From NCBI RefSeq assembly GCF_028066395.1, contig NZ_JALCBM010000012.1, forward strand, positions 2,872 to 59,285: a DNA stretch of 56,414 nucleotides, in the 5' to 3' direction. Every line of letters begins with the position of its first letter. The stretch's first letter is position 1. Both the position numbers and the translations under genes were made by a program. Shown here in pieces: positions 1-56,414 of this stretch. The notes under the pieces were generated by a model that had not been told where the DNA came from, made no database searches, and saw only the letters and a program-made list of their open reading frames with translations. The DNA is from Ruegeria sp. GTDB taxonomy: Bacteria > Pseudomonadota > Alphaproteobacteria > Rhodobacterales > Rhodobacteraceae.

Positions 1-2
1 AG

Positions 3-1058
3 CGCCGGATCATCGACCCGGCCTTTGCTGGCGGGCGGCTGAAGGATACCTTCCCGGCGATGCTGGCCGCTGCGCTGGCCTGCGTGGATCGGTTGCAACC
101 GCAAACGAATTCGATTGTTGAGATCGAAGAGATCACCAGCCATGCCGCCGCCGATGTGATCTTTCGCACCTTGTTCTCGGTCCCCATCGAACATGAGGTG
201 GCGGCGGAGGTGTTCGAAAAATTCCGTGCCTATCAACGGGAACAACCCCTGTTGAATCTGGCGGCCTTTATCCCGCTGCCCCGCTGGCTGCCCCGGTTTC
301 ATTCCCGCCGAACGTGCCGAAATGCCCGTGAAATCCGCGCGCTGATCACCCGGCTGACGGCGGAGCGGGCCGCACAGATCGCCACTGGCAATGCGCCCGA
401 CGATCTGGCGACCAAGATCATGACAACACCCGACCCCGAAACCGGGCAGGGCTTTGACACGGCTGAAATGGTCGATCAGGTCGCCATCTTCTTTCTGGCC
501 GGGCATGAAACCAGCGCCTCGGCCCTGGCCTGGTCGCTATACCTGCTGGCGCTTTATCCCGAGTGGCAGGACCGGGTGGCGGAAGAAGCCAAGGCATTGG
601 ATGATCCCTCCTTCACAACGGTCTCGCAACTGCGCCTCAGCCGCGATGTATTTCGCGAGGCGCTGCGGCTATACCCCCCGGTGCCTATGATGGTGCGCGA
701 GGCAACCTGCCCGGAACAGTTCCGCAATCGCGACGTCCCCAAAGGTGCGCAGATCGTGCTCAGCCCGTGGCACCTGCACCGGCACGAACGGCTGTGGGAC
801 AATCCCGACGATTTCGACCCGGCGCGTTGGAGCACGGAAAACGGCAAGACCTGCCAGCGGCAGGCTTACATCCCGTTCTCTGCCGGGCCGCGTGTCTGCA
901 CCGGTGCGGGTTTTGCCATGGTCGAGGGGCCGCTGATCCTGTCCATGCTGCTGCGCCACTACCGTCTGGAAACAATCGGCGGGGAAATGCCGGTTCCGGT
1001 CGCGCATCTGACGGTGCGGTCGCGCGATGGCATTCGCCTGCGTCTGGTTCAGCGCTAA
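3..1058 (+). CDS. Cytochrome P450, 5' end cut off by the window
   Basis: Heme-thiolate monooxygenase. The frame is open from the first complete codon, so the N-terminus lies outside the window; about 351 residues are present of the 430-460 usual for the family. Visible in order: a conserved segment RRIIDPAF at the left edge, the I-helix oxygen-activation motif AGHETSA (nt 498-518), the K-helix EALR (nt 657-668), and the heme-ligand loop FSAGPRVCTG with the proximal cysteine codon at 897-899. All catalytic landmarks are intact. It looks soluble and bacterial. Substrate cannot be deduced. The next gene starts 73 bp on with its own ribosome site, so co-transcription is possible but unproven. Confidence 0.93.
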   Translation, partial: RRIIDPAFAGGRLKDTFPAMLAAALACVDRLQPQTNSIVEIEEITSHAAADVIFRTLFSVPIEHEVAAEVFEKFRAYQREQPLLNLAAFIPLPRWLPRFHSRRTCRNAREIRALITRLTAERAAQIATGNAPDDLATKIMTTPDPETGQGFDTAEMVDQVAIFFLAGHETSASALAWSLYLLALYPEWQDRVAEEAKALDDPSFTTVSQLRLSRDVFREALRLYPPVPMMVREATCPEQFRNRDVPKGAQIVLSPWHLHRHERLWDNPDDFDPARWSTENGKTCQRQAYIPFSAGPRVCTGAGFAMVEGPLILSMLLRHYRLETIGGEMPVPVAHLTVRSRDGIRLRLVQR

Positions 1059-1131
1059 CAACCTACCATTGTTCCCGACCTTGCTGTATGCGGTCACAAA
1101 ACGCGGAATCATTACAGAACGGGAAAGAGTT

Positions 1132-2013
1132 ATGTCCAAGGCAGAACAGCGCACGCAGATGTCCGAAGGGGCGGGTTTCATCGCAGCACTGGACCAAAGC
1201 GGCGGTTCCACCCCCAAGGCGCTGGCGCTTTACGGCGTTGACGCGTCGGAATACAGCTCGGACGCCGAGATGTTCGGCGAGATCCAGAAAATGCGCGCCC
1301 GCATCATTCTGGCCGACGATTTCACCAGGGACAAAGTGATCGGCGCCATCCTGTTCGAACGCACGCTGGCCGAGGAAATCGACGGCCGCAAAGTGGCCGA
1401 TTACCTGTGGTCGGCCAAGGGCATCGTGCCGTTCCTGAAGATCGACAAGGGGTTGGAGGATACCGCGAACGGTGTTCAGATGATGAAACCGATCCCGGGT
1501 CTGGCCGACACGCTGGCCAAGGCGGATGGGGTTTTCGGGACCAAGGAACGCTCGGTCATTCATGAGGCCAATGCCGAAGGTATCGCCGCCGTTGTTGCGC
1601 AGCAGTTCGAGGTGGCCCGTGTGGTTACCGACGCGGGCATGGTTCCGATTGTCGAGCCTGAGGTGAACATCCATTCCGAATCCAAGGCCGAGGCTGAGGA
1701 TATTCTGAAGGGTGAGATCCTGAAAAACCTCGACCAACTGGCCGAAGGGCAGGAGGTCATGCTGAAACTGACCATCCCGAGCCAGGCCAACCTTTATGAC
1801 GCGTTGGCCGATCATCCGCGGGTGCTGCGTGTAGTGGCCTTGTCCGGTGGCTATTCGACCGAGCAGGCCTGTGATCTGCTGGGGCAGAACGGAAAAATGA
1901 TCGCCTCATTCTCGCGCGCGCTGACCGAAGGGCTGTCGAAACAGCAATCGGATGCGGAATTCAATGCAGCCCTTGGCGGCAATATCGACAAAATCTACCG
2001 CGCGTCGGTTTAA
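1132..2013 (+). CDS. fda: Fructose-bisphosphate aldolase class I
   Basis: Cleaves fructose 1,6-bisphosphate to DHAP and glyceraldehyde 3-phosphate (glycolysis/gluconeogenesis, cytoplasm) through a Schiff-base lysine. The 293-residue protein matches the short bacterial class I form: IAALDQSGGSTPKAL near residues 16-30, IVEPEVNIHS in the middle, and a C-terminal VALSGGYSTEQAC segment. The ATG at 1132 is chosen over an upstream in-frame ATG (1027) because a GGGAAAGAG ribosome site precedes it and the upstream start would overlap the P450 gene. It ends convergently with tag; the two stop codons overlap within the palindrome CGGTTTAAACCG (2006-2017). Confidence 0.95.
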   Translation: MSKAEQRTQMSEGAGFIAALDQSGGSTPKALALYGVDASEYSSDAEMFGEIQKMRARIILADDFTRDKVIGAILFERTLAEEIDGRKVADYLWSAKGIVPFLKIDKGLEDTANGVQMMKPIPGLADTLAKADGVFGTKERSVIHEANAEGIAAVVAQQFEVARVVTDAGMVPIVEPEVNIHSESKAEAEDILKGEILKNLDQLAEGQEVMLKLTIPSQANLYDALADHPRVLRVVALSGGYSTEQACDLLGQNGKMIASFSRALTEGLSKQQSDAEFNAALGGNIDKIYRASV

Positions 2014-2612
2014 ACCGGTTTGGTGAATTGGCGGCGCAACTGCGCCGCCTTTTCGCGCCCGATGCAGCCCTCGGCATGGTCGTTGATCAGTCCCATGGCC
2101 TGCATGAAGGCAAACAAGGTCGTCGGACCAACAAATTTCCATCCCCGTTTCTTGAGGTCCTTCGACATCGCCACCGATTCAGGTGAGGTCGTCATGGTTT
2201 GCGGGGCAGATGGCGTTTCCGGCTCGTAACGCCACACATAGGCGGCCAGCGAGCCTTCGACGGCAATCAGTTCTTGCACACGGTGGGCGTTGTTGATCAC
2301 CGCTTCGATCTTGCCACGATGACGGATGATGCCTGCATCACCCAGCAGCCGGGTGACATCCGCTTCAGAAAACATGGCCATCTTGTTGAAATCAAATTCA
2401 CAAAAGGCGCGGCGGAAGTTCTCGCGCTTGTTCAGAATGGTGCGCCAACTGAGACCGGATTGAAAGCTTTCAAGGCACAGCTTTTCGAACAGGCGCTGGT
2501 CTTCGCCAACCGGATATCCCCATTCCTGATCGTGATAGTCAAAGAATTCCGGCGCGGATTGGCACCATGTGCAACGCGGCTGTCCGTCCGGGCCGGGGAT
2601 GGTCTGGCTCAT
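2010..2612 (-). CDS. tag: DNA-3-methyladenine glycosylase I
   Basis: Removes 3-methyladenine from alkylated DNA to start base-excision repair. The 200-residue length is normal for Tag. The N-terminus carries RCTWC and the C-terminus HAEGC, the conserved Cys/His zinc-site segments of the family. FDYHDQEWG and FQSGLSWRTIL near residues 23-60 are typical Tag signatures. It is transcribed toward fda and overlaps it by 3 bp at the stop codons. No operon partner is evident: the next minus-strand gene upstream ends 58 bp away and its product is unrelated. Confidence 0.95.
   Translation of the reverse strand: MSQTIPGPDGQPRCTWCQSAPEFFDYHDQEWGYPVGEDQRLFEKLCLESFQSGLSWRTILNKRENFRRAFCEFDFNKMAMFSEADVTRLLGDAGIIRHRGKIEAVINNAHRVQELIAVEGSLAAYVWRYEPETPSAPQTMTTSPESVAMSKDLKKRGWKFVGPTTLFAFMQAMGLINDHAEGCIGREKAAQLRRQFTKPV
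2030..2053 (+). terminator. Rho-independent terminator of fda, inside tag
   Basis: A 9-bp stem (GGCGGCGCA at 2030-2038 with TGCGCCGCC at 2041-2049) is followed by TTTT at 2050-2053, 17 bases after the fda stop. It lies within the last codons of the convergent tag gene, so the terminator and a coding region share the same DNA. Confidence 0.75.
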
Positions 2613-2670
2613 GGCGTACCCTTTTTGTTCCTGCGCAGCTTAACCGGGGTTCAGCCGATCTGGCAAGAGG

Positions 2671-2892
2671 TCATTCGGGGTTGCGGTAACGGTTCAAGAT
2701 ATAGACCCGGATGGCCGAGGCCAACCCGGTCTCCGGGTCACGTTCCGCGTCAATTTCGGATGCCAACACGTTGATTGGCATCTGTTTTTCCCGTGCGATG
2801 TCACGGAAGGCCTGCCAGAATTCATCCTCAAGGGACACCGAGGTTCGGTGGCCTCTCAAGGTCAGGGAGCGTTTGATGGGCCGTCCGCTCAT
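2671..2892 (-). CDS. Ribbon-helix-helix domain protein (73 aa)
   Basis: Small protein resembling the ribbon-helix-helix family common in alphaproteobacteria (RHH_4 type). The basic N-terminal strand RPIKRSLTLRGHRTSVSLE would be the DNA-contacting beta strand, followed by two helices. Whether it binds DNA is unknown. It is the last gene of the fumC operon: its ATG overlaps the stop of the DUF4169 gene in an ATGA (2889-2892), which implies translational coupling. Confidence 0.8.
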   Translation of the reverse strand: MSGRPIKRSLTLRGHRTSVSLEDEFWQAFRDIAREKQMPINVLASEIDAERDPETGLASAIRVYILNRYRNPE

Positions 2893-3065
2893 TCCTCAAC
2901 CTCGTGCCCATCCAGATCACGACGCTGCTTGTCGCTTTGCCGGTTCGTTAAGTCCTTCTCGGCCTTTGTCCGGCCGAACTTGACCGTGTTCTCATCCGCC
3001 TGCGCCTTTTTCGCAGCCTTAGCCTTGGCCTTGCGATACTGGTTCAGGTTGATGGGCGTGCTCAT
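2889..3065 (-). CDS. DUF4169 family protein (58 aa)
   Basis: Small, lysine-rich, charged protein beginning [20 protein letters not shown], a pattern I recognise as DUF4169 of Rhodobacterales. No function is known. The ATG at 3065 is chosen because it overlaps the upstream stop in an ATGA; the in-frame extension upstream (about 21 residues) runs inside the preceding gene and looks unlike protein. Probably cytoplasmic; the high charge could suit nucleic-acid or ribosome contact, which is a guess. Confidence 0.8.
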   Translation of the reverse strand: MSTPINLNQYRKAKAKAAKKAQADENTVKFGRTKAEKDLTNRQSDKQRRDLDGHEVEE

Positions 3066-3577
3066 TGCAACCGGGTCACTTGGGTCAGCGCGTCGAACAT
3101 CCGGTCGCGAGATTGATCCGACAGGCAATCGACCTGCACGGCTGCGACAAACCCGTCTCGTTCGGATGTGGCTACCGTTTGATCCGGCAAGGCGGCGATG
3201 ATCTGTCCGCCAAGGTCCAGAAGGACCGGGCGCACCTCTTGCTTGAGATCGCGGTACTCTGCCGGGGCCTCGGTCTCCATCCAGCGCGCAATCCAGCAGG
3301 ATTGGATATCCTTGGCCGCCTCGATCTGCGCTTCGAAAAACGCCTGTGTCGTGGCCGGGTCCAGACCCGCCGCCGCCGCCTGTTCCAGCGTTTTGGCAAT
3401 CACGGTCTGTTCCCGCGCCACATCCTCAACCGGCAGGGAATTGGCGTGTTTATAGGCCGCCACATCCCGCATCCATTCCAGCCGTGCATCGATCAGTTCG
3501 AACAAATCGGCGCGGGCTGCGGTTGCTGTGCCGGTCAGACACATGCACAGCAACAGGGTTTTGCGCCAAACCCTCAC
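3062..3577 (-). CDS. Secreted gamma-class chorismate mutase (AroQ-gamma type)
   Basis: Predicted to convert chorismate to prephenate outside the cytoplasm. The 171-residue product opens with a signal peptide ([19 protein letters not shown], cleavage near residue 23). The mature part follows the pattern of exported chorismate mutases: [26 protein letters not shown] (the Lys matches the active-site Lys of the mycobacterial secreted enzyme) and [13 protein letters not shown] (the Gln matches another active-site position). Two cysteines (near residues 93 and 150) could form a disulfide. The start is GTG, overlapping the fumC stop by 4 bp. Assignment is by motif only; a non-catalytic relative is possible. 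Confidence 0.72.
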
Positions 3578-4965
3578 TTGGGGCCGATCATCTGTTCGGG
3601 GCGGACGACGGCGTCGAAGGTTTCTTCATCGACAAAGCCCAGCGCGATGGCCTCTTCCTTAAGGGTGGTGCCGTTCTTATGCGCGGTCTTGGCGACCTTG
3701 GTGGCGTTGTCATAGCCGATGGTCGGGGCCAGCGCGGTCACCAGCATCAGCGATTCCTTCATCAGCTTGTCGATGCGCGGTTCATTGGCCTGAATGCCCA
3801 GCAGCATGCGTTCGGTAAAGCTGTCGGTGGCGTCGCCCAGCAACTGGATCGATTGCAGCAGGTTGTAGGACATCATCGGGTTGTAGACGTTCAGTTCGAA
3901 ATGGCCCTGCGATCCGGCAAATGTCATCGCCGCATTGTTGCCCATCACATGGGCGGCAACCTGCGTCAGCGCCTCAGCCTGAGTCGGGTTCACCTTGCCC
4001 GGCATGATCGACGACCCGGGCTCATTCTCTGGCAGGATCAGTTCGCCCAGACCCGAGCGGGGACCCGACCCTAGAAAGCGGATATCGTTGGCGATCTTGT
4101 AGCAAGAGCCCGCAATGGTCGCCAAGGCGCCAGACAGGAAGACCATCGCGTCATGGGCGGCCAGCGCCTCGAACTTGTTTGGCGCAGTGACGAAGGGCAG
4201 GCCGGTGATCTCGGCCATATGGCCTGCGACCGCCTCACCCCAGCCTTTCTGCGTGTTCAGACCGGTGCCGACGGCGGTGCCGCCTTGGGCCAGCTCATAA
4301 ATCCCTGGCATCGCGGCGTGGACGCGGGCGATGCCCTGACGGATCTGATGGGCATAGCCGCTGAATTCCTGACCCAATGTCAGGGGCGTTGCGTCCTGCG
4401 TATGGGTGCGGCCGATCTTGATGATGTCCTTGAACTCTTCGGCCTTTTGCTCCAGCGCCGAGGCCAGTTTTTCAAGGCCCGGCAGCAGCACGTCGCGCAC
4501 GCTCATCGCGGTGGCGATATGCATGGCAGTGGGGAAGGTGTCGTTGGACGACTGGCCCATGTTGCAGTGATCATTCGGGTGCACCGGGTCTTTTGATCCG
4601 ATCACGCCGCCCAGAATCTCGATAGCGCGGTTGGCGATAACCTCGTTCGAGTTCATGTTCGACTGGGTGCCCGACCCGGTCTGCCACACGACCAGCGGGA
4701 AGTTGTCGTCAAACTTGCCTTCGATCACCTCACCCGCGGCCTGAATGACGGCGTCGGCGATTTTGGCGTCCAGCTTGCCGGTGGATTTGTTTTCCATCGC
4801 ACAGGCCTTTTTGATCACGCCCAGCGCGCGCACGATGGCAACGGGCTGTTTTTCCCAGCCAATGGGGAAATTCATGATCGACCGCTGCGTCTGCGCGCCC
4901 CAATACTTGTCGGCGGGGACCTCAAGCGGGCCAAAGCTGTCGGATTCGGTGCGGGTCTGAGACAT
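3574..4965 (-). CDS. fumC: Fumarate hydratase class II
   Basis: Hydrates fumarate to malate in the TCA cycle; iron-independent homotetramer. At 463 residues it has the normal length. Landmarks: [14 protein letters not shown] near residue 96, [20 protein letters not shown] with the catalytic His, and the superfamily signature [13 protein letters not shown] near residue 318. It heads a minus-strand operon of four genes that overlap one another by 4 bp each. The 205-bp gap upstream, shared with a divergent secreted-protein gene, must hold its promoter; it contains a short inverted repeat CTGTC/GACAG around 5058-5076. Confidence 0.97.
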
Positions 4966-5170
4966 CTGTCACTCCGTCTGGTATGCAGTTGTATGCCGTT
5001 TATCCTTCGCGCAGCCGCGACGCAATCGGCCAGTTGCGCGCACCATAAACGCATGTCTGTCAGAGGTATAGACAGGCGCGCGCGGCAAATATTGGGCGTT
5101 AGCGAAAACAGTGCCATTGTGCCGGACCGGGCTAAAGTTAATATAGGGTGAACGAAGGACGGAGGCCCCC

Positions 5171-5725
5171 ATGCGCGCATCATTCACCGGCAGACAGATG
5201 ACCCTCGCGGGTGTCGCGATGCTCTGGCTTGCCGCGCTGTCAATGCAGGCGGTTGCCGCCGGTATCGACGCGTTTTTCGGAGATTATGTCGGCTCGGCCA
5301 ATGTGGTGGATGCGGACGGCACCGAAACGCCCCGGGACATGAGCGTGTCGATCCATGAAACCAAGGACGGGTTCAATGTCAGTTGGACCACGACGACCTA
5401 CAAGCTGGACGGGCGGGTCAAGGACGAGAAATTCTCGGTCGATTTCCAGCCCTCGGTCCGTCCGGATGTCTATTCGGCAGCGATGAAGCGCAATGTGTTC
5501 GGGCATGAGGTGCAGCTGGACCCGATGAAGGGCGAACCCTTTGTCTGGGGCCGGATCGAAGGCGACACTCTGACAGTGTTTTCCCTGTTTATCGACGCAA
5601 ATGGCGGCTATGAGCTGCAGCAATTCGACCGGACACTGGCCGATGGCGGGCTGGATCTGTCCTTTTCCCGATTCCGCAACGGCGTGAAATCGCGGTCGGT
5701 CGAAACCTTCCTGCAAAAAGAATAA
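5171..5725 (+). CDS. Conserved secreted protein of unknown function (184 aa)
   Basis: I do not recognise a characterised family. The N-terminus is a signal peptide (MTLAGVAMLWLAALSMQA core, cleavage after AVAA near residue 30). The mature 150 residues look beta-rich, with a repeated pattern of short charged strands (DGFNVSWTTTTYKLDG, GRIEGDTLTVFSLF), compatible with a lipocalin-like or small periplasmic beta-barrel fold; this is inference. A GGAGG ribosome site lies 5 bases before the ATG. Single-gene transcript: divergent from fumC and ended by a strong hairpin at the stop codon. Confidence 0.75.
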   Translation: MRASFTGRQMTLAGVAMLWLAALSMQAVAAGIDAFFGDYVGSANVVDADGTETPRDMSVSIHETKDGFNVSWTTTTYKLDGRVKDEKFSVDFQPSVRPDVYSAAMKRNVFGHEVQLDPMKGEPFVWGRIEGDTLTVFSLFIDANGGYELQQFDRTLADGGLDLSFSRFRNGVKSRSVETFLQKE

Positions 5726-5746
5726 ACCCCGCGCCGGGCGGGGTTT
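5724..5746. terminator. Bidirectional terminator between convergent genes
   Basis: Perfect 9-bp stem (AAACCCCGC at 5724-5732, GCGGGGTTT at 5738-5746) with a 5-base loop. It overlaps the stop codon of the secreted-protein gene and lies 7 bp beyond the sspB stop. A on one side and T on the other let it work on both strands. Confidence 0.8.
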
Positions 5747-5752
5747 GATCTG

Positions 5753-6217
5753 TTACTTCCGAAAACTGTCCAGCGAGACCACATCGGCGTCGTGATGGGG
5801 TTCTTCCTCTTCCACCTCGACCTCGATCGGCTCCTCGACGATCTGATCGGTTTCGTCCTCATCCTCGGGGCTTTCGAACCGCAGGCCGAACTCGACCGAG
5901 GGGTCAACAAAGGTCTTGATCGCCAGATAGGGGATATACAGCGGCTCGGGCGCGTCGCCGAAATTCAGCGTGATCGAAAAGCCGTCTTCGCCCACTTCAA
6001 GGTTTTCGAACCAGTGCTGCATGACGATGGTCATCTCGTCCGGGTAGCGCTGGCGCAACCAATCGGCGATTTCGACGCCCTCCTGACGGGTGTCGAAGGT
6101 GATGAAAAAGTGATGCGCACCGGGCAGGCCGGTTTCCGACACACCCCTGAGAACGGTCTTGATCAGACCGCGCATCGCCGTGTGCATCAGGGTTCCGTAG
6201 TCAATGTCTTGCGACAT
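5753..6217 (-). CDS. sspB: SspB-family ClpXP adaptor (alpha type)
   Basis: Adaptor that captures ssrA-tagged proteins and delivers them to ClpXP. The 154-residue protein has the conserved core (IDYGTLMHTAMRGLIKTVL, HHFFITFDT, FSITLNFGDAPEPLYIPY, LAIKTFVDPSVEFGL), then a long acidic linker (residues 112-140, mostly Glu/Asp), then a C-terminal VVSLDSFRK that fits the ClpX-binding tail of SspB proteins. The tmRNA gene that makes the tags lies about 3 kb away on the same strand. Monocistronic by spacing: 77 bp separates it from chrA upstream. Confidence 0.93.
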   Translation of the reverse strand: MSQDIDYGTLMHTAMRGLIKTVLRGVSETGLPGAHHFFITFDTRQEGVEIADWLRQRYPDEMTIVMQHWFENLEVGEDGFSITLNFGDAPEPLYIPYLAIKTFVDPSVEFGLRFESPEDEDETDQIVEEPIEVEVEEEEPHHDADVVSLDSFRK

Positions 6218-6294
6218 GGGTGTTCCTCAGAAATTTGTTCTTCTCAGCATAGGGGATTTACGCGGAAACGAAAGGCCGGTCAGCGGCGTATTGG

Positions 6295-7545
6295 TTACAA
6301 AAGCTGTATCATCATACCGGCCAGCACCATTGCTGCCAATGTGGTCGCTAAACCGGATTTCAACCGGAAAATCAACAGCCCGGCCCCGAGTGTCAGGATC
6401 AGCGCCCGGATATCCAGCGTGGACGGGTCGGGCAGGGGGATGGAAACCGGCCCCCACGCCCCGCCCGGCACAAGCGTGAACAGAACGTTCAGCCCGAACC
6501 AGACCGAGAGGTTGAGAATCACGCCAACCACCGCCGCCGTGATGGCGCGCATCGCCGCCGCCGGGCGCGGGCGGGCGGCGATTTTGTCCAGATAGGGGGC
6601 GGCCAGGAAGATCCATAGGAAACAGGGCACGAAGGTGGCCCACAGCGCCACCAGCCCGGCGGCCAGCGCCAGACCTGCGCCTCCGGCGACCTGACCGCTG
6701 AGCATGGCCACGAACTGGGTGACCAGAATTAGCGGCCCCGGCGTGGTTTCGGCCAGCCCCAGCGCGTCGATCATCTGATCGGTGCTGATCCAGCCATAGG
6801 TCTCGACCACGGTCTGGGTCATATAGGCCAGCACCGCATAGGCCCCGCCAAAGGTCACCACCGCCAGCTTGGCGAAAAACCAGCCTAGGTCGCTGAGCAA
6901 GCCATAGCCGGTGAGGTCCAATGCGATCAGCGGGGCCAGCCACAGGGTCAACCAAAGGGCTGCGGTTTGGGCCGGACGGGCCAGCGTGGGTGAGGGTGTG
7001 CTGGGTGCTGGCGGTTCGGATCGCGAGGTGGCGAATCCCCAGATCGCGGCGGTCAGGATGATCAGGGGAAAGGGCAGGTTCAGCGCAAAAATGGCCACAA
7101 AGGCCAAGGCGGCGATGATCCGGGGCTCGGTGCCGATCAGGGCTTTGCGCGACAGGTTGCGTAGGGCCTGCAGGACGATCACGATCACCGTGGCCTTGAC
7201 GCCCAGAAACCCGGCCTGCACCAGCGGCAGATCACCATAGGCGGCGTAAAGCCCCACCAGAATTGCGATAATCAGCGCCCCGGGCAGGATGAACAGAGTA
7301 CCCGCGATCAACCCGCCGAGCACGCCGCGCAGACGCCAACCGGCATAGGTTGCCAACTGCATCGCCTCAGGCCCCGGCAGCAGCATGCACAAGGACAACG
7401 CCCGCAGATAGGTCTGTTCGTCCAGCCATGGTCTGCGCTCGACAAGCTCCTGATGCATCAGTGAGATTTGCGCCGCCGGCCCGCCAAAGGATAACAGGCC
7501 GATCCGTCCGAAAACCCGGAACAGCTCGCTGGTCGATGGGGTCAT
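6295..7545 (-). CDS. chrA: Chromate efflux transporter
   Basis: CHR-family inner-membrane transporter exporting chromate. The 416-residue long form has two homologous halves, each beginning with the family pattern (FGRIGLLSFGGPAAQISLMH near residue 10; AKLAVVTFGGAYAVLAYM in the second half) and PGPEAMQLATYAGW or TTPGPLILVTQFV. About ten hydrophobic segments are visible, with a Pro/Ser-rich linker near residues 175-190. The start overlaps the chrB stop by 4 bp (ATGA), so the two are translationally coupled. Substrate is inferred from family and the chrB neighbour. Confidence 0.93.
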   Translation of the reverse strand: MTPSTSELFRVFGRIGLLSFGGPAAQISLMHQELVERRPWLDEQTYLRALSLCMLLPGPEAMQLATYAGWRLRGVLGGLIAGTLFILPGALIIAILVGLYAAYGDLPLVQAGFLGVKATVIVIVLQALRNLSRKALIGTEPRIIAALAFVAIFALNLPFPLIILTAAIWGFATSRSEPPAPSTPSPTLARPAQTAALWLTLWLAPLIALDLTGYGLLSDLGWFFAKLAVVTFGGAYAVLAYMTQTVVETYGWISTDQMIDALGLAETTPGPLILVTQFVAMLSGQVAGGAGLALAAGLVALWATFVPCFLWIFLAAPYLDKIAARPRPAAAMRAITAAVVGVILNLSVWFGLNVLFTLVPGGAWGPVSIPLPDPSTLDIRALILTLGAGLLIFRLKSGLATTLAAMVLAGMMIQLL

Positions 7546-8357
7546 GCGCCGTGCCCCGCAGGCCAGTCGTGGGTTTCATCAAACCCGTCCCGCGCCCAGC
7601 GATAAAGCGCATCGTAAAGATGCATCCCGGCCTCCAACTGCGCGTGGTCATCGCGGTATTGCCGGGACAGACCGACCGACAGGGCCAGCAGCCCCGCCGC
7701 CTCGGGCGCCAGATCGTGGCGGTTGGTGTCAGCGGCGCGGATGATCTGTGCCAACCGGTCCAGCGCCGGGATGTGCAGAGAGAATTCATCCAGCATCGTG
7801 TCAAAAGTGCAGGCGTCGCCGCGATGGCTCCAGAACGTGTTTTCGACATCGAAGGGGGTGGCGTTGAAATGATCCGCGACGCCCTGAACTTCGGCGGGCG
7901 CCACGAACAGGAACCGCGCCTGCGGGTCGACAAAGCGGCGGATCAGCCAAGGGCAGGCGATGCGGTCGATCTTGGGGCGGTGGCGGGTGACCCATAGGGT
8001 GCTGCCCTGCGCAGGAGCGGGCAAGGCGGCAAAGGGCACCATCGGCGCGTCCGGCAGATCGCGCCAGGCATACTGCCCACCCTCAAGATATTCGGCCTGA
8101 TGTCCCTGACCACGCAACCATGACACCGCGCCCTGGCTGAGTTTCTTTCCTCTTTGGCAAATGATCACACAGGGCTGATCGCCGATCCGCTGACGGATGC
8201 CGTCAAGATCATCAAAGGGCAGGCGGAATGATCCGGGGATCAGCCTCGGGTCGTCGTCAAAATCGGCATCGGTGCGGATGTCGACCAGCACCGGCGCGGT
8301 GGGGGTTCCGATCAATCGGGTCAGTTGGCGGGGGGTGATCGCATTGGCGGCGGCCAT
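7542..8357 (-). CDS. chrB: Rhodanese-ChrB fusion, chromate resistance protein
   Basis: Two domains. Residues 8-105 are rhodanese-like (PVLVDIRTDADF; active-site loop CQRGKKLS with an intact cysteine). Residues 120-265 match the ChrB C-terminal domain (WVTRHRPKIDRIACPWLIRRF, FVAPAEVQGVADHF, FDTMLDEF). ChrB-type proteins are linked to chromate sensing or reduction; the rhodanese part could handle sulfur or oxyanion chemistry. First gene of a chrB-chrA operon. The ATG at 8357 is chosen as the first plausible start; the 131 bp upstream should carry the promoter, but I see no clear operator. Confidence 0.88.
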   Translation of the reverse strand: MAAANAITPRQLTRLIGTPTAPVLVDIRTDADFDDDPRLIPGSFRLPFDDLDGIRQRIGDQPCVIICQRGKKLSQGAVSWLRGQGHQAEYLEGGQYAWRDLPDAPMVPFAALPAPAQGSTLWVTRHRPKIDRIACPWLIRRFVDPQARFLFVAPAEVQGVADHFNATPFDVENTFWSHRGDACTFDTMLDEFSLHIPALDRLAQIIRAADTNRHDLAPEAAGLLALSVGLSRQYRDDHAQLEAGMHLYDALYRWARDGFDETHDWPAGHGA

Positions 8358-8488
8358 GGCATGTCTCCTGTCATCAGGTCGGATACATGCGAAACTTGGG
8401 CTGCCGCCTCACGGGGTGTTCGCAAGCTTACCCCTTGCGCCCCAGCTAACGCGGAAGCCCCCAAAGCGTCAAGATCACCCGCCCCGGA

Positions 8489-8920
8489 TCAGGCCCAATC
8501 CAGCCGCTGCCCCGTCATGCAAACGGGCAGAGTGTCCTGCGGAAACTGCCCCAACTGTTCGAACAGCGAGATAAAGTCGAACTGATTATACGCCTCGACC
8601 ATCTTGTCGCCCTTGAACCGCGCCATGACCTGACCCGTCACCTCTAACGGGGCACCATTGTCGGCGCGCGAGGTGCGCACATGCAGGATGCCGGACACCC
8701 ATTCGCCATTTTCGACGATCTTGGGCAGGTCTACCGAAATCTCACCCAATACATGTCGGAAGGCCATCACCAGATCGCGGAAATCATCGGCCCCGACCTG
8801 CATTTCGGGGATCAGCCCATCGGCCATCGTGTCGGGGGCAAAAAACTGATCGATCGCCTCGGTATCACCCTTTTCCCAAACCTCGAAATACCACGCGCGC
8901 AACCTGTCGGAATTTGTCAT
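8489..8920 (-). CDS. NTF2-like / SnoaL-type protein (143 aa)
   Basis: Single NTF2-fold domain: RLRAWYFEVWEKGDTEAIDQFFAPD at the start is the usual first helix pair and cavity edge, and the C-terminal half alternates strands (VTGQVMARFKGDKMVEAYNQFD). Such proteins are cyclases, isomerases or ligand binders; nothing here tells which. Start ATG at 8920 is chosen because AGGAG lies 7 bases upstream; a longer in-frame reading to 9010 runs into the tmRNA terminator region and has no ribosome site. It lies just downstream of ssrA on the same strand. Confidence 0.78.
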   Translation of the reverse strand: MTNSDRLRAWYFEVWEKGDTEAIDQFFAPDTMADGLIPEMQVGADDFRDLVMAFRHVLGEISVDLPKIVENGEWVSGILHVRTSRADNGAPLEVTGQVMARFKGDKMVEAYNQFDFISLFEQLGQFPQDTLPVCMTGQRLDWA

Positions 8921-9017
8921 CTCAGTTCTCCTGTCAGTCCTGCAGGACGATGACGCAGAGTTATGAACAAAGCCTGAATTCCAGATGAGATCGCGCAAAA
9001 AAGCAGACATAAGGGGG

Positions 9018-9329
9018 AATAATGCAGGTTTCTGTTGCCAGGTACCTGCGAACCCCGCCTTACGCGGCTAGGCGCAAGGGCTTAGATTTCGGTCTTGTTA
9101 CTGCTTACGCAGCAACTGCAACCGGAGCACGATTGTCGTTTGCAATTGTACTAGTTTCGCCGATAACGGTGGCAGACAGCCGGGACAAAGCTAACCCCTT
9201 TAGACGTTCGTCGATCCTGTTTCGGCCCCAAAATCCTCAAACGAAGGATGGTTGGTGGAGCCGCCGGGTACCGCCCCCGGGTCCGATCCGCTTATTACGA
9301 GCGCGTTTATGTCCATAGTCCCGAAGGAC
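9018..9329 (-). ncRNA. ssrA: Transfer-messenger RNA, circularly permuted two-piece form
   Basis: Rescues stalled ribosomes. On the minus strand the acceptor piece comes first (about 9329-9253), ending in CGGCTCCACCA with the CCA at 9255-9253. Then comes a 23-base spacer (9252-9230) that can form a small hairpin, and then the coding piece starting GGGGCCGAAACAGGATCGACG at 9229. The first seven bases of the coding piece pair with the acceptor 3' strand to give a 7-bp acceptor stem with G3-U70, the alanine identity pair. A T-arm of CCGGG/CCCGG closes an unusual GGCGGTA loop. The tag frame (9143-9105) reads ANDNRAPVAVAA-stop. The acceptor piece opens with GTCC-TTCG-GGAC. Ends are approximate; a T6 run at 9002-8997 may mark termination. 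A 98-codon plus-strand frame here is spurious. Confidence 0.95.
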
Positions 9330-9335
9330 ATATCC

Positions 9336-9364
9336 TATATAGGTGAGGTTCCGGGCAGATGCAA
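9336..9364 (-). promoter_or_regulatory. ssrA promoter
   Basis: Minus-strand -35 TTGCAT (9364-9359), 17-base spacer, -10 TATATA (9341-9336), placing transcription start near 9329, just before the UUCG hairpin of the acceptor RNA. It lies 40 bp after the stop of the upstream gene, so ssrA has its own promoter. Confidence 0.7.
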
Positions 9365-9404
9365 ACCCGGAATGGCTTGCTGCGTGTTACATGATCCCAA
9401 TGGG

Positions 9405-9767
9405 TTAGGTGGCTTTGTTCATGTTGGCCAGGATCAGCCACAGGGCCAGAACCAGCTCGATTCCACCAAAGGTCAGCGCCTTGAGCAGCGGTGGATTGTC
9501 CAGCGCAACCGACACGAACCGCCCCAAAGCGGCCCCGGCATAGACCACGCCGAGCATCATGTATGCCACCGGATTGTTCAGCCACAGCACTGCGAGGCCG
9601 GTGATGACGAACAAGCCGCCGACCGAGGCGCGCATCTCGCTCAGCCCCATGGTGCTGTTGGTGGGCGCCAGATCCAGCGCCTGCGCGGTATGGGCGGGCG
9701 CCAGAAAGCCAAAGAGGCCAAAGCCGATGGTCAGAAGGGCGGCAAGGGCGTTCAGAATGGCGATCAT
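9405..9767 (-). CDS. DUF4345-like four-helix membrane protein (120 aa)
   Basis: Small integral membrane protein with four hydrophobic segments (about residues 4-24, 45-63, 68-88, 97-116), and SEMRASVGGLFVITGLAVLW typical of DUF4345. Function unknown. It follows tenA by 18 bp on the same strand and is probably the last gene of the GntR-tenA unit. The start ATG at 9767 is the only one that gives a complete first helix. Confidence 0.75.
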   Translation of the reverse strand: MIAILNALAALLTIGFGLFGFLAPAHTAQALDLAPTNSTMGLSEMRASVGGLFVITGLAVLWLNNPVAYMMLGVVYAGAALGRFVSVALDNPPLLKALTFGGIELVLALWLILANMNKAT

Positions 9768-9785
9768 GGCGGGCCTCTATCCGGT

Positions 9786-10436
9786 TCAGGCCGCGTAAGC
9801 GGCGTCAAAGAAATCACGCTCCAGTTCGACGGCGCGGTGGAACAGCCGCGTGACCTCGGCCTGGGCCGGGGTATCCAGCGTCGGCCAGACCTGATCCAAC
9901 TGGTCCCGCAGATAACCCACGACGCCCTCGAACCCGTCGCCCGCATGTAGGGTGATCCACTCGGCAAACCAGAAGGGCAGGTCATCCTTTGGCGGATGCA
10001 CCGGGCTGGCCCAGTCCAGATAGACCCATTCGGCCACAACCAGAACCGCCAGCATGTTCTCATACCGGCCCGAGGAGGCGGCCTCGGCCATCAGATCCTG
10101 AAACGCTTTGGTCGCGGGCGCAGGGTCAAAGCAGGGCGCGGTGTCCAGCGCCTGCATGGCGCGCAGGAAATAGGTGTTTTCGGGGCCGGTGATCACCGCC
10201 AGAAACTGTGCGGCGGGCACGCTGTCGGCAAGGCTGGGCGCGTGGGCGATGGCGCTGGCCAGCAAACGCACAAAGCCGTCAACGAACTGGTAATCCTGCT
10301 GCAGATACCAGCGCATCTTGTGTTCGGGCAAAGACCCGTCAGCCAGTTCCCGCGTGAACGCATGGGTCGTGGCGGCCTGCCAATCGTCGATTCTGCCCTG
10401 ACGCAGCATGTCTGTGGGGCGGGCGCTGTCCTGCAT
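9786..10436 (-). CDS. TenA-family protein (TenA_E-like)
   Basis: TenA proteins hydrolyse thiamin degradation products to salvage the pyrimidine moiety. The 216-residue all-helical protein carries WYLQQDYQFVDGF (Asp and Tyr of the substrate pocket) and a C-terminal AVELERDFFDAAY with the family Glu. The catalytic cysteine of classical TenA (in a PC-W-Y context) is absent: the region reads VVAEWVYLDWA, which fits the TenA_E branch acting on amino-HMP derivatives; this is inference. Start ATG 10436 has GGAG upstream; an in-frame extension of 17 residues looks non-coding. It follows the FadR-type regulator by 71 bp. Confidence 0.85.
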   Translation of the reverse strand: MQDSARPTDMLRQGRIDDWQAATTHAFTRELADGSLPEHKMRWYLQQDYQFVDGFVRLLASAIAHAPSLADSVPAAQFLAVITGPENTYFLRAMQALDTAPCFDPAPATKAFQDLMAEAASSGRYENMLAVLVVAEWVYLDWASPVHPPKDDLPFWFAEWITLHAGDGFEGVVGYLRDQLDQVWPTLDTPAQAEVTRLFHRAVELERDFFDAAYAA

Positions 10437-10507
10437 TCGAAAACTCCGTGATTGTGCTGGCGGCAGACAAAGCGGGTTTTGTTTCAAAGTACAAGGGCGC
10501 TTGAAGC

Positions 10508-11239
10508 TCAGCCCGCCTGCCTGCGCTTGGCTGCCACGTCACGGGCCAGTTGGCGGGTATAGGTCTCAAGCTCGACCAGCGCCGCGTCCACTGTATCCGC
10601 ATCATAGGCATCCAGCGCGTCTGCGATTTTGGAATGCAGCGCAATAATCGCCTCGCGTGAGCGTTCGGTGAAGGTGATCATGTTCATCAGCGGCTGCATC
10701 GCCTCGACCGCACCGGCCAGTTGATAGGACAGCACCGGATTGCCCGCGCCATCGACCAGCGCGCGGTGAAAGGCCACATCCGAGGCGCAGAATGCCTCAT
10801 CCGTCAGACCCGGCTGCGCCTGCCGAAAAATCTCGGCCCGCATGGTCGCCAGTTGATCGGGCGTGCGCCGCTGCGCCGCCAGCGGGGCGCAGGCGCGTTC
10901 CAGGGCATAGCGTGCCTCGCACGCGGTATCGAAACTGACCGCGTTCATCGACAGCAGCAGGGTCGAGGTGGTGATCTGCTGCGAATAGGCGTCTGGAAAG
11001 CTGAGCCGGTTGACAAAAGCTCCGCCTGAGGCCCCGCGCTGCGTGCGGATCAGCGATTGCGCCGCCAGCCGTTTCAGCGCCTCGCGCACCGTGGATCGGG
11101 ACACCTGAAACTGATCGGCCAGTTCCGATTCCGACGGCAACCGCTCGTCCACGATCAGCCGGCCCGAGACGATCGCATCCCGGATCGCCTGAGCGATCTG
11201 AGCGGACAGGTCGGCGGGGCTTTGGGGGTCGATTTTCAT
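10508..11239 (-). CDS. FadR-subfamily GntR transcriptional regulator
   Basis: Residues 8-75 form a GntR winged helix (LPSESELADQFQVSRSTVREALKRLAAQSLI), followed by an all-helical FCD ligand-binding domain (residues 95-230) with the Asp-His-His metal or ligand pattern (ASDVAFHRALVDGAGN, LHSKIADALDAYD). It is divergent from the DUF2182-DUF1326-DinB-dmdA-acuI run and has two GTCTGACA sites in the shared gap, so it probably controls both directions. The start ATG at 11239 is chosen because a longer frame would translate through those repeats. A GntR regulator also borders dmdA in other roseobacters as I recall; the ligand is unknown, with an acrylate-type inducer a guess. Confidence 0.88.
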   Translation of the reverse strand: MKIDPQSPADLSAQIAQAIRDAIVSGRLIVDERLPSESELADQFQVSRSTVREALKRLAAQSLIRTQRGASGGAFVNRLSFPDAYSQQITTSTLLLSMNAVSFDTACEARYALERACAPLAAQRRTPDQLATMRAEIFRQAQPGLTDEAFCASDVAFHRALVDGAGNPVLSYQLAGAVEAMQPLMNMITFTERSREAIIALHSKIADALDAYDADTVDAALVELETYTRQLARDVAAKRRQAG

Positions 11240-11269
11240 TTCAAAAGGGGTCCGAGGTGCGTTTTTATT

Positions 11270-11297
11270 TGTCTGACATTTAAAAGTCTGACATTTG
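11270..11297. promoter_or_regulatory. Two tandem GTCTGACATTT operator-like sites
   Basis: GTCTGACATTT occurs at 11271-11281 and again at 11286-11296, 15 bp apart. The core TGTCTGACA is a near-palindrome (TGTC-N-GACA) of the kind bound by FadR-type GntR regulators. The pair sits between the divergent regulator and the dmdA-side operon, about 35 bp from both start codons, where a bound repressor could block either promoter. Confidence 0.6.
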
Positions 11298-11328
11298 AAT
11301 TGCAAGGGAGATGAGTCGGGAGGATCAG

Positions 11329-12120
11329 GTGAGTCGCGCCCTAATACGGTCAGGTCTTTGGTTGGGCTTCTATGTCACGATCCTGTGGTCGTGGTGGATG
11401 ATGGTCTCGATGAGCCGCGATATGGATCTGGACTGGATCGGCCGTCCCGGCCCGATGGGGCAGGCGATGGCGGCGATGGATCCGCGTATGGACATGTATA
11501 TGCCCATGGCCGAGTTCGGGCCGCTGTTCTGGATGTGGGCGATCATGATGGCGGCGATGATGCTGCCGACTTTGGTGCCGACCCTGCGCAGCTATGAGGA
11601 CCTGATCCGCAGCGCCAATGGGACGCGGGCCGGATGGCTGGGCGTTCTGCTGGGTTACCTCGTGGTCTGGGTCGGATTTGCCGCCCTGATCACCGGCGCG
11701 CAACTGGCGCTGTTGTTTGGCGGCGCTGTCGACATGCTGGGCATTGCCCGCTCACCTTATCTGGCCGCTGGGCTGCTGATCGTGGTCGGCGCGTTCCAGT
11801 TCACCCGCACGAAAGAGGTTTGCCATGGCGTTTGCCACGCGCCGATGACCTATTTTCTGGGCCACTGGAAGACAGGCTTTACCGGCGGGCTGCGCATGGG
11901 GCTGGGGCTGGGCGCATTCTGCGTCGGCTGCTGCTGGGGCTTCATGGCGCTTGGCTTTGTCGGTGGCGTCATGAGCCTGTTGTGGATGGGTCTGGCGACC
12001 CTGTTCATGGTTTTGGAGAAGCTCCCCCAGATCGGCCATATCGTGACCCGACCGATGGGTTTTGCATTGATCGCAGGCGGTATCGGCCTGCTAATCTACC
12101 CCTTTATTTACGGAGGATAA
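11329..12120 (+). CDS. DUF2182 integral membrane protein
   Basis: Predicted metal-binding inner-membrane protein of unknown function. It has about six hydrophobic helices, a methionine-rich loop after the first helix (residues 25-60, many Met including MDMYMPM), a Cys-His cluster EVCHGVCHAP near residue 163, and CVGCCWG near residue 198, all suited to soft-metal binding (inference). GTG at 11329 is preferred as start because GGGAGG lies 5 bases before it; ATG at 11311, in frame, has its purine-rich run directly abutting the codon. The next gene, DUF1326, begins 4 bp after the stop and is the usual partner of DUF2182. Confidence 0.82.
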   Translation: MSRALIRSGLWLGFYVTILWSWWMMVSMSRDMDLDWIGRPGPMGQAMAAMDPRMDMYMPMAEFGPLFWMWAIMMAAMMLPTLVPTLRSYEDLIRSANGTRAGWLGVLLGYLVVWVGFAALITGAQLALLFGGAVDMLGIARSPYLAAGLLIVVGAFQFTRTKEVCHGVCHAPMTYFLGHWKTGFTGGLRMGLGLGAFCVGCCWGFMALGFVGGVMSLLWMGLATLFMVLEKLPQIGHIVTRPMGFALIAGGIGLLIYPFIYGG

Positions 12121-12124
12121 CCCG

Positions 12125-12829
12125 ATGGCAAAGAACAAGAAACCCGATGCGGACCGGTTGCCCATCAGCCAGCGGATCGACAGCCGGATGCCCAACCCCA
12201 AACGGCGCGAGATGAGCCCGACGGACTGGGCCATCAAGGGGGAGCTGATCCTCAACTGCTCCTGCGACGTGTTCTGCCCCTGTGTGGTGTCGCTGGGTGC
12301 GCATCCGCCGACTGAAGGGCATTGCCACGCCTGGATGGGGGTGATCATTGATGAGGGACATTACGAGGGCGAAGACCTCTCGGGTCTGAATGTGGGCCTG
12401 CTGGTCGATATCCCGGGCCGCATGGGCGAGGGGCAGTGGAAGGTTGCCGCCTATGTGGATGAACGTGCCAGCGGCAAGGCCTATAACGGGCTGCTGCAAA
12501 TCTTCAGCGGGCAGGCGGGGGGCACGACGGGTCTGTTCACCATGCTGGTTTCCGAAATCATCGGTGCCGAGCGCGCGCCGGTTCAGATTGAACGCGATGG
12601 CACCAAGCGCCGCATCGTGATCGGACGCAAGATTCAGGGCGAGATCGAGATGCTGGCGGGCAAGGACCCGGAACACCCGGTGATGGTCTCGAACTCGAAA
12701 TACTGGATGGGGCCGGATATCATCGTGGCGCGGGGGACAAAATCCAAGGTGCGCGATTACGGGCGGGTCTGGGATTTCGGCGGCAAATCCGCGGAAATCT
12801 GCCCGATCGATTGGCACGGGCCAAAGTGA
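12125..12829 (+). CDS. DUF1326 domain protein
   Basis: 234-residue soluble protein. Residues 33-230 fit DUF1326, with the diagnostic cysteine cluster NCSCDVFCPCVVS near residue 45 followed by a histidine segment EGHCHAW, a plausible metal site. The basic N-terminal 30 residues (MAKNKKPDADRLPISQR) are an unstructured extension. No signal peptide, so probably cytoplasmic, beside the membrane partner DUF2182 encoded 4 bp upstream. Its TGA overlaps the ATG of the DinB gene by one base, so all three are likely translated from one mRNA. No biochemical role is established that I know of. Confidence 0.82.
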   Translation: MAKNKKPDADRLPISQRIDSRMPNPKRREMSPTDWAIKGELILNCSCDVFCPCVVSLGAHPPTEGHCHAWMGVIIDEGHYEGEDLSGLNVGLLVDIPGRMGEGQWKVAAYVDERASGKAYNGLLQIFSGQAGGTTGLFTMLVSEIIGAERAPVQIERDGTKRRIVIGRKIQGEIEMLAGKDPEHPVMVSNSKYWMGPDIIVARGTKSKVRDYGRVWDFGGKSAEICPIDWHGPK

Positions 12830-13335
12830 TGATCACCGGAGCATATGCGCGCGAGATGGCCCGCTATGGCCGCTGGCAAAACGACCAGCTTGCCGGGTTC
12901 CTGCAGGCATTGCCCGAGGCGGAACTGACCCGGGATCGCGGGGCGTTCTTCGGCTCGATCATGGGCACGGCCAATCATCTGCTCTGGGGCGACTGGATCT
13001 GGATTTCCCGGTTCGACAAGGGGCAGGGGCCGGGGGGCGGGATACCGGAAAGCGTCTCGCTCTGTGCGGATCTTGCGGCGTGGCTGCCCCTGCGGGAACA
13101 GATCGACGCGCGGATTGCGGTCTGGGCCGGGACGTTGGGCGATGCGCCTCTGACCGGGGATTTCACTTGGTATTCAGCGGCGAAAGAGGCCGATGTGACA
13201 AAACCTTATGCGCAATGTGTGATCCACATGTTCAACCACCAGACGCATCACCGGGGGCAATTGCATCAGATGCTGACCGAGACCGGATCGAACGCACCGG
13301 TCAGTGATCTGGTCTTCCTGCCGAGGGATTACTGA
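12829..13335 (+). CDS. DinB-fold putative metal-dependent enzyme
   Basis: Four-helix DinB/YfiT-type protein of 168 residues. Histidines in the family positions are visible: NHLLWGDWIW near residue 49 and NHQTHHRGQLHQ near residue 138, which would form the triple-His metal site. Members include thiol-dependent S-transferases and glyoxalase-like or isomerase enzymes; which applies here is unknown. ATG at 12829 is preferred, overlapping the DUF1326 stop in TGATG; TTG 12811 and GTG 12826 are in-frame alternatives. dmdA starts 1 bp after its stop, an unusually tight link to DMSP demethylation. Confidence 0.8.
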   Translation: MITGAYAREMARYGRWQNDQLAGFLQALPEAELTRDRGAFFGSIMGTANHLLWGDWIWISRFDKGQGPGGGIPESVSLCADLAAWLPLREQIDARIAVWAGTLGDAPLTGDFTWYSAAKEADVTKPYAQCVIHMFNHQTHHRGQLHQMLTETGSNAPVSDLVFLPRDY

Positions 13336-13336
13336 C

Positions 13337-14431
13337 ATGGCCGTCATCACCCCCAGCCGCCGCGTGCGCAAAACCCCGTTTTCACCCGGTGTCGAGGCCG
13401 CAGGGGTCGGCGGCTATACCGTCTACAATCACATGCTGCTGCCGACCTTCTTTGAAAGTGTCGAGGCCGATGCGGCGCATCTGAAACAGCATGTGCAGGT
13501 CTGGGATGTGGCCTGCGAGCGGCAGGTGCAGATCAAGGGGCCTGACGCGCTGCGCCTGATGCGGCTGCTCAGCCCGCGCGACATGGACCGGATGCAGGCA
13601 GATCAGTGCTATTATGTGCCCATCGTCGATCAGAACGGCGGAATGCTGAACGATCCGGTGGCGATCAAACTGGCCGACGATCACTATTGGCTATCGGTCG
13701 CCGACGGTGATCTGTGGCAATTCGCTTTGGGAATCGCGATTGCGCTGGGGCTGGATGTTGAGGTTTCCGAGCCGGATGTCTCCCCCCTTGCGGTGCAAGG
13801 TCCCAAGGCGGACGATCTGATGGCGCGGGTGTTTGGCGATGCGGTGCGGGATATCAGGTTCTTCCGGTACAAGCGTCTGGCCTTTGAGGATACCGAGTTT
13901 GTCGTTGCCCGCTCCGGCTGGTCCAAACAGGGCGGGTTTGAGATTTATGTCGACGGTGCCGATTACGGCATGCCGTTATGGGAGTGCCTGTTTGCCAACG
14001 GTCACGACCTGAAGGTCCGCGCGGGCTGTCCGAACAATATCGAGCGGATCGAAAGCGGGTTGCTCAGCTTCGGCTCGGACATGCGGCGCGAGAATACGCC
14101 TTATGAATGCGGGCTGGGCCGGTTCTGTAATGCGCCGGACGACTATATCGGCAAGGCGGCGCTGGCGGATCAGGCAGAAAACGGTCCGCCCCGGATCATC
14201 CGCCCGATGGTGATCGAGGGTGAGATCGGGCCATGCGCGCAATCCTGGCCGTTGATGGCGGCTGGGCGGCAAGTGGGTCAGATCGCATCCGCCGTTTATT
14301 CGCCTGAGTTCGGGGTGAATGTCGCCATTGGCATGGTCGATCGGTCGCATTGGGATGCGGGCACACGGGTTGAGGTGTTGACCGAGCACGGAATGCGGTG
14401 GGCCGAGGTGCAGTCGAATTTCTGGCGGTGA
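13337..14431 (+). CDS. dmdA: Dimethylsulfoniopropionate demethylase
   Basis: Transfers a methyl group from DMSP to tetrahydrofolate, giving methylmercaptopropionate and 5-methyl-THF. The 364-residue protein has the GcvT-like fold and resembles roseobacter DmdA closely along its length: FSPGVEAAGVGGYTVYNHML near residue 16, VQVWDVACERQVQIKGPDAL, SPRDMDRMQADQCYYVP, RSGWSKQGGFEIYV, and the C-terminal SPEFGVNVAIGMVDRSHW. These distinguish it from plain glycine-cleavage T protein. ATG 13337 is chosen because the homologous N-terminus starts there; GAGGG lies 10 bases upstream. Cytoplasmic. It follows the DinB gene by one base and is followed by acuI. Confidence 0.95.
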   Translation: MAVITPSRRVRKTPFSPGVEAAGVGGYTVYNHMLLPTFFESVEADAAHLKQHVQVWDVACERQVQIKGPDALRLMRLLSPRDMDRMQADQCYYVPIVDQNGGMLNDPVAIKLADDHYWLSVADGDLWQFALGIAIALGLDVEVSEPDVSPLAVQGPKADDLMARVFGDAVRDIRFFRYKRLAFEDTEFVVARSGWSKQGGFEIYVDGADYGMPLWECLFANGHDLKVRAGCPNNIERIESGLLSFGSDMRRENTPYECGLGRFCNAPDDYIGKAALADQAENGPPRIIRPMVIEGEIGPCAQSWPLMAAGRQVGQIASAVYSPEFGVNVAIGMVDRSHWDAGTRVEVLTEHGMRWAEVQSNFWR

Positions 14432-14450
14432 TTTCTGGCACCGTCAGGCC

Positions 14451-14483
14451 GCCTCCGGCGGGAGTATTTGGGAAAAGATGAAG
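14451..14483 (+). repeat. Dispersed terminator-like repeat, copy 1
   Basis: 33-bp element starting GCCTCCGGCGGGAGTATTTG, with a small hairpin (CCGCC-TCC-GGCGG at 14449-14461), located 20 bp after the dmdA stop. It matches a second copy at 36963-36995 at 29 of 33 bases, in the same position relative to a stop codon. It separates dmdA from acuI. Confidence 0.7.
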
Positions 14484-14504
14484 GTTTTGGAGGGAGATAA
14501 CGTG

Positions 14505-15500
14505 ATGTTCAATGCGCTCGTTGTTGAAAAGGATGAGGAAAGCGGACTGGCCAGTGCGGCGGTGAAGGAGGTCGCGCTGGACGATCTTCCGCAGGGAGAG
14601 GTCACGGTTGCGGTCGAGTATTCGACGGTGAATTACAAGGATGGCCTGTGCCTGTCGCCCAAGGGCGGCGGACTGGTGCGCAGCTATCCGCATATTCCCG
14701 GGGTCGATTATGCCGGTACGGTCGAGGCGTCCTCGGACGATCGCTACAAGCCCGGCGACAAGGTGGTCCTGACCGGCTGGCGCGTGGGTGAGGCGCATTG
14801 GGGTGGATATGCCCAAAAAGCCAATGCGCGTGCCGATTGGCTGGTGCCCTTGCCGGATGGGCTGGATACGCGGCAGGCGATGGCCGTGGGCACGGCAGGG
14901 TTCACGGCCATGCTGGCGGTCATGGCGTTGGAGGATCATGGGTTGCAGCCGGGGCATGGTCCGGTTCTGGTGACGGGCGCTGCAGGTGGCGTGGGTTCGG
15001 TTGCGACGGCGATTCTGGCCAATCTCGGTTATGAGGTGGCGGCGGTGACTGGGCGGCCTGAAACCGGCGATTATCTGAAATCGCTGGGGGCCACGACCAT
15101 CGTGCCGCGCGATGAGTTGAACGAGACCACCAAACGCCCGCTGGAAAGCGAAGCCTGGGCCGGGTGTGTGGATGCCGTGGGCGGCGCGATGCTGGCCCGG
15201 GTGCTGGGGCAGATGAAGTATGGCTGCTCGGTCGCGGCGGTGGGTCTTGCGGGCGGGGCAGGTTTGCCTGCCAGTGTGATTCCCTTTCTGCTGCGCGGGG
15301 TTAACTTGCTGGGCATCGACAGCGTGATGCAGCCCTATGATAACCGCGTGCGGGCCTGGCAGCGGATTGCCACCGACCTGCCGATAGACAAGCTGGAGGC
15401 GATGATCCTTCCTGCAACCCTGTCCGATTTGCCGCAACTGGGCGCTGATATCCTGCAGGGGCAGGTCAAGGGCCGTGTTGTGGTCGATGTGAACGCCTGA
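14505..15500 (+). CDS. acuI: Acryloyl-CoA reductase (NADPH)
   Basis: Medium-chain reductase that reduces acryloyl-CoA to propionyl-CoA, removing the toxic C3 intermediate of DMSP catabolism. 331 residues in the zinc-free quinone oxidoreductase (YhdH/AcuI) group: STVNYKDGLCLSPKGG near residue 40, HIPGVDYAGTV, the nucleotide loop VLVTGAAGGVGSVA near residue 149 and the C-terminal LGADILQGQVKGRVVVDV. The start ATG has GGAGGGAG eight bases upstream. It follows dmdA by 73 bp with a hairpin repeat between; co-transcription with read-through is likely. The same gene pair is known from other roseobacters. Confidence 0.92.
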   Translation: MFNALVVEKDEESGLASAAVKEVALDDLPQGEVTVAVEYSTVNYKDGLCLSPKGGGLVRSYPHIPGVDYAGTVEASSDDRYKPGDKVVLTGWRVGEAHWGGYAQKANARADWLVPLPDGLDTRQAMAVGTAGFTAMLAVMALEDHGLQPGHGPVLVTGAAGGVGSVATAILANLGYEVAAVTGRPETGDYLKSLGATTIVPRDELNETTKRPLESEAWAGCVDAVGGAMLARVLGQMKYGCSVAAVGLAGGAGLPASVIPFLLRGVNLLGIDSVMQPYDNRVRAWQRIATDLPIDKLEAMILPATLSDLPQLGADILQGQVKGRVVVDVNA

Positions 15501-15514
15501 TCCGCAAGATTTGG

Positions 15515-15542
15515 AAGACCGGCCCGACGATGGCCGGTCTTT
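15515..15542 (+). terminator. Terminator of the dmdA-acuI operon
   Basis: Perfect 10-bp stem (AAGACCGGCC at 15515-15524, GGCCGGTCTT at 15532-15541), 7-base loop, then TC. It begins 15 bp after the acuI stop. Confidence 0.8.
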
Positions 15543-15585
15543 CCCGCCGGAGGAATTGTCGCTTGGACAGAAACAAACCTAGTCC

Positions 15586-15617
15586 TTGACACAATTCCTG
15601 CGCATGATTGCTATACA
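15586..15617 (+). promoter_or_regulatory. Candidate promoter of the frr operon
   Basis: TTGACA at 15586-15591 and an extended -10 TGCTATACA (15609-15617), spacer 20 bases, longer than ideal. It lies between the acuI terminator and frr, in the only gap before the long envelope operon. Confidence 0.5.
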
Positions 15618-15677
15618 TCCCAATTCCGATGGCTTATGACCCATCCAACAGCACCTGAAGACGGGGGAGTGAGCAGC

Positions 15678-16241
15678 ATGTCTGACGATTTCGAACTGGA
15701 CACCGATGATCTGAAACGCCGTATGGACGGTGCGATGGCCAATCTGAGGACCGAGTTTGCCTCGTTGCGGACCGGACGGGCCTCGGCCTCGATGCTGGAG
15801 CCGGTGATGGTCGACGCCTATGGCTCGATGACGCCGATCAATCAGGTTGGCACCGTGAACGTGCCCGAACCGCGCATGGTTACTGTAAATGTCTGGGATA
15901 AGTCTCTGGTCGGCAAGGTTGAAAAGGCGATCCGTGAAAGCGGGTTGGGCATCAATCCGCAGCTGAATGGCACCATCATCATGCTACCGATCCCCGAGCT
16001 GAACGAGGAACGCCGCCGCGATCTGACCAAGGTCGCCGGGCAATATGCTGAAAGCGCGCGGGTTTCGATCCGCAACGTGCGTCGTGACGGCATGGATCAG
16101 ATCAAGAAGGCCAAGGCGGACGGCATGTCCGAGGACGACCAGAAGCTTTGGGAATCCGAGGTTCAGGATCTGACCGATGCGATGATCAAAGCCGTGGATG
16201 AGGCGCTTGAGACCAAGCAAGCCGAGATCATGCAGGTCTGA
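15678..16241 (+). CDS. frr: Ribosome recycling factor
   Basis: Splits post-termination ribosomes together with EF-G. 187 residues, the family norm. Typical segments: [20 protein letters not shown] at the start, [60 protein letters not shown], and the C-terminal three-helix arm. ATG 15678 is chosen: GGGGGAG lies eight bases upstream, and an earlier in-frame ATG at 15636 gives a non-homologous extension. pyrH, the usual upstream neighbour, is absent; frr instead begins a run of envelope genes, with uppS 9 bp downstream. Confidence 0.96.
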
Positions 16242-16250
16242 TCCGCGCAT

Positions 16251-16982
16251 ATGCCCAGAGACCCTCAGGATACGCAGGCCCTTGGCCCCACACATGTGGC
16301 GATCATCATGGACGGCAATGGCCGCTGGGCGCAGGCGCGGGGGCGGCCCCGGCTGTTTGGCCACCATGCTGGTGCGCGGCGTGTACGCGAGGTGGTTGAA
16401 GCCTGCCCGGGCCTCGGGATCAAATATCTGACCGTCTTTGCGTTTTCGACCGAGAACTGGAAACGCACGCAGGCCGAAGTGGCCGGGTTGATGAGCCTGT
16501 TCCGCCGCTACATCACCAAAGAGGCGCAGACCCTCAAGGAAAACGGCATTCGCGTGCGGTTCATCGGTGACCGGGTGCGGCTGGATTCCAAGCTGACCGA
16601 TCTGATGGACACGCTAGAGCGGGAAACGCAGGACAATGACCTTGTCCACCTGACCGTCGCGCTGAATTACGGCGGTCGGGACGAGGTGGCGCGCGCCACC
16701 AAACGTCTGGCCCGCGATGTGGCCGAAGGCCGTCTGCATCCCGATAATGTGGATGAGGAGACGCTGCCAAAGTATCTGGACACAAGAGTTTTACCCGATC
16801 CCGATCTGGTCATCCGCACCAGTGGCGAGGCGCGGATTTCGAACTTCCTCCTCTGGCAGTCGGCTTATTCGGAATACGAATTCATCGACACCTTGTGGCC
16901 GGATTTCACCGCAGCCGAGCTGGAACGGCTCTGCCGCAGCTTCGGCGCGCGCGAGCGGCGGTTCGGAGCGGTTCCGGCATGA
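16251..16982 (+). CDS. uppS: Undecaprenyl diphosphate synthase
   Basis: Cis-prenyltransferase making C55-PP, the lipid carrier for peptidoglycan and surface polysaccharides. The 243-residue protein carries the diphosphate-binding Asp in VAIIMDGNGRWAQARG (near residue 18), FAFSTENWKR, and the C-terminal RTSGEARISNFLLWQSAY with the substrate-binding Arg and Ser. Peripheral inner-membrane enzyme. It overlaps cdsA by 4 bp (ATGA), so translation of the two is coupled. Confidence 0.96.
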   Translation: MPRDPQDTQALGPTHVAIIMDGNGRWAQARGRPRLFGHHAGARRVREVVEACPGLGIKYLTVFAFSTENWKRTQAEVAGLMSLFRRYITKEAQTLKENGIRVRFIGDRVRLDSKLTDLMDTLERETQDNDLVHLTVALNYGGRDEVARATKRLARDVAEGRLHPDNVDEETLPKYLDTRVLPDPDLVIRTSGEARISNFLLWQSAYSEYEFIDTLWPDFTAAELERLCRSFGARERRFGAVPA

Positions 16983-17761
16983 GCGATGGCCGATGGTCCG
17001 ATCTGACGGCCAGGGTCTTGTCTGCGGCAGTTCTGGTGCTGATCGGCGCGGTTGAGGTCTGGCTGGGCGGGCTGTGGTTCGAAGCGTTCATTGCCGCGGC
17101 CTGTGGTCTGATGACCTGGGAACTGGTGCGCATGGTCGACCCCGACCGGCGCGGTCTGGCGGTGCAACTGGCCATTCTGACCGGCGTGGCCGTTGTTCTC
17201 AGCTTTCACCTGCCGCCGCTTTATAAACTGCCCTTCCTGCTGGCACCGGCATTGGTCGGGGCAGGGCAGATCAGCCGGGATCGGGGCATTTATGCACTGT
17301 TTGCCATCTGGATAGCCGCATCGGGGCTGGGCTTTATCTCGATCCGCGAGAATATGGGCTTTGGCTGGATGGTCTGGTTGATCTCGGTTGTCGTGGTCAC
17401 CGATGTGGCGGGGTATTTTGTCGGCAAAGCCTTTGGCGGGCCGAAATTCTGGCCTCGGGTCAGTCCCAAGAAAACGTGGTCCGGTACGGCCGGGGGATGG
17501 GTGGCCGCCGCCGTGGTGGGCGCTATCTTTGCGGCCTATACCGGGTTTGGGGTGCTGTTCGTCATGATCTCGGTCCTGGCGTCCATGGCCAGTCAGGCGG
17601 GGGATATCGTCGAAAGTGCCACCAAGCGGCGGTTCGGGGTCAAGGACAGTTCGAACCTGATTCCCGGTCATGGCGGGTTTCTGGACCGGTTTGATGGAAT
17701 GATGGGGGCCGCGCTGTTCGTTTTGCTGGCGGGGCTGATTTACGCACCCGGGGGGATGTGA
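16979..17761 (+). CDS. cdsA: Phosphatidate cytidylyltransferase
   Basis: Makes CDP-diacylglycerol, the precursor of all phospholipid head-group synthesis. 260 residues with about seven membrane helices. The family signature is complete: SATKRRFGVKDSSNLIPGHG followed by GFLDRFDGMMG (residues 211-243), and SPKKTWSGTAGGWV lies before it. The start is taken at the ATG overlapping the uppS stop; a longer reading back to 16895 lies inside uppS. Its own stop overlaps the dxr start in TGATG. Confidence 0.95.
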   Translation: MSDGRWSDLTARVLSAAVLVLIGAVEVWLGGLWFEAFIAAACGLMTWELVRMVDPDRRGLAVQLAILTGVAVVLSFHLPPLYKLPFLLAPALVGAGQISRDRGIYALFAIWIAASGLGFISIRENMGFGWMVWLISVVVVTDVAGYFVGKAFGGPKFWPRVSPKKTWSGTAGGWVAAAVVGAIFAAYTGFGVLFVMISVLASMASQAGDIVESATKRRFGVKDSSNLIPGHGGFLDRFDGMMGAALFVLLAGLIYAPGGM

Positions 17762-18933
17762 TGCGTAAAGTATCGATCTTTGGCGCAACCGGGTCGATCG
17801 GGCAGAACACGATCGACCTGATCGCGCGCGACCCGTCAGCCTATGATGTGGTTGCCCTGACCGGAGGGGCCAATATCGCGCAGCTGGCGCAGGATGCGCA
17901 GCGTCTGGGCGCGGATTTGGCGGTGACCGCCTATGACAACCGTTTGGACGATCTGCGCCGCGCCCTGTCTGGCACCGGGATCGAGGCCGCAGCCGGGCAG
18001 GCGGCCCTGACCGAGGCCGCAGCGCGTCCGGCGGATTGGGTGATGTCGGCCATTGTCGGCGCGGCTGGTCTGGCCCCGGGCATTGCTGCGCTGGAACAGG
18101 GTGCGACGCTGGCTTTGGCCAACAAGGAAACGCTGGTGTGTGCCGGGCCTTTGGTGCTGGACACCGCGCGCAAACATAACGCGCGCCTGCTGCCGGTGGA
18201 CAGCGAGCATTCAGCCGTGTTTCAGGCGCTGGTGGGCGAGGATATCGCCGCGGTCGAACGTATTATCATCACCGCCAGCGGCGGCGCGTTCCGCGACTGG
18301 CCGCTGAGTGATTTGGCGAATGCCACGGTTGAACAGGCGTCCAGCCATCCGAACTGGGCCATGGGACAACGGATCACCATCGACAGTGCGTCGATGTTCA
18401 ACAAGGCACTGGAAGTTATCGAAACAAAAGAGTTCTTCGGCATCCATCCCGACCGGATCGAGGTGCTGGTGCATCCCGAATCCATCGTTCATGCGCTGGT
18501 CGGGTTCCGCGATGGCGCGGTGCTCAGCCATCTGGGCGCGCCGGATATGCGCCACGCCATCGGCTATGCGCTGCACTGGCCCGAACGGCAGGAGCTGCCG
18601 GTGCCGCGTCTGGACCTTGCCGGGTTGGGACAGCTGAACTTCACCGCCCCGGACGAGGCGCGATATCCGGCGCTGCGTCTGGCGCGTGAGGTGATGGCGC
18701 GGGGCGGGCTGGCCGGTGCCGTTTTCAACGCCGCCAAGGAACGCGCACTGGATCATTTCATCGCCCGTCGCGTGGGCTTTCTGGACATGGCCGATATGGT
18801 GGCTGCGGTTCTTGACCGGTTTGACGCCACAGACAGCCTTATTGATGCCGCTTTGACCCTTGATAACGTGCAGCAAACGGACCATCTGGCACGTAAGTGG
18901 GTGGATGAAGCCGTACTAGAACGAGCAGGATAA
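17761..18933 (+). CDS. dxr: 1-deoxy-D-xylulose 5-phosphate reductoisomerase
   Basis: Second step of the non-mevalonate isoprenoid pathway: DXP to MEP with NADPH, supplying precursors to uppS upstream. 390 residues. NADPH loop SIFGATGSIGQNTIDL at residue 5; metal and substrate segments LLPVDSEHSAVFQAL, ASGGAFRDWPL and TIDSASMFNKALEVIE, then HPESIVHALV. ATG 17761 is preferred over the in-frame GTG at 17758, giving a one-base overlap with cdsA. Cytoplasmic. Confidence 0.96.
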   Translation: MRKVSIFGATGSIGQNTIDLIARDPSAYDVVALTGGANIAQLAQDAQRLGADLAVTAYDNRLDDLRRALSGTGIEAAAGQAALTEAAARPADWVMSAIVGAAGLAPGIAALEQGATLALANKETLVCAGPLVLDTARKHNARLLPVDSEHSAVFQALVGEDIAAVERIIITASGGAFRDWPLSDLANATVEQASSHPNWAMGQRITIDSASMFNKALEVIETKEFFGIHPDRIEVLVHPESIVHALVGFRDGAVLSHLGAPDMRHAIGYALHWPERQELPVPRLDLAGLGQLNFTAPDEARYPALRLAREVMARGGLAGAVFNAAKERALDHFIARRVGFLDMADMVAAVLDRFDATDSLIDAALTLDNVQQTDHLARKWVDEAVLERAG

Positions 18934-18938
18934 GACTT

Positions 18939-20291
18939 TTGGACATATTCTCTTTGATCCCCCAATTCGGCGGCGTGCTGTATACCGTACTGGCCTTTGT
19001 CGTGGCTTTGTCCGTTATCGTCGCGGTGCATGAATATGGCCATTACATCGTTGGCCGCTGGTCCGGCATCCATGCCGAGGTATTCTCGATCGGGTTCGGC
19101 CCGGTGTTGTGGAGCCGCATGGACAAGCGCGGCACCCGCTGGCAGGTCGCGCTGTTGCCCTTGGGCGGTTACGTCAAGTTTCTTGGCGATTCCAATGCCG
19201 CGTCCGGCAAGGACGAAGCGGCGATGGAAGAGATCACCGAACAAAGCCCCGAAGAGCTGCGGCGCACCATGCATGGCGCGCCACTCTGGGCGCGGGCGGC
19301 CACCGTTGCGGCCGGGCCGGTGTTCAACTTTGTCATGTCCATTCTGGTTTTCGGCCTGATCCTGTGGTCTCAGGGTGTCTCGCGCGAGCCGCTGACCGTC
19401 GGCGCGCTGCACCCGCTGCCCGGTACGGTGCAGGGGTTGCAGGACGGGGATGAGATCGTCGCCATTGCCGGCATCACCACGCCGGATTTCGACGATCAGC
19501 GCACTTGGGGCCAGTTCACTGATGAACTGCCACTGCAGCCGGTTCTGGATTACACCGTCAATCGTGATGGTGAGACGCTGGACGTCGAAGCCCCGTGGCC
19601 GTTTCCACCGCTGATTCAGCAGGTTGCCCCGCGCAGCGCCGCGATGGATATCCAGTTGCAATCGGGGGATGTGATCACCGCCGTGGATGGTGAACCGATC
19701 TTTGCCTTTGAGCAGTTGAAGTCCCGGGTCGAGGCCTCGGACGGGCGGCCTTTGCTGTTGAATGTCTGGCGTGACGGGGCCGAACTGGAATTTGCACTGG
19801 CCCCGCGCCGCACCGATGAGCCGCGCGCAGATGGCGGTTTCGTCACCCATTGGCGCATCGGCATCGTCGGCGGCATGATGCTGGAGCCTGAAACGGTTCC
19901 GGCGGGGCTGTGGTCTTCGCTGTCCGGCGGGGTCAATCAGACGATCCGCATCATCGACGGGTCGCTGTCGGGGATCTGGCATATGATCACCGGCGCGATC
20001 AGCACCTGCAATATCTCGGGGCCCATCGGCATTGCCGAAACATCCGGTGCGATGGCCAGCCAGGGGGCCGAGAATTTCATCTTTTTCATCGCGGTTCTGT
20101 CCACCGCCGTGGGTCTGCTGAACCTGTTCCCGATCCCGGCGCTGGATGGGGGGCATCTGGTGTTCTACGCCTATGAGGCCGTGGCCGGAAAGCCGCCCAG
20201 CGACAAAGCGCTGCGGGTGCTGATGGGAATCGGCATCACGATGATCCTGTCGCTGATGGTGTTTTCGGTCAGCAACGATCTGTTCTGCTGA
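18939..20291 (+). CDS. rseP: Site-2 protease RseP (M50 family)
   Basis: Intramembrane zinc protease that cuts transmembrane segments in envelope stress signalling. 450 residues: the first helix contains the HEYGH zinc motif (near residue 28); a C-terminal helix has NLFPIPALDGGHL with the third ligand Asp (near residue 398). Between them lie two PDZ-like domains (VGALHPLPGTVQGLQDGDEI; MDIQLQSGDVITAVDGEPIF). The start is TTG at 18939 with AGGA nine bases upstream; I see no ATG nearby that keeps the first helix whole. It follows dxr by 5 bp. Confidence 0.95.
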   Translation: MDIFSLIPQFGGVLYTVLAFVVALSVIVAVHEYGHYIVGRWSGIHAEVFSIGFGPVLWSRMDKRGTRWQVALLPLGGYVKFLGDSNAASGKDEAAMEEITEQSPEELRRTMHGAPLWARAATVAAGPVFNFVMSILVFGLILWSQGVSREPLTVGALHPLPGTVQGLQDGDEIVAIAGITTPDFDDQRTWGQFTDELPLQPVLDYTVNRDGETLDVEAPWPFPPLIQQVAPRSAAMDIQLQSGDVITAVDGEPIFAFEQLKSRVEASDGRPLLLNVWRDGAELEFALAPRRTDEPRADGGFVTHWRIGIVGGMMLEPETVPAGLWSSLSGGVNQTIRIIDGSLSGIWHMITGAISTCNISGPIGIAETSGAMASQGAENFIFFIAVLSTAVGLLNLFPIPALDGGHLVFYAYEAVAGKPPSDKALRVLMGIGITMILSLMVFSVSNDLFC

Positions 20292-20296
20292 AAGTA

Positions 20297-20337
20297 GCCC
20301 TTTGCGACCCCCTTGATGGAAGATTTTCGCAAAGGGC
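20297..20337. other. Long inverted repeat after rseP
   Basis: Perfect 11-bp arms GCCCTTTGCGA (20297-20307) and TCGCAAAGGGC (20327-20337) around a 19-base loop, starting 6 bp after the rseP stop. No T run follows, so a simple intrinsic terminator is unlikely; an RNA-stability hairpin or processing site is possible. Confidence 0.55.
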
Positions 20338-20428
20338 AATAAGGCATCAGCGGCACGGTTCCGACGCAAAATCGCCTTAATTGACGGTTACAATCCGGGG
20401 TTGAGATACATCAACGGATACCGTCGAC

Positions 20429-20557
20429 ATGACCAAGGCGCTGCAAAAATCCTATCAGAGTTTCAGTTACCTGTTCATGCTGAACTGGGACACGCTGCTC
20501 AGCTTTGGCGTGACCGCATTGGCGCTGGCCGCCGGTGCCTATTTCGTCGGCCTGTGA
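20429..20557 (+). CDS. Small single-pass membrane protein (42 aa)
   Basis: Unrecognised. The peptide begins MTKALQKSYQSFSYLFMLNW and its second half is one hydrophobic helix ending AAGAYFVGL. Codon choice (CTG, GCC, GGC) matches the neighbouring genes. No strong ribosome site precedes the ATG. A possible own promoter, TTGACG at 20381 with GATACA at 20405, lies just upstream. It sits alone between rseP and bamA, after a hairpin. It could be a real small protein or a chance frame in a 394-bp gap. Confidence 0.45.
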   Translation: MTKALQKSYQSFSYLFMLNWDTLLSFGVTALALAAGAYFVGL

Positions 20558-20619
20558 TTCTTCCACATATTCCCGAAATTGAGCGCGAATTTTAAAGCGC
20601 ATCTGTGCCGTTTGGTCTT

Positions 20620-20648
20620 TTGACAAGACGGGCCAGACCCGCTACTCA
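20620..20648 (+). promoter_or_regulatory. Candidate bamA promoter
   Basis: Consensus -35 TTGACA (20620-20625), 17-base spacer, weak -10 TACTCA (20643-20648), 38 bp before the bamA ATG. It would let the outer-membrane and lipid A genes be transcribed independently of the frr end of the operon. Confidence 0.5.
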
Positions 20649-20685
20649 GCAGCTAAAGTCTGAAAAATCTGGGTAGAGAAAAAAC

Positions 20686-23046
20686 ATGGCAGTGAGCAGA
20701 GGCACGGGCACATCCTGCGGCTTGATCCGGTCGCAAGGCAAGATTTTGTGGCAGACACTAGCGGTTCTTTTCCTCTTTGCTGCCTTGAGTTTAACGGCTT
20801 TGCCGGGCGCCGCGCAGGCGCAGACTTTCACGATCACCAACTTCGAAGTTGAAGGCAACCGGCGCATCGAGACCTCGACCATCATCGCGCGGACGGGAAT
20901 CGAACCGGGCCAAACGGTCAGCGCAGGCCAGTTGAATGACGCCTTTCAGCGTTTGCTTGACAGTGGCGTTTTTGAGACAGTCGAACTGACACCGCGCGGC
21001 AGCACGCTGGTCATCGAAGTGCAGGAATACCCGACGATCAACCAGATCAGCATCGAAGGGAATCGCCGGGTCAAGGATGATGTGCTGCTGGATGTGATCT
21101 CGTCCGAGACACGGCGCGTGTTCATCCCGCAGGTTGCCGAAGCCGATGCCGACCTGATTGCTCAGGTCTATTCGTCACAGGGCCGTATCTCGGCCACGGT
21201 CATTCCGCGCATCATCCGCCGCAGCGACAACCGCGTCGATCTGGTTTTTGAGGTCGCCGAAGGCACCACGATCGAGATCGAACGGGTCAGCTTTGTCGGC
21301 AACCGCGCCTATTCCGACCGTCGTCTGCGTCGGGTGCTGGAAACCAAACAGGCCAACTTCCTGCGGACTTTTATTCGGGGCGACACGTTCATCGCCGACC
21401 GGATCGAGTTCGACAAACAGGTGCTGCGCGATTTCTACCTGTCGCGTGGATATGCCGATTTCCGCGTCAACAGCAGCAATGTGGAACTGACGCAGGAGCG
21501 TGACGCGTTCTTCCTGGTCATCAACGTCACCGAGGGGCAGCAGTTCCGGTTTGGCAATATCTCGACCGTCAGCGAAATACCCGGTGTGGATGCGGCAGCC
21601 TATCAGGATGCGCTGAAGCTGAAGCCCGGTGTGGTCTATTCACCCACGCTGATCGAAAACTCGATTGCCCGGCAGGAACGGCTGGGCCTGAAACAGGGCG
21701 TCGATTTCCTGCGGGTCGAGCCGCGCGTCACCCGCAATGATCGCGATTTGACGCTGGACGTGCAGTTCGTGCTGACCAAGGGTCCGCGCATCTTCGTGGA
21801 ACGCATCGATATCGAGGGCAACACCACCACGCTGGATCAGGTGATCCGTCGTCAGTTCGACACGGTCGAGGGTGACCCGTTCAACCCGCGCGAAATCCGT
21901 CAGAGCGCGGAACGCATCCGGGCGCTTGGCTTCTTTGCCGTGGCCGATGTGGAAACCCGCGAAGGGTCGACCCCCAGCCAGGTCATCGTGGACGTGGATG
22001 TCGAGGAACAGCCGACCGGCTCGCTCAGCCTGGGCGGTAGCTTCTCGGCCTCGGATGGTTTCGGGATTGCCATTGGTCTGAACGAGGCCAACTTCCTAGG
22101 TCGGGGTCAGAATCTGGGTATTACCCTGTCGACCGCACAGGATTCCGAGCAATATGTGGTGAACTTCACCGAACCCTACCTTCTGGGCCGCAAGCTGCGC
22201 TTTGATCTGGGGCTTGGTCTGGCGACAACCAACTCCAGCTTTGCCAGCTTTGACACCAAAAGCGTCTTCTTCAACCCGCAGCTGAGTTATGCGATCGGAG
22301 AGCTGTCGTCTCTGCGCCTGCGCTATGGCTGGAACAGCAGTGAGATGACACAGCAAAGCGGTCAGACAAATGGTGCGGTGATCGCGTCCGAGATTGCGCA
22401 GGGCGAACGGGTCGCCAGTTCGATCGGTCTGTCCTATGTCTATGACAGCCGTTTGGGTGGTCTGAACCCCAATGCCGGTGTTCTGTTTGAGGCGAATGTC
22501 GATTTTGCCGGTGTTGGTGGCGACAGCGAATACATCAAGACCACTGCACGCGCCATCGCCCAGCAACGGGTGCTGAACGAAGAGGTTGTTCTGCGCGCCA
22601 CTCTGGAACTGGGTGCGTTGAACTGGACCGGCAGCGATTTCAGCCGCACGCTGGACCGTTTCGTGCTGGGTCCGAACGTGTTCCGCGGGTTCGAGCCTGC
22701 GGGTCTTGGCCCCCGCGACCTGTCGAACGGTCAGGATGACGCCATCGGTGGTAACTACTACTGGGTGGCCCGGTTCGAATCCGATTTCCCGCTGGGCTTG
22801 CCCGAGGAGCTGGGGCTGCGTGGTGGTGTCTTCTATGACGTGGGCAACCTTTACAACATCGACAACGTGAACACCGCAGGGGCCAATATCGTCGGTGCCA
22901 ACGGGGCGCTCCGCCATGTTGTTGGCCTGTCGGTCCTGTGGGACACGCCTTTTGGTCCGCTGCGGTTCAACTTCTCGAAAGCCCTGAAAAAGGAAAGCTT
23001 CGACAAGGAACAGAACTTTGACCTGACCATTCAGGCCCGGTTCTGA
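20686..23046 (+). CDS. bamA: Outer membrane protein assembly factor BamA
   Basis: Core of the BAM complex, inserting beta-barrel proteins into the outer membrane. 786 residues: a long basic n-region and signal peptide (cleavage after AAQA near residue 45), then five POTRA repeats starting FTITNFEVEGNRRIETSTII, each with a G-N-turn such as ISIEGNRRVKDDV, VSFVGNRAYSD and IDIEGNTTTLDQVIRRQF, then a 16-strand barrel (from about residue 440) with VFRGFEPAGLGPRD in the L6 region and a C-terminal aromatic signal ending in Phe (LTIQARF). skp follows after 7 bp. Confidence 0.96.
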   Translation: MAVSRGTGTSCGLIRSQGKILWQTLAVLFLFAALSLTALPGAAQAQTFTITNFEVEGNRRIETSTIIARTGIEPGQTVSAGQLNDAFQRLLDSGVFETVELTPRGSTLVIEVQEYPTINQISIEGNRRVKDDVLLDVISSETRRVFIPQVAEADADLIAQVYSSQGRISATVIPRIIRRSDNRVDLVFEVAEGTTIEIERVSFVGNRAYSDRRLRRVLETKQANFLRTFIRGDTFIADRIEFDKQVLRDFYLSRGYADFRVNSSNVELTQERDAFFLVINVTEGQQFRFGNISTVSEIPGVDAAAYQDALKLKPGVVYSPTLIENSIARQERLGLKQGVDFLRVEPRVTRNDRDLTLDVQFVLTKGPRIFVERIDIEGNTTTLDQVIRRQFDTVEGDPFNPREIRQSAERIRALGFFAVADVETREGSTPSQVIVDVDVEEQPTGSLSLGGSFSASDGFGIAIGLNEANFLGRGQNLGITLSTAQDSEQYVVNFTEPYLLGRKLRFDLGLGLATTNSSFASFDTKSVFFNPQLSYAIGELSSLRLRYGWNSSEMTQQSGQTNGAVIASEIAQGERVASSIGLSYVYDSRLGGLNPNAGVLFEANVDFAGVGGDSEYIKTTARAIAQQRVLNEEVVLRATLELGALNWTGSDFSRTLDRFVLGPNVFRGFEPAGLGPRDLSNGQDDAIGGNYYWVARFESDFPLGLPEELGLRGGVFYDVGNLYNIDNVNTAGANIVGANGALRHVVGLSVLWDTPFGPLRFNFSKALKKESFDKEQNFDLTIQARF

Positions 23047-23053
23047 GGTCTGA

Positions 23054-23635
23054 ATGATCGGTGGATTGATGAACAGAATGCAGGGCCCGATCCGGGCCCT
23101 GTGTGTTTTCCTGACCCTCGGTTTGGCAACAGCCGAGGCGCAGCAACTGGGCGTGCCGCAAACGGGCGTCCTGACCATCTCGGGTGAGCGGCTGTTCTCC
23201 GGCTCGGCCTATGGCCAGCGCGTGTTTCGCGAGATTGAGGCCGAAAGCACAATTCTGGCGCAGGAAAACGAACGCATCGTCTCCGCGCTCAGCAAAGAGG
23301 AAAAGGACCTGACAGAACAGCGCGCCGAACTGACACCCGAGGAATTCCGCCCTCTGGCCGAAGCGTTCGACGACAAGGTCCAATCCCACCGCGAAAGCCA
23401 GCGCGCCAAGCTGGAGGTTCTGGCCCGACGCAGCGAAGAGGCGCGCGTCATCTTTATCGAAATGGCCCAGCCCGTGCTGATCGAACTGATGCGCGAAACC
23501 GGGGCCTCAATGATCATCGAACGCTCCAGCGTGTTTCTCAGTTCGGACGCGTCGGATATCACCGATGCGGCCATCGCCCGGATCGATGCGGTTATCGGCG
23601 ACGGTCTGGCGCTGGAAGAGGGGCGGGAAGAATAG
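23054..23635 (+). CDS. OmpH/Skp-family periplasmic chaperone
   Basis: Holds unfolded outer-membrane proteins in the periplasm on their way to BamA, encoded just upstream. 193 residues: signal peptide (cleavage after AEA near residue 28), a short strand segment VLTISGERLFSGSAYGQRV, then a long charged coiled coil (residues 55-130), then a return strand MIIERSSVFLSSDASDITDA. That is the Skp jellyfish layout. ATG 23054 has GAGG five bases upstream; ATG 23069 and 23078 are possible alternatives. Confidence 0.88.
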   Translation: MIGGLMNRMQGPIRALCVFLTLGLATAEAQQLGVPQTGVLTISGERLFSGSAYGQRVFREIEAESTILAQENERIVSALSKEEKDLTEQRAELTPEEFRPLAEAFDDKVQSHRESQRAKLEVLARRSEEARVIFIEMAQPVLIELMRETGASMIIERSSVFLSSDASDITDAAIARIDAVIGDGLALEEGREE

Positions 23636-23709
23636 CATTGCTTGCCCTTGAGGGCCGGTATTGTTAACCACGCGGAACGACGAACAATCAAACACGGGAC
23701 ATCTGCACC

Positions 23710-24183
23710 ATGACCACGGAAACCAAGAGTGCCGACATTCAGCTGATTCAGCGCATTCTGCCCCATCGCTATCCGTTTCTTCTGGTCGACAAGGTAGTGG
23801 ATATCGACGGCTATCAATCCGCCGTGGGTATCAAGAATGTCACCATGAACGAACCGCATTTCCAGGGCCATTTCCCCGGAACCCCGATCATGCCCGGCGT
23901 CACGATTGTCGAGGCGATGGCCCAGACCGCAGGCGTCATGCTGGGCGTGGGCATGGATGTGATCGACAGCGAACTGCTGATCTATTTCATGAACATCGAC
24001 AAATGCAAATTCCGCCGCAAGGTCATCCCCGGCGACGTCCTTCAGATGCATGTGGAAACCGTGCGCGGCAAGAAGGGTGGCAAGATCTTCAAATTCAGCG
24101 GCCGCGCCACGGTTGATGGTGAGGTCGCAGCCGAGGCCGAGTTCTCGGCCTATGTCGACTGGGACATGGAAAAAACGACATGA
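23710..24183 (+). CDS. fabZ: 3-hydroxyacyl-ACP dehydratase FabZ
   Basis: Dehydrates beta-hydroxyacyl-ACP in fatty acid elongation and balances substrate use with LpxA. 157 residues, one hotdog domain: [17 protein letters not shown] at the start, the catalytic His in [15 protein letters not shown] (near residue 55), and the catalytic Glu in [10 protein letters not shown]. lpxD, which commonly sits before fabZ, is absent from the 74-bp gap. It overlaps lpxA by 4 bp. Confidence 0.97.
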
Positions 24184-24965
24184 GCGGCATCCACCCCAGC
24201 GCCATTATCGAAGACGGGGCCCAGATCGGGCAGGGCTGTACCATCGGGCCGTTTTGCTATGTCGGCCCGCAGGTCCGTCTGGACGACCGGGTCGAGCTGA
24301 AATCGCATGTGGTGGTCACCGGCGATACCTGGATCGGCGAAGACAGCGTGATCTTCAATTTCTCGGTCATCGGTGAGATTCCACAGGACCTGAAATTCGG
24401 GGGCGAGAACACCCGGCTGGAGATCGGCAAGCGCAACCGCATTCGCGAGCATGTGACCGTGAACACCGGCACCGAGGGCGGTGGCGGGGTGACTCGGATT
24501 GGTGACGATTGCCTGCTGATGGCCGGGGTCCACGTGGCGCATGATGTACAGATCGGCAACCGGGTGATCATGGTCAACCATGCCGGTGCGGCGGGTCATT
24601 GCATTGTCGAGGATGACGTGATCGTCGGCGGTATCTCGGGCCTGCATCAATGGGTGCGGGTCGGGCAGGGCGCCATCATCGGCGCACTGACCATGGTGGC
24701 CAAGGACGTGATTCCCTACGGTCTGGTTCAGGCCCCGCGCGGAGAGCTGGACGGGTTGAACCTCGTCGGCCTCAAGCGGCGCGGTGTGGCGCGTGAGGAT
24801 ATCTCGGCCCTGCGCGCGGCCTTCCGTGAGCTTTCTGATGGTGATGGCACCTTCATGGACCGTGCCAAGCGCGTGGGTGAGGATGCCAACAGCGAATATG
24901 TCCGCCGCATCGTCGATTTTGTGACCGGCGAGACGGACCGATCTTTCCTGACACCGGGGAAGTAG
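24180..24965 (+). CDS. lpxA: UDP-N-acetylglucosamine acyltransferase
   Basis: First committed step of lipid A synthesis: transfers a 3-hydroxyacyl chain from ACP to UDP-GlcNAc. 261 residues: left-handed beta helix of hexapeptide repeats ([20 protein letters not shown] onward), the catalytic His in [15 protein letters not shown] (near residue 122), then a C-terminal helical domain starting [20 protein letters not shown]. Cytoplasmic trimer. lpxI follows 4 bp later. Confidence 0.97.
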
Positions 24966-24969
24966 CCCG

Positions 24970-25764
24970 ATGCTGGCACTGATTGCAGGAACGGGCGTTT
25001 TGCCGGATCAGGTCGTGGCGGCATTGCCCGAACGGCCCCTGATTTGCGCGATGGAGGGGTTTGAGCCCGATACCCTGACCCCCGATTTGACCTTCCCGCT
25101 GGAACAGCTGGGCAGCTTCATTGCCGAGCTGAAAGCGCGCGGCGTCACTCAGTTATGCATGGCGGGCGCGGTGCGTCGGCCCAAGGTTGATCCGGCGCGG
25201 ATTGATGCGGCGACAATGCCTCTGGTTCCGATCCTGCAACAAGCGATCATGTCCGGTGACGATGGTGCCTTGCGCGCCGTGATCGGTATTTTCGAAGACG
25301 CCGGTCTGACCGTCCGCGCCGCGCATGAGATTGCACCGGACCTGCTGCCGCCGCTGGGTTGCCTGACCGAGGCGCAACCCTCGGAGGCTGATCTGGGTGA
25401 TGCCGACCGCGCCGCAGGTATCTTGCGCGCCATGGGCGTTGCCGATATCGGGCAGGCTTGCGTGGTGCTGAAAGGGCAGGCTCTGGCGGTTGAGAGCATT
25501 TTTGGCACCGCCTGGATGCTGCAATCCCTGACCCAGCGCCCCGATGCCGGTGGCGGCGTGTTGTTCAAAGGCCCCAAACCCGATCAGGACCGGCGCGCGG
25601 ACCTGCCTGCCATTGGCCCCGATACCGTTTCCGCCGCCGTGGCCGCGGGCCTGTCGGGGATCGTGATCGAAAAGGGCGGCGTGCTGGTTCTGCATCGCGA
25701 CAAGGTCTTCGCCGAATGCAACCGTCTGGGCCTGTTCCTGACCGTGCGCGAGCGGGCCGTCTGA
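24970..25764 (+). CDS. lpxI: UDP-2,3-diacylglucosamine pyrophosphatase LpxI
   Basis: Hydrolyses UDP-2,3-diacylglucosamine to lipid X in bacteria that lack LpxH. 264 residues of the DUF1009 family: LALIAGTGVLPDQVVAAL at the start, MAGAVRRPKVDPARID near residue 60, GDDGALRAVIGIFEDAGLTV, and the C-terminal VSAAVAAGLSGIVIEKGGVL. Its position between lpxA and lpxB supports the call. Its TGA shares a base with the lpxB ATG. Confidence 0.93.
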   Translation: MLALIAGTGVLPDQVVAALPERPLICAMEGFEPDTLTPDLTFPLEQLGSFIAELKARGVTQLCMAGAVRRPKVDPARIDAATMPLVPILQQAIMSGDDGALRAVIGIFEDAGLTVRAAHEIAPDLLPPLGCLTEAQPSEADLGDADRAAGILRAMGVADIGQACVVLKGQALAVESIFGTAWMLQSLTQRPDAGGGVLFKGPKPDQDRRADLPAIGPDTVSAAVAAGLSGIVIEKGGVLVLHRDKVFAECNRLGLFLTVRERAV

Positions 25765-26927
25765 TGCGTGTCTTTCTGGTCGCCGGAGAACCCTCGGGCG
25801 ATCGCTTGGGCGGCGCATTGATGGAAGGGCTGAAAACCCTTGTGCCGGATGTGGAGTTCGACGGGGTCGGTGGTCCGCTGATGCAGGCACAGGGCCTGAC
25901 CAGCCGCTTTCCCATGGATGAGCTTTCGGTCATGGGGCTGGTCGAGGTTCTGCCCAAATTCTTCCACCTCAAACGCCGCATTGCCGAGACGGCGCAGGCG
26001 GTGCTGGACACGCAGCCGGATGTGCTGATTACCATCGACAGCCCCGATTTTTCCTTGCGTGTCGCTAAACTGGTCAAGGCGCAAAGCACGATCCGCACCG
26101 TTCATTACGTCGCCCCCAGTGTTTGGGCCTGGCGTCCGGGGCGGGCCGACAAGATGGCCAAGGTGATCGACCATGTTCTGGCCCTGCTGCCATTCGAGCC
26201 GCCCTATATGGAACGCGCCGGGATGGAGTGCGATTTTGTCGGCCATCCGGTGGTGAACGAACCCGTCGCCTCGGATCAGGACATCGCCCGGTTTCGCGCA
26301 GACCATGATCTGGGGGACGCGCCGATTGTCCTTGCGCTGCCCGGGTCGCGGCGGGGTGAGGTCGAACGGCTGGCCCCGATCTTTGGTGCCGCGCTGCATC
26401 AGTTTCTGCAGGATCGCCCGGATATGCGCGTCGTGGTTCCGACCGTGGCGCATATGGTCGAGGCCGTAGCGGCGCAGGTCAAGAACTGGCCAGGCCAGCC
26501 GGTTGTCGTCGACCCGCGCACGGGGACCGCAGATCAGGCGCAGGCGCAGAAACGCGCGGCCTTTGGCGCGGCCGAGCTGGCGCTGGCGGCCTCGGGGACC
26601 GTCTCGCTGGAACTGGCGGCGCAAGCAACGCCGATGGTGATTGCCTATAACCTGAACTGGCTGACCACGCTGATCGCCAAACGCATGGTGAAACTGGACA
26701 CCGTGACGCTGGTCAATCTGGTCTCGGACACACGGGCGGTGCCGGAATGCCTGCTGGACGATTGTCAGCCGGACAAGATCGCCGCCGCGCTGTCACAGGT
26801 GGCGGGTGCGCCCGATGCGCAGCGACAGGCGATGGATCTGACCATGACCCGCCTGGGCCGTGGGGGTGAGGCCCCAGGTCTGCGCGCCGCCAAGGCGGTT
26901 CTGGACTGCATGCCGCGCGATGTTTGA
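25764..26927 (+). CDS. lpxB: Lipid-A-disaccharide synthase
   Basis: Joins lipid X to UDP-diacylglucosamine, forming the beta-1,6 disaccharide of lipid A. 387 residues of the GT19 family: FLVAGEPSGDRLGGALMEGL at the start, MGLVEVLPKFFHLKRR, ITIDSPDFSLRVAK, VHYVAPSVWAWRPGRADKM and the nucleotide-sugar segment LALPGSRRGEVERLAPIF. The start is fixed by the one-base overlap with lpxI. Peripheral inner-membrane enzyme. Its last 8 bp overlap the following transporter gene. Confidence 0.96.
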   Translation: MRVFLVAGEPSGDRLGGALMEGLKTLVPDVEFDGVGGPLMQAQGLTSRFPMDELSVMGLVEVLPKFFHLKRRIAETAQAVLDTQPDVLITIDSPDFSLRVAKLVKAQSTIRTVHYVAPSVWAWRPGRADKMAKVIDHVLALLPFEPPYMERAGMECDFVGHPVVNEPVASDQDIARFRADHDLGDAPIVLALPGSRRGEVERLAPIFGAALHQFLQDRPDMRVVVPTVAHMVEAVAAQVKNWPGQPVVVDPRTGTADQAQAQKRAAFGAAELALAASGTVSLELAAQATPMVIAYNLNWLTTLIAKRMVKLDTVTLVNLVSDTRAVPECLLDDCQPDKIAAALSQVAGAPDAQRQAMDLTMTRLGRGGEAPGLRAAKAVLDCMPRDV

Positions 26928-27495
26928 TTACGCGCTGTTTGCAGCCTCAGCCGGGGTGGCGATGATTTCGACCAATCTCGATAATCTGGCCGTGCTGCTG
27001 GGCCTGATGCTGGTGATGGAACACCGCCGTGCGGTGATTGGATTTGCCCTGGCGCAGGTCATTGTCCTGTCGTTGGCCATGGCAGTCGCCAGCGGGCTGA
27101 GCCAGACCGGTATCCCAAGCTGGATCGGCTATCTGGGGATCGTGCCGCTGGTTCTGGGCCTGCGTGGCATCTGGCAACAATTCACCGGCGCCGAAACGGA
27201 GGAGACCGAGCCCAGCGGCGCCGTGACCTCGGTCGTGACCCTGTTCCTCAGCCTGTCCATCGACAGTTTTGCGGTGATGACACCTTTGCTGGCGGATTCG
27301 ACGCCTGTGTTCCGGCTCGCCGCCCTTGCGGGGGCCTTCTGTTCGGCTGTGGTGCTGGTGGCTGTTGCAACCTGGGGCGCGCCGCATGCGCAGAGCCTTG
27401 GGCCACGGGTCGCGCGTCTGGACCGGATCGCGCCGTATATCATGGTCTGCGTCGGGCTCTATATCTTGCTGAATACGCCAACGGACGCGCTGTGA
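26920..27495 (+). CDS. CadD-like cadmium resistance transporter family protein
   Basis: 191-residue membrane protein with about five to six helices. TNLDNLAVLLGLMLVME near residue 18 and LFLSLSIDSFAVMTPLLADS near residue 105 are two internally similar Asp-containing helices, the pattern of the CadD/LysE-like group. Substrate unknown; the family includes cadmium exporters, but divalent metal or other export is equally possible. It overlaps lpxB by 8 bp, so it is translated from the lipid A operon message, with no obvious functional tie. Confidence 0.72.
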   Translation: MFDYALFAASAGVAMISTNLDNLAVLLGLMLVMEHRRAVIGFALAQVIVLSLAMAVASGLSQTGIPSWIGYLGIVPLVLGLRGIWQQFTGAETEETEPSGAVTSVVTLFLSLSIDSFAVMTPLLADSTPVFRLAALAGAFCSAVVLVAVATWGAPHAQSLGPRVARLDRIAPYIMVCVGLYILLNTPTDAL

Positions 27496-27571
27496 TCTCT
27501 GCCTTGTGATCACCCGGCGGTTGTCGTGGCCTCAACCCCTTGCAATATCACGCGGATAGAGGAGAGCGCCC

Positions 27572-28117
27572 ATGACCCGTATCCCACCCCTGACCGACTC
27601 TGAGATGACCGCCTCCGCCAAGGCGGCCCATGTCGCGTTGGGTGAATACGGCCCCTTCGACAACTGGGCGCGGGTGGCGGCCCACAGCCCGGCGGTGCTG
27701 GAACATGTCGCCGGGATGCTGACCGGTTTGCGTGCGCAAGACACTCTGCCACGCCGCGCGTTAGAGCTGGCGATGGTGACGGTTTCCAGGCTGAATGCCT
27801 GCGATTATTGCCTGTCGCATCACACTCCGCTGCTGACCGTTGAAGGGCTGAGCCCCGAAGGGGCCGCGCGGTTGCCGGATGTCGAGGGACACCCGGAACT
27901 GGACGATTGCGACAAGGCCGTGGTGCGCTATGCGCAGGCGGTGACGACGCGGTCAGGCCGGATGCACGATGCCGAGGTCCATGACCTGCGCCAATGGTTC
28001 AGCAATGCGCAGATCGTCGAGCTGACATGGCGCATCGCCCTGACCGGCGCGTTCAACAGATTCAACGATGCGCTGCAAATCCAGATCGAACCCGAGGTTG
28101 AGCCCGTCGAGGCCTAA
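27572..28117 (+). CDS. AhpD/carboxymuconolactone decarboxylase-like protein
   Basis: 181-residue helical protein. The CxxC redox pair with trailing His is intact in [15 protein letters not shown] (near residue 74), as in AhpD-type peroxidase partners and peroxidase-related enzymes. A peroxide-reducing or thiol-redox role is likely; the electron donor is unknown. Single gene with its own ribosome site (GAGGAGAG about 5 bases before the ATG), convergent with mnmA; the two stop codons overlap. Compare the second CMD-type gene at 53657-54226, which is much diverged. Confidence 0.85.
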
Positions 28118-29259
28118 TACCCGCGCCAGATCCAGCCGCCGCCAAAGATGCGGCTGCCTTCACCCGCATAGAACACGCAGGCCTGACCCGGAGAAATCCC
28201 TTCCTCGGGCGTCAGCAATTCAACCTCGGCTGTCGTGTCCGACAAGGACCGGACAATTGCCTCACGCGGCGGGCGGGTCGAGCGGACCTTGACCGACAGG
28301 TGCCATTCCTTGCGTGAGGTGAAGGGCTCATCCCCCAGCCAGTTGATCTCACGCACAGGCACGACGCGGGTGGCCAGCATCTCTTTCGGGCCGACGACCA
28401 CCTGTTTCTTGTCCACGTCCAGCTTGACCACATAAAGCGGCTCACTCAGGCCGCCGATGCCCAGACCTCGGCGCTGACCGATGGTGTAGTGGATCACCCC
28501 GTCATGCTGCGCCAGAACACGGCCATCCACATGCACGATCTCACCCGGTTCGGCGGCCCCGGGGCGCAGTTTCTCGATCACGCTGGCGTAGTTGCCGTTG
28601 GGCACGAAACAGATGTCCTGACTGTCGGGCTTGTCCGCCACCGCCAGCCCATATTGCGCCGCCATCTCGCGCGTGGCGTCCTTGGAGGGCAGGTGACCCA
28701 GCGGGAAACGCAGGAAATCCAGCTGCTCGGGTGTGGTCGAGAACAGGAAATAAGACTGATCGCGGTTGGCATCCTCGGCACTGTGCAATTCCGGGCCTTT
28801 CGCGCCCATCTTGCGCTGAATATAGTGACCGGTGGCCATGCAGTCGGCCTCAAGGTCCTTGGCGGTCTCCAGCAGATCCTTGAACTTCACCCGCTCATTG
28901 CAGCGAATGCAGGGCACAGGGGTCGCGCCCGCCAGATAGCTGTCGGCGAACTCATCGATCACCGCGTCCTTGAAGATGTTCTCATAATCCAGAACGTAAT
29001 GGGGAAAGCCACGCTCCTCGGCCACGCGGCGCGCGTCATGGATGTCGATCCCCGCACAGCACGCACCTTTCTTGGCCAGCGCCGCGCCATGGTCATAAAG
29101 CTGCAGCGTCACACCCACCACGTCATAACCCTGATCCGCCAGATAGGCCGCCACGACCGAGCTGTCGACACCGCCCGACATGGCCACAACCACCCGCGTT
29201 TCCGAGGGCGGTTTGGCAAAGCCAAGCGAATTGAGTTGGGTCTCGGCGGCGAGGGCCAT
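28114..29259 (-). CDS. mnmA: tRNA-specific 2-thiouridylase MnmA
   Basis: Adds sulfur at position 2 of the wobble uridine in tRNA-Lys, -Glu and -Gln. 381 residues: ATP-pyrophosphatase P-loop [19 protein letters not shown] near residue 24, the first catalytic cysteine in [13 protein letters not shown] (near residue 118), the second in [13 protein letters not shown] (near residue 216), and a C-terminal beta-barrel domain ending [11 protein letters not shown] single gene; divergent from sciP across a 129-bp gap. Confidence 0.96.
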
Positions 29260-29388
29260 GGCGATTCCAGTCCGGGTTAAGAAAGACCGGCAGAATATAG
29301 GAAAATTCTACACACTCTCAAGGGGCGGTTTCACGCAGTTTTAAGTAGGCTGGGCGCAGCTTTGATGCAGCTGGAAAAGGGTTCAAGG

Positions 29389-29682
29389 ATGTATTTGCAC
29401 AAAGTGGAAGGGCCAAGATCGGTCACCCTGCCGGACGGGTCGATACTGACCCGCGCCGATCTGCCCCCCGCCGACACGCGTCGATGGGTGGCCTCGCGCA
29501 AGATATTGGTGGTGCGGGGGGTGCTTTACGGGCTGATCACCCTGTCGGAGGCCAAAAAGCAATACGGCATCAGCGATGAAGAGTTCAACGGCTGGGTCAC
29601 GCTGGTCGCCGAACATGGTGAAGGGGCGCTGAAAGTGACCGCATTAAAAAAATATCGACAACCTAAGGGAGAAGGTGAATAA
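29389..29682 (+). CDS. sciP: CtrA inhibitor SciP (DUF1153)
   Basis: Small helix-turn-helix protein that in Caulobacter binds CtrA and blocks transcription of its targets. 97 residues: PRSVTLPDGSILTRADLP near residue 10, TRRWVASRKILVVRGVLYGL and ISDEEFNGWVTLVAEHGEGA are the characteristic blocks. ATG 29389 is preferred to an in-frame ATG at 29362 because the family begins MYLHKVEGP; AAGGG lies upstream. It precedes ctrA by 85 bp in the same direction, an arrangement that would place regulator and inhibitor on one transcript or in one regulatory unit. Confidence 0.92.
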   Translation: MYLHKVEGPRSVTLPDGSILTRADLPPADTRRWVASRKILVVRGVLYGLITLSEAKKQYGISDEEFNGWVTLVAEHGEGALKVTALKKYRQPKGEGE

Positions 29683-29704
29683 ATGAATATACGGTAACGT
29701 CAGA

Positions 29705-29712
29705 TTAACCAT
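29705..29712 (+). promoter_or_regulatory. CtrA half-site upstream of ctrA
   Basis: TTAACCAT, the CtrA half-site described in Caulobacter, 56 bp before the ctrA ATG; a second TTAAC lies at 29725. The spacing does not fit a full TTAA-N7-TTAA site. It suggests CtrA autoregulation. Confidence 0.5.
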
Positions 29713-29767
29713 TTTTGTTCAGGCTTAACTCGAATTCGAAAGATTGACCTGAATTGGAGCAGTGAAA

Positions 29768-30484
29768 ATGCGTATTCTTCTTGTCGAGGATGATCCGACA
29801 ACGTCCAAAAGCATCGAATTGATGCTGACCCATGCCAACCTGAACGTGTATGCGACGGATCTGGGCGAGGAAGGCATCGATCTGGCGAAACTCTATGATT
29901 ATGACCTGATCCTGCTGGATCTGAACCTGCCTGACATGAACGGGCATGAGGTGCTGCGCCAGTTGCGGATCGCACGGGTCGAAACGCCGATCCTGATCCT
30001 GTCGGGCGCGGATGACACGGAAAGCAAGATCAAGGGTTTCGGATTTGGCGCGGATGACTATCTGACCAAGCCGTTCCATCGCGAAGAACTGGTGGCGCGC
30101 ATTCACGCGATCATCCGCCGGTCCAAGGGGCATTCGCAATCGATCATCAATACCGGCCGCGTGGCGGTGAATCTCGATGCCAAAACGGTCGAGGTTGAGG
30201 GCAAAACGGTGCATCTGACCGGCAAGGAATACCAGATGCTGGAACTGCTGAGTCTGCGCAAGGGCACGACCCTGACGAAAGAGATGTTCCTGAACCACCT
30301 CTATGGCGGCATGGATGAACCTGAATTGAAGATTATCGACGTATTTATCTGCAAACTGCGCAAAAAGCTCAGCAATGCGACAGGGGGCGAGAACTATATC
30401 GAAACGGTCTGGGGCCGGGGATATGTATTGCGCGACCCGCAGGCTGGCGGGGTTGACGAAACCCGCATGGCGGTCGGCGCCTGA
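29768..30484 (+). CDS. ctrA: Cell-cycle response regulator CtrA
   Basis: OmpR-type response regulator controlling the cell cycle in Caulobacter, and motility and gene-transfer-agent functions in Rhodobacterales. 238 residues: receiver domain with acidic pocket ED at 7-8, phospho-acceptor Asp51 in [13 protein letters not shown], and Lys in [17 protein letters not shown]; winged-helix domain with [17 protein letters not shown] and [13 protein letters not shown] followed by WGRGYVL. ATG 29768 has GGAG eight bases upstream. The C-terminus ends VGA rather than the Ala-Ala that marks Caulobacter CtrA for ClpXP, so turnover may differ. Confidence 0.96.
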
Positions 30485-30558
30485 CCACACTGAAATACTG
30501 CCGTCGCTGGTCCGGGGCGGCACCCTCACTCACGGTACAGCACGGCACTGGACCTGGC

Positions 30559-34949
<4,391 letters not shown>

Positions 34950-34966
34950 CCGAAAAATCCTTAAAA

Positions 34967-34991
34967 GTTCACAAATGTTCTCAAAAAGTTC
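34967..34991 (+). promoter_or_regulatory. SOS (LexA) box
   Basis: GTTC (34977-34980), seven bases, GTTC (34988-34991): exactly the GTTC-N7-GTTC LexA site of alphaproteobacteria. A third GTTC at 34967-34970 stands 6 bases before, and an inverted GAAC lies at 35015. It is in an AT-rich 112-bp gap after recG and 70 bp before a small membrane-peptide gene. Confidence 0.7.
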
Positions 34992-35061
34992 TTTACTGAA
35001 TGCGCAAGATATGAGAACAAAAGGTCAACAAAGGATTAAAGCCTGACCCGGAGGTGAGACC

Positions 35062-35184
35062 ATGCTGACCCAGATCAAGACCGCATTCAGCCGTTCGCAA
35101 GCCACGATTTTGCAGGATGCCGCGGGTGTTGCGTCGCTTGTGGTGATGCTGGTGGTTGCCCTTCACCTGCCGCTGGGGTTCTAA
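35062..35184 (+). CDS. Small membrane peptide, probably SOS-induced (40 aa)
   Basis: Unrecognised 40-residue peptide: an amphipathic, polar N-terminal half (MLTQIKTAFSRSQATILQDA) and one hydrophobic helix (residues 22-40, GVASLVVMLVVALHLPLGF). A strong ribosome site GGAGGTGA lies 5 bases before the ATG, codon choice is native, a LexA-type box lies upstream and a strong terminator downstream, so it looks like a deliberate one-gene transcript. By analogy with Caulobacter SidA, a 29-residue SOS-induced inner-membrane division inhibitor, it may delay division after DNA damage; the sequence link to SidA is not shown. Confidence 0.72.
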   Translation: MLTQIKTAFSRSQATILQDAAGVASLVVMLVVALHLPLGF

Positions 35185-35332
35185 GCCTTTCTGCCTGCGA
35201 TCTCGTGCCGACAAAAACCGCGCTTGTTTCCCCATCTCAAGCAAGGGTGACCTGCCTGTCCCAAACCCCTTGAAGGGGCCAGCCTCGGCCCCGCGCGGAA
35301 TTCCGGATCCCACACGAGACACGCACAACCTG

Positions 35333-35371
35333 CCGCCGCCCTTTCCGCCCGGAAGGTGCGGCGGTTTTTTT
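35333..35371 (+). terminator. Strong rho-independent terminator
   Basis: Outer stem CCGCCGC (35333-35339) with GCGGCGG (35358-35364), inner pairing CCTTTCC with GGAAGG, then T7 (35365-35371). It ends the small-peptide transcript and lies just before the convergent marC stop. The 148 bp between the peptide stop and this hairpin hold no further frame, only a CCCCTTGAAGGGG hairpin near 35268. Confidence 0.85.
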
Positions 35372-36008
35372 ACAATTGCCCGGTTTTCATGATTTCCAGC
35401 ATGGCCGACAGCACGGAATTCACCGCAACCGAGGCCAGGATCATCCCCATCACCCGACTGATGATCGCCGCACCGGAATGGCCGATCCAGCGGATAATCG
35501 GGTCCGCCAGCAGCATCAGCACAAAGGCGATGGCCAGCACCGACAGCATCACCAGCGCAGTGATCCCCTGATCTGTGGCGCTGTAGCGATTGTTGTCGGT
35601 CAGGATGACAATTGCCAGCATCGCCCCGGGTGAGGCCAGCGAGGGCACCGCCAGCGGAAAGATGGCTGGGTTGGTCTTGTGCATCTTGTCTTCGACATCT
35701 TCTTCGGCCTGCCGCTGTTCGACATCCTGCTTGCTTTCACCAAAGATCATCGTCAGGGCAAAGAGGAACAGAATGATCCCACCTGCCACCTGGAATGAGT
35801 TGAGGCCGATATCCAGCGCCTCGATCAGCAACTGACCAAAGACCAGGAAGAACAGCAAAACACCGGCACTGACCAGCGCGGCCAGCAATGCGGTTTTGCG
35901 GCGGGCGGTGGCCTCGATCCCGGCGGTGACCGCGATGAAGACGGGTATTGTGCCAATCGGGTCGATCACGACCCAGAGCGTGACAAAATGTTCCAGCAAA
36001 TTGTTCAA
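35370..36008 (-). CDS. MarC-family integral membrane protein
   Basis: 212 residues with six hydrophobic helices in two halves. WVVIDPIGTIPVFIAVTAG near residue 12 and LAVPSLASPGAMLAIVIL near residue 118 are the paired MarC signatures. A hydrophilic cytoplasmic loop rich in Glu and Asp (residues 92-112) separates the halves. Despite the name, members have no proven drug-resistance role. Monocistronic by context: 59 bp from the NifU-like gene upstream. Confidence 0.88.
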   Translation of the reverse strand: MNNLLEHFVTLWVVIDPIGTIPVFIAVTAGIEATARRKTALLAALVSAGVLLFFLVFGQLLIEALDIGLNSFQVAGGIILFLFALTMIFGESKQDVEQRQAEEDVEDKMHKTNPAIFPLAVPSLASPGAMLAIVILTDNNRYSATDQGITALVMLSVLAIAFVLMLLADPIIRWIGHSGAAIISRVMGMILASVAVNSVLSAMLEIMKTGQL

Positions 36009-36067
36009 AACCGTCCCTCCCTCAAATCAGGGGCGAGACTAGACCGCTTTGACGGAAAACGCCATGA

Positions 36068-36520
36068 TTACGCGCAATTGGCTTGTTCGGCCTGTTCCAT
36101 CGCCTCGGTCGTCGCCTCAAGCGCCAGCAGGATCGAGGCATGGCGGTTCTTGTATTCCCGCGCGGGCATCAGCACCTCAAGCCCCTCAAACGGCGCATCG
36201 GGGGCGGGGCCGTCTTTTTTCAGCATTGCGGCCAGTTGGTCCCGTGCGGTTTCCACCTGCGCGCGGGTCGCGCCAATCACCGCACTGCCCACGACCGAGG
36301 CCGACGCCTGACCCAATGCACAGGCTTTGACGTCCTGCCCGAACTCGGAAATCCGCCCGTCCTGCACCTTGAGGTCAACCGTCACGGTCGACCCACACAG
36401 CGGCGCGCGTTTCTTGACGGTGGCGTCGGGGTTTTCCAGCCGGTCGAGATGCGGAATATCCGCCGCAAGCGCAAGAATGCGCCCGGAATAAAGCTTGATC
36501 AGGTCAGTTTCGCCGGACAT
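36068..36520 (-). CDS. NifU/SufU-like iron-sulfur scaffold protein
   Basis: 150 residues of the IscU-like fold. Three cysteines fall at scaffold positions: PLCGSTVTV (near residue 42), KACALGQASASVV (near residue 66) and the extreme C-terminus NCA. Fits the alphaproteobacterial SufU-like group that works beside the SUF machinery, although no suf genes are nearby. ATG 36520 has AGGGA upstream and gives the family N-terminus MSGETDLIKLYSG. Divergent from hisI with a 66-bp gap. Confidence 0.85.
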   Translation of the reverse strand: MSGETDLIKLYSGRILALAADIPHLDRLENPDATVKKRAPLCGSTVTVDLKVQDGRISEFGQDVKACALGQASASVVGSAVIGATRAQVETARDQLAAMLKKDGPAPDAPFEGLEVLMPAREYKNRHASILLALEATTEAMEQAEQANCA

Positions 36521-36586
36521 GGCTTTCCCTCGTTGGCTGTTCCCCATACATAGTGGTCAGGCTCTGGGATGCAAAAGGTTTTTGTC

Positions 36587-36958
36587 ATGGCGCAGAAGGT
36601 CGCATTTGACCCGTCGACATTGAAATTCAACGAGGCCGGGCTGATCCCCGCCATCGCGCAGGAAGAAGGAACCGGCGAGGTTCTGATGATGGCCTGGATG
36701 AACGCGCAGGCGGTGGAGCGGACGCTGGAAACGGAGCGTGTCACCTATTGGTCGCGCTCGCGGCAGGCGTTCTGGGTCAAGGGCGAAAGCTCGGGCCATG
36801 TGCAGGAACTGGTGGATCTGCGCGTCGATTGTGACCGTGATTGCCTGCTGGTTCTGGTGCGTCAGACCGGACCGGCTTGCCACACCAATCGGCGGAGTTG
36901 TTTCTATACGGCCGTGCGGGAAGGGGAAGAGGTCGAACTGATGACGCCAATGGCGTGA
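36587..36958 (+). CDS. hisI: Phosphoribosyl-AMP cyclohydrolase
   Basis: Third step of histidine synthesis, opening the purine ring of PR-AMP; zinc- and magnesium-dependent. 123 residues, the single-domain form. GEVLMMAWMNAQAVERTLET, VTYWSRSRQAFWVKGESSGH, DLRVDCDRDCLLVLVRQTGP and ACHTNRRSCFY carry the metal-ligand Asp and Cys residues. ATG 36587 is favoured (AAAAGG eight bases upstream); an in-frame ATG at 36569 adds six residues. No other his gene is adjacent. Confidence 0.95.
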   Translation: MAQKVAFDPSTLKFNEAGLIPAIAQEEGTGEVLMMAWMNAQAVERTLETERVTYWSRSRQAFWVKGESSGHVQELVDLRVDCDRDCLLVLVRQTGPACHTNRRSCFYTAVREGEEVELMTPMA

Positions 36959-36962
36959 TTTC

Positions 36963-36995
36963 GCCTTCGGCGAGAGTATTTTTGAAAAGATGAAG
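36963..36995 (+). repeat. Dispersed terminator-like repeat, copy 2
   Basis: Matches 14451-14483 at 29 of 33 bases; CGCC-TTC-GGCG hairpin then GAGAGTATTTTTG. Placed 4 bp after the hisI stop and just before the convergent gluQ stop, where it could act as a terminator. Confidence 0.7.
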
Positions 36996-37001
36996 CGAGG
37001 G

Positions 37002-37847
37002 TCAGAGCCCGACCATGGCGCGGATATCTTTGGGCGAGGTCCCCTCGGCCCGGTATTTGGCGATGGCGCGGGCATCGTCGCGTTTTGCCAGCCGCTTGCC
37101 CGCCGGATCTCGGATCAGTTTGTGGTGTTGGTAAACTGGGGTTGGCAGACCGAGCAGGGCTTGCAGCAGCACGTGGATTTGGGTGGCGTCGAACAGGTCC
37201 TCGCCCCGGATGACATGGGTGATGTGCTGATCCGCATCATCCACGACCACGGACAGGTGATAGGAGCTGCCCATATTGCGGCGGACAAGGATGATGTCGC
37301 CGACCTCTCGCAGCAGGGTCTTCGGGTCGAGGGCATGGGTGCCTGAGTGAGTTGCTCCGGTTTCCTGAAATGAAATGGAATCAATCCGTTCCAGCGCCTT
37401 TTTCATGTTCAGCCGCAAAACATCCTGTGATCCCGCCTCGGACATAGGGCGCAGACGACAGGTGCCGGGATAAATCCGCCCGTCGGGGCCGAATTGCGGG
37501 ACACCTTCCTGCGGGGCCCCGGCGGCGGCCTCGATATCGGCGCGGTTGCAGCGGCAGGGATAGACGAGGCCCATGTCGATGAGGGTGTGCAGTGCCTGAC
37601 GGTAGCGATCCAGCCGATCTGATTGACGCATCACCGGATGCGGCCAGGTCAGGCCCAGCCATGACAGGTCGTCATAGATCTGATCCTCCCATTGTGGGCG
37701 CGCGCGGGATTGGTCGATATCCTCGATCCGCAACAGGAACTGGCCACCTTGCGCTGTGGCCAGGTCATGGGCCAGCAGGGCAGAATAGGCGTGACCCAGA
37801 TGCAGAGGCCCTGTTGGTGAAGGCGCAAAACGGGTGGTGAATGTCAC
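37002..37847 (-). CDS. gluQ: Glutamyl-Q tRNA(Asp) synthetase
   Basis: Truncated GluRS paralog that attaches glutamate to queuosine at the wobble base of tRNA-Asp. 281 residues: it has only the catalytic domain and no anticodon-binding domain. FAPSPTGPLHLGHAYSALLA near residue 7 contains the HIGH motif; YPCRCNRADIE near residue 95 belongs to the zinc-binding region; GKRLAKRD near the end replaces KMSKS. It starts inside the end of a methyltransferase gene (4-bp overlap) and ends beside the repeat element after hisI. Confidence 0.94.
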   Translation of the reverse strand: MTFTTRFAPSPTGPLHLGHAYSALLAHDLATAQGGQFLLRIEDIDQSRARPQWEDQIYDDLSWLGLTWPHPVMRQSDRLDRYRQALHTLIDMGLVYPCRCNRADIEAAAGAPQEGVPQFGPDGRIYPGTCRLRPMSEAGSQDVLRLNMKKALERIDSISFQETGATHSGTHALDPKTLLREVGDIILVRRNMGSSYHLSVVVDDADQHITHVIRGEDLFDATQIHVLLQALLGLPTPVYQHHKLIRDPAGKRLAKRDDARAIAKYRAEGTSPKDIRAMVGL

Positions 37848-38458
37848 GCTTTTTCAACAATATATACGTCAGATTTCAAGTTCATGCCAGGCAGATGCGG
37901 GCCATTTTCGCGGAAGATCAACCGCGCGGCGCCCATATCCAGCCAGTCATTCATCCGCGCCGGATATTCCGGCAGGGCCAGCGCGTGGTCGTTCAGTGAG
38001 AACACCAGCCAGCCGCCGCGTGGCAGGGCCTTCATCAGCAGATCGAAGGTTTCCGGCGGGGCGGCACCGGTGCCGATGACCCCGATGGCAGCGATCACAT
38101 CATACGCATCTTGTTCCAGCGGATCGGGATCGGTGATCTCAAAACCTGTAAGGCTGCGGTAAATGCCCTTTTGCGCGGCCATTTCAAGCATTTCCGGTGT
38201 CGGGTCCATCCCGTCGATCACGCGGTATCCGACTTTGGTTAAAGCCTGACCAGAAAGACCGGTGCCGCAGCCATAGTCGAGGATCGGCAGATCAGGATCA
38301 GGCTTTTGCGCCCACAGCGCCGCAGCGGCGCGGCTGGGGGTGATATAGCCGTTTTCGGCCACCTCGGCGTCGTAGGACCCTGCCCATTTCTGATAGTGGT
38401 CCTGCGTCTCTTGCGGGGTGGTCAGGTCATAGGTGCTGTTCAGGAACTTGTCGCTCAT
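37844..38458 (-). CDS. Class I SAM-dependent methyltransferase
   Basis: 204 residues with a Rossmann methyltransferase core: ILDYGCGTGLSGQALTKVGY (SAM-binding motif I, near residue 61), then an acidic loop DGMDPTPEMLEMA, and AYDVIAAIGVIGTGAAPPE. Substrate unknown; the small size and the KWAGSYDAEVAENGYITP N-terminus resemble Williams-Beuren-type or UbiE-like small-molecule methylases. ATG 38458 is chosen over a longer frame reaching 38614, which runs through trmFO and has low-complexity content. Coupled to gluQ by a 4-bp overlap. Confidence 0.83.
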   Translation of the reverse strand: MSDKFLNSTYDLTTPQETQDHYQKWAGSYDAEVAENGYITPSRAAAALWAQKPDPDLPILDYGCGTGLSGQALTKVGYRVIDGMDPTPEMLEMAAQKGIYRSLTGFEITDPDPLEQDAYDVIAAIGVIGTGAAPPETFDLLMKALPRGGWLVFSLNDHALALPEYPARMNDWLDMGAARLIFRENGPHLPGMNLKSDVYIVEKA

Positions 38459-38495
38459 GCGGTCATGGTAGGCGGTGCCGGGGGGCGGCGTCCAG

Positions 38496-39836
38496 TCAGC
38501 AATGCGCCAGCCAGTCGGTCCAGGCCGATTTGGCGCGGTCGGTATAGGCCTTGTACCGGTCCTTGCGGCCCCGGCGCCCGCCTTTGAGGCCATCAACCGG
38601 ACGGAACAGGCCAAAGTTCACGTTCATCGGCTGGAACGTTTTGGCCTCGGCACCGCCGGTGATGTGGTGGATCAGTGCCCCCATGGCGCTGTCCTGCGGC
38701 ACTTCGGGCAGGGCGCGGCCCAGCAAATCAGCCGCCGCCAGACGACCCGCCAGCAGCCCCATGGCGGCGCTTTCGACATAGCCCTCAACCCCGGTGATCT
38801 GCCCGGCAAAGCGGATATTGGGTCGCGATTTCAGCCGCATCTGCGCGTCCAGCAGGGTCGGAGAGTTGATGAACGTGTTGCGATGAATGCCGCCAAGCCG
38901 CGCGAAACTGGCATTCTCCAACCCCGGAATCATCCGGAAAACATCGGTTTGCGCGCCGTATTTCATCTTGGTCTGAAACCCCACGATGTTGAACAGCGTA
39001 CCCAGAGCATTATCCCGGCGCAGCTGTACCACCGCATGAGGTTTCACATCCGGCTGATGCGGATTGGTCAGTCCGACCGGCTTCATCGGCCCGTGGCGCA
39101 GCGTCTCGCGCCCGCGTTCGGCCATCACTTCGATCGGCAGGCAGCCGTCGAAATAACCAGCGGTTTCGCCTTCGTGGAACTCGGTCTTGTCGGCGGCCAG
39201 AAGGGCGTCGATGAACGCCTCGTATTGATCGCGGTCCATCGGGCAGTTCAGATAGGCGGTGCGTTCTTCCTCGGTCTCGCCCTTATCATAGCGCGACTGC
39301 ATCCAGGCCTGGCTCATATCGATGCTGTCGGCATAGACGATGGGGGCGATGGCGTCAAAAAAGGCAAGCGACTCGGCCCCGGTCTCGGCCCGGATCGCAG
39401 CGCCCAGATCGGGCGAGGTCAGAGGGCCGGTGGCAAAGATCCATTGACCGGTCTCGGGCAGGGTGGTGACCTCTTCCCCGGTGACCGAGACACGCGGATG
39501 CGCCCGCAGTTTCGCAGTGACACTTTCCGCAAAGGGGTCGCGGTCCACAGCCAGCGCGCCGCCTGCGGGCAGGCGATGGGCATCTGCGGTTGTCATGATC
39601 AATCCGTTGGCGGCACGCATCTCCCAATGCAGAAGCCCGACGGCGTTCTGTTCATCATCGTCCGAGCGGAAGGAGTTCGAGCACACCATTTCGGCCAGAT
39701 TGCCGGTCTGATGCGCAAAGGTGCCCACATTGGGCCGCATTTCGTGGATCACCACGTCAACGCCCATCTCTGCCGCCTGCCATGCGGCCTCGGACCCGGC
39801 CATGCCGCCGCCCACGATATGCAATCTGTCTGTCAT
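38496..39836 (-). CDS. trmFO: Methylenetetrahydrofolate-tRNA (m5U54) methyltransferase
   Basis: FAD- and folate-dependent enzyme forming m5U54 in the T-loop of tRNA. 446 residues: FAD-binding [20 protein letters not shown] at the N-terminus, [25 protein letters not shown] near residue 34, [20 protein letters not shown] containing the catalytic cysteine, and [30 protein letters not shown] 39836 is preferred to an extension reaching 39872. A 530-codon plus-strand frame across this gene is only its shadow. A weak candidate promoter (TTGATG, 18 bases, TATAGC) lies at 39891-39862 on the minus strand. Confidence 0.95.
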
Positions 39837-39904
39837 AAGCAGCCACATAGGGCACAGCGCAGCTATACGCAACGCGCGTTTGAACCATCAATTGTCAGGG
39901 AAGT

Positions 39905-39986
39905 TTTTGGGGTCGCCGCTGCGGGAATGTCTACGCCGGTGAGAGAAACCAGCTTGGAGGGACCTTCCGCCCACGGCGACCCAAAA
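39905..39986. other. Unexplained long imperfect hairpin between echA-like gene and trmFO
   Basis: TTTTGGGGTCGCCG (39905-39918) pairs with CGGCGACCCAAAA (39974-39986) with one bulge; inside, GCGGGAA (39921-39927) pairs with TTCCGC (39965-39970), and GGT with ACC nearer the tip. Neither strand ends in a T run. A 48-codon minus-strand frame (39931-40077) crosses it but does not look like a normal protein. Possibly a small RNA, leader element or miniature repeat. The rest of the 251-bp gap shows nothing else but a weak trmFO promoter. Confidence 0.5.
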
Positions 39987-40087
39987 GCATATTCAGGCCA
40001 TGGCCTTGACCCAGCATTGCCACAGTGTCGCCCTTTTGGAAAGTACAAAAATGCGAACAATCAATAAATTTGTGCATAACAATCGCG

Positions 40088-40873
40088 TCATTGCCGCCAA
40101 TTTGGTGGTCTTTTTTCGATAAAAGCGGAAATCCCTTCTTCGGTGTCACGATGCAGCATATTCTGTGCCATTACCTCGGCGGTATAGGCATAGGCCTGAT
40201 CCAGCGGCATCTGAGCTTGCTGGTAAAACGCCTGTTTTCCGATTTTCACAGCGCTTCCCAGCTTGTCCGCCAACTTTTCGGCCAGCGCCATGGTTTCCTG
40301 TTCCAACTGGTCAACCGGGACGACGCGGTTGACCAAACCAAGCTCAGCCGCGCGTTCGGCCGAGATGAAATCGCCGGTGGTCAGCATCTCGAACGCGTGC
40401 TTGCGCGGGATGTTGCGGCTGAGCGCGACCATGGGGGTCGAGCAAAACAGGCCGATATTGACACCATTGACCCCGAACCGCGTGCCCTCGGCAGCGACGG
40501 CCAGATCGCAGGTGGCAACCAACTGGCAACCGGCGGCGGTAGCGATGCCGTGGGGGCGGGCGATAACGGGCTGGGGCAGGGACTGGATCGACATCATCAT
40601 CCGCGCACAACGATCGAACAGGTCCTGGAAATAGGCTTTGCCACCATCCTCGGCCTGACGGCCCTGAGTCATCTGCTTCAGGTCATGACCAGCACAGAAC
40701 GCCTTGCCCGCACCAGAAAGGATCACCACCCGGATCGAGCGGTCCTGTTCCAGCGCATCCAATTGGGCCTGCAGGGCGGCCAGCATCTCATCGCTCAGAG
40801 CGTTCAGCCGGTCCGGGGCGTTCAATGTCAGATGGGCGATGGCGCCCGTGTCGTTACGTTCCAGAATTGGCAT
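40088..40873 (-). CDS. Enoyl-CoA hydratase/isomerase family protein, ECHDC3-like
   Basis: 261-residue crotonase-fold protein. The oxyanion-hole segments FCAGHDLKQMTQG (near residue 60) and GIATAAGCQLVATCDLAVAA (near residue 110) are recognisable. The two catalytic glutamates of true enoyl-CoA hydratase are not at their usual places: the first region reads GCQL, and the second GVNIGLFCSTPMVALSR, a block I associate with the ECHDC3 branch. Activity is therefore uncertain. ATG 40873 is chosen for the GGGAGAG ahead of it. Divergent from the thioesterase gene across 57 bp. Confidence 0.85.
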   Translation of the reverse strand: MPILERNDTGAIAHLTLNAPDRLNALSDEMLAALQAQLDALEQDRSIRVVILSGAGKAFCAGHDLKQMTQGRQAEDGGKAYFQDLFDRCARMMMSIQSLPQPVIARPHGIATAAGCQLVATCDLAVAAEGTRFGVNGVNIGLFCSTPMVALSRNIPRKHAFEMLTTGDFISAERAAELGLVNRVVPVDQLEQETMALAEKLADKLGSAVKIGKQAFYQQAQMPLDQAYAYTAEVMAQNMLHRDTEEGISAFIEKRPPNWRQ

Positions 40874-40930
40874 CTTGCTCTCCCGCGCAGTCTTGGCCAA
40901 CTCTAGGGCGGCACGGGACGGAGGGGAAGC

Positions 40931-41374
40931 ATGTCATTGGCGCTGAACAAGGAAGAATTGACCGCCTATCTGGCGCAGGTCTTTCCGCAGGTTCACAAGG
41001 ATTTCGTGGTCGAGGATCTGACCGAAGACACGATCACCATGCGCCTTGTGGTCGCGAACCGGCATCTGCGCCCCGGCGGCACGGTTTCGGGGCCTTCGAT
41101 GTTCGGGCTGGCCGATGTCTGTGTCTATGCGATGGTGCTGGCGCGCAAGGGGCGGCAATCGCTGGCCGTGACCACCAGCAGTTCGATGGATTTCCTGCGC
41201 AAACCAGACGGGGCGACGGATATGATCGCGCAGTGCCGCCTGCTGAAGCTGGGGCGCAGTCTGGCAGTGGGGGATGTGCTGATTTATTCCGACGGGTCCG
41301 ACAAGCCCGTGGCGCGGGCCAGTATGACCTATTCGATCCCGCCCGCAGGCTCGGCTGCGGCAACTTTCGGATAA
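40931..41374 (+). CDS. PaaI-type hotdog thioesterase
   Basis: Acyl-CoA thioesterase fold, 147 residues. NRHLRPGGTVSGPSMFGLAD near residue 44 corresponds to the active-site helix, and LAVTTSSSMDFLRKPDGATD to the CoA-contacting strand. The ribosome site GGAGGGG precedes the ATG closely. Divergent from the ECHDC3-like gene, so the pair may share a promoter region and handle related acyl-CoAs (inference). Its TAA is followed at once by a hairpin serving the opposite strand. Confidence 0.85.
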   Translation: MSLALNKEELTAYLAQVFPQVHKDFVVEDLTEDTITMRLVVANRHLRPGGTVSGPSMFGLADVCVYAMVLARKGRQSLAVTTSSSMDFLRKPDGATDMIAQCRLLKLGRSLAVGDVLIYSDGSDKPVARASMTYSIPPAGSAAATFG

Positions 41375-41399
41375 AAAAGGCCGGGGACAAGCCCCGGCC
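41373..41399 (-). terminator. Terminator of the DUF1127 gene
   Basis: On the minus strand GGCCGGGG, a 5-base loop and CCCCGGCC (41399-41379), then TTTTTT (41378-41373). It begins 38 bp after the DUF1127 stop and overlaps the stop of the convergent thioesterase gene. Confidence 0.85.
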
Positions 41400-41436
41400 A
41401 GGAAGAGGTCCCGAAAAAATCGGGACTGGGGATAAC

Positions 41437-41664
41437 TCAGTGCATCCAGAAAAAACGGCTGACCTCTGACTCGGCTTGATACCGGGTCAGACCGACGTCG
41501 CGCAGCAGCCGGTCGTCCAGTCGCCCAAGATTGACGCGGCTGCGGCGGCGTTGTTCCCATTTTGTGACCACGACCGCAAACCGCACCGCCAGCGCGGCGA
41601 TCAGCGGCAGCCGGGGACTGTCGTTCAGCAGCATAAGGGCGGGGTTGTGCATTGTGCGTGTCAT
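41437..41664 (-). CDS. DUF1127 domain protein (75 aa)
   Basis: Small basic protein with the C-terminal DUF1127 motif RRRSRVNLGRLDDRLLRDVG followed by LTRYQAESEVSRFFW. Some DUF1127 proteins in Rhodobacter bind small RNAs; here a nucleic-acid role is only suggested by the Arg-rich stretch. The N-terminal half is hydrophobic (LPLIAALAVRFAVVV), so membrane attachment is possible. ATG 41664 has AAGGA upstream. Single gene divergent from a MocR regulator; the gap has several inverted repeats, and a TATACT -10-like box at 41704-41699 on the minus strand. Confidence 0.88.
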   Translation of the reverse strand: MTRTMHNPALMLLNDSPRLPLIAALAVRFAVVVTKWEQRRRSRVNLGRLDDRLLRDVGLTRYQAESEVSRFFWMH

Positions 41665-41681
41665 CTGGGGTATCCTTTCAA

Positions 41682-41776
41682 AATTGTATTGACACAAAGT
41701 ATAAATGCTCGGTACATGTGTTTAGTACATTCAGGATTGTGTCAAAAGCAAAGGAAGAATTGTAATGGATACAATT
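41682..41776. promoter_or_regulatory. Operator-rich gap between DUF1127 and MocR genes
   Basis: TTGACACAA (41689-41697) and TTGTGTCAA (41737-41745) form an inverted pair 48 bp apart. GTACAT is directly repeated (41712, 41725). AATTGTA occurs at 41682 and at 41758, the latter paired with TACAATT at 41770-41776 around the MocR start codon. Repeats of this kind are usual for MocR autoregulation. Confidence 0.55.
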
Positions 41777-43168
41777 TGGCCAGAGTCCTTGCCGAAATCC
41801 AAAGGTCCGAAATACACTCTGGTCGCAGACACGATCCGAAAAGCTATAGAAAACAAAACGCTGGAGGTTGGGGGCAAGCTGCCTCCGGTGCGCGAGCTTG
41901 CTTATAGATTGCAGATCACACCCGGAACCGTGGCGCGGGCCTATACGATCCTGACCGATGAGGGATTGTTACAAGCCGAGGTCGGGCGTGGTACATTCGT
42001 GGCGCCTCCGAAATCGCCGATCCTGGATGATGTCTGGTCGCGGCAATTGCATCTGGCCGAGGCGCGCGATGACAACCATGTCAGCCTGTTCAGCCCCCGG
42101 CTGCCCGATATGGGGCAGGTGAGGTTGATCCGGGAATGCCTTGAGAAGGTCGCGAAATGCGACCCGTGGCTGTTGATGAACTATCCCACGCGCGATGCGT
42201 ATAGGCCAATGCGGCAGGCGGTGGTGGACTGGTTGTCCGACCTGCCGCTGGGGCCAATCACTCAGGACGATATCGTGCTGACCCATGGCGGCCAGAACGG
42301 GCTGTGCCTGGTGTTTCAGACCATCCTGCAAGGCCCCAAACCGGTGGTTCTGGTCGAAGACCTGTCCTATGCCGGGTTCCGCCGCGCCGGAGAGTTGATG
42401 CGGGCCGAGGTAATCGGCATCAAGATGGACAAATGGGGCGTCGACCCCAGCGCGTTGGAACATATCCTGCGCCAGACCTCGGCGCAGGCGATCTGTGTCT
42501 CGCCCGAGGTGCAGAACCCGACCGGCCTGCATACCCCGCTGGAACGGCGGAAAGAGATCGTCGCCCTTGCCCGGAAATACGATCTGCAGATCATCGAGGA
42601 TGATTGTTATCGCATGGGCGACGCCCGCGCGCCCAGCTATCGGGCGCTTGCGCCCGAGCGGGGGTGGCATGTGTCCTCGATCTCGAAAATCCTGACGCCT
42701 GCGTTACGGGTGGGGTTTGCGATTGCCCCCAGGGATCGCAGCGTCGATCTGCGCCGGTCCGCTGAATACGGTTATTTCGGTCTGGCCCAGCCATTGGCTG
42801 AACTGACACGGCTGCTGCTGTCTGATCCACGCACGCAACAGATCATCCGCGATGTGCGCAAGCGGATGGGGGAGTATGTTCGGGTCACCGTGAACGCCTT
42901 GGGCGGGTTCGATCTGAACTGGGCGCCGGACGTGCCCTTTGTCTGGCTCAGCCTACCGTCAGGCTGGCGCGCCGCCGCCTTCAGCCGCGCGGCCGAGCGG
43001 GAGGGGATACAGCTGCGGTCAGCCGATGAATTCGCCCTGCGCGACGGGCGCGCGCCCAACGCGGTGCGCATCGCCATGAACGGGCATGTGACATTGGAGC
43101 AGTTCGAAGACGCGATGCTGCGGCTGCGCGCGCTGCTGGACAATCCGCCGGAACAGATCAGCGTCTGA
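41765..43168 (+). CDS. MocR-type GntR regulator with aminotransferase domain
   Basis: 467 residues. N-terminal GntR winged helix (LPPVRELAYRLQITPGTVAR near residue 40), then a class I aminotransferase fold: NPTGLHTPLERR (PLP-phosphate and substrate region), IIEDDCYRMG with the ring-binding Asp, and the PLP lysine in VSSISKILTPALRVGF (near residue 308). Regulators of this type sense PLP or amine substrates. The target is unknown; the divergent DUF1127 gene and autoregulation are the first candidates. Ribosome site AAGGAAG upstream. Its 3' end lies 2 bp from the convergent NTF2-like gene. Confidence 0.92.
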   Translation: MDTIWPESLPKSKGPKYTLVADTIRKAIENKTLEVGGKLPPVRELAYRLQITPGTVARAYTILTDEGLLQAEVGRGTFVAPPKSPILDDVWSRQLHLAEARDDNHVSLFSPRLPDMGQVRLIRECLEKVAKCDPWLLMNYPTRDAYRPMRQAVVDWLSDLPLGPITQDDIVLTHGGQNGLCLVFQTILQGPKPVVLVEDLSYAGFRRAGELMRAEVIGIKMDKWGVDPSALEHILRQTSAQAICVSPEVQNPTGLHTPLERRKEIVALARKYDLQIIEDDCYRMGDARAPSYRALAPERGWHVSSISKILTPALRVGFAIAPRDRSVDLRRSAEYGYFGLAQPLAELTRLLLSDPRTQQIIRDVRKRMGEYVRVTVNALGGFDLNWAPDVPFVWLSLPSGWRAAAFSRAAEREGIQLRSADEFALRDGRAPNAVRIAMNGHVTLEQFEDAMLRLRALLDNPPEQISV

Positions 43169-43170
43169 CC

Positions 43171-43536
43171 TTAGCCCAGCGGGACAGGGTCACCAAAGAA
43201 TCCGGCCAGATGGACAATTTGCCCGTCCGCATTCAGGTGAACAAAGTCATGCCCCGCGACAAAGATGCCTCCATCCGGACCGATCATGTGCCAGGTGAAA
43301 TGCACCACATCATGATGCTGGGTCGGCGTGCTGGTCAGCTCGACCCGGCCAGTTGAGCCGTTCAGGATGTCTCCGATATGGTCGCACAGCGCCGACCGCC
43401 CGCTGACATCCGCCGTCGGGTCGACATAGCGGCCATTTTCGGCGAAGCACCGCGTCAACAGGTCCAGCCTTTTGCCCGGATCGGTTTCCTGCCACGCGGC
43501 GCCATAATCGGCGATGGTTTGCTGCCAGTCCTGCAT
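43171..43536 (-). CDS. NTF2-like (SnoaL) protein (121 aa)
   Basis: Single NTF2-fold domain of normal length: YGAAWQETDPGKRLDLLTRC at the start, FAENGRYVDPTADVSGRSAL with an Asp typical of the cavity, and closing strands HHDVVHFTWHMIGPDGG and FVAGHDFVHLNADGQIVHLA. No catalytic identity can be read. Convergent with the MocR-type gene. Not obviously related to the other NTF2-like protein in this window beyond the fold. Confidence 0.8.
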   Translation of the reverse strand: MQDWQQTIADYGAAWQETDPGKRLDLLTRCFAENGRYVDPTADVSGRSALCDHIGDILNGSTGRVELTSTPTQHHDVVHFTWHMIGPDGGIFVAGHDFVHLNADGQIVHLAGFFGDPVPLG

Positions 43537-43671
43537 GGGGACGCTCCTTGTTCAGATCGGGGGTCACGACAAGTATAGCCTATGGCGGCAAAATAGGGTC
43601 AAAACATGGGGTAAAATAATACCTATTTTATAACATATTGATATTGATATTAAAATTACCGATAGCAGATA

Positions 43672-43700
43672 TTGACGCGCAATTCGCTTGCCTCTAGATA
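43672..43700 (+). promoter_or_regulatory. Promoter of rplM-rpsI
   Basis: -35 TTGACG (43672-43677), 17-base spacer, -10 TAGATA (43695-43700). Just upstream, 43610-43665 is very AT-rich with repeated GATATT, resembling an UP element. The predicted leader holds a hairpin (CCGCTCC at 43720-43726 with GGGGCGG at 43730-43736) followed by TCTTTC, possibly an attenuator or L13 autoregulatory site. Confidence 0.75.
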
Positions 43701-43765
43701 CCCATCCATCGAATTCGGGCCGCTCCGCTGGGGCGGTCTTTCACATCAAACAGGACTATCCTGCC

Positions 43766-44224
43766 ATGAAAACCTTTTCTGCAACACCTGCAGACATCGA
43801 CAAGAAATGGATCCTGATCGACGCCGAGGGCGTTGTTCTGGGTCGTCTTGCCTCGATCGTCGCCATGCGCCTGCGTGGCAAGCACAAAGCGTCGTTCACC
43901 CCGAACATGGACATGGGCGACAATGTCATCGTGATCAACGCTGACAAAATCCAAATGACCGGCAAGAAGCGCGAAGAGAACTTCTACTGGCACACTGGCC
44001 ACCCGGGCGGCATCAAGTCGCGCACCAAGCAGCAGATCCTCGAAGGTAAATACCCCGAGCGCGTCGTGACCCAGGCGGTCAAGCGCATGCTGCCGGGCAA
44101 CCGTCTGGCGCGTCAGCAGATGACCAACCTGCGCGTCTACGCCGGTGCCGAGCATCCCCACGAGGCGCAAGCGCCCGAAGTTCTGGACGTCAAGTCCATG
44201 AACAAGAAAAACACCCGGAGCTAA
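43766..44224 (+). CDS. rplM: 50S ribosomal protein L13
   Basis: Early-assembling 50S protein. 152 residues: [21 protein letters not shown] at the N-terminus, [20 protein letters not shown], and [20 protein letters not shown], with the C-terminal [23 protein letters not shown] 43766 follows AGGACTATCCTGCC; an in-frame ATG further up would place protein over the promoter. Cotranscribed with rpsI, 6 bp downstream. Confidence 0.97.
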
Positions 44225-44230
44225 TGACCG

Positions 44231-44716
44231 ATGGCTGATCAGATCAATACTCTCGAAGAGCTGAGCGCCGTCGCAGGCGTTGAAACCGTGACCGAAGAAG
44301 TCATCGTGCGCGAACCCGTGCGTGACGAACTGGGTCGCTCCTATGCCACCGGCAAGCGTAAAGACGCTGTTGCCCGCGTCTGGATCAAGCCGGGTTCCGG
44401 CAAGGTCACCGTGAACGGCAAGGATCAGGACAAGTACTTCGCTCGTCCGGTTCTGCAGCTGATCCTGCGCCAGCCGTTCCAGGTTGCTGGTGTGGAAGGT
44501 GAGTTCGACGTTGTTGCAACCGTCAAGGGCGGTGGCCTGACCGGTCAGGCCGGTGCGGTCAAGCACGGCATCTCGAAAGCGCTGCAACTGTACGATCCCA
44601 GCCTGCGTGGCGCCCTGAAAGCCGCCGGCTTCCTGACCCGCGACAGCCGCGTTGTGGAACGTAAGAAATACGGTAAGCGCAAAGCGCGTCGTTCGTTCCA
44701 GTTCTCGAAGCGTTAA
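44231..44716 (+). CDS. rpsI: 30S ribosomal protein S9
   Basis: 30S protein whose C-terminal Lys-Arg tail reaches the P site. 161 residues: the conserved core starts at [20 protein letters not shown] (near residue 39), and the tail ends RRSFQFSKR. The first 38 residues (acidic, [19 protein letters not shown]) are an extension seen in alphaproteobacterial S9. Followed by a strong terminator. Confidence 0.97.
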
Positions 44717-44740
44717 TTCGCTGCGGACTACGAAATTTCA

Positions 44741-44768
44741 AAGGGCTCGCGTATGCGAGCCCTTTTTT
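44741..44768 (+). terminator. Terminator of rplM-rpsI
   Basis: Perfect 10-bp stem AAGGGCTCGC/GCGAGCCCTT with loop GTAT, then T run to 44768. It also lies 20 bp beyond the end of the convergent transporter operon and may stop it weakly. Confidence 0.9.
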
Positions 44769-44787
44769 CTTGCGCTGGTGGCTGGGT

Positions 44788-45942
44788 TTATTCTTCGTAA
44801 ACCAGTTTCCACGCACCGTTTTCCACAACGTTCACATAGATGCTGTCCGCGCCCTGATGGTCGTCAGGACCAAAGGTCATGTGGTTGCCGACCAGATCAT
44901 CCTGATAATCCAGCGTCTCCATCGCGGCGATGAAGCTTTCATGGGTCAGATCGGGGCCTGCGGCCTCCAGCGCCTTGACCATCATCTCGGCCGCCGAATA
45001 GCCCAGCATGGCAAAGCCAACCGGGTCCTCGCCCGTGGCCTCTTTGTATTCCGCGATAAAGGCCGCCGGGGCGGGATCATCGGCACGCGCCCAGAGGTCC
45101 TGCCACGAGGCGGCGGCATAGAACCCGTCCGTCACGCCGCCCGGCACCTGCGCCACAACGGTCAGGAAACTGGCCGAGGTGCCGAGGAATTTCATATCCT
45201 CCAGCCCCATCTTCTTGGCCGTGCCCACAACGGTGATCGCCTGACGTACCCCCAGCGCCATGGTCACGATATCGCAGCCTTCGTCCTTGAGCTTGCTCAG
45301 CGAGCCCACGAAATCGGTCTCATCCGGTTTATGGGTGGTTTCCGCGACGAATGTGATCCCGGCCTCTTCGGCACCGGCATGGCTGCCTTCCAGAATCTCT
45401 TCACCGAAATCGGTGGGCAGGTACATGGTGCAGACGGATTGCGAGCCAAACTCACCGGCCAGATACTTCACCCCCACGCGCGCCTGATCGTAATAGGTCG
45501 AGAACGAGGTGAACTTGTTATCCATCGGCTCCTGCAGCATTTGCCGCGCGGCGGTCAGGGGGGCGACGTTGGGAATGCCCTTGGGGTCTAGCAGTTTGAA
45601 TCCCGCCATGTTCATCGGCGTGCCCAGCGATTGCAGCATGGCAAACACCTTGTCGCGGTTCAGCAGCTTGTTATAGCCCTGCATCGCGCGCGGCATCTGA
45701 TAGCCGTTATCCTCGACCACATAGCGGATCGTGCGCCCATGGACGCCCCCGTTTGCGTTGACCCGGTCGAACACCACATTGGCGCCCTTGGTGGCCGGAA
45801 CGCCCACGGCGGCAAAAATCCCGCTCAGGTCATTGACCGAGCCGATGACGATTTCATCGTCGCTCACGCCCTGAGTTTCGGCCCAGCCCATGGATGCCGT
45901 GGCTGCGAACGCGGCGGCAACACCGCTGATCAGTTTTCTCAT
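44788..45942 (-). CDS. Branched-chain amino acid type ABC transporter, substrate-binding protein
   Basis: Periplasmic ligand catcher, 384 residues. Signal peptide with cleavage near GWA|ET at residue 21; then the type I binding fold: IVIGSVNDLSGIFAAVGVPA, VFDRVNANGGVHGRTIRYVV, and a C-terminal AAEMMVKALEAAGPDLTHES. Resembles LivK-like proteins that often bind aromatic or other carboxylates. Last gene of the operon; its start overlaps the acyl-CoA synthetase stop by 4 bp, so it depends on read-through and coupling. Confidence 0.9.
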   Translation of the reverse strand: MRKLISGVAAAFAATASMGWAETQGVSDDEIVIGSVNDLSGIFAAVGVPATKGANVVFDRVNANGGVHGRTIRYVVEDNGYQMPRAMQGYNKLLNRDKVFAMLQSLGTPMNMAGFKLLDPKGIPNVAPLTAARQMLQEPMDNKFTSFSTYYDQARVGVKYLAGEFGSQSVCTMYLPTDFGEEILEGSHAGAEEAGITFVAETTHKPDETDFVGSLSKLKDEGCDIVTMALGVRQAITVVGTAKKMGLEDMKFLGTSASFLTVVAQVPGGVTDGFYAAASWQDLWARADDPAPAAFIAEYKEATGEDPVGFAMLGYSAAEMMVKALEAAGPDLTHESFIAAMETLDYQDDLVGNHMTFGPDDHQGADSIYVNVVENGAWKLVYEE

Positions 45943-47858
45943 GTCTCTCCTCCCTGTGGGTCAGACCCTGTCTGATGGTACATATCTTCGATCAAATCTG
46001 AGTATTTCTTTTCCACCAGATTACGTTTCAATTTCATGGTTGCGGTCAATTCGTCATCATCGGCGGTCAGCAGCACGTCGATCAGGCGGAAATCCTTGAT
46101 CTGTTCGACCCGCGCGAAATCCTTGTTCACGGATGTGATCTCGGCCCCGATCAAATCCTTGATCTCGGGCGCAGCACAAAGCGAGGCGAAATTCGAGAAC
46201 GGGATTTTCCGGTCCTGGGCGAATTTCTCGACCACTTCCTGATCGATCATGATCAGCGCGGTCAGGAATTTGCGCCGGTCGCCGATGATCACCGCGTCCG
46301 AGATGTAGGGGCTGAACTTCATCCGGCTTTCAATCTCGGCCGGGGTGATGTTCTTGCCGCCTGCGGTGATGATGATGTCCTTGAGCCGTCCGGTGATGGT
46401 GACATAGCCATCCTGATCGACATGCCCCATGTCCCCGGTGCGCAGCCAGCCATCGGCGGTGAAGGTTTCGGCTGTCTTGGCATTGTTGCGCCAATAGCCC
46501 TGAAACACGTTCAGACCCTTGATCTGAATCTCGCCACCCTCGGCAATGCGCAGGTCGTTGCCGGGCACCGGGCGGCCAATGGTGCCCAGGCGGTTGGCCT
46601 GTGGCGTGTTCAGTGCCCCAAGGCCCGAGGTTTCGGTCATCCCGAACCCTTCGACCAGCGGCACGCCGATGGCCCAGTACCATTTCAGCAGATCGGCCGA
46701 GATCGGTGCCGCGCCGGAACCACCCCGACGCAGCCGATCCAGCCCCAGCATCCGCCGCAGATTGCGCAGAACCAGCCGGTCCCACAGCCAGAACCTTGCG
46801 GCAATTAATGGCGGCACCTTCTGGCCCGCAAAGATATGATCCGCCCGCGCCATCCCGGCATTCACGGCCTTGGCAAAGGCGTAACGGCCCAGCGGCGTGG
46901 CCTCTTTCGCCATGAACTGCACTTTGGAATAAATCTTCTCCCACACGCGCGGCACGGCGGTGAAGGTGTTGGGCGAGACCTCTTGCAGATTGGCAAACAC
47001 CGTCTCGGGGCTTTCGGCAAAATTGACGGTGCATTTCGAGGCCAGCGGGAAATAGACCGACACATCGCGTTCAAGGATATGGCAGAGCGGCAGGAAGCAC
47101 AGTTGTTCATCTGTGGACATGGCGGGCAGGGAGTGGGCGCCGGCCTCGATCACCGCCATGATGTTTTCATTGCTCAGCATCGCGCCTTTGGGCATGCCCG
47201 TGGTGCCCGAGGTGTAGACCAGCAGCGCGGTGTCCTGCGGAGTTGTCTGAGCGATTTCAGCCTCGAACGCGCCGGGGGTTTCGGCCTCGGCCTGCCGACC
47301 CAGCGCGTATAGATCACCGATCATCATGCAGCGCGGGTGGTTCAGGTCGTGCAGGCCCTCATCCTCAAGAATGATGACCTTCAGCAGATCGGGCAGGGCG
47401 TCCTCGACCGCCAGAAACTTGTCCAGTTGCTCTTCGTCTTCGACAATCAGAAACCGGCTGTCGCTGTCGGTGATGATATACTGCACCTGACTGGCCGCGT
47501 CGGTGGTGTAGATGCCCGAGGCAACGCCGCCGACCCCTTGAATACCCATATCCAGCCAGGCCCATTCCTTGCGGTCCTCGGACAGGATCGAGACGACCTC
47601 ACCCCGTTGCAGCCCCAGCTTGCGCAAGGCCAGCCCGATCCATTTGGCGTAGTGCCAGTAGTCGGACCAGGAATAGGATTTCCAGATGCCCAGATCCTTT
47701 TCCCGATGCGCGGTGCGGTTGCCCAGCTCGGCGCAGCGTTTCTGAAACAGCTCGCCGATGGTGATGCAGTCATCGACCCGCAGCGGGCGCTGGCCGGGCG
47801 TGGCGTTGAAGCGGACCCCGTTGATCGTTGTCTGAGGGGGCAGGGGGCTGGCATCCAT
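45939..47858 (-). CDS. AMP-dependent acyl-CoA synthetase (long-chain type)
   Basis: Activates a carboxylic acid as its AMP ester, then its CoA thioester. 639 residues: ATP loop LLVYTSGTTGMPKGAMLSNE (near residue 172), GFGMTETSGLGALN, GWLRTGDMGHVDQDGYVTIT and GRLKDIIITAGGKNITPAEI, then the C-terminal lid domain. The bulky gate region resembles long-chain or aryl FadD-like enzymes common inside Liv-type operons. ATG 47858 has GGAGGTGA 5 bases upstream and avoids overlap; a longer start at 47891 is less likely. It likely traps the imported acid as CoA ester. Confidence 0.92.
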   Translation of the reverse strand: MDASPLPPQTTINGVRFNATPGQRPLRVDDCITIGELFQKRCAELGNRTAHREKDLGIWKSYSWSDYWHYAKWIGLALRKLGLQRGEVVSILSEDRKEWAWLDMGIQGVGGVASGIYTTDAASQVQYIITDSDSRFLIVEDEEQLDKFLAVEDALPDLLKVIILEDEGLHDLNHPRCMMIGDLYALGRQAEAETPGAFEAEIAQTTPQDTALLVYTSGTTGMPKGAMLSNENIMAVIEAGAHSLPAMSTDEQLCFLPLCHILERDVSVYFPLASKCTVNFAESPETVFANLQEVSPNTFTAVPRVWEKIYSKVQFMAKEATPLGRYAFAKAVNAGMARADHIFAGQKVPPLIAARFWLWDRLVLRNLRRMLGLDRLRRGGSGAAPISADLLKWYWAIGVPLVEGFGMTETSGLGALNTPQANRLGTIGRPVPGNDLRIAEGGEIQIKGLNVFQGYWRNNAKTAETFTADGWLRTGDMGHVDQDGYVTITGRLKDIIITAGGKNITPAEIESRMKFSPYISDAVIIGDRRKFLTALIMIDQEVVEKFAQDRKIPFSNFASLCAAPEIKDLIGAEITSVNKDFARVEQIKDFRLIDVLLTADDDELTATMKLKRNLVEKKYSDLIEDMYHQTGSDPQGGET

Positions 47859-47863
47859 CTGCG

Positions 47864-48637
47864 TCACCTCCACGTCTTTTTCCGCTTCCAACGGCGGTTT
47901 TCGCGGCTGCCTTCCTCTTGCACGCCAAGATAGAAGTTCCGGATATCCTCGGATTGCATCAACACATCTGCCGCGCCATCCATGACGATGCGCCCGACCT
48001 CCATCACATAACCATGATGGGCCAGTTGCAGCGCCGCATGGGCGTTCTGTTCGACCAGCATCATGGTCATGTTCTGTTCATCGTTCAGGCGTTTCAGGAT
48101 GCCGAAGATTTCCTGCACCAGCAGCGGCGACAGACCCAGTGAGGGCTCGTCCAGCAGCATGATCCGGGGCTTTGCCATCAACCCGCGCCCGATCGCCAGC
48201 ATCTGCTGCTGGCCACCGGACAGGGTTCCGGCCTCCTGACCGCGACGGTCCTTGAGGATCGGGAAATAGGAAAAGACCAGCTCGCGATCCTGTTCGATCT
48301 GCGCCTTGTCGGAGCGGGTATAGGCCCCGAGGCTGAGGTTTTCGTCCACGCTCAGCAACGGAAACACCTCGCGCCCTTCGGGGACATGCACGATGCCGCT
48401 CTGGACCACCTTATGCGGCTCGGACCCCTGAATGTCGTGCCCGTCAAAGGTGATCGTGCCCTTTTCCGGGTCCATCACGCCCGAGACGGTCTTCATCAGC
48501 GTCGTTTTGCCCGCACCATTGGCCCCAAGGATCGAGACGATCTGCCCCGGATGCACATCCAGCGACACGCCGCGAATGGCCATGATGGGGCCATAAAAGC
48601 TTTCGACATTGCGGATTTTCAGGATCGGCTGGCTCAT
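47864..48637 (-). CDS. ABC transporter ATP-binding protein, LivF type
   Basis: 257-residue ATPase. Walker A SILGANGAGKTTLMKTVSG (near residue 36), signature LSGGQQQMLAIGRGLMAKP (near residue 140), Walker B RIMLLDEPSLGLSPLL and the His switch MLVEQNAH. A C-terminal tail of about 20 residues rich in Arg and Glu is longer than the minimal LivF. Pairs with the LivG-type ATPase encoded upstream (4-bp overlap). Confidence 0.93.
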   Translation of the reverse strand: MSQPILKIRNVESFYGPIMAIRGVSLDVHPGQIVSILGANGAGKTTLMKTVSGVMDPEKGTITFDGHDIQGSEPHKVVQSGIVHVPEGREVFPLLSVDENLSLGAYTRSDKAQIEQDRELVFSYFPILKDRRGQEAGTLSGGQQQMLAIGRGLMAKPRIMLLDEPSLGLSPLLVQEIFGILKRLNDEQNMTMMLVEQNAHAALQLAHHGYVMEVGRIVMDGAADVLMQSEDIRNFYLGVQEEGSRENRRWKRKKTWR

Positions 48638-49398
48638 GAGGCTTTCCCCAGATACGCCTCGACCACCGCCGGGTGAGATTGCACCTGCGCGGGGGTTCCC
48701 AGCGCCAGTTTCGCGCCATCGGCCATGGCCAGCACCCGGTCGGACACGCCCGAGACCAGACCCATGTCATGTTCCACCATCAGCACGGTGATCCCCATCT
48801 GCCGCCTTATGTCGTCGATCCACCAGCGCATATCGGTGGTCTCCTCGACCGACAGCCCCGAGGCCGGTTCGTCTAGCAGCAACAGTTTCGGCTCGGTCGC
48901 CAATGCGCGGGCCACTTCGACCACCTTGCGCACACCATAGGGCAGGCCCGAAATCATCTTGTCGCGGAACGCCTGCAGGTCGAGAAAGTCGATGATCTGC
49001 TCGACCTTTTCGCGGCTTTCCAATTCCTGCCGCCGCGCGGCGCGGGTGAACAGGATGTCCGAGATCAGGTTCGTGCGCCGATGACGGTGCCGCCCGACCA
49101 GCAGGTTCTGCAAGACGGTGGCATGCTCGAACAGTTCGATATTCTGAAAAGTCCGCGCCACGCCATGGTCAGCCACGCCCGAGGGTTTGACCTGCAACAG
49201 ATCATGCCCGTCGAAGCGGATCGCCCCGTTTGAGGGGTCGTAGAAGCGCGAGATCAGGTTGAACACGGTCGATTTGCCCGCGCCATTTGGGCCGACGATG
49301 GCAAAGACCTCACCCTGTTCGACCGAGAAAGACAGATCATCCACCGCCGTCAGGCCGCCGAATTTCAGGGTGACATTTTCGAACTCCAGCAAGCTCAT
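48634..49398 (-). CDS. ABC transporter ATP-binding protein, LivG type
   Basis: 254-residue ATPase. Walker [21 protein letters not shown] (near residue 35), the LivG-typical [20 protein letters not shown], Walker [16 protein letters not shown] and [20 protein letters not shown]. The signature motif is degenerate: [19 protein letters not shown] stands where LSGGQ is expected, as is normal for LivG. It overlaps the upstream LivM-type permease gene by 4 bp. Confidence 0.93.
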
Positions 49399-50492
49399 CG
49401 CAGACGCTCCGTCTTCAGATAGGATTTCTGCCGTTTGAACATGTCCTTGCGGTAGAAGGGGAATAGTTCGAACCAGGTGCGGATTTTCAGCCAGCGACCA
49501 TAAAGCCCCATGGGTTCGAACAGGATGAAACCGATCAGGATCATGCCGAAAATGCCGAACTCCAGCCCCGGGATGGCGACGGTGTTGCCGCCGAACAGGG
49601 CGCCGACGTATTCTTTCGAGATCGATAGGAATTGCGGCAAAAAGCCGATCACGATAGCGCCCAGAAAGGCCCCGTGGATCGAGCCCAACCCGCCGATGAC
49701 GATCATCATCAGCAATTGGATCGAGATCAGGACACTGAAAGTCTCGTTATTGAACGCGCCCGCATAAAGCCCCATCAACGCGCCCGCCCAGCCCGTTACA
49801 GCACAGGACAGCGCGAAAGAAATCATCTTGGTGCGTGCGATATCGACGCCCATGGCCTGCGCCGAAACCTCGCTGTCGCGCACGGCGATGAAACTGCGGC
49901 CCAGCGGTGAGCGTAGCAGGTTGATATATCCCAGCGTGACCAGCACCGCGACGCCCAGCACCAGCCAGAAGAACGGCGCGGGCGTGGCCCAGCGATCAAC
50001 GAGGAACCCGAAGATCTCGACCCCACCCAAATACTTGCCCGCAACCCCGCCGGTGATGGGTTCGGCCAGCACGATGATGTCGTCCATCAGGATCGACAGG
50101 GCCAGCGTGAAAATCGCCAGATAGATCCCATGTAGCCGCAGGGCCGGGATGGCCACGGTGACGCCTGCGATACCGGTCAGGATGCCCGCGACGGGGAAGG
50201 CGATCAGAAAGGGCACTCCGGCCTCGATCAGCACCACATTGGCATAGCAGCCAAAGGCCAGAAACGCCGCGTGGCCCAGGCTGGCTTGTCCGGTGTGGCC
50301 GGTCAAGATCATCAGACCCAGTCCGGCGATGGCCCAGATCAGCACATTCGTCAGCTCACCCAGATAGAAATCATCCAGCCACCAGGGGGCAGCAGCCACG
50401 ACCGCTAACAGGATCAAGTAGAGGGTCAGCTGATAGCCGTCCTTCCAGGGCCGGATATCCTGCATATAGTTGGTTTTGAAAACGATCCGCAT
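49395..50492 (-). CDS. ABC transporter permease, LivM type
   Basis: 365 residues, about ten membrane helices. [20 protein letters not shown] near residue 73 and the EAA-like cytoplasmic loop [20 protein letters not shown] near residue 195 are standard; [20 protein letters not shown] follows. A polar C-terminal tail ([18 protein letters not shown]) is longer than in E. coli LivM. It follows the LivH-type gene by 3 bp. Confidence 0.93.
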
Positions 50493-50495
50493 ATC

Positions 50496-51371
50496 TCAGA
50501 CCTTCTTGACCCGGACCTGGCTGAACAGCCCGTGCGGGCGGAAGATCAGCACCGCCAGCAACAGCGCATAAGGCGCGATCTGGCTGTACCCGGCGGCGAT
50601 ATAGCGGCTGGCGAAAGGCTCGATCACACCGACGATCAGCCCGCCCGCAAGTGCTCCGGGCAGGCTGCCGAAGCCGCCGATCACCGCCGCTGCAAATGCC
50701 TTGATCCCCAACAGCCCCGAGGCCGGATCGACCGAGCCCTTGGCCGCAAACAGAATGCCCGCGATCCCCGCGACCACACCCGCCAGCGCCCAGATGAAAC
50801 CCTGCACCCGCTTGACCGGGATGCCCATGTAATAAGCCGCGAGTTGGTTTTGTGAGGCCCCCTGCATCGCCAACCCCAGCCGGGTCTTGCTGAAAAACAC
50901 GTAAAGGCCCCAGGTCAGCAGCAGGGTCACCACGATGACCGCAACATCCTCCATCCCCAGCACCAGCCCGCCAAAGCGGACCTCTTTCCCGGCAAGCGGG
51001 TTCTGTAGTGTCTGCGGCTCATGCCCCCAGATCAACCCGGCGGCAAAGCGGATGACGAACCCCAAAGCGATGGTCAGGATCACCACCGCCGTCTGGCTTT
51101 CGCCGAACAGGCGGCGGATGATCAGCCGGTCGACCAGATACCCCAGCGCCCCCATGATGCCCAATGAGATCGGCAGCGCCAGCCAGAAGGGCAGGCCCAT
51201 ATATTCGGTATTGGTCAGGCCGATGGTCACAAAAGCGCCCAGCATCATGAAATCGCCCTGCGCGAAATTCACCGCCTCGGTCGCCTTGTAGATCAGCACA
51301 AAGCCAAGCGCGATCAGGCCATAGACACAGCCATTGGCCAGCCCGCTGATCAGCAGCTGCGCGTTATCCAA
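50496..51371 (-). CDS. ABC transporter permease, LivH type
   Basis: 291 residues, about eight helices. GLANGCVYGLIALGFVLIYK at the start and AVNFAQGDFMMLGAFVTIGL are the LivH signatures; the EAA loop is KTRLGLAMQGASQNQLAAYY near residue 168, followed by IGGFGSLPGALAGGLIVGVI. First transporter gene of the run; its start follows GGAGGGAGAG. The 74-bp gap to the upstream oxidoreductase has no obvious terminator, so that gene may belong to the same operon. Confidence 0.93.
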   Translation of the reverse strand: MDNAQLLISGLANGCVYGLIALGFVLIYKATEAVNFAQGDFMMLGAFVTIGLTNTEYMGLPFWLALPISLGIMGALGYLVDRLIIRRLFGESQTAVVILTIALGFVIRFAAGLIWGHEPQTLQNPLAGKEVRFGGLVLGMEDVAVIVVTLLLTWGLYVFFSKTRLGLAMQGASQNQLAAYYMGIPVKRVQGFIWALAGVVAGIAGILFAAKGSVDPASGLLGIKAFAAAVIGGFGSLPGALAGGLIVGVIEPFASRYIAAGYSQIAPYALLLAVLIFRPHGLFSQVRVKKV

Positions 51372-51445
51372 ACTCTCCCTCCATCCGCCGGTATGCCCGG
51401 CTTTGTTTTCGCCCTGCCGCGTTGATGGGCAGGGGCATGGTTCTA

Positions 51446-52474
51446 CTATGGCGTGATAATCACCTTCCCGTCACTCTTTTTCAGCGCATCCGCCAGATTC
51501 GGCACAAGATTTTTTAGGGTAAGCCGTTCCGAGACATCGGTTTTCCAACGGCCATCGGCAAAGCGGGCCTGAACCTCGGCCACCACGCGCATCTGATCGG
51601 CAGGCGGCGTGGACATCATCCAGCGGGTCAGCCAGAACCCTTCGATCCGCTTATCCATAAAGATCAACTGACCCATCTGGGTCAGGCGTGGCAGATCGGC
51701 GCTCAGCTTGCCATAACAGACCCAGCGCGCGCCGTTGGGCATGGCGCAGAATAGCTGTTCCGACAGTTGATCAGCCACCGCGTCCAGAAACACGCGCGGT
51801 TTCATCGTGGCGGACAGCGCAGCAAACCGCTCGACCACATCACCTTGGGTCACATCCAGAACCTCGGCCGCGCCGGTCTGTTTCAACGCCTCCACCGCCT
51901 CGGCCCGCCGGACCAGAGCGATGGGGTGCAGCCCGAGGTCCCGCCCAAGGCTGCACATCAGCTTGCCCAATTGGCTGGTCGCGGCAGAGACGACAAACGC
52001 CTCGCCAGCTTCGCGTGCGATATCAACCATCGCCATGGCGGTCAGGGGGTTCACGATCTGCGCCGCGCCATCCTCATCCGAGATATCGGGGCGCAGCGGG
52101 ATGCACATCTGCGCTTGCGTGACCACATATTCCGCCCAGGCGCCTGAACCTGCGGCCACAAAAGCGACGCGCTGATCCCGCAACGCCTCGGCCCCGGCAC
52201 CACAGGCGACAACATCGCCGCAGCCCTCGAACCCGGCGGGGGCGCCTTTGGCACGGGGCTGGCCGTATTCGCCCTTGATAAAGTGAATATCCGACGGGTT
52301 GACCGAGGCCGCGCGCAGCCGGATCAGAACTTGACCGGGGCCGGGCGCGGGCAGGGGCAACTCGGCAGGCTCAAGCCACGCGGCGGCATCATCCAGAGCC
52401 GGGCCGGTGGCGGTGCCGGAATAGCCGTCATGCTTTTGGATCACAGCGAACATGGTGGCGGGTAGATCGGTCAT
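51446..52474 (-). CDS. Zinc-free medium-chain oxidoreductase (quinone oxidoreductase-like)
   Basis: 342 residues of the MDR superfamily: GroES-like N-terminus with PGPGQVLIRLRAASVNPSDI near residue 38, GFEGCGDVVACG, and a nucleotide domain near residue 140 (VVSAATSQLGKLMCSLGRDL, where the usual GxxGxxG is degenerate). The catalytic zinc ligands are missing, as in NADPH:quinone reductase or enoyl-reductase relatives. ATG 52474 has AAGGAGCG six bases before it. Substrate unknown; the neighbouring acyl-CoA synthetase suggests an enoyl or acyl compound. Confidence 0.85.
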   Translation of the reverse strand: MTDLPATMFAVIQKHDGYSGTATGPALDDAAAWLEPAELPLPAPGPGQVLIRLRAASVNPSDIHFIKGEYGQPRAKGAPAGFEGCGDVVACGAGAEALRDQRVAFVAAGSGAWAEYVVTQAQMCIPLRPDISDEDGAAQIVNPLTAMAMVDIAREAGEAFVVSAATSQLGKLMCSLGRDLGLHPIALVRRAEAVEALKQTGAAEVLDVTQGDVVERFAALSATMKPRVFLDAVADQLSEQLFCAMPNGARWVCYGKLSADLPRLTQMGQLIFMDKRIEGFWLTRWMMSTPPADQMRVVAEVQARFADGRWKTDVSERLTLKNLVPNLADALKKSDGKVIITP

Positions 52475-52594
52475 CCGACGCTCCTTGTCTGGCCGCATAT
52501 GGTTGCGGATCAGACCAGCCAAACAAATAGCTGCGCGGGCGTCAATGCCATCAGGATGCGGGCCGATCCCGGTGATCAGCCCGCAAGGCTTTTA

Positions 52595-53158
52595 TCACTG
52601 CGTCAACAGGGTGCGCAGTTTCTGGATCTCGGTCACGATGGTCTCGGGCGAGGCTTTGATCTTGTCCAGAATCGCAATCGCCTGAGTCTTGACCTGCTGC
52701 GTCAGGGTACTGTCCTGAACCGAGGCGACCATGGCGTCATAGTCGAAATTCTGCGCGGTCAGTTGGCCCTCTTGCAGCCAGGAATTGAACAGATCCTGCC
52801 CCTGCGCGGTCAGCGCGGCAACCTGATCGCCTGCGGCAGCGGCGGCATCACCCGCCTGATCCGCCAGGGACGAGGCCGCCTCGGATGCCTGATCGGCGAC
52901 AGAGCTTGCCGCCTCGGACGCGGCATCCTGCACCGCCGTTGCCGCATCCGACGCAGCATCAACCGCTTGATCGGTCAGTGAACCTGCGGCCTCGGAAACG
53001 GTTTCCTCGGTGGCTGTGGCAGCTTCCGACGCCGCGTCTTCGGCATCTTCGGCCGCGGCCTGCACCTGCTCGGCCGGGGTGGGTTCGGGTTGTGTGGCAT
53101 AATAATAAGCACCGCCGCCGATGACGGCGATCACGATGATAAGCAATAAACGGGACAT
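52595..53158 (-). CDS. Alanine-rich membrane-anchored helical repeat protein (187 aa)
   Basis: No recognised family. Residues 4-21 (LLLIIVIAVIGGGAYYYA) are a single membrane anchor or uncleaved signal. Residues 30-115 are almost entirely Ala, Ser, Asp, Glu and Gln in an 11-residue rhythm (for example SSVADQASEAA then SSLADQAGDAA), predicted as a long amphipathic helix of the LEA or apolipoprotein sort. The C-terminal 65 residues (DLFNSWLQEGQLTAQNFDYD onward) form a more ordinary helical domain. Probably periplasmic. Ribosome site AGGAG just upstream. A weak GCGGGC/GCCCGC hairpin follows the gene. Confidence 0.75.
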   Translation of the reverse strand: MSRLLLIIVIAVIGGGAYYYATQPEPTPAEQVQAAAEDAEDAASEAATATEETVSEAAGSLTDQAVDAASDAATAVQDAASEAASSVADQASEAASSLADQAGDAAAAAGDQVAALTAQGQDLFNSWLQEGQLTAQNFDYDAMVASVQDSTLTQQVKTQAIAILDKIKASPETIVTEIQKLRTLLTQ

Positions 53159-53342
53159 GAGTATCTCCTTTGAACGATGTGCCGCCCAGATGGGGAAAAA
53201 CTACCTGATCGCAAAGGGGAAATCCGGCGCAAACTTGGCAGAATCGCGGTTTGAGCCACTGTGCGCTGATTGACCGGGATCAGGCAGGCAAGTTCACGCC
53301 GTCGGCTGCGCATCGCACGGGACGGGGATTGAAACGGGGCCG

Positions 53343-53615
53343 ATGGCTGGAACGTTAGTGGCAAACCTGAAGAGATACTGTTCGAACCCTGCAAGCTCTC
53401 ATCGTTCCTTCGGAACGACTACTGCTCAGTGCTTTGATCAGAAGACAGCTGAACTTTCTCGCGAAAGTTCTGTGGCCGACCTGCGAGGAAAAACTTCGAG
53501 CCATTTTGATGATCTTTTCTCAACACTCGAAGAATGGGAAGCAATAATACAATCGCTTGATGAGCTTCCTGTGGATCATCGTTCTACTGATTTACCGAAG
53601 TTGGATAATGAATAA
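53343..53615 (+). CDS. Hypothetical protein or gene remnant (90 aa)
   Basis: Not recognised. The second half (FDDLFSTLEEWEAIIQSLDE) looks like a plausible acidic helical protein; the first half is less convincing. Codon use (TCT, ACT, CTT, AGA, ATA) and about 45% GC differ from every neighbour, and there is no good ribosome site. It lies in the low-GC patch and could be an imported small gene or a fragment of a larger one. The flanking stretches 53159-53342 and 53616-53656 hold nothing else I can name. Confidence 0.3.
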   Translation: MAGTLVANLKRYCSNPASSHRSFGTTTAQCFDQKTAELSRESSVADLRGKTSSHFDDLFSTLEEWEAIIQSLDELPVDHRSTDLPKLDNE

Positions 53616-53656
53616 AGGCGAATTACAGGAAAGAGCCCATACTGACCAATCAGAAG

Positions 53657-54226
53657 TCACTGTGAAAGTCCGTTTGCCTTGCCGAAATCAACGTAACAAT
53701 CGTCGCTGCGAAGCTTGTCCAGCACATCTTGATCGACGTTCCGAATATCCGAGTGATATTTGGTAATTCCAGTACCCTCCAACACGCGGTTCATCAAATT
53801 GAATAGACCGCAAACTTGTATAGCGTCGAACAATGCTTTCTCGGTCCACCCAGCATCGTATACCGCTTTTGCGTCGGCTTCCGTCATACGGGAAGGATCG
53901 GTTGTTAGCTTTCCGGAATAGGCAAGAATGGGTTTCAGACTGTGATCAATGTTCGCCTTTTCGAGGCTAACCATCATGTCCTCGATGGTGCTGACTTCAA
54001 TGCCAAAAGCCTTGGCATGCACCGTGTGCGCACCATGGCAAAATGCGCAAGCATTTAAACCGGAGACATAAGCTGCAATTATCTCTCGTTCGGCTACACT
54101 GAGTTCGCTGTCGCCCCGCATGACCCGGTTTTGATATTCAGCTAAAGGCGCAAGCTTTTCAGGGAACGCACGATAGACGTGGCTCAGGTTTGCGTCTTCG
54201 GGCATCGACGGAAACAAGCGTTTCAT
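53657..54226 (-). CDS. Peroxidase-related / carboxymuconolactone decarboxylase family protein
   Basis: 189 residues, helical. The redox pair and proton relay are intact in LNACAFCHGAHTVHAKAFGI (near residue 57), and AEREIIAAYVSG precedes it, as in uncharacterised peroxidase-related enzymes of the AhpD superfamily. A role in peroxide or thiol stress is likely. The gene has about 47% GC in the part I sampled, well below the roughly 62-68% of neighbours, so it was probably acquired. Single gene; no partner reductase nearby. Confidence 0.85.
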   Translation of the reverse strand: MKRLFPSMPEDANLSHVYRAFPEKLAPLAEYQNRVMRGDSELSVAEREIIAAYVSGLNACAFCHGAHTVHAKAFGIEVSTIEDMMVSLEKANIDHSLKPILAYSGKLTTDPSRMTEADAKAVYDAGWTEKALFDAIQVCGLFNLMNRVLEGTGITKYHSDIRNVDQDVLDKLRSDDCYVDFGKANGLSQ

Positions 54227-54483
54227 TTCGGCTCCTCAGCAATTCAGCGCCTTGCATCTTAGTGGAACTTGGGGTTTTCGCAATCAAAGAGCTTTCTGCG
54301 GGTTGCTCTGATGTGTGTGGTTGTCAGCTTTGTCCCGCTTAGCGGACATTGGGTTTAAGCGGAACTAAAGCCCGACATACGCCCGTAGGCGAAATCAGAC
54401 GCTTTGTATCGATAACTGAAATTGCGGTATTTTTGCTCTGGTACAGACATCTGTTCTGTAGACGCTACTGCTTTATGTAAAGC

Positions 54484-54573
54484 TGGCGGAGAGACAGGGA
54501 TTCGAACCCTGGGTGGGCTTGCACCCACAACGGTTTTCGAGACCGCCCCGTTCGACCACTCCGGCACCTCTCC
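54484..54573 (-). tRNA. tRNA-Ser (CGA)
   Basis: Ninety-base class II tRNA on the minus strand with encoded CCA. Acceptor GGAGAGG pairs with TCTCTCC (last pair G-U), discriminator G73; anticodon loop CTCGAAA gives CGA, reading UCG. A long variable arm (TGTGGGTGCAAGCCCACC) identifies serine, and the T-arm is CAGGG-TTCGAAT-CCCTG. Confidence 0.97.
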
Positions 54574-54696
54574 GCGGGGGTCTGTGGAACGGGGATTTAG
54601 TGGTGAACGCGCAGGGGTGCAAGCAGAAAATTCCGCAATTCACACAACACGGGATTTTCCGTTGCCTGCGGGCGGAAAACCCCTAGGCTTGGAGGT

Positions 54697-55539
54697 ATGA
54701 CATATCATCTCCGCCGCCTTGTTTCGCCGCTTCTTCTGTCCGCCGTCACGCTGTGCTGCGCCACCATCCCCGCGTTGGCCGCCAATCGTGACCGGGTCGA
54801 GGCGTTTCTGACCACCACCGGGTTCGACGTGGCCCTGGAAAGCATCGCCTTTGCCTCGGCCTCGGCGCCGCAGATGCTGGGGATCGATGCCGAGGGATTC
54901 GGCGCGGACTGGACCCGGCTGACGGATGAGGTGTTCGACACGCAACTCATGCATGAAACCGCCGTGACGATTCTGGAGCAGACCCTCAGCGATGAGGCGC
55001 TGACGCATGCGGTGGAATTCTATGCCTCGGATCTGGGTCAGCGATTGGTCGTCGCCGAAAACGCCGTGTATTTGGAGGAAGATGACGACGCCCAACAGGC
55101 GCAGGGGCAGCAGATCATTTCCGACCTGATCCGCGAAGGCTCGACCCGGGTGGAAAGTTTCAAGCAGATGAACCGGGCGGTGGATGCCTCGGGCACGTCA
55201 TTGCGGGCGTTGCAGGAGATTCAGGTGCGGTTCCTGCTGGCCGCCAGCGCCTCGGGCGTGATCGAATTGCAGATGAACGGGGATGAGCTGCGCGCATTGA
55301 TGCAACAGAATGAGGCCGAGACGCGCCGGTCCCTGCAACTGTCGGCCCTGGCCAGCGCCGCCTATACCTATCGCGATTTCTCGGATGCGGATGTGGATGC
55401 TTACGTCGACGCGCTGGAACAGCCGCTGATGCAGGAGGTTTATGAACTGCTGAACGCCGTGCAATACGAAATCATGGCCATGCGGTTCGAGGTTCTGGCC
55501 GCGCGCATGGCCGAACTGCGCCCGGCGCAGGATATCTGA
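54697..55539 (+). CDS. DUF2059 domain secreted protein, first of a tandem pair
   Basis: 280 residues, signal peptide cleaved near PALA|AN (residue 29). Helical mature protein; HAVEFYASDLGQRLVVAENA near residue 107 matches the DUF2059 core. A second, weaker copy of this helical unit (FSDADVDAYVDALEQPLMQE onward, residues 227-265) suggests internal duplication. Function unknown; probably periplasmic. Its stop overlaps the start of the next gene by one base, and the two products are distant paralogs. Confidence 0.82.
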   Translation: MTYHLRRLVSPLLLSAVTLCCATIPALAANRDRVEAFLTTTGFDVALESIAFASASAPQMLGIDAEGFGADWTRLTDEVFDTQLMHETAVTILEQTLSDEALTHAVEFYASDLGQRLVVAENAVYLEEDDDAQQAQGQQIISDLIREGSTRVESFKQMNRAVDASGTSLRALQEIQVRFLLAASASGVIELQMNGDELRALMQQNEAETRRSLQLSALASAAYTYRDFSDADVDAYVDALEQPLMQEVYELLNAVQYEIMAMRFEVLAARMAELRPAQDI

Positions 55540-56348
55540 TGCTGCGGCGCGCAGCCCTTGCCGTGGCCCTGACGCTGTGGGCCGTACCGCTGGCCGCGAA
55601 TGAGCGGGTCGAGCGGCTGACCCGCGCCCTGCATCTGCAAGACGTCATCGCGATTCTTGTCGAGGAAGGGCTGGAACAGAGCCGCGCGCTGGATGACACC
55701 TTTCTGAACGGGCAGGGCGGGTCACTGCTGCAAACCCGGATTGATGGTTTGTATGATCCCGACTGGATGACCGGCGAAATGACCGAAGCGTTCGAGAAAT
55801 ACATGACCGATGCGCAACTGGAACAGGCCGCTATATTCTTTGAAAGCGATCTGGGGCAGACGATTATTTCACTGGAAAACTCGGCCCGTCGCGCCTTTTC
55901 CGATGAAGCCGTCGAAGAGGTCGCCCGCGCGACCTATGACACAGCCGACAGGGACGATCCGTTCTACCGCCTGATTGATGAATATATCCGGCTGAACGAT
56001 CTGGTCGATCTGAACGTCAAAAGCACGCTGAGTTCGGATTACAACTTCTACCTCGGCCTGTCCGAAGGGCACGGGACACGGGCCGAGATCGACCTACTTC
56101 TGTCCAACCTGCTGGAACAGCGCGAGGCGTCGAAGGCCGAGACGACGATCTGGCTTTATTCCTTTCTGATGCTGGCCTATCACCCGCTGTCCGAGGCCGA
56201 CATGCGCGAGAATATCGCCTTTTCCCGGACCGAGACCGGACGCGCCCTGAACCGCGCCCTGTTCGACGGGTTCGATGCGATGTATGACAGCATTTCGTTT
56301 CAACTGGGTCTGGCGATTGCACAGGCGATGAACGCGTCTGATCTTTAG
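55539..56348 (+). CDS. DUF2059-like secreted protein, second of the pair
   Basis: 269 residues, signal peptide (LRRAALAVALTLWAVPLAA). EKYMTDAQLEQAAIFFESDL then GQTIISLENSARRAF (near residues 87-120) aligns with the same block of the upstream protein, and a second unit (HPLSEADMRENIAFSRTETG) lies near residue 212. Overlap by one base with the first gene implies coupled expression, perhaps of a heteromeric complex (inference). The 66 bp after its stop show no terminator before the window ends. Confidence 0.8.
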   Translation: MLRRAALAVALTLWAVPLAANERVERLTRALHLQDVIAILVEEGLEQSRALDDTFLNGQGGSLLQTRIDGLYDPDWMTGEMTEAFEKYMTDAQLEQAAIFFESDLGQTIISLENSARRAFSDEAVEEVARATYDTADRDDPFYRLIDEYIRLNDLVDLNVKSTLSSDYNFYLGLSEGHGTRAEIDLLLSNLLEQREASKAETTIWLYSFLMLAYHPLSEADMRENIAFSRTETGRALNRALFDGFDAMYDSISFQLGLAIAQAMNASDL

Positions 56349-56414
56349 GGCTTTGGGCTTCGGTTTTGGGTTGACTTTCCCCCGCAATCTCTGGATAAGC
56401 GCGCATCCCGGCCG

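What the first reader, a model, noticed from the sequence alone, without database searches (positions are those of the whole stretch)
34967..35184. LexA-type box upstream of a 40-residue membrane peptide after recG
An exact GTTC-N7-GTTC SOS box lies 70 bp before a short gene with a strong ribosome site, one transmembrane helix and its own strong terminator. Caulobacter uses a tiny SOS-induced membrane peptide, SidA, to stop division. This may be the Rhodobacterales counterpart or a new SOS peptide.
Basis: partly seen in the sequence, partly recalled or inferred. Interest (0 to 1): 0.72.

Follow-up and report, generated by a model that had tools for sequence, protein, structure and literature searches.

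The report
DNA-damage membrane peptide with structured RNA
Most sampled members of one large family of bacteria carry, right after the repair gene recG, a tiny membrane-peptide gene under what looks like the DNA-damage (SOS) switch, and its message ends in a folded RNA that we could not find in the RNA catalogue, so this may be how these bacteria pause division while they repair DNA.

Summary
The exact LexA box, 40-codon ORF, ribosome site and terminator are in the window. The box alone would be weak (1.59 expected by chance), but it is conserved: of 152 homologues from distinct genomes, 148 have an exact GTTC-N7-GTTC 66-119 bp before the start and 146 follow recG on the same strand. A degenerate reversed LexA site lies at a fixed offset in 132 of 148. 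The peptide is found in 229 of 244 genomes of the order sample, all one family; in the class sample the only 5 of 385 matches are of that family. Best reading: a LexA-repressed transcript for a one-helix membrane SOS effector, most likely a SidA-like division inhibitor, with an sRNA-like 3' end. LexA control and translation rest on comparative evidence; division inhibition and any RNA target are inferred. ftsZ, whose ribosome site carries two 6-mers complementary to the RNA, is only a lead.

The parts
32859..34949 (+). recG, the conserved upstream neighbour
34967..34970 (+). first GTTC half-site, 6 nt before the exact box
   Evidence: G, T, T, C at these four columns in 133-139 of 148 aligned promoters
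34977..34991 (+). exact LexA box GTTC-N7-GTTC
   Evidence: exact box in 148 of 152 homologues
34992..34997 (+). -35-like TTTACT (consensus TTTACa)
   Evidence: promoter role inferred, the sigma-70 scan found none
35015..35029 (-). reversed degenerate LexA site, GAAC-N7-CAAC on the + strand, over the presumed -10 region
   Evidence: GAAC-N7-NAAC at the same offset in 132 of 148 promoters, 145 at any offset searched, 8 exact GAAC-N7-GAAC
35050..35057 (+). ribosome-binding site GGAGGTGA
   Evidence: GGAG/GAGG/AGGA before the start in 138 of 152 homologues, a weaker 3-mer in 13, none in 1
35062..35184 (+). 40-residue one-helix membrane peptide ORF with stop codon
35185..35331 (+). conserved branched RNA in the 3' UTR; C-rich stretch CUGCCUGUCC at 35252-35261
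   Evidence: models R1 and R2 and covariation; alignment-free checks
35332..35371 (+). intrinsic terminator (stem and T run)
   Evidence: fold; a comparable stem and T run found in 126 of 152 loci, median 175 nt from stop codon to end of T run

Best explanation
A core SOS transcription unit of the family Rhodobacteraceae. In undamaged cells LexA sits on an exact GTTC-N7-GTTC box that abuts the -35 region and on a weaker reversed site over the -10 region and blocks the promoter. After DNA damage RecA triggers LexA cleavage and one mRNA of about 340 nt (start inferred) is made, ending at its own terminator. It is translated into a 40-residue peptide that inserts as one transmembrane helix, N-terminus inside, with an invariant Asp and near-invariant Gly (D-x-x-G) at the cytoplasmic end of the helix. 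The peptide most likely binds a membrane partner through that conserved face and holds back septation, as SidA does in Caulobacter. The 3' half is a conserved branched RNA; base-pairing through its C-rich loops, or protection of the message, is the likeliest action. Shown by comparative sequence analysis: operator, frame, RNA fold, distribution. Inferred: LexA binding, induction, topology, division inhibition, RNA function.
For: Exact box in 148 of 152 homologues; recG upstream in 146 of 152; reversed second site at a fixed offset in 132 of 148. lexA and recA of the same genome have exact boxes just upstream. The extended promoter pattern picked this locus: 115 of 118 stretches have both peptide and recG. 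Peptide in 229 of 244 order genomes; Asp19 151 of 151, Gly22 149, Leu34 149 of 151; pN/pS 0.28; helix 13-39 predicted. RNA: 87.7% of pair cells standard against 69.8% shuffled, 242 double changes against 60.5; closing stem in 83 of 100 single-sequence folds, mean z -2.65 against -0.65 for recG segments; 112 of 152 loci hit by R2, all on the peptide's strand, 110 starting within -12 to +104 nt of the stop codon. No SulA match in the own genome, E. coli control positive. SidA, a 29-aa SOS-induced inner-membrane peptide acting on FtsW, is the nearest functional precedent (PMC4211646, passages).
Against: No binding, induction, translation or phenotype data. The step to division inhibition rests on analogy; no SidA sequence could be compared. 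40 of 152 loci are not hit by R2 at E 0.01 and 54 of the 112 hits were used to build it. Nine of 24 rechecked recG-downstream regions show no peptide, and 15 of 244 order genomes have no match, so the unit is not indispensable. The own genome is 89.7% complete, which weakens the SulA absence. The window's own RNA has a deviant first loop.
Confidence: 0.55

Rival explanations
1. TisB/DinQ-like: an SOS-induced membrane-active peptide that lowers membrane potential and ATP and slows the cell, instead of binding the divisome; the structured RNA would restrain its translation.
For: SOS-type control, small size and one helix are shared with DinQ, an SOS-regulated toxic single-transmembrane peptide that depolarises the membrane (PMC3567139, abstract).
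Against: One copy at one fixed place in most genomes of a family and an invariant Asp/Gly helix face fit a specific partner better than a pore-former (inference). No antisense gene was recognised; this was looked at only by the promoter scan and by eye.
Confidence: 0.2
2. The RNA is the main product: a LexA-controlled 3' UTR sRNA, DinR-like, that represses ftsZ or other mRNAs, with the peptide in a supporting role.
For: The RNA covaries and is conserved. ftsZ leaders of the own and 12 same-genus genomes end ACAGGCGGACAGAGC-ATG; two non-overlapping 6-mers complementary to CUGCCUGUCCC within 25 nt of the start occur in 0 of 126 other own-genome leaders and 1 of 702 from relatives. DinR in Klebsiella does this to ftsZ (PMC10907235, abstract).
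Against: ftsZ ranks only 12 of 127 in an accessibility-weighted pairing scan, and its best site is at -58 to -46, not the ribosome site. The 13 ftsZ leaders are close relatives; other genera of the family could not be reached. Leaders come from mechanical ORF calls. The motif test was made after the ftsZ leader had been seen. The peptide itself is under strong purifying selection.
Confidence: 0.15
3. The peptide is a small regulatory partner of some other membrane protein (transporter, protease or signalling protein) used in repair, not of the divisome.
For: Single conserved helix with a polar/small face; many small membrane proteins work so (recalled).
Against: Nothing specific; no neighbouring gene suggests a partner: in only 5 of 152 loci is the window's convergent neighbour also next to it.
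Confidence: 0.08
4. Chance box before a spurious short ORF.
For: One exact match per window is what chance gives; the reversed-pattern control suggests that about half of the genome's 168 matches are chance.
Against: 148 of 152 homologues; conserved frame.
Confidence: 0.01

Closest known systems
SidA of Caulobacter crescentus (SOS division inhibitor)
   Same: Very short inner-membrane peptide under LexA-type control in an alphaproteobacterium; SidA has 29 aa and interacts with FtsW, and with FtsN in two-hybrid (PMC4211646, passages)
TisB and DinQ of Escherichia coli (SOS membrane toxins of type I systems)
   Same: SOS-controlled single-transmembrane peptide (DinQ: PMC3567139, abstract; TisB only as named there)
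   Different: Those have antisense RNAs; none recognised here; fixed single locus in most genomes of a family
DinR, 3' UTR sRNA of dinI in Klebsiella pneumoniae
   Same: LexA-controlled mRNA whose 3' end acts as an sRNA; it blocks the ftsZ ribosome site (PMC10907235, abstract)
   Different: Here the mRNA encodes a membrane peptide, the RNA is a multi-hairpin structure, and the ftsZ link is only a motif lead
ChvR sRNA of Caulobacter crescentus
   Same: Alphaproteobacterial RNA induced by mitomycin C that pairs through two stem-loops (PMC6237742, passages)
   Different: ChvR has its own promoter without an SOS box; here the RNA is the 3' part of an mRNA with a LexA box

Membership tests
LexA (SOS) regulon of Alphaproteobacteria | GTTC-N7-GTTC operator at the promoter, conserved | tested here: met
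   148 of 152 homologues; own lexA and recA have exact boxes too
LexA (SOS) regulon of Alphaproteobacteria | LexA binding and RecA-dependent induction | not testable with these tools
   needs EMSA/ChIP and mitomycin C RNA-seq
SidA-type SOS division inhibitors | short single-transmembrane SOS peptide | tested here: met
   40 aa, helix 13-39, LexA-type box
SidA-type SOS division inhibitors | sequence homology to SidA | not testable with these tools
SidA-type SOS division inhibitors | acts on FtsW/FtsI/FtsN; over-expression filaments cells | not testable with these tools
   needs two-hybrid, suppressors and microscopy
SulA family (PF03846) | match to the family model in the own genome | tested here: not met
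   0 matches in G000 (89.7% complete); control positive in E. coli only
Type I toxin-antitoxin (TisB/DinQ kind) | antisense or trans RNA antitoxin gene at the locus | tested here: inconclusive
   only a consensus promoter scan (no promoter on either strand) and inspection of the conserved promoter region
Type I toxin-antitoxin (TisB/DinQ kind) | membrane depolarisation and toxicity on over-expression | not testable with these tools
   needs an experiment
DinR-type SOS 3' UTR sRNA | conserved structured RNA 3' of a LexA-box-controlled ORF, ending at a terminator | tested here: met
DinR-type SOS 3' UTR sRNA | pairing with the ftsZ ribosome site | tested here: inconclusive
   two complementary 6-mers but rank 12 of 127 by energy
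Any Rfam 15 family | match at the curated score | tested here: not met
   best E 5.5 over 34900-35450; no match there at gathering scores in the whole-window scan
Any Pfam or NCBIfam protein family | match at the curated score | tested here: not met
   window peptide: no Pfam match, one NCBIfam match of 14 bits against a cut-off of 124; 51 diverse members: only scattered weak matches in 1-2 members each

The most novel reading that the evidence does not exclude
One LexA-controlled transcript carries a two-armed division checkpoint: the peptide stops septal wall synthesis from within the membrane, and the multi-loop 3' RNA silences ftsZ translation at its GGACAG ribosome site. It would be a bifunctional SOS mRNA conserved over a bacterial family that arrived independently at both the SidA and the DinR solutions.
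Probability: 0.17. Interest if true: 0.93.

Novelty: new variant of a known kind. Interest (0 to 1): 0.8.

Why it matters
SOS division checkpoints are known in few lineages, and none for Rhodobacteraceae turned up in the ten paper searches made (open-licence PMC only). The family includes marine roseobacters and laboratory phototrophs. The locus offers a single, easily deleted candidate present in most sampled genomes of the family, and adds an RNA structure for which Rfam 15 has no match. It makes directly testable how these bacteria stop dividing after DNA damage, and whether one SOS mRNA works as both peptide and RNA.

Tried and rejected
Chance box before a spurious ORF: rejected by conservation. 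Known RNA family: no match. Known protein family: no Pfam match for the window peptide; among 51 diverse members one matched one Pfam family at E 0.0095 and four NCBIfam families were matched by 1-2 members, best E 0.0048, taken as chance; the PDB profile search gave one match at E 0.62. The repeat finder saw nothing in the region.

RNA methods: plain MAFFT alignment of the 3' UTRs with RNAalifold found little beyond the terminator and one or two short helices, because stems vary in sequence. A structure-encoded alignment pointed to the architecture; covariance models followed. Alignments A3 and A4 were fitted to the model and lean to it, hence the alignment-free checks. In one search (R1, 100 loci, E up to 1) 84 matches came back, some of the weakest (for example second matches in L116, L128, L094, L070 and L059) elsewhere than behind the peptide; 67 rows had E 0.01 or better, 8 of them seed sequences. 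R2 at E 0.01: 81 of 100 loci and 31 of the other 52, together 112 of 152, of which 54 were used to build it, so 58 of 98 others. The second hairpin's inner stem is weakly supported (57% of cells paired). The antisense strand also folds better than shuffles (mean z -1.69).

Profile-negative genomes were rechecked: of 31, 25 have a true recG match and 24 of those regions were fetched (G172 left out). Twelve of the 24 have a peptide match at E below 1e-3 (10 of these with an exact box), three are doubtful (E 0.015-0.11), nine show none (one of these a match at E 0.7). Rows not collected: of 167 genomes matched, 150 are among the 152; 16 had no printed coordinates and G048 was overlooked; 2 of the 152 come from the class sample. 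For the 16 unprinted ones the region behind recG was read: 15 show the peptide, one does not. One of the 152 (L147) reads on to 75 codons and was left out of the 151-row peptide alignment.

ftsZ as target: motif evidence for, energy rank against; left as a lead. The window's own RNA does not fold its first hairpin in its single-sequence fold; that hairpin is assigned by homology.

Papers: PMC4211646, PMC12700426, PMC6237742 and PMC5107571 seen as passages; PMC6473078 as outline, section 24 and passages; PMC10907235 and PMC3567139 as outline with abstract; PMC7911356 searched for one word, no hit. All others only as search listings. What is said of TisB beyond one search is recalled. The R. capsulatus LexA study (Kuchinski et al. 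2016) was seen only as a citation inside PMC6473078.

Full report
WHAT IS THERE. recG ends at 34949. Three GTTC half-sites follow at 34967, 34977 and 34988; the last two form the exact box GTTCTCAAAAAGTTC. The ORF starts at 35062 behind GGAGGTGA and its stop codon ends at 35184. The terminator lies further on, at about 35332-35371 (fold), and a convergent ORF ends at 35370. A lone exact box is expected 1.59 times per window by chance, and the genome holds 168 against 85 for the pattern read backwards, so the observation needed conservation to mean anything.

CONSERVATION. One-sequence search: 121 of 198 family genomes. Profile A1 (30 rows): 167 of 198. Profile A5 (51 diverse rows): 229 of 244 in the order sample, all of the same family. 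In 385 class genomes only five match, all of the same family, with either profile. Titles of the records behind the promoter pattern show the family to be Rhodobacteraceae: several say so, others name Roseovarius, Sulfitobacter, Ruegeria, Leisingera, Celeribacter, Rhodovulum (80 of 118 titles printed). I collected 152 homologues from distinct genomes. 148 have an exact GTTC-N7-GTTC 66-119 bp upstream, and 146 follow recG on the same strand at 50-315 nt, median 112. 122 of the 152 peptides have exactly 40 residues; the others have 36-45, one 75. Losses exist: of 24 recG-downstream regions read from profile-negative genomes, 12 carry a divergent peptide, 3 are doubtful, 9 show none.

PROMOTER. 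148 aligned promoters read tttGTTC.CaaATGTTCTcAaAAAGTTCTTTACa, a spacer, then ataTGAGAACAAAg.ggCAACA. The exact box abuts a -35-like TTTACa. A reversed degenerate box GAAC-N7-NAAC sits at the same offset in 132 of 148 (145 at any offset searched); in 8 it is exact. In the same genome recA has an exact box in this orientation about 55 bp before its ORF's first ATG, and lexA has one just before its ORF. The simple sigma-70 scan found no promoter here, so the -35 and -10 assignments are inferred.

PEPTIDE. All 152 chosen starts are ATG, and 138 have a GGAG/GAGG/AGGA ribosome site. Of 151 aligned peptides Asp19 is in 151, Gly22 in 149, Leu34 in 149, Pro37 in 137, while their codons vary synonymously; median pN/pS is 0.28 in 44 pairs chosen at 70% or more identity, a choice that favours low values. 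AlphaFold2 gives helices 2-11 and 13-39, mean pLDDT 87.2, pTM 0.47. The first 18 residues carry a mean net charge of +1.0 and the last six about 0, which suggests N-in, C-out (inference). No convincing Pfam, NCBIfam or PDB relative was found.

RNA. The stretch behind the stop codon is conserved: CTGCCTGC is in 93 of 152 loci against 3.0 in first-order random copies, CCTGTCCC in 87 against 1.8. An intrinsic terminator was recognised in 126 of 152, median 175 nt from stop codon to end of T run. Single-sequence folds share a closing stem around three hairpins. Model R1 came from 10 sequences. On the 54-row alignment A4, 87.7% of pair cells are standard (shuffled 69.8%; slid 34.8-43.4%) and 242 cells changed on both sides (shuffled 60.5); RNAalifold on the 84-row A3 predicts 22 pairs, all with compensatory cells. 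These alignments lean to the model, so I also checked without alignment: in 83 of 100 UTRs that have the 5' UGCC motif the single-sequence fold makes the closing stem, and mean z is -2.65 in 104 UTRs against -0.65 in 102 recG segments and -1.69 for the antisense strand. R2 hits 112 of 152 loci at E 0.01 or better (54 used to build it), all on the peptide's strand, 110 of them starting within -12 to +104 nt of the stop codon. It is unique in the own genome: E 3.9e-20, next 0.10. It has no match in the 8 recG-downstream regions with no useful peptide match. The 5' arm (CUGCC in 52 of 54 rows) and the loops repeat one C-rich motif: CUGUCCC, CUGCCUGUCC, UGCCUC. The window's own first loop is deviant (UUUCCCC). 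Rfam 15 has no match here.

HOW IT LIKELY WORKS. LexA derepression after DNA damage makes one mRNA; the peptide acts in the membrane; the folded 3' end protects the message or acts as an sRNA. The nearest functional analogue is SidA, a 29-aa SOS-induced inner-membrane peptide acting on FtsW (PMC4211646, passages). The own genome shows no SulA (89.7% complete). A conserved polar/small helix face fits a specific partner better than a pore-former, but that is inference, and TisB/DinQ-like action stays open (PMC3567139, abstract).

A TARGET LEAD. Because DinR, a LexA-controlled 3' UTR sRNA of Klebsiella, blocks the ftsZ ribosome site (PMC10907235, abstract), I looked at ftsZ. Its leader ends ACAGGCGGACAGAGC-ATG in the own genome and in 12 same-genus genomes; ACAGGC and GGACAG are exact complements of parts of CUGCCUGUCC. 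Two such non-overlapping 6-mers within 25 nt of a start occur in 0 of 126 other own-genome leaders and 1 of 702 leaders from relatives, by mechanical gene calls. None of 8 ftsZ leaders from other families shows GGACAG in the 60 nt before the candidate starts. Against this, ftsZ ranks only 12 of 127 in an accessibility-weighted scan, with its best site at -58 to -46; the motif test was framed after the leader had been seen; and other genera of the family could not be reached. I treat it as a hypothesis at about 0.2.

NOVELTY. Ten paper searches showed no report of this peptide or RNA in their listings (open-licence PMC only). The D. shibae study names lexA, recA, dprA, pde2, flagellar, GTA and pilus promoters as LexA sites and its main text does not mention recG or SidA (PMC6473078, section 24 and passages). 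I file it as a new variant of a known kind: an SOS small membrane effector with an added structured RNA.

Noticed in passing
window 9021-9368 (-): Alphaproteobacterial two-piece tmRNA gene by Rfam (298 bits); ordinary.
   Followed up: no
window 8355-8439 (-): A match to Rfam's chrB-a cis-regulatory RNA (56.3 bits, cut-off 43.9), close to the tmRNA gene.
   Followed up: no
G000:C27:29666-29691 (L026, L027): Two overlapping exact GTTC-N7-GTTC boxes in an AT-rich stretch of the own genome, possibly another SOS promoter.
   Followed up: no
L147: A homologue whose ORF reads on to 75 codons and whose LexA-type promoter is missing, although the RNA model still matches there.
   Followed up: partly
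L107, L192, L195, L198: Homologues with two exact overlapping LexA boxes 11 bp apart in front of the peptide.
   Followed up: no
genomes G187, G655, G720, G760: Two peptide matches each in the order search, possible duplicated copies.
   Followed up: no
L397 (own ftsZ) and L381-L390, L392, L393: The ftsZ ribosome site is GGCGGACAGAGC-ATG in 13 of 13 genomes of the genus, an unusual site for this genome's mechanical gene set.
   Followed up: partly
window 35370-36008 (-): The convergent neighbour (MarC-like by recognition, not by a search) lies next to the unit in only 5 of 152 homologue loci, so it seems inserted in this group.
   Followed up: partly
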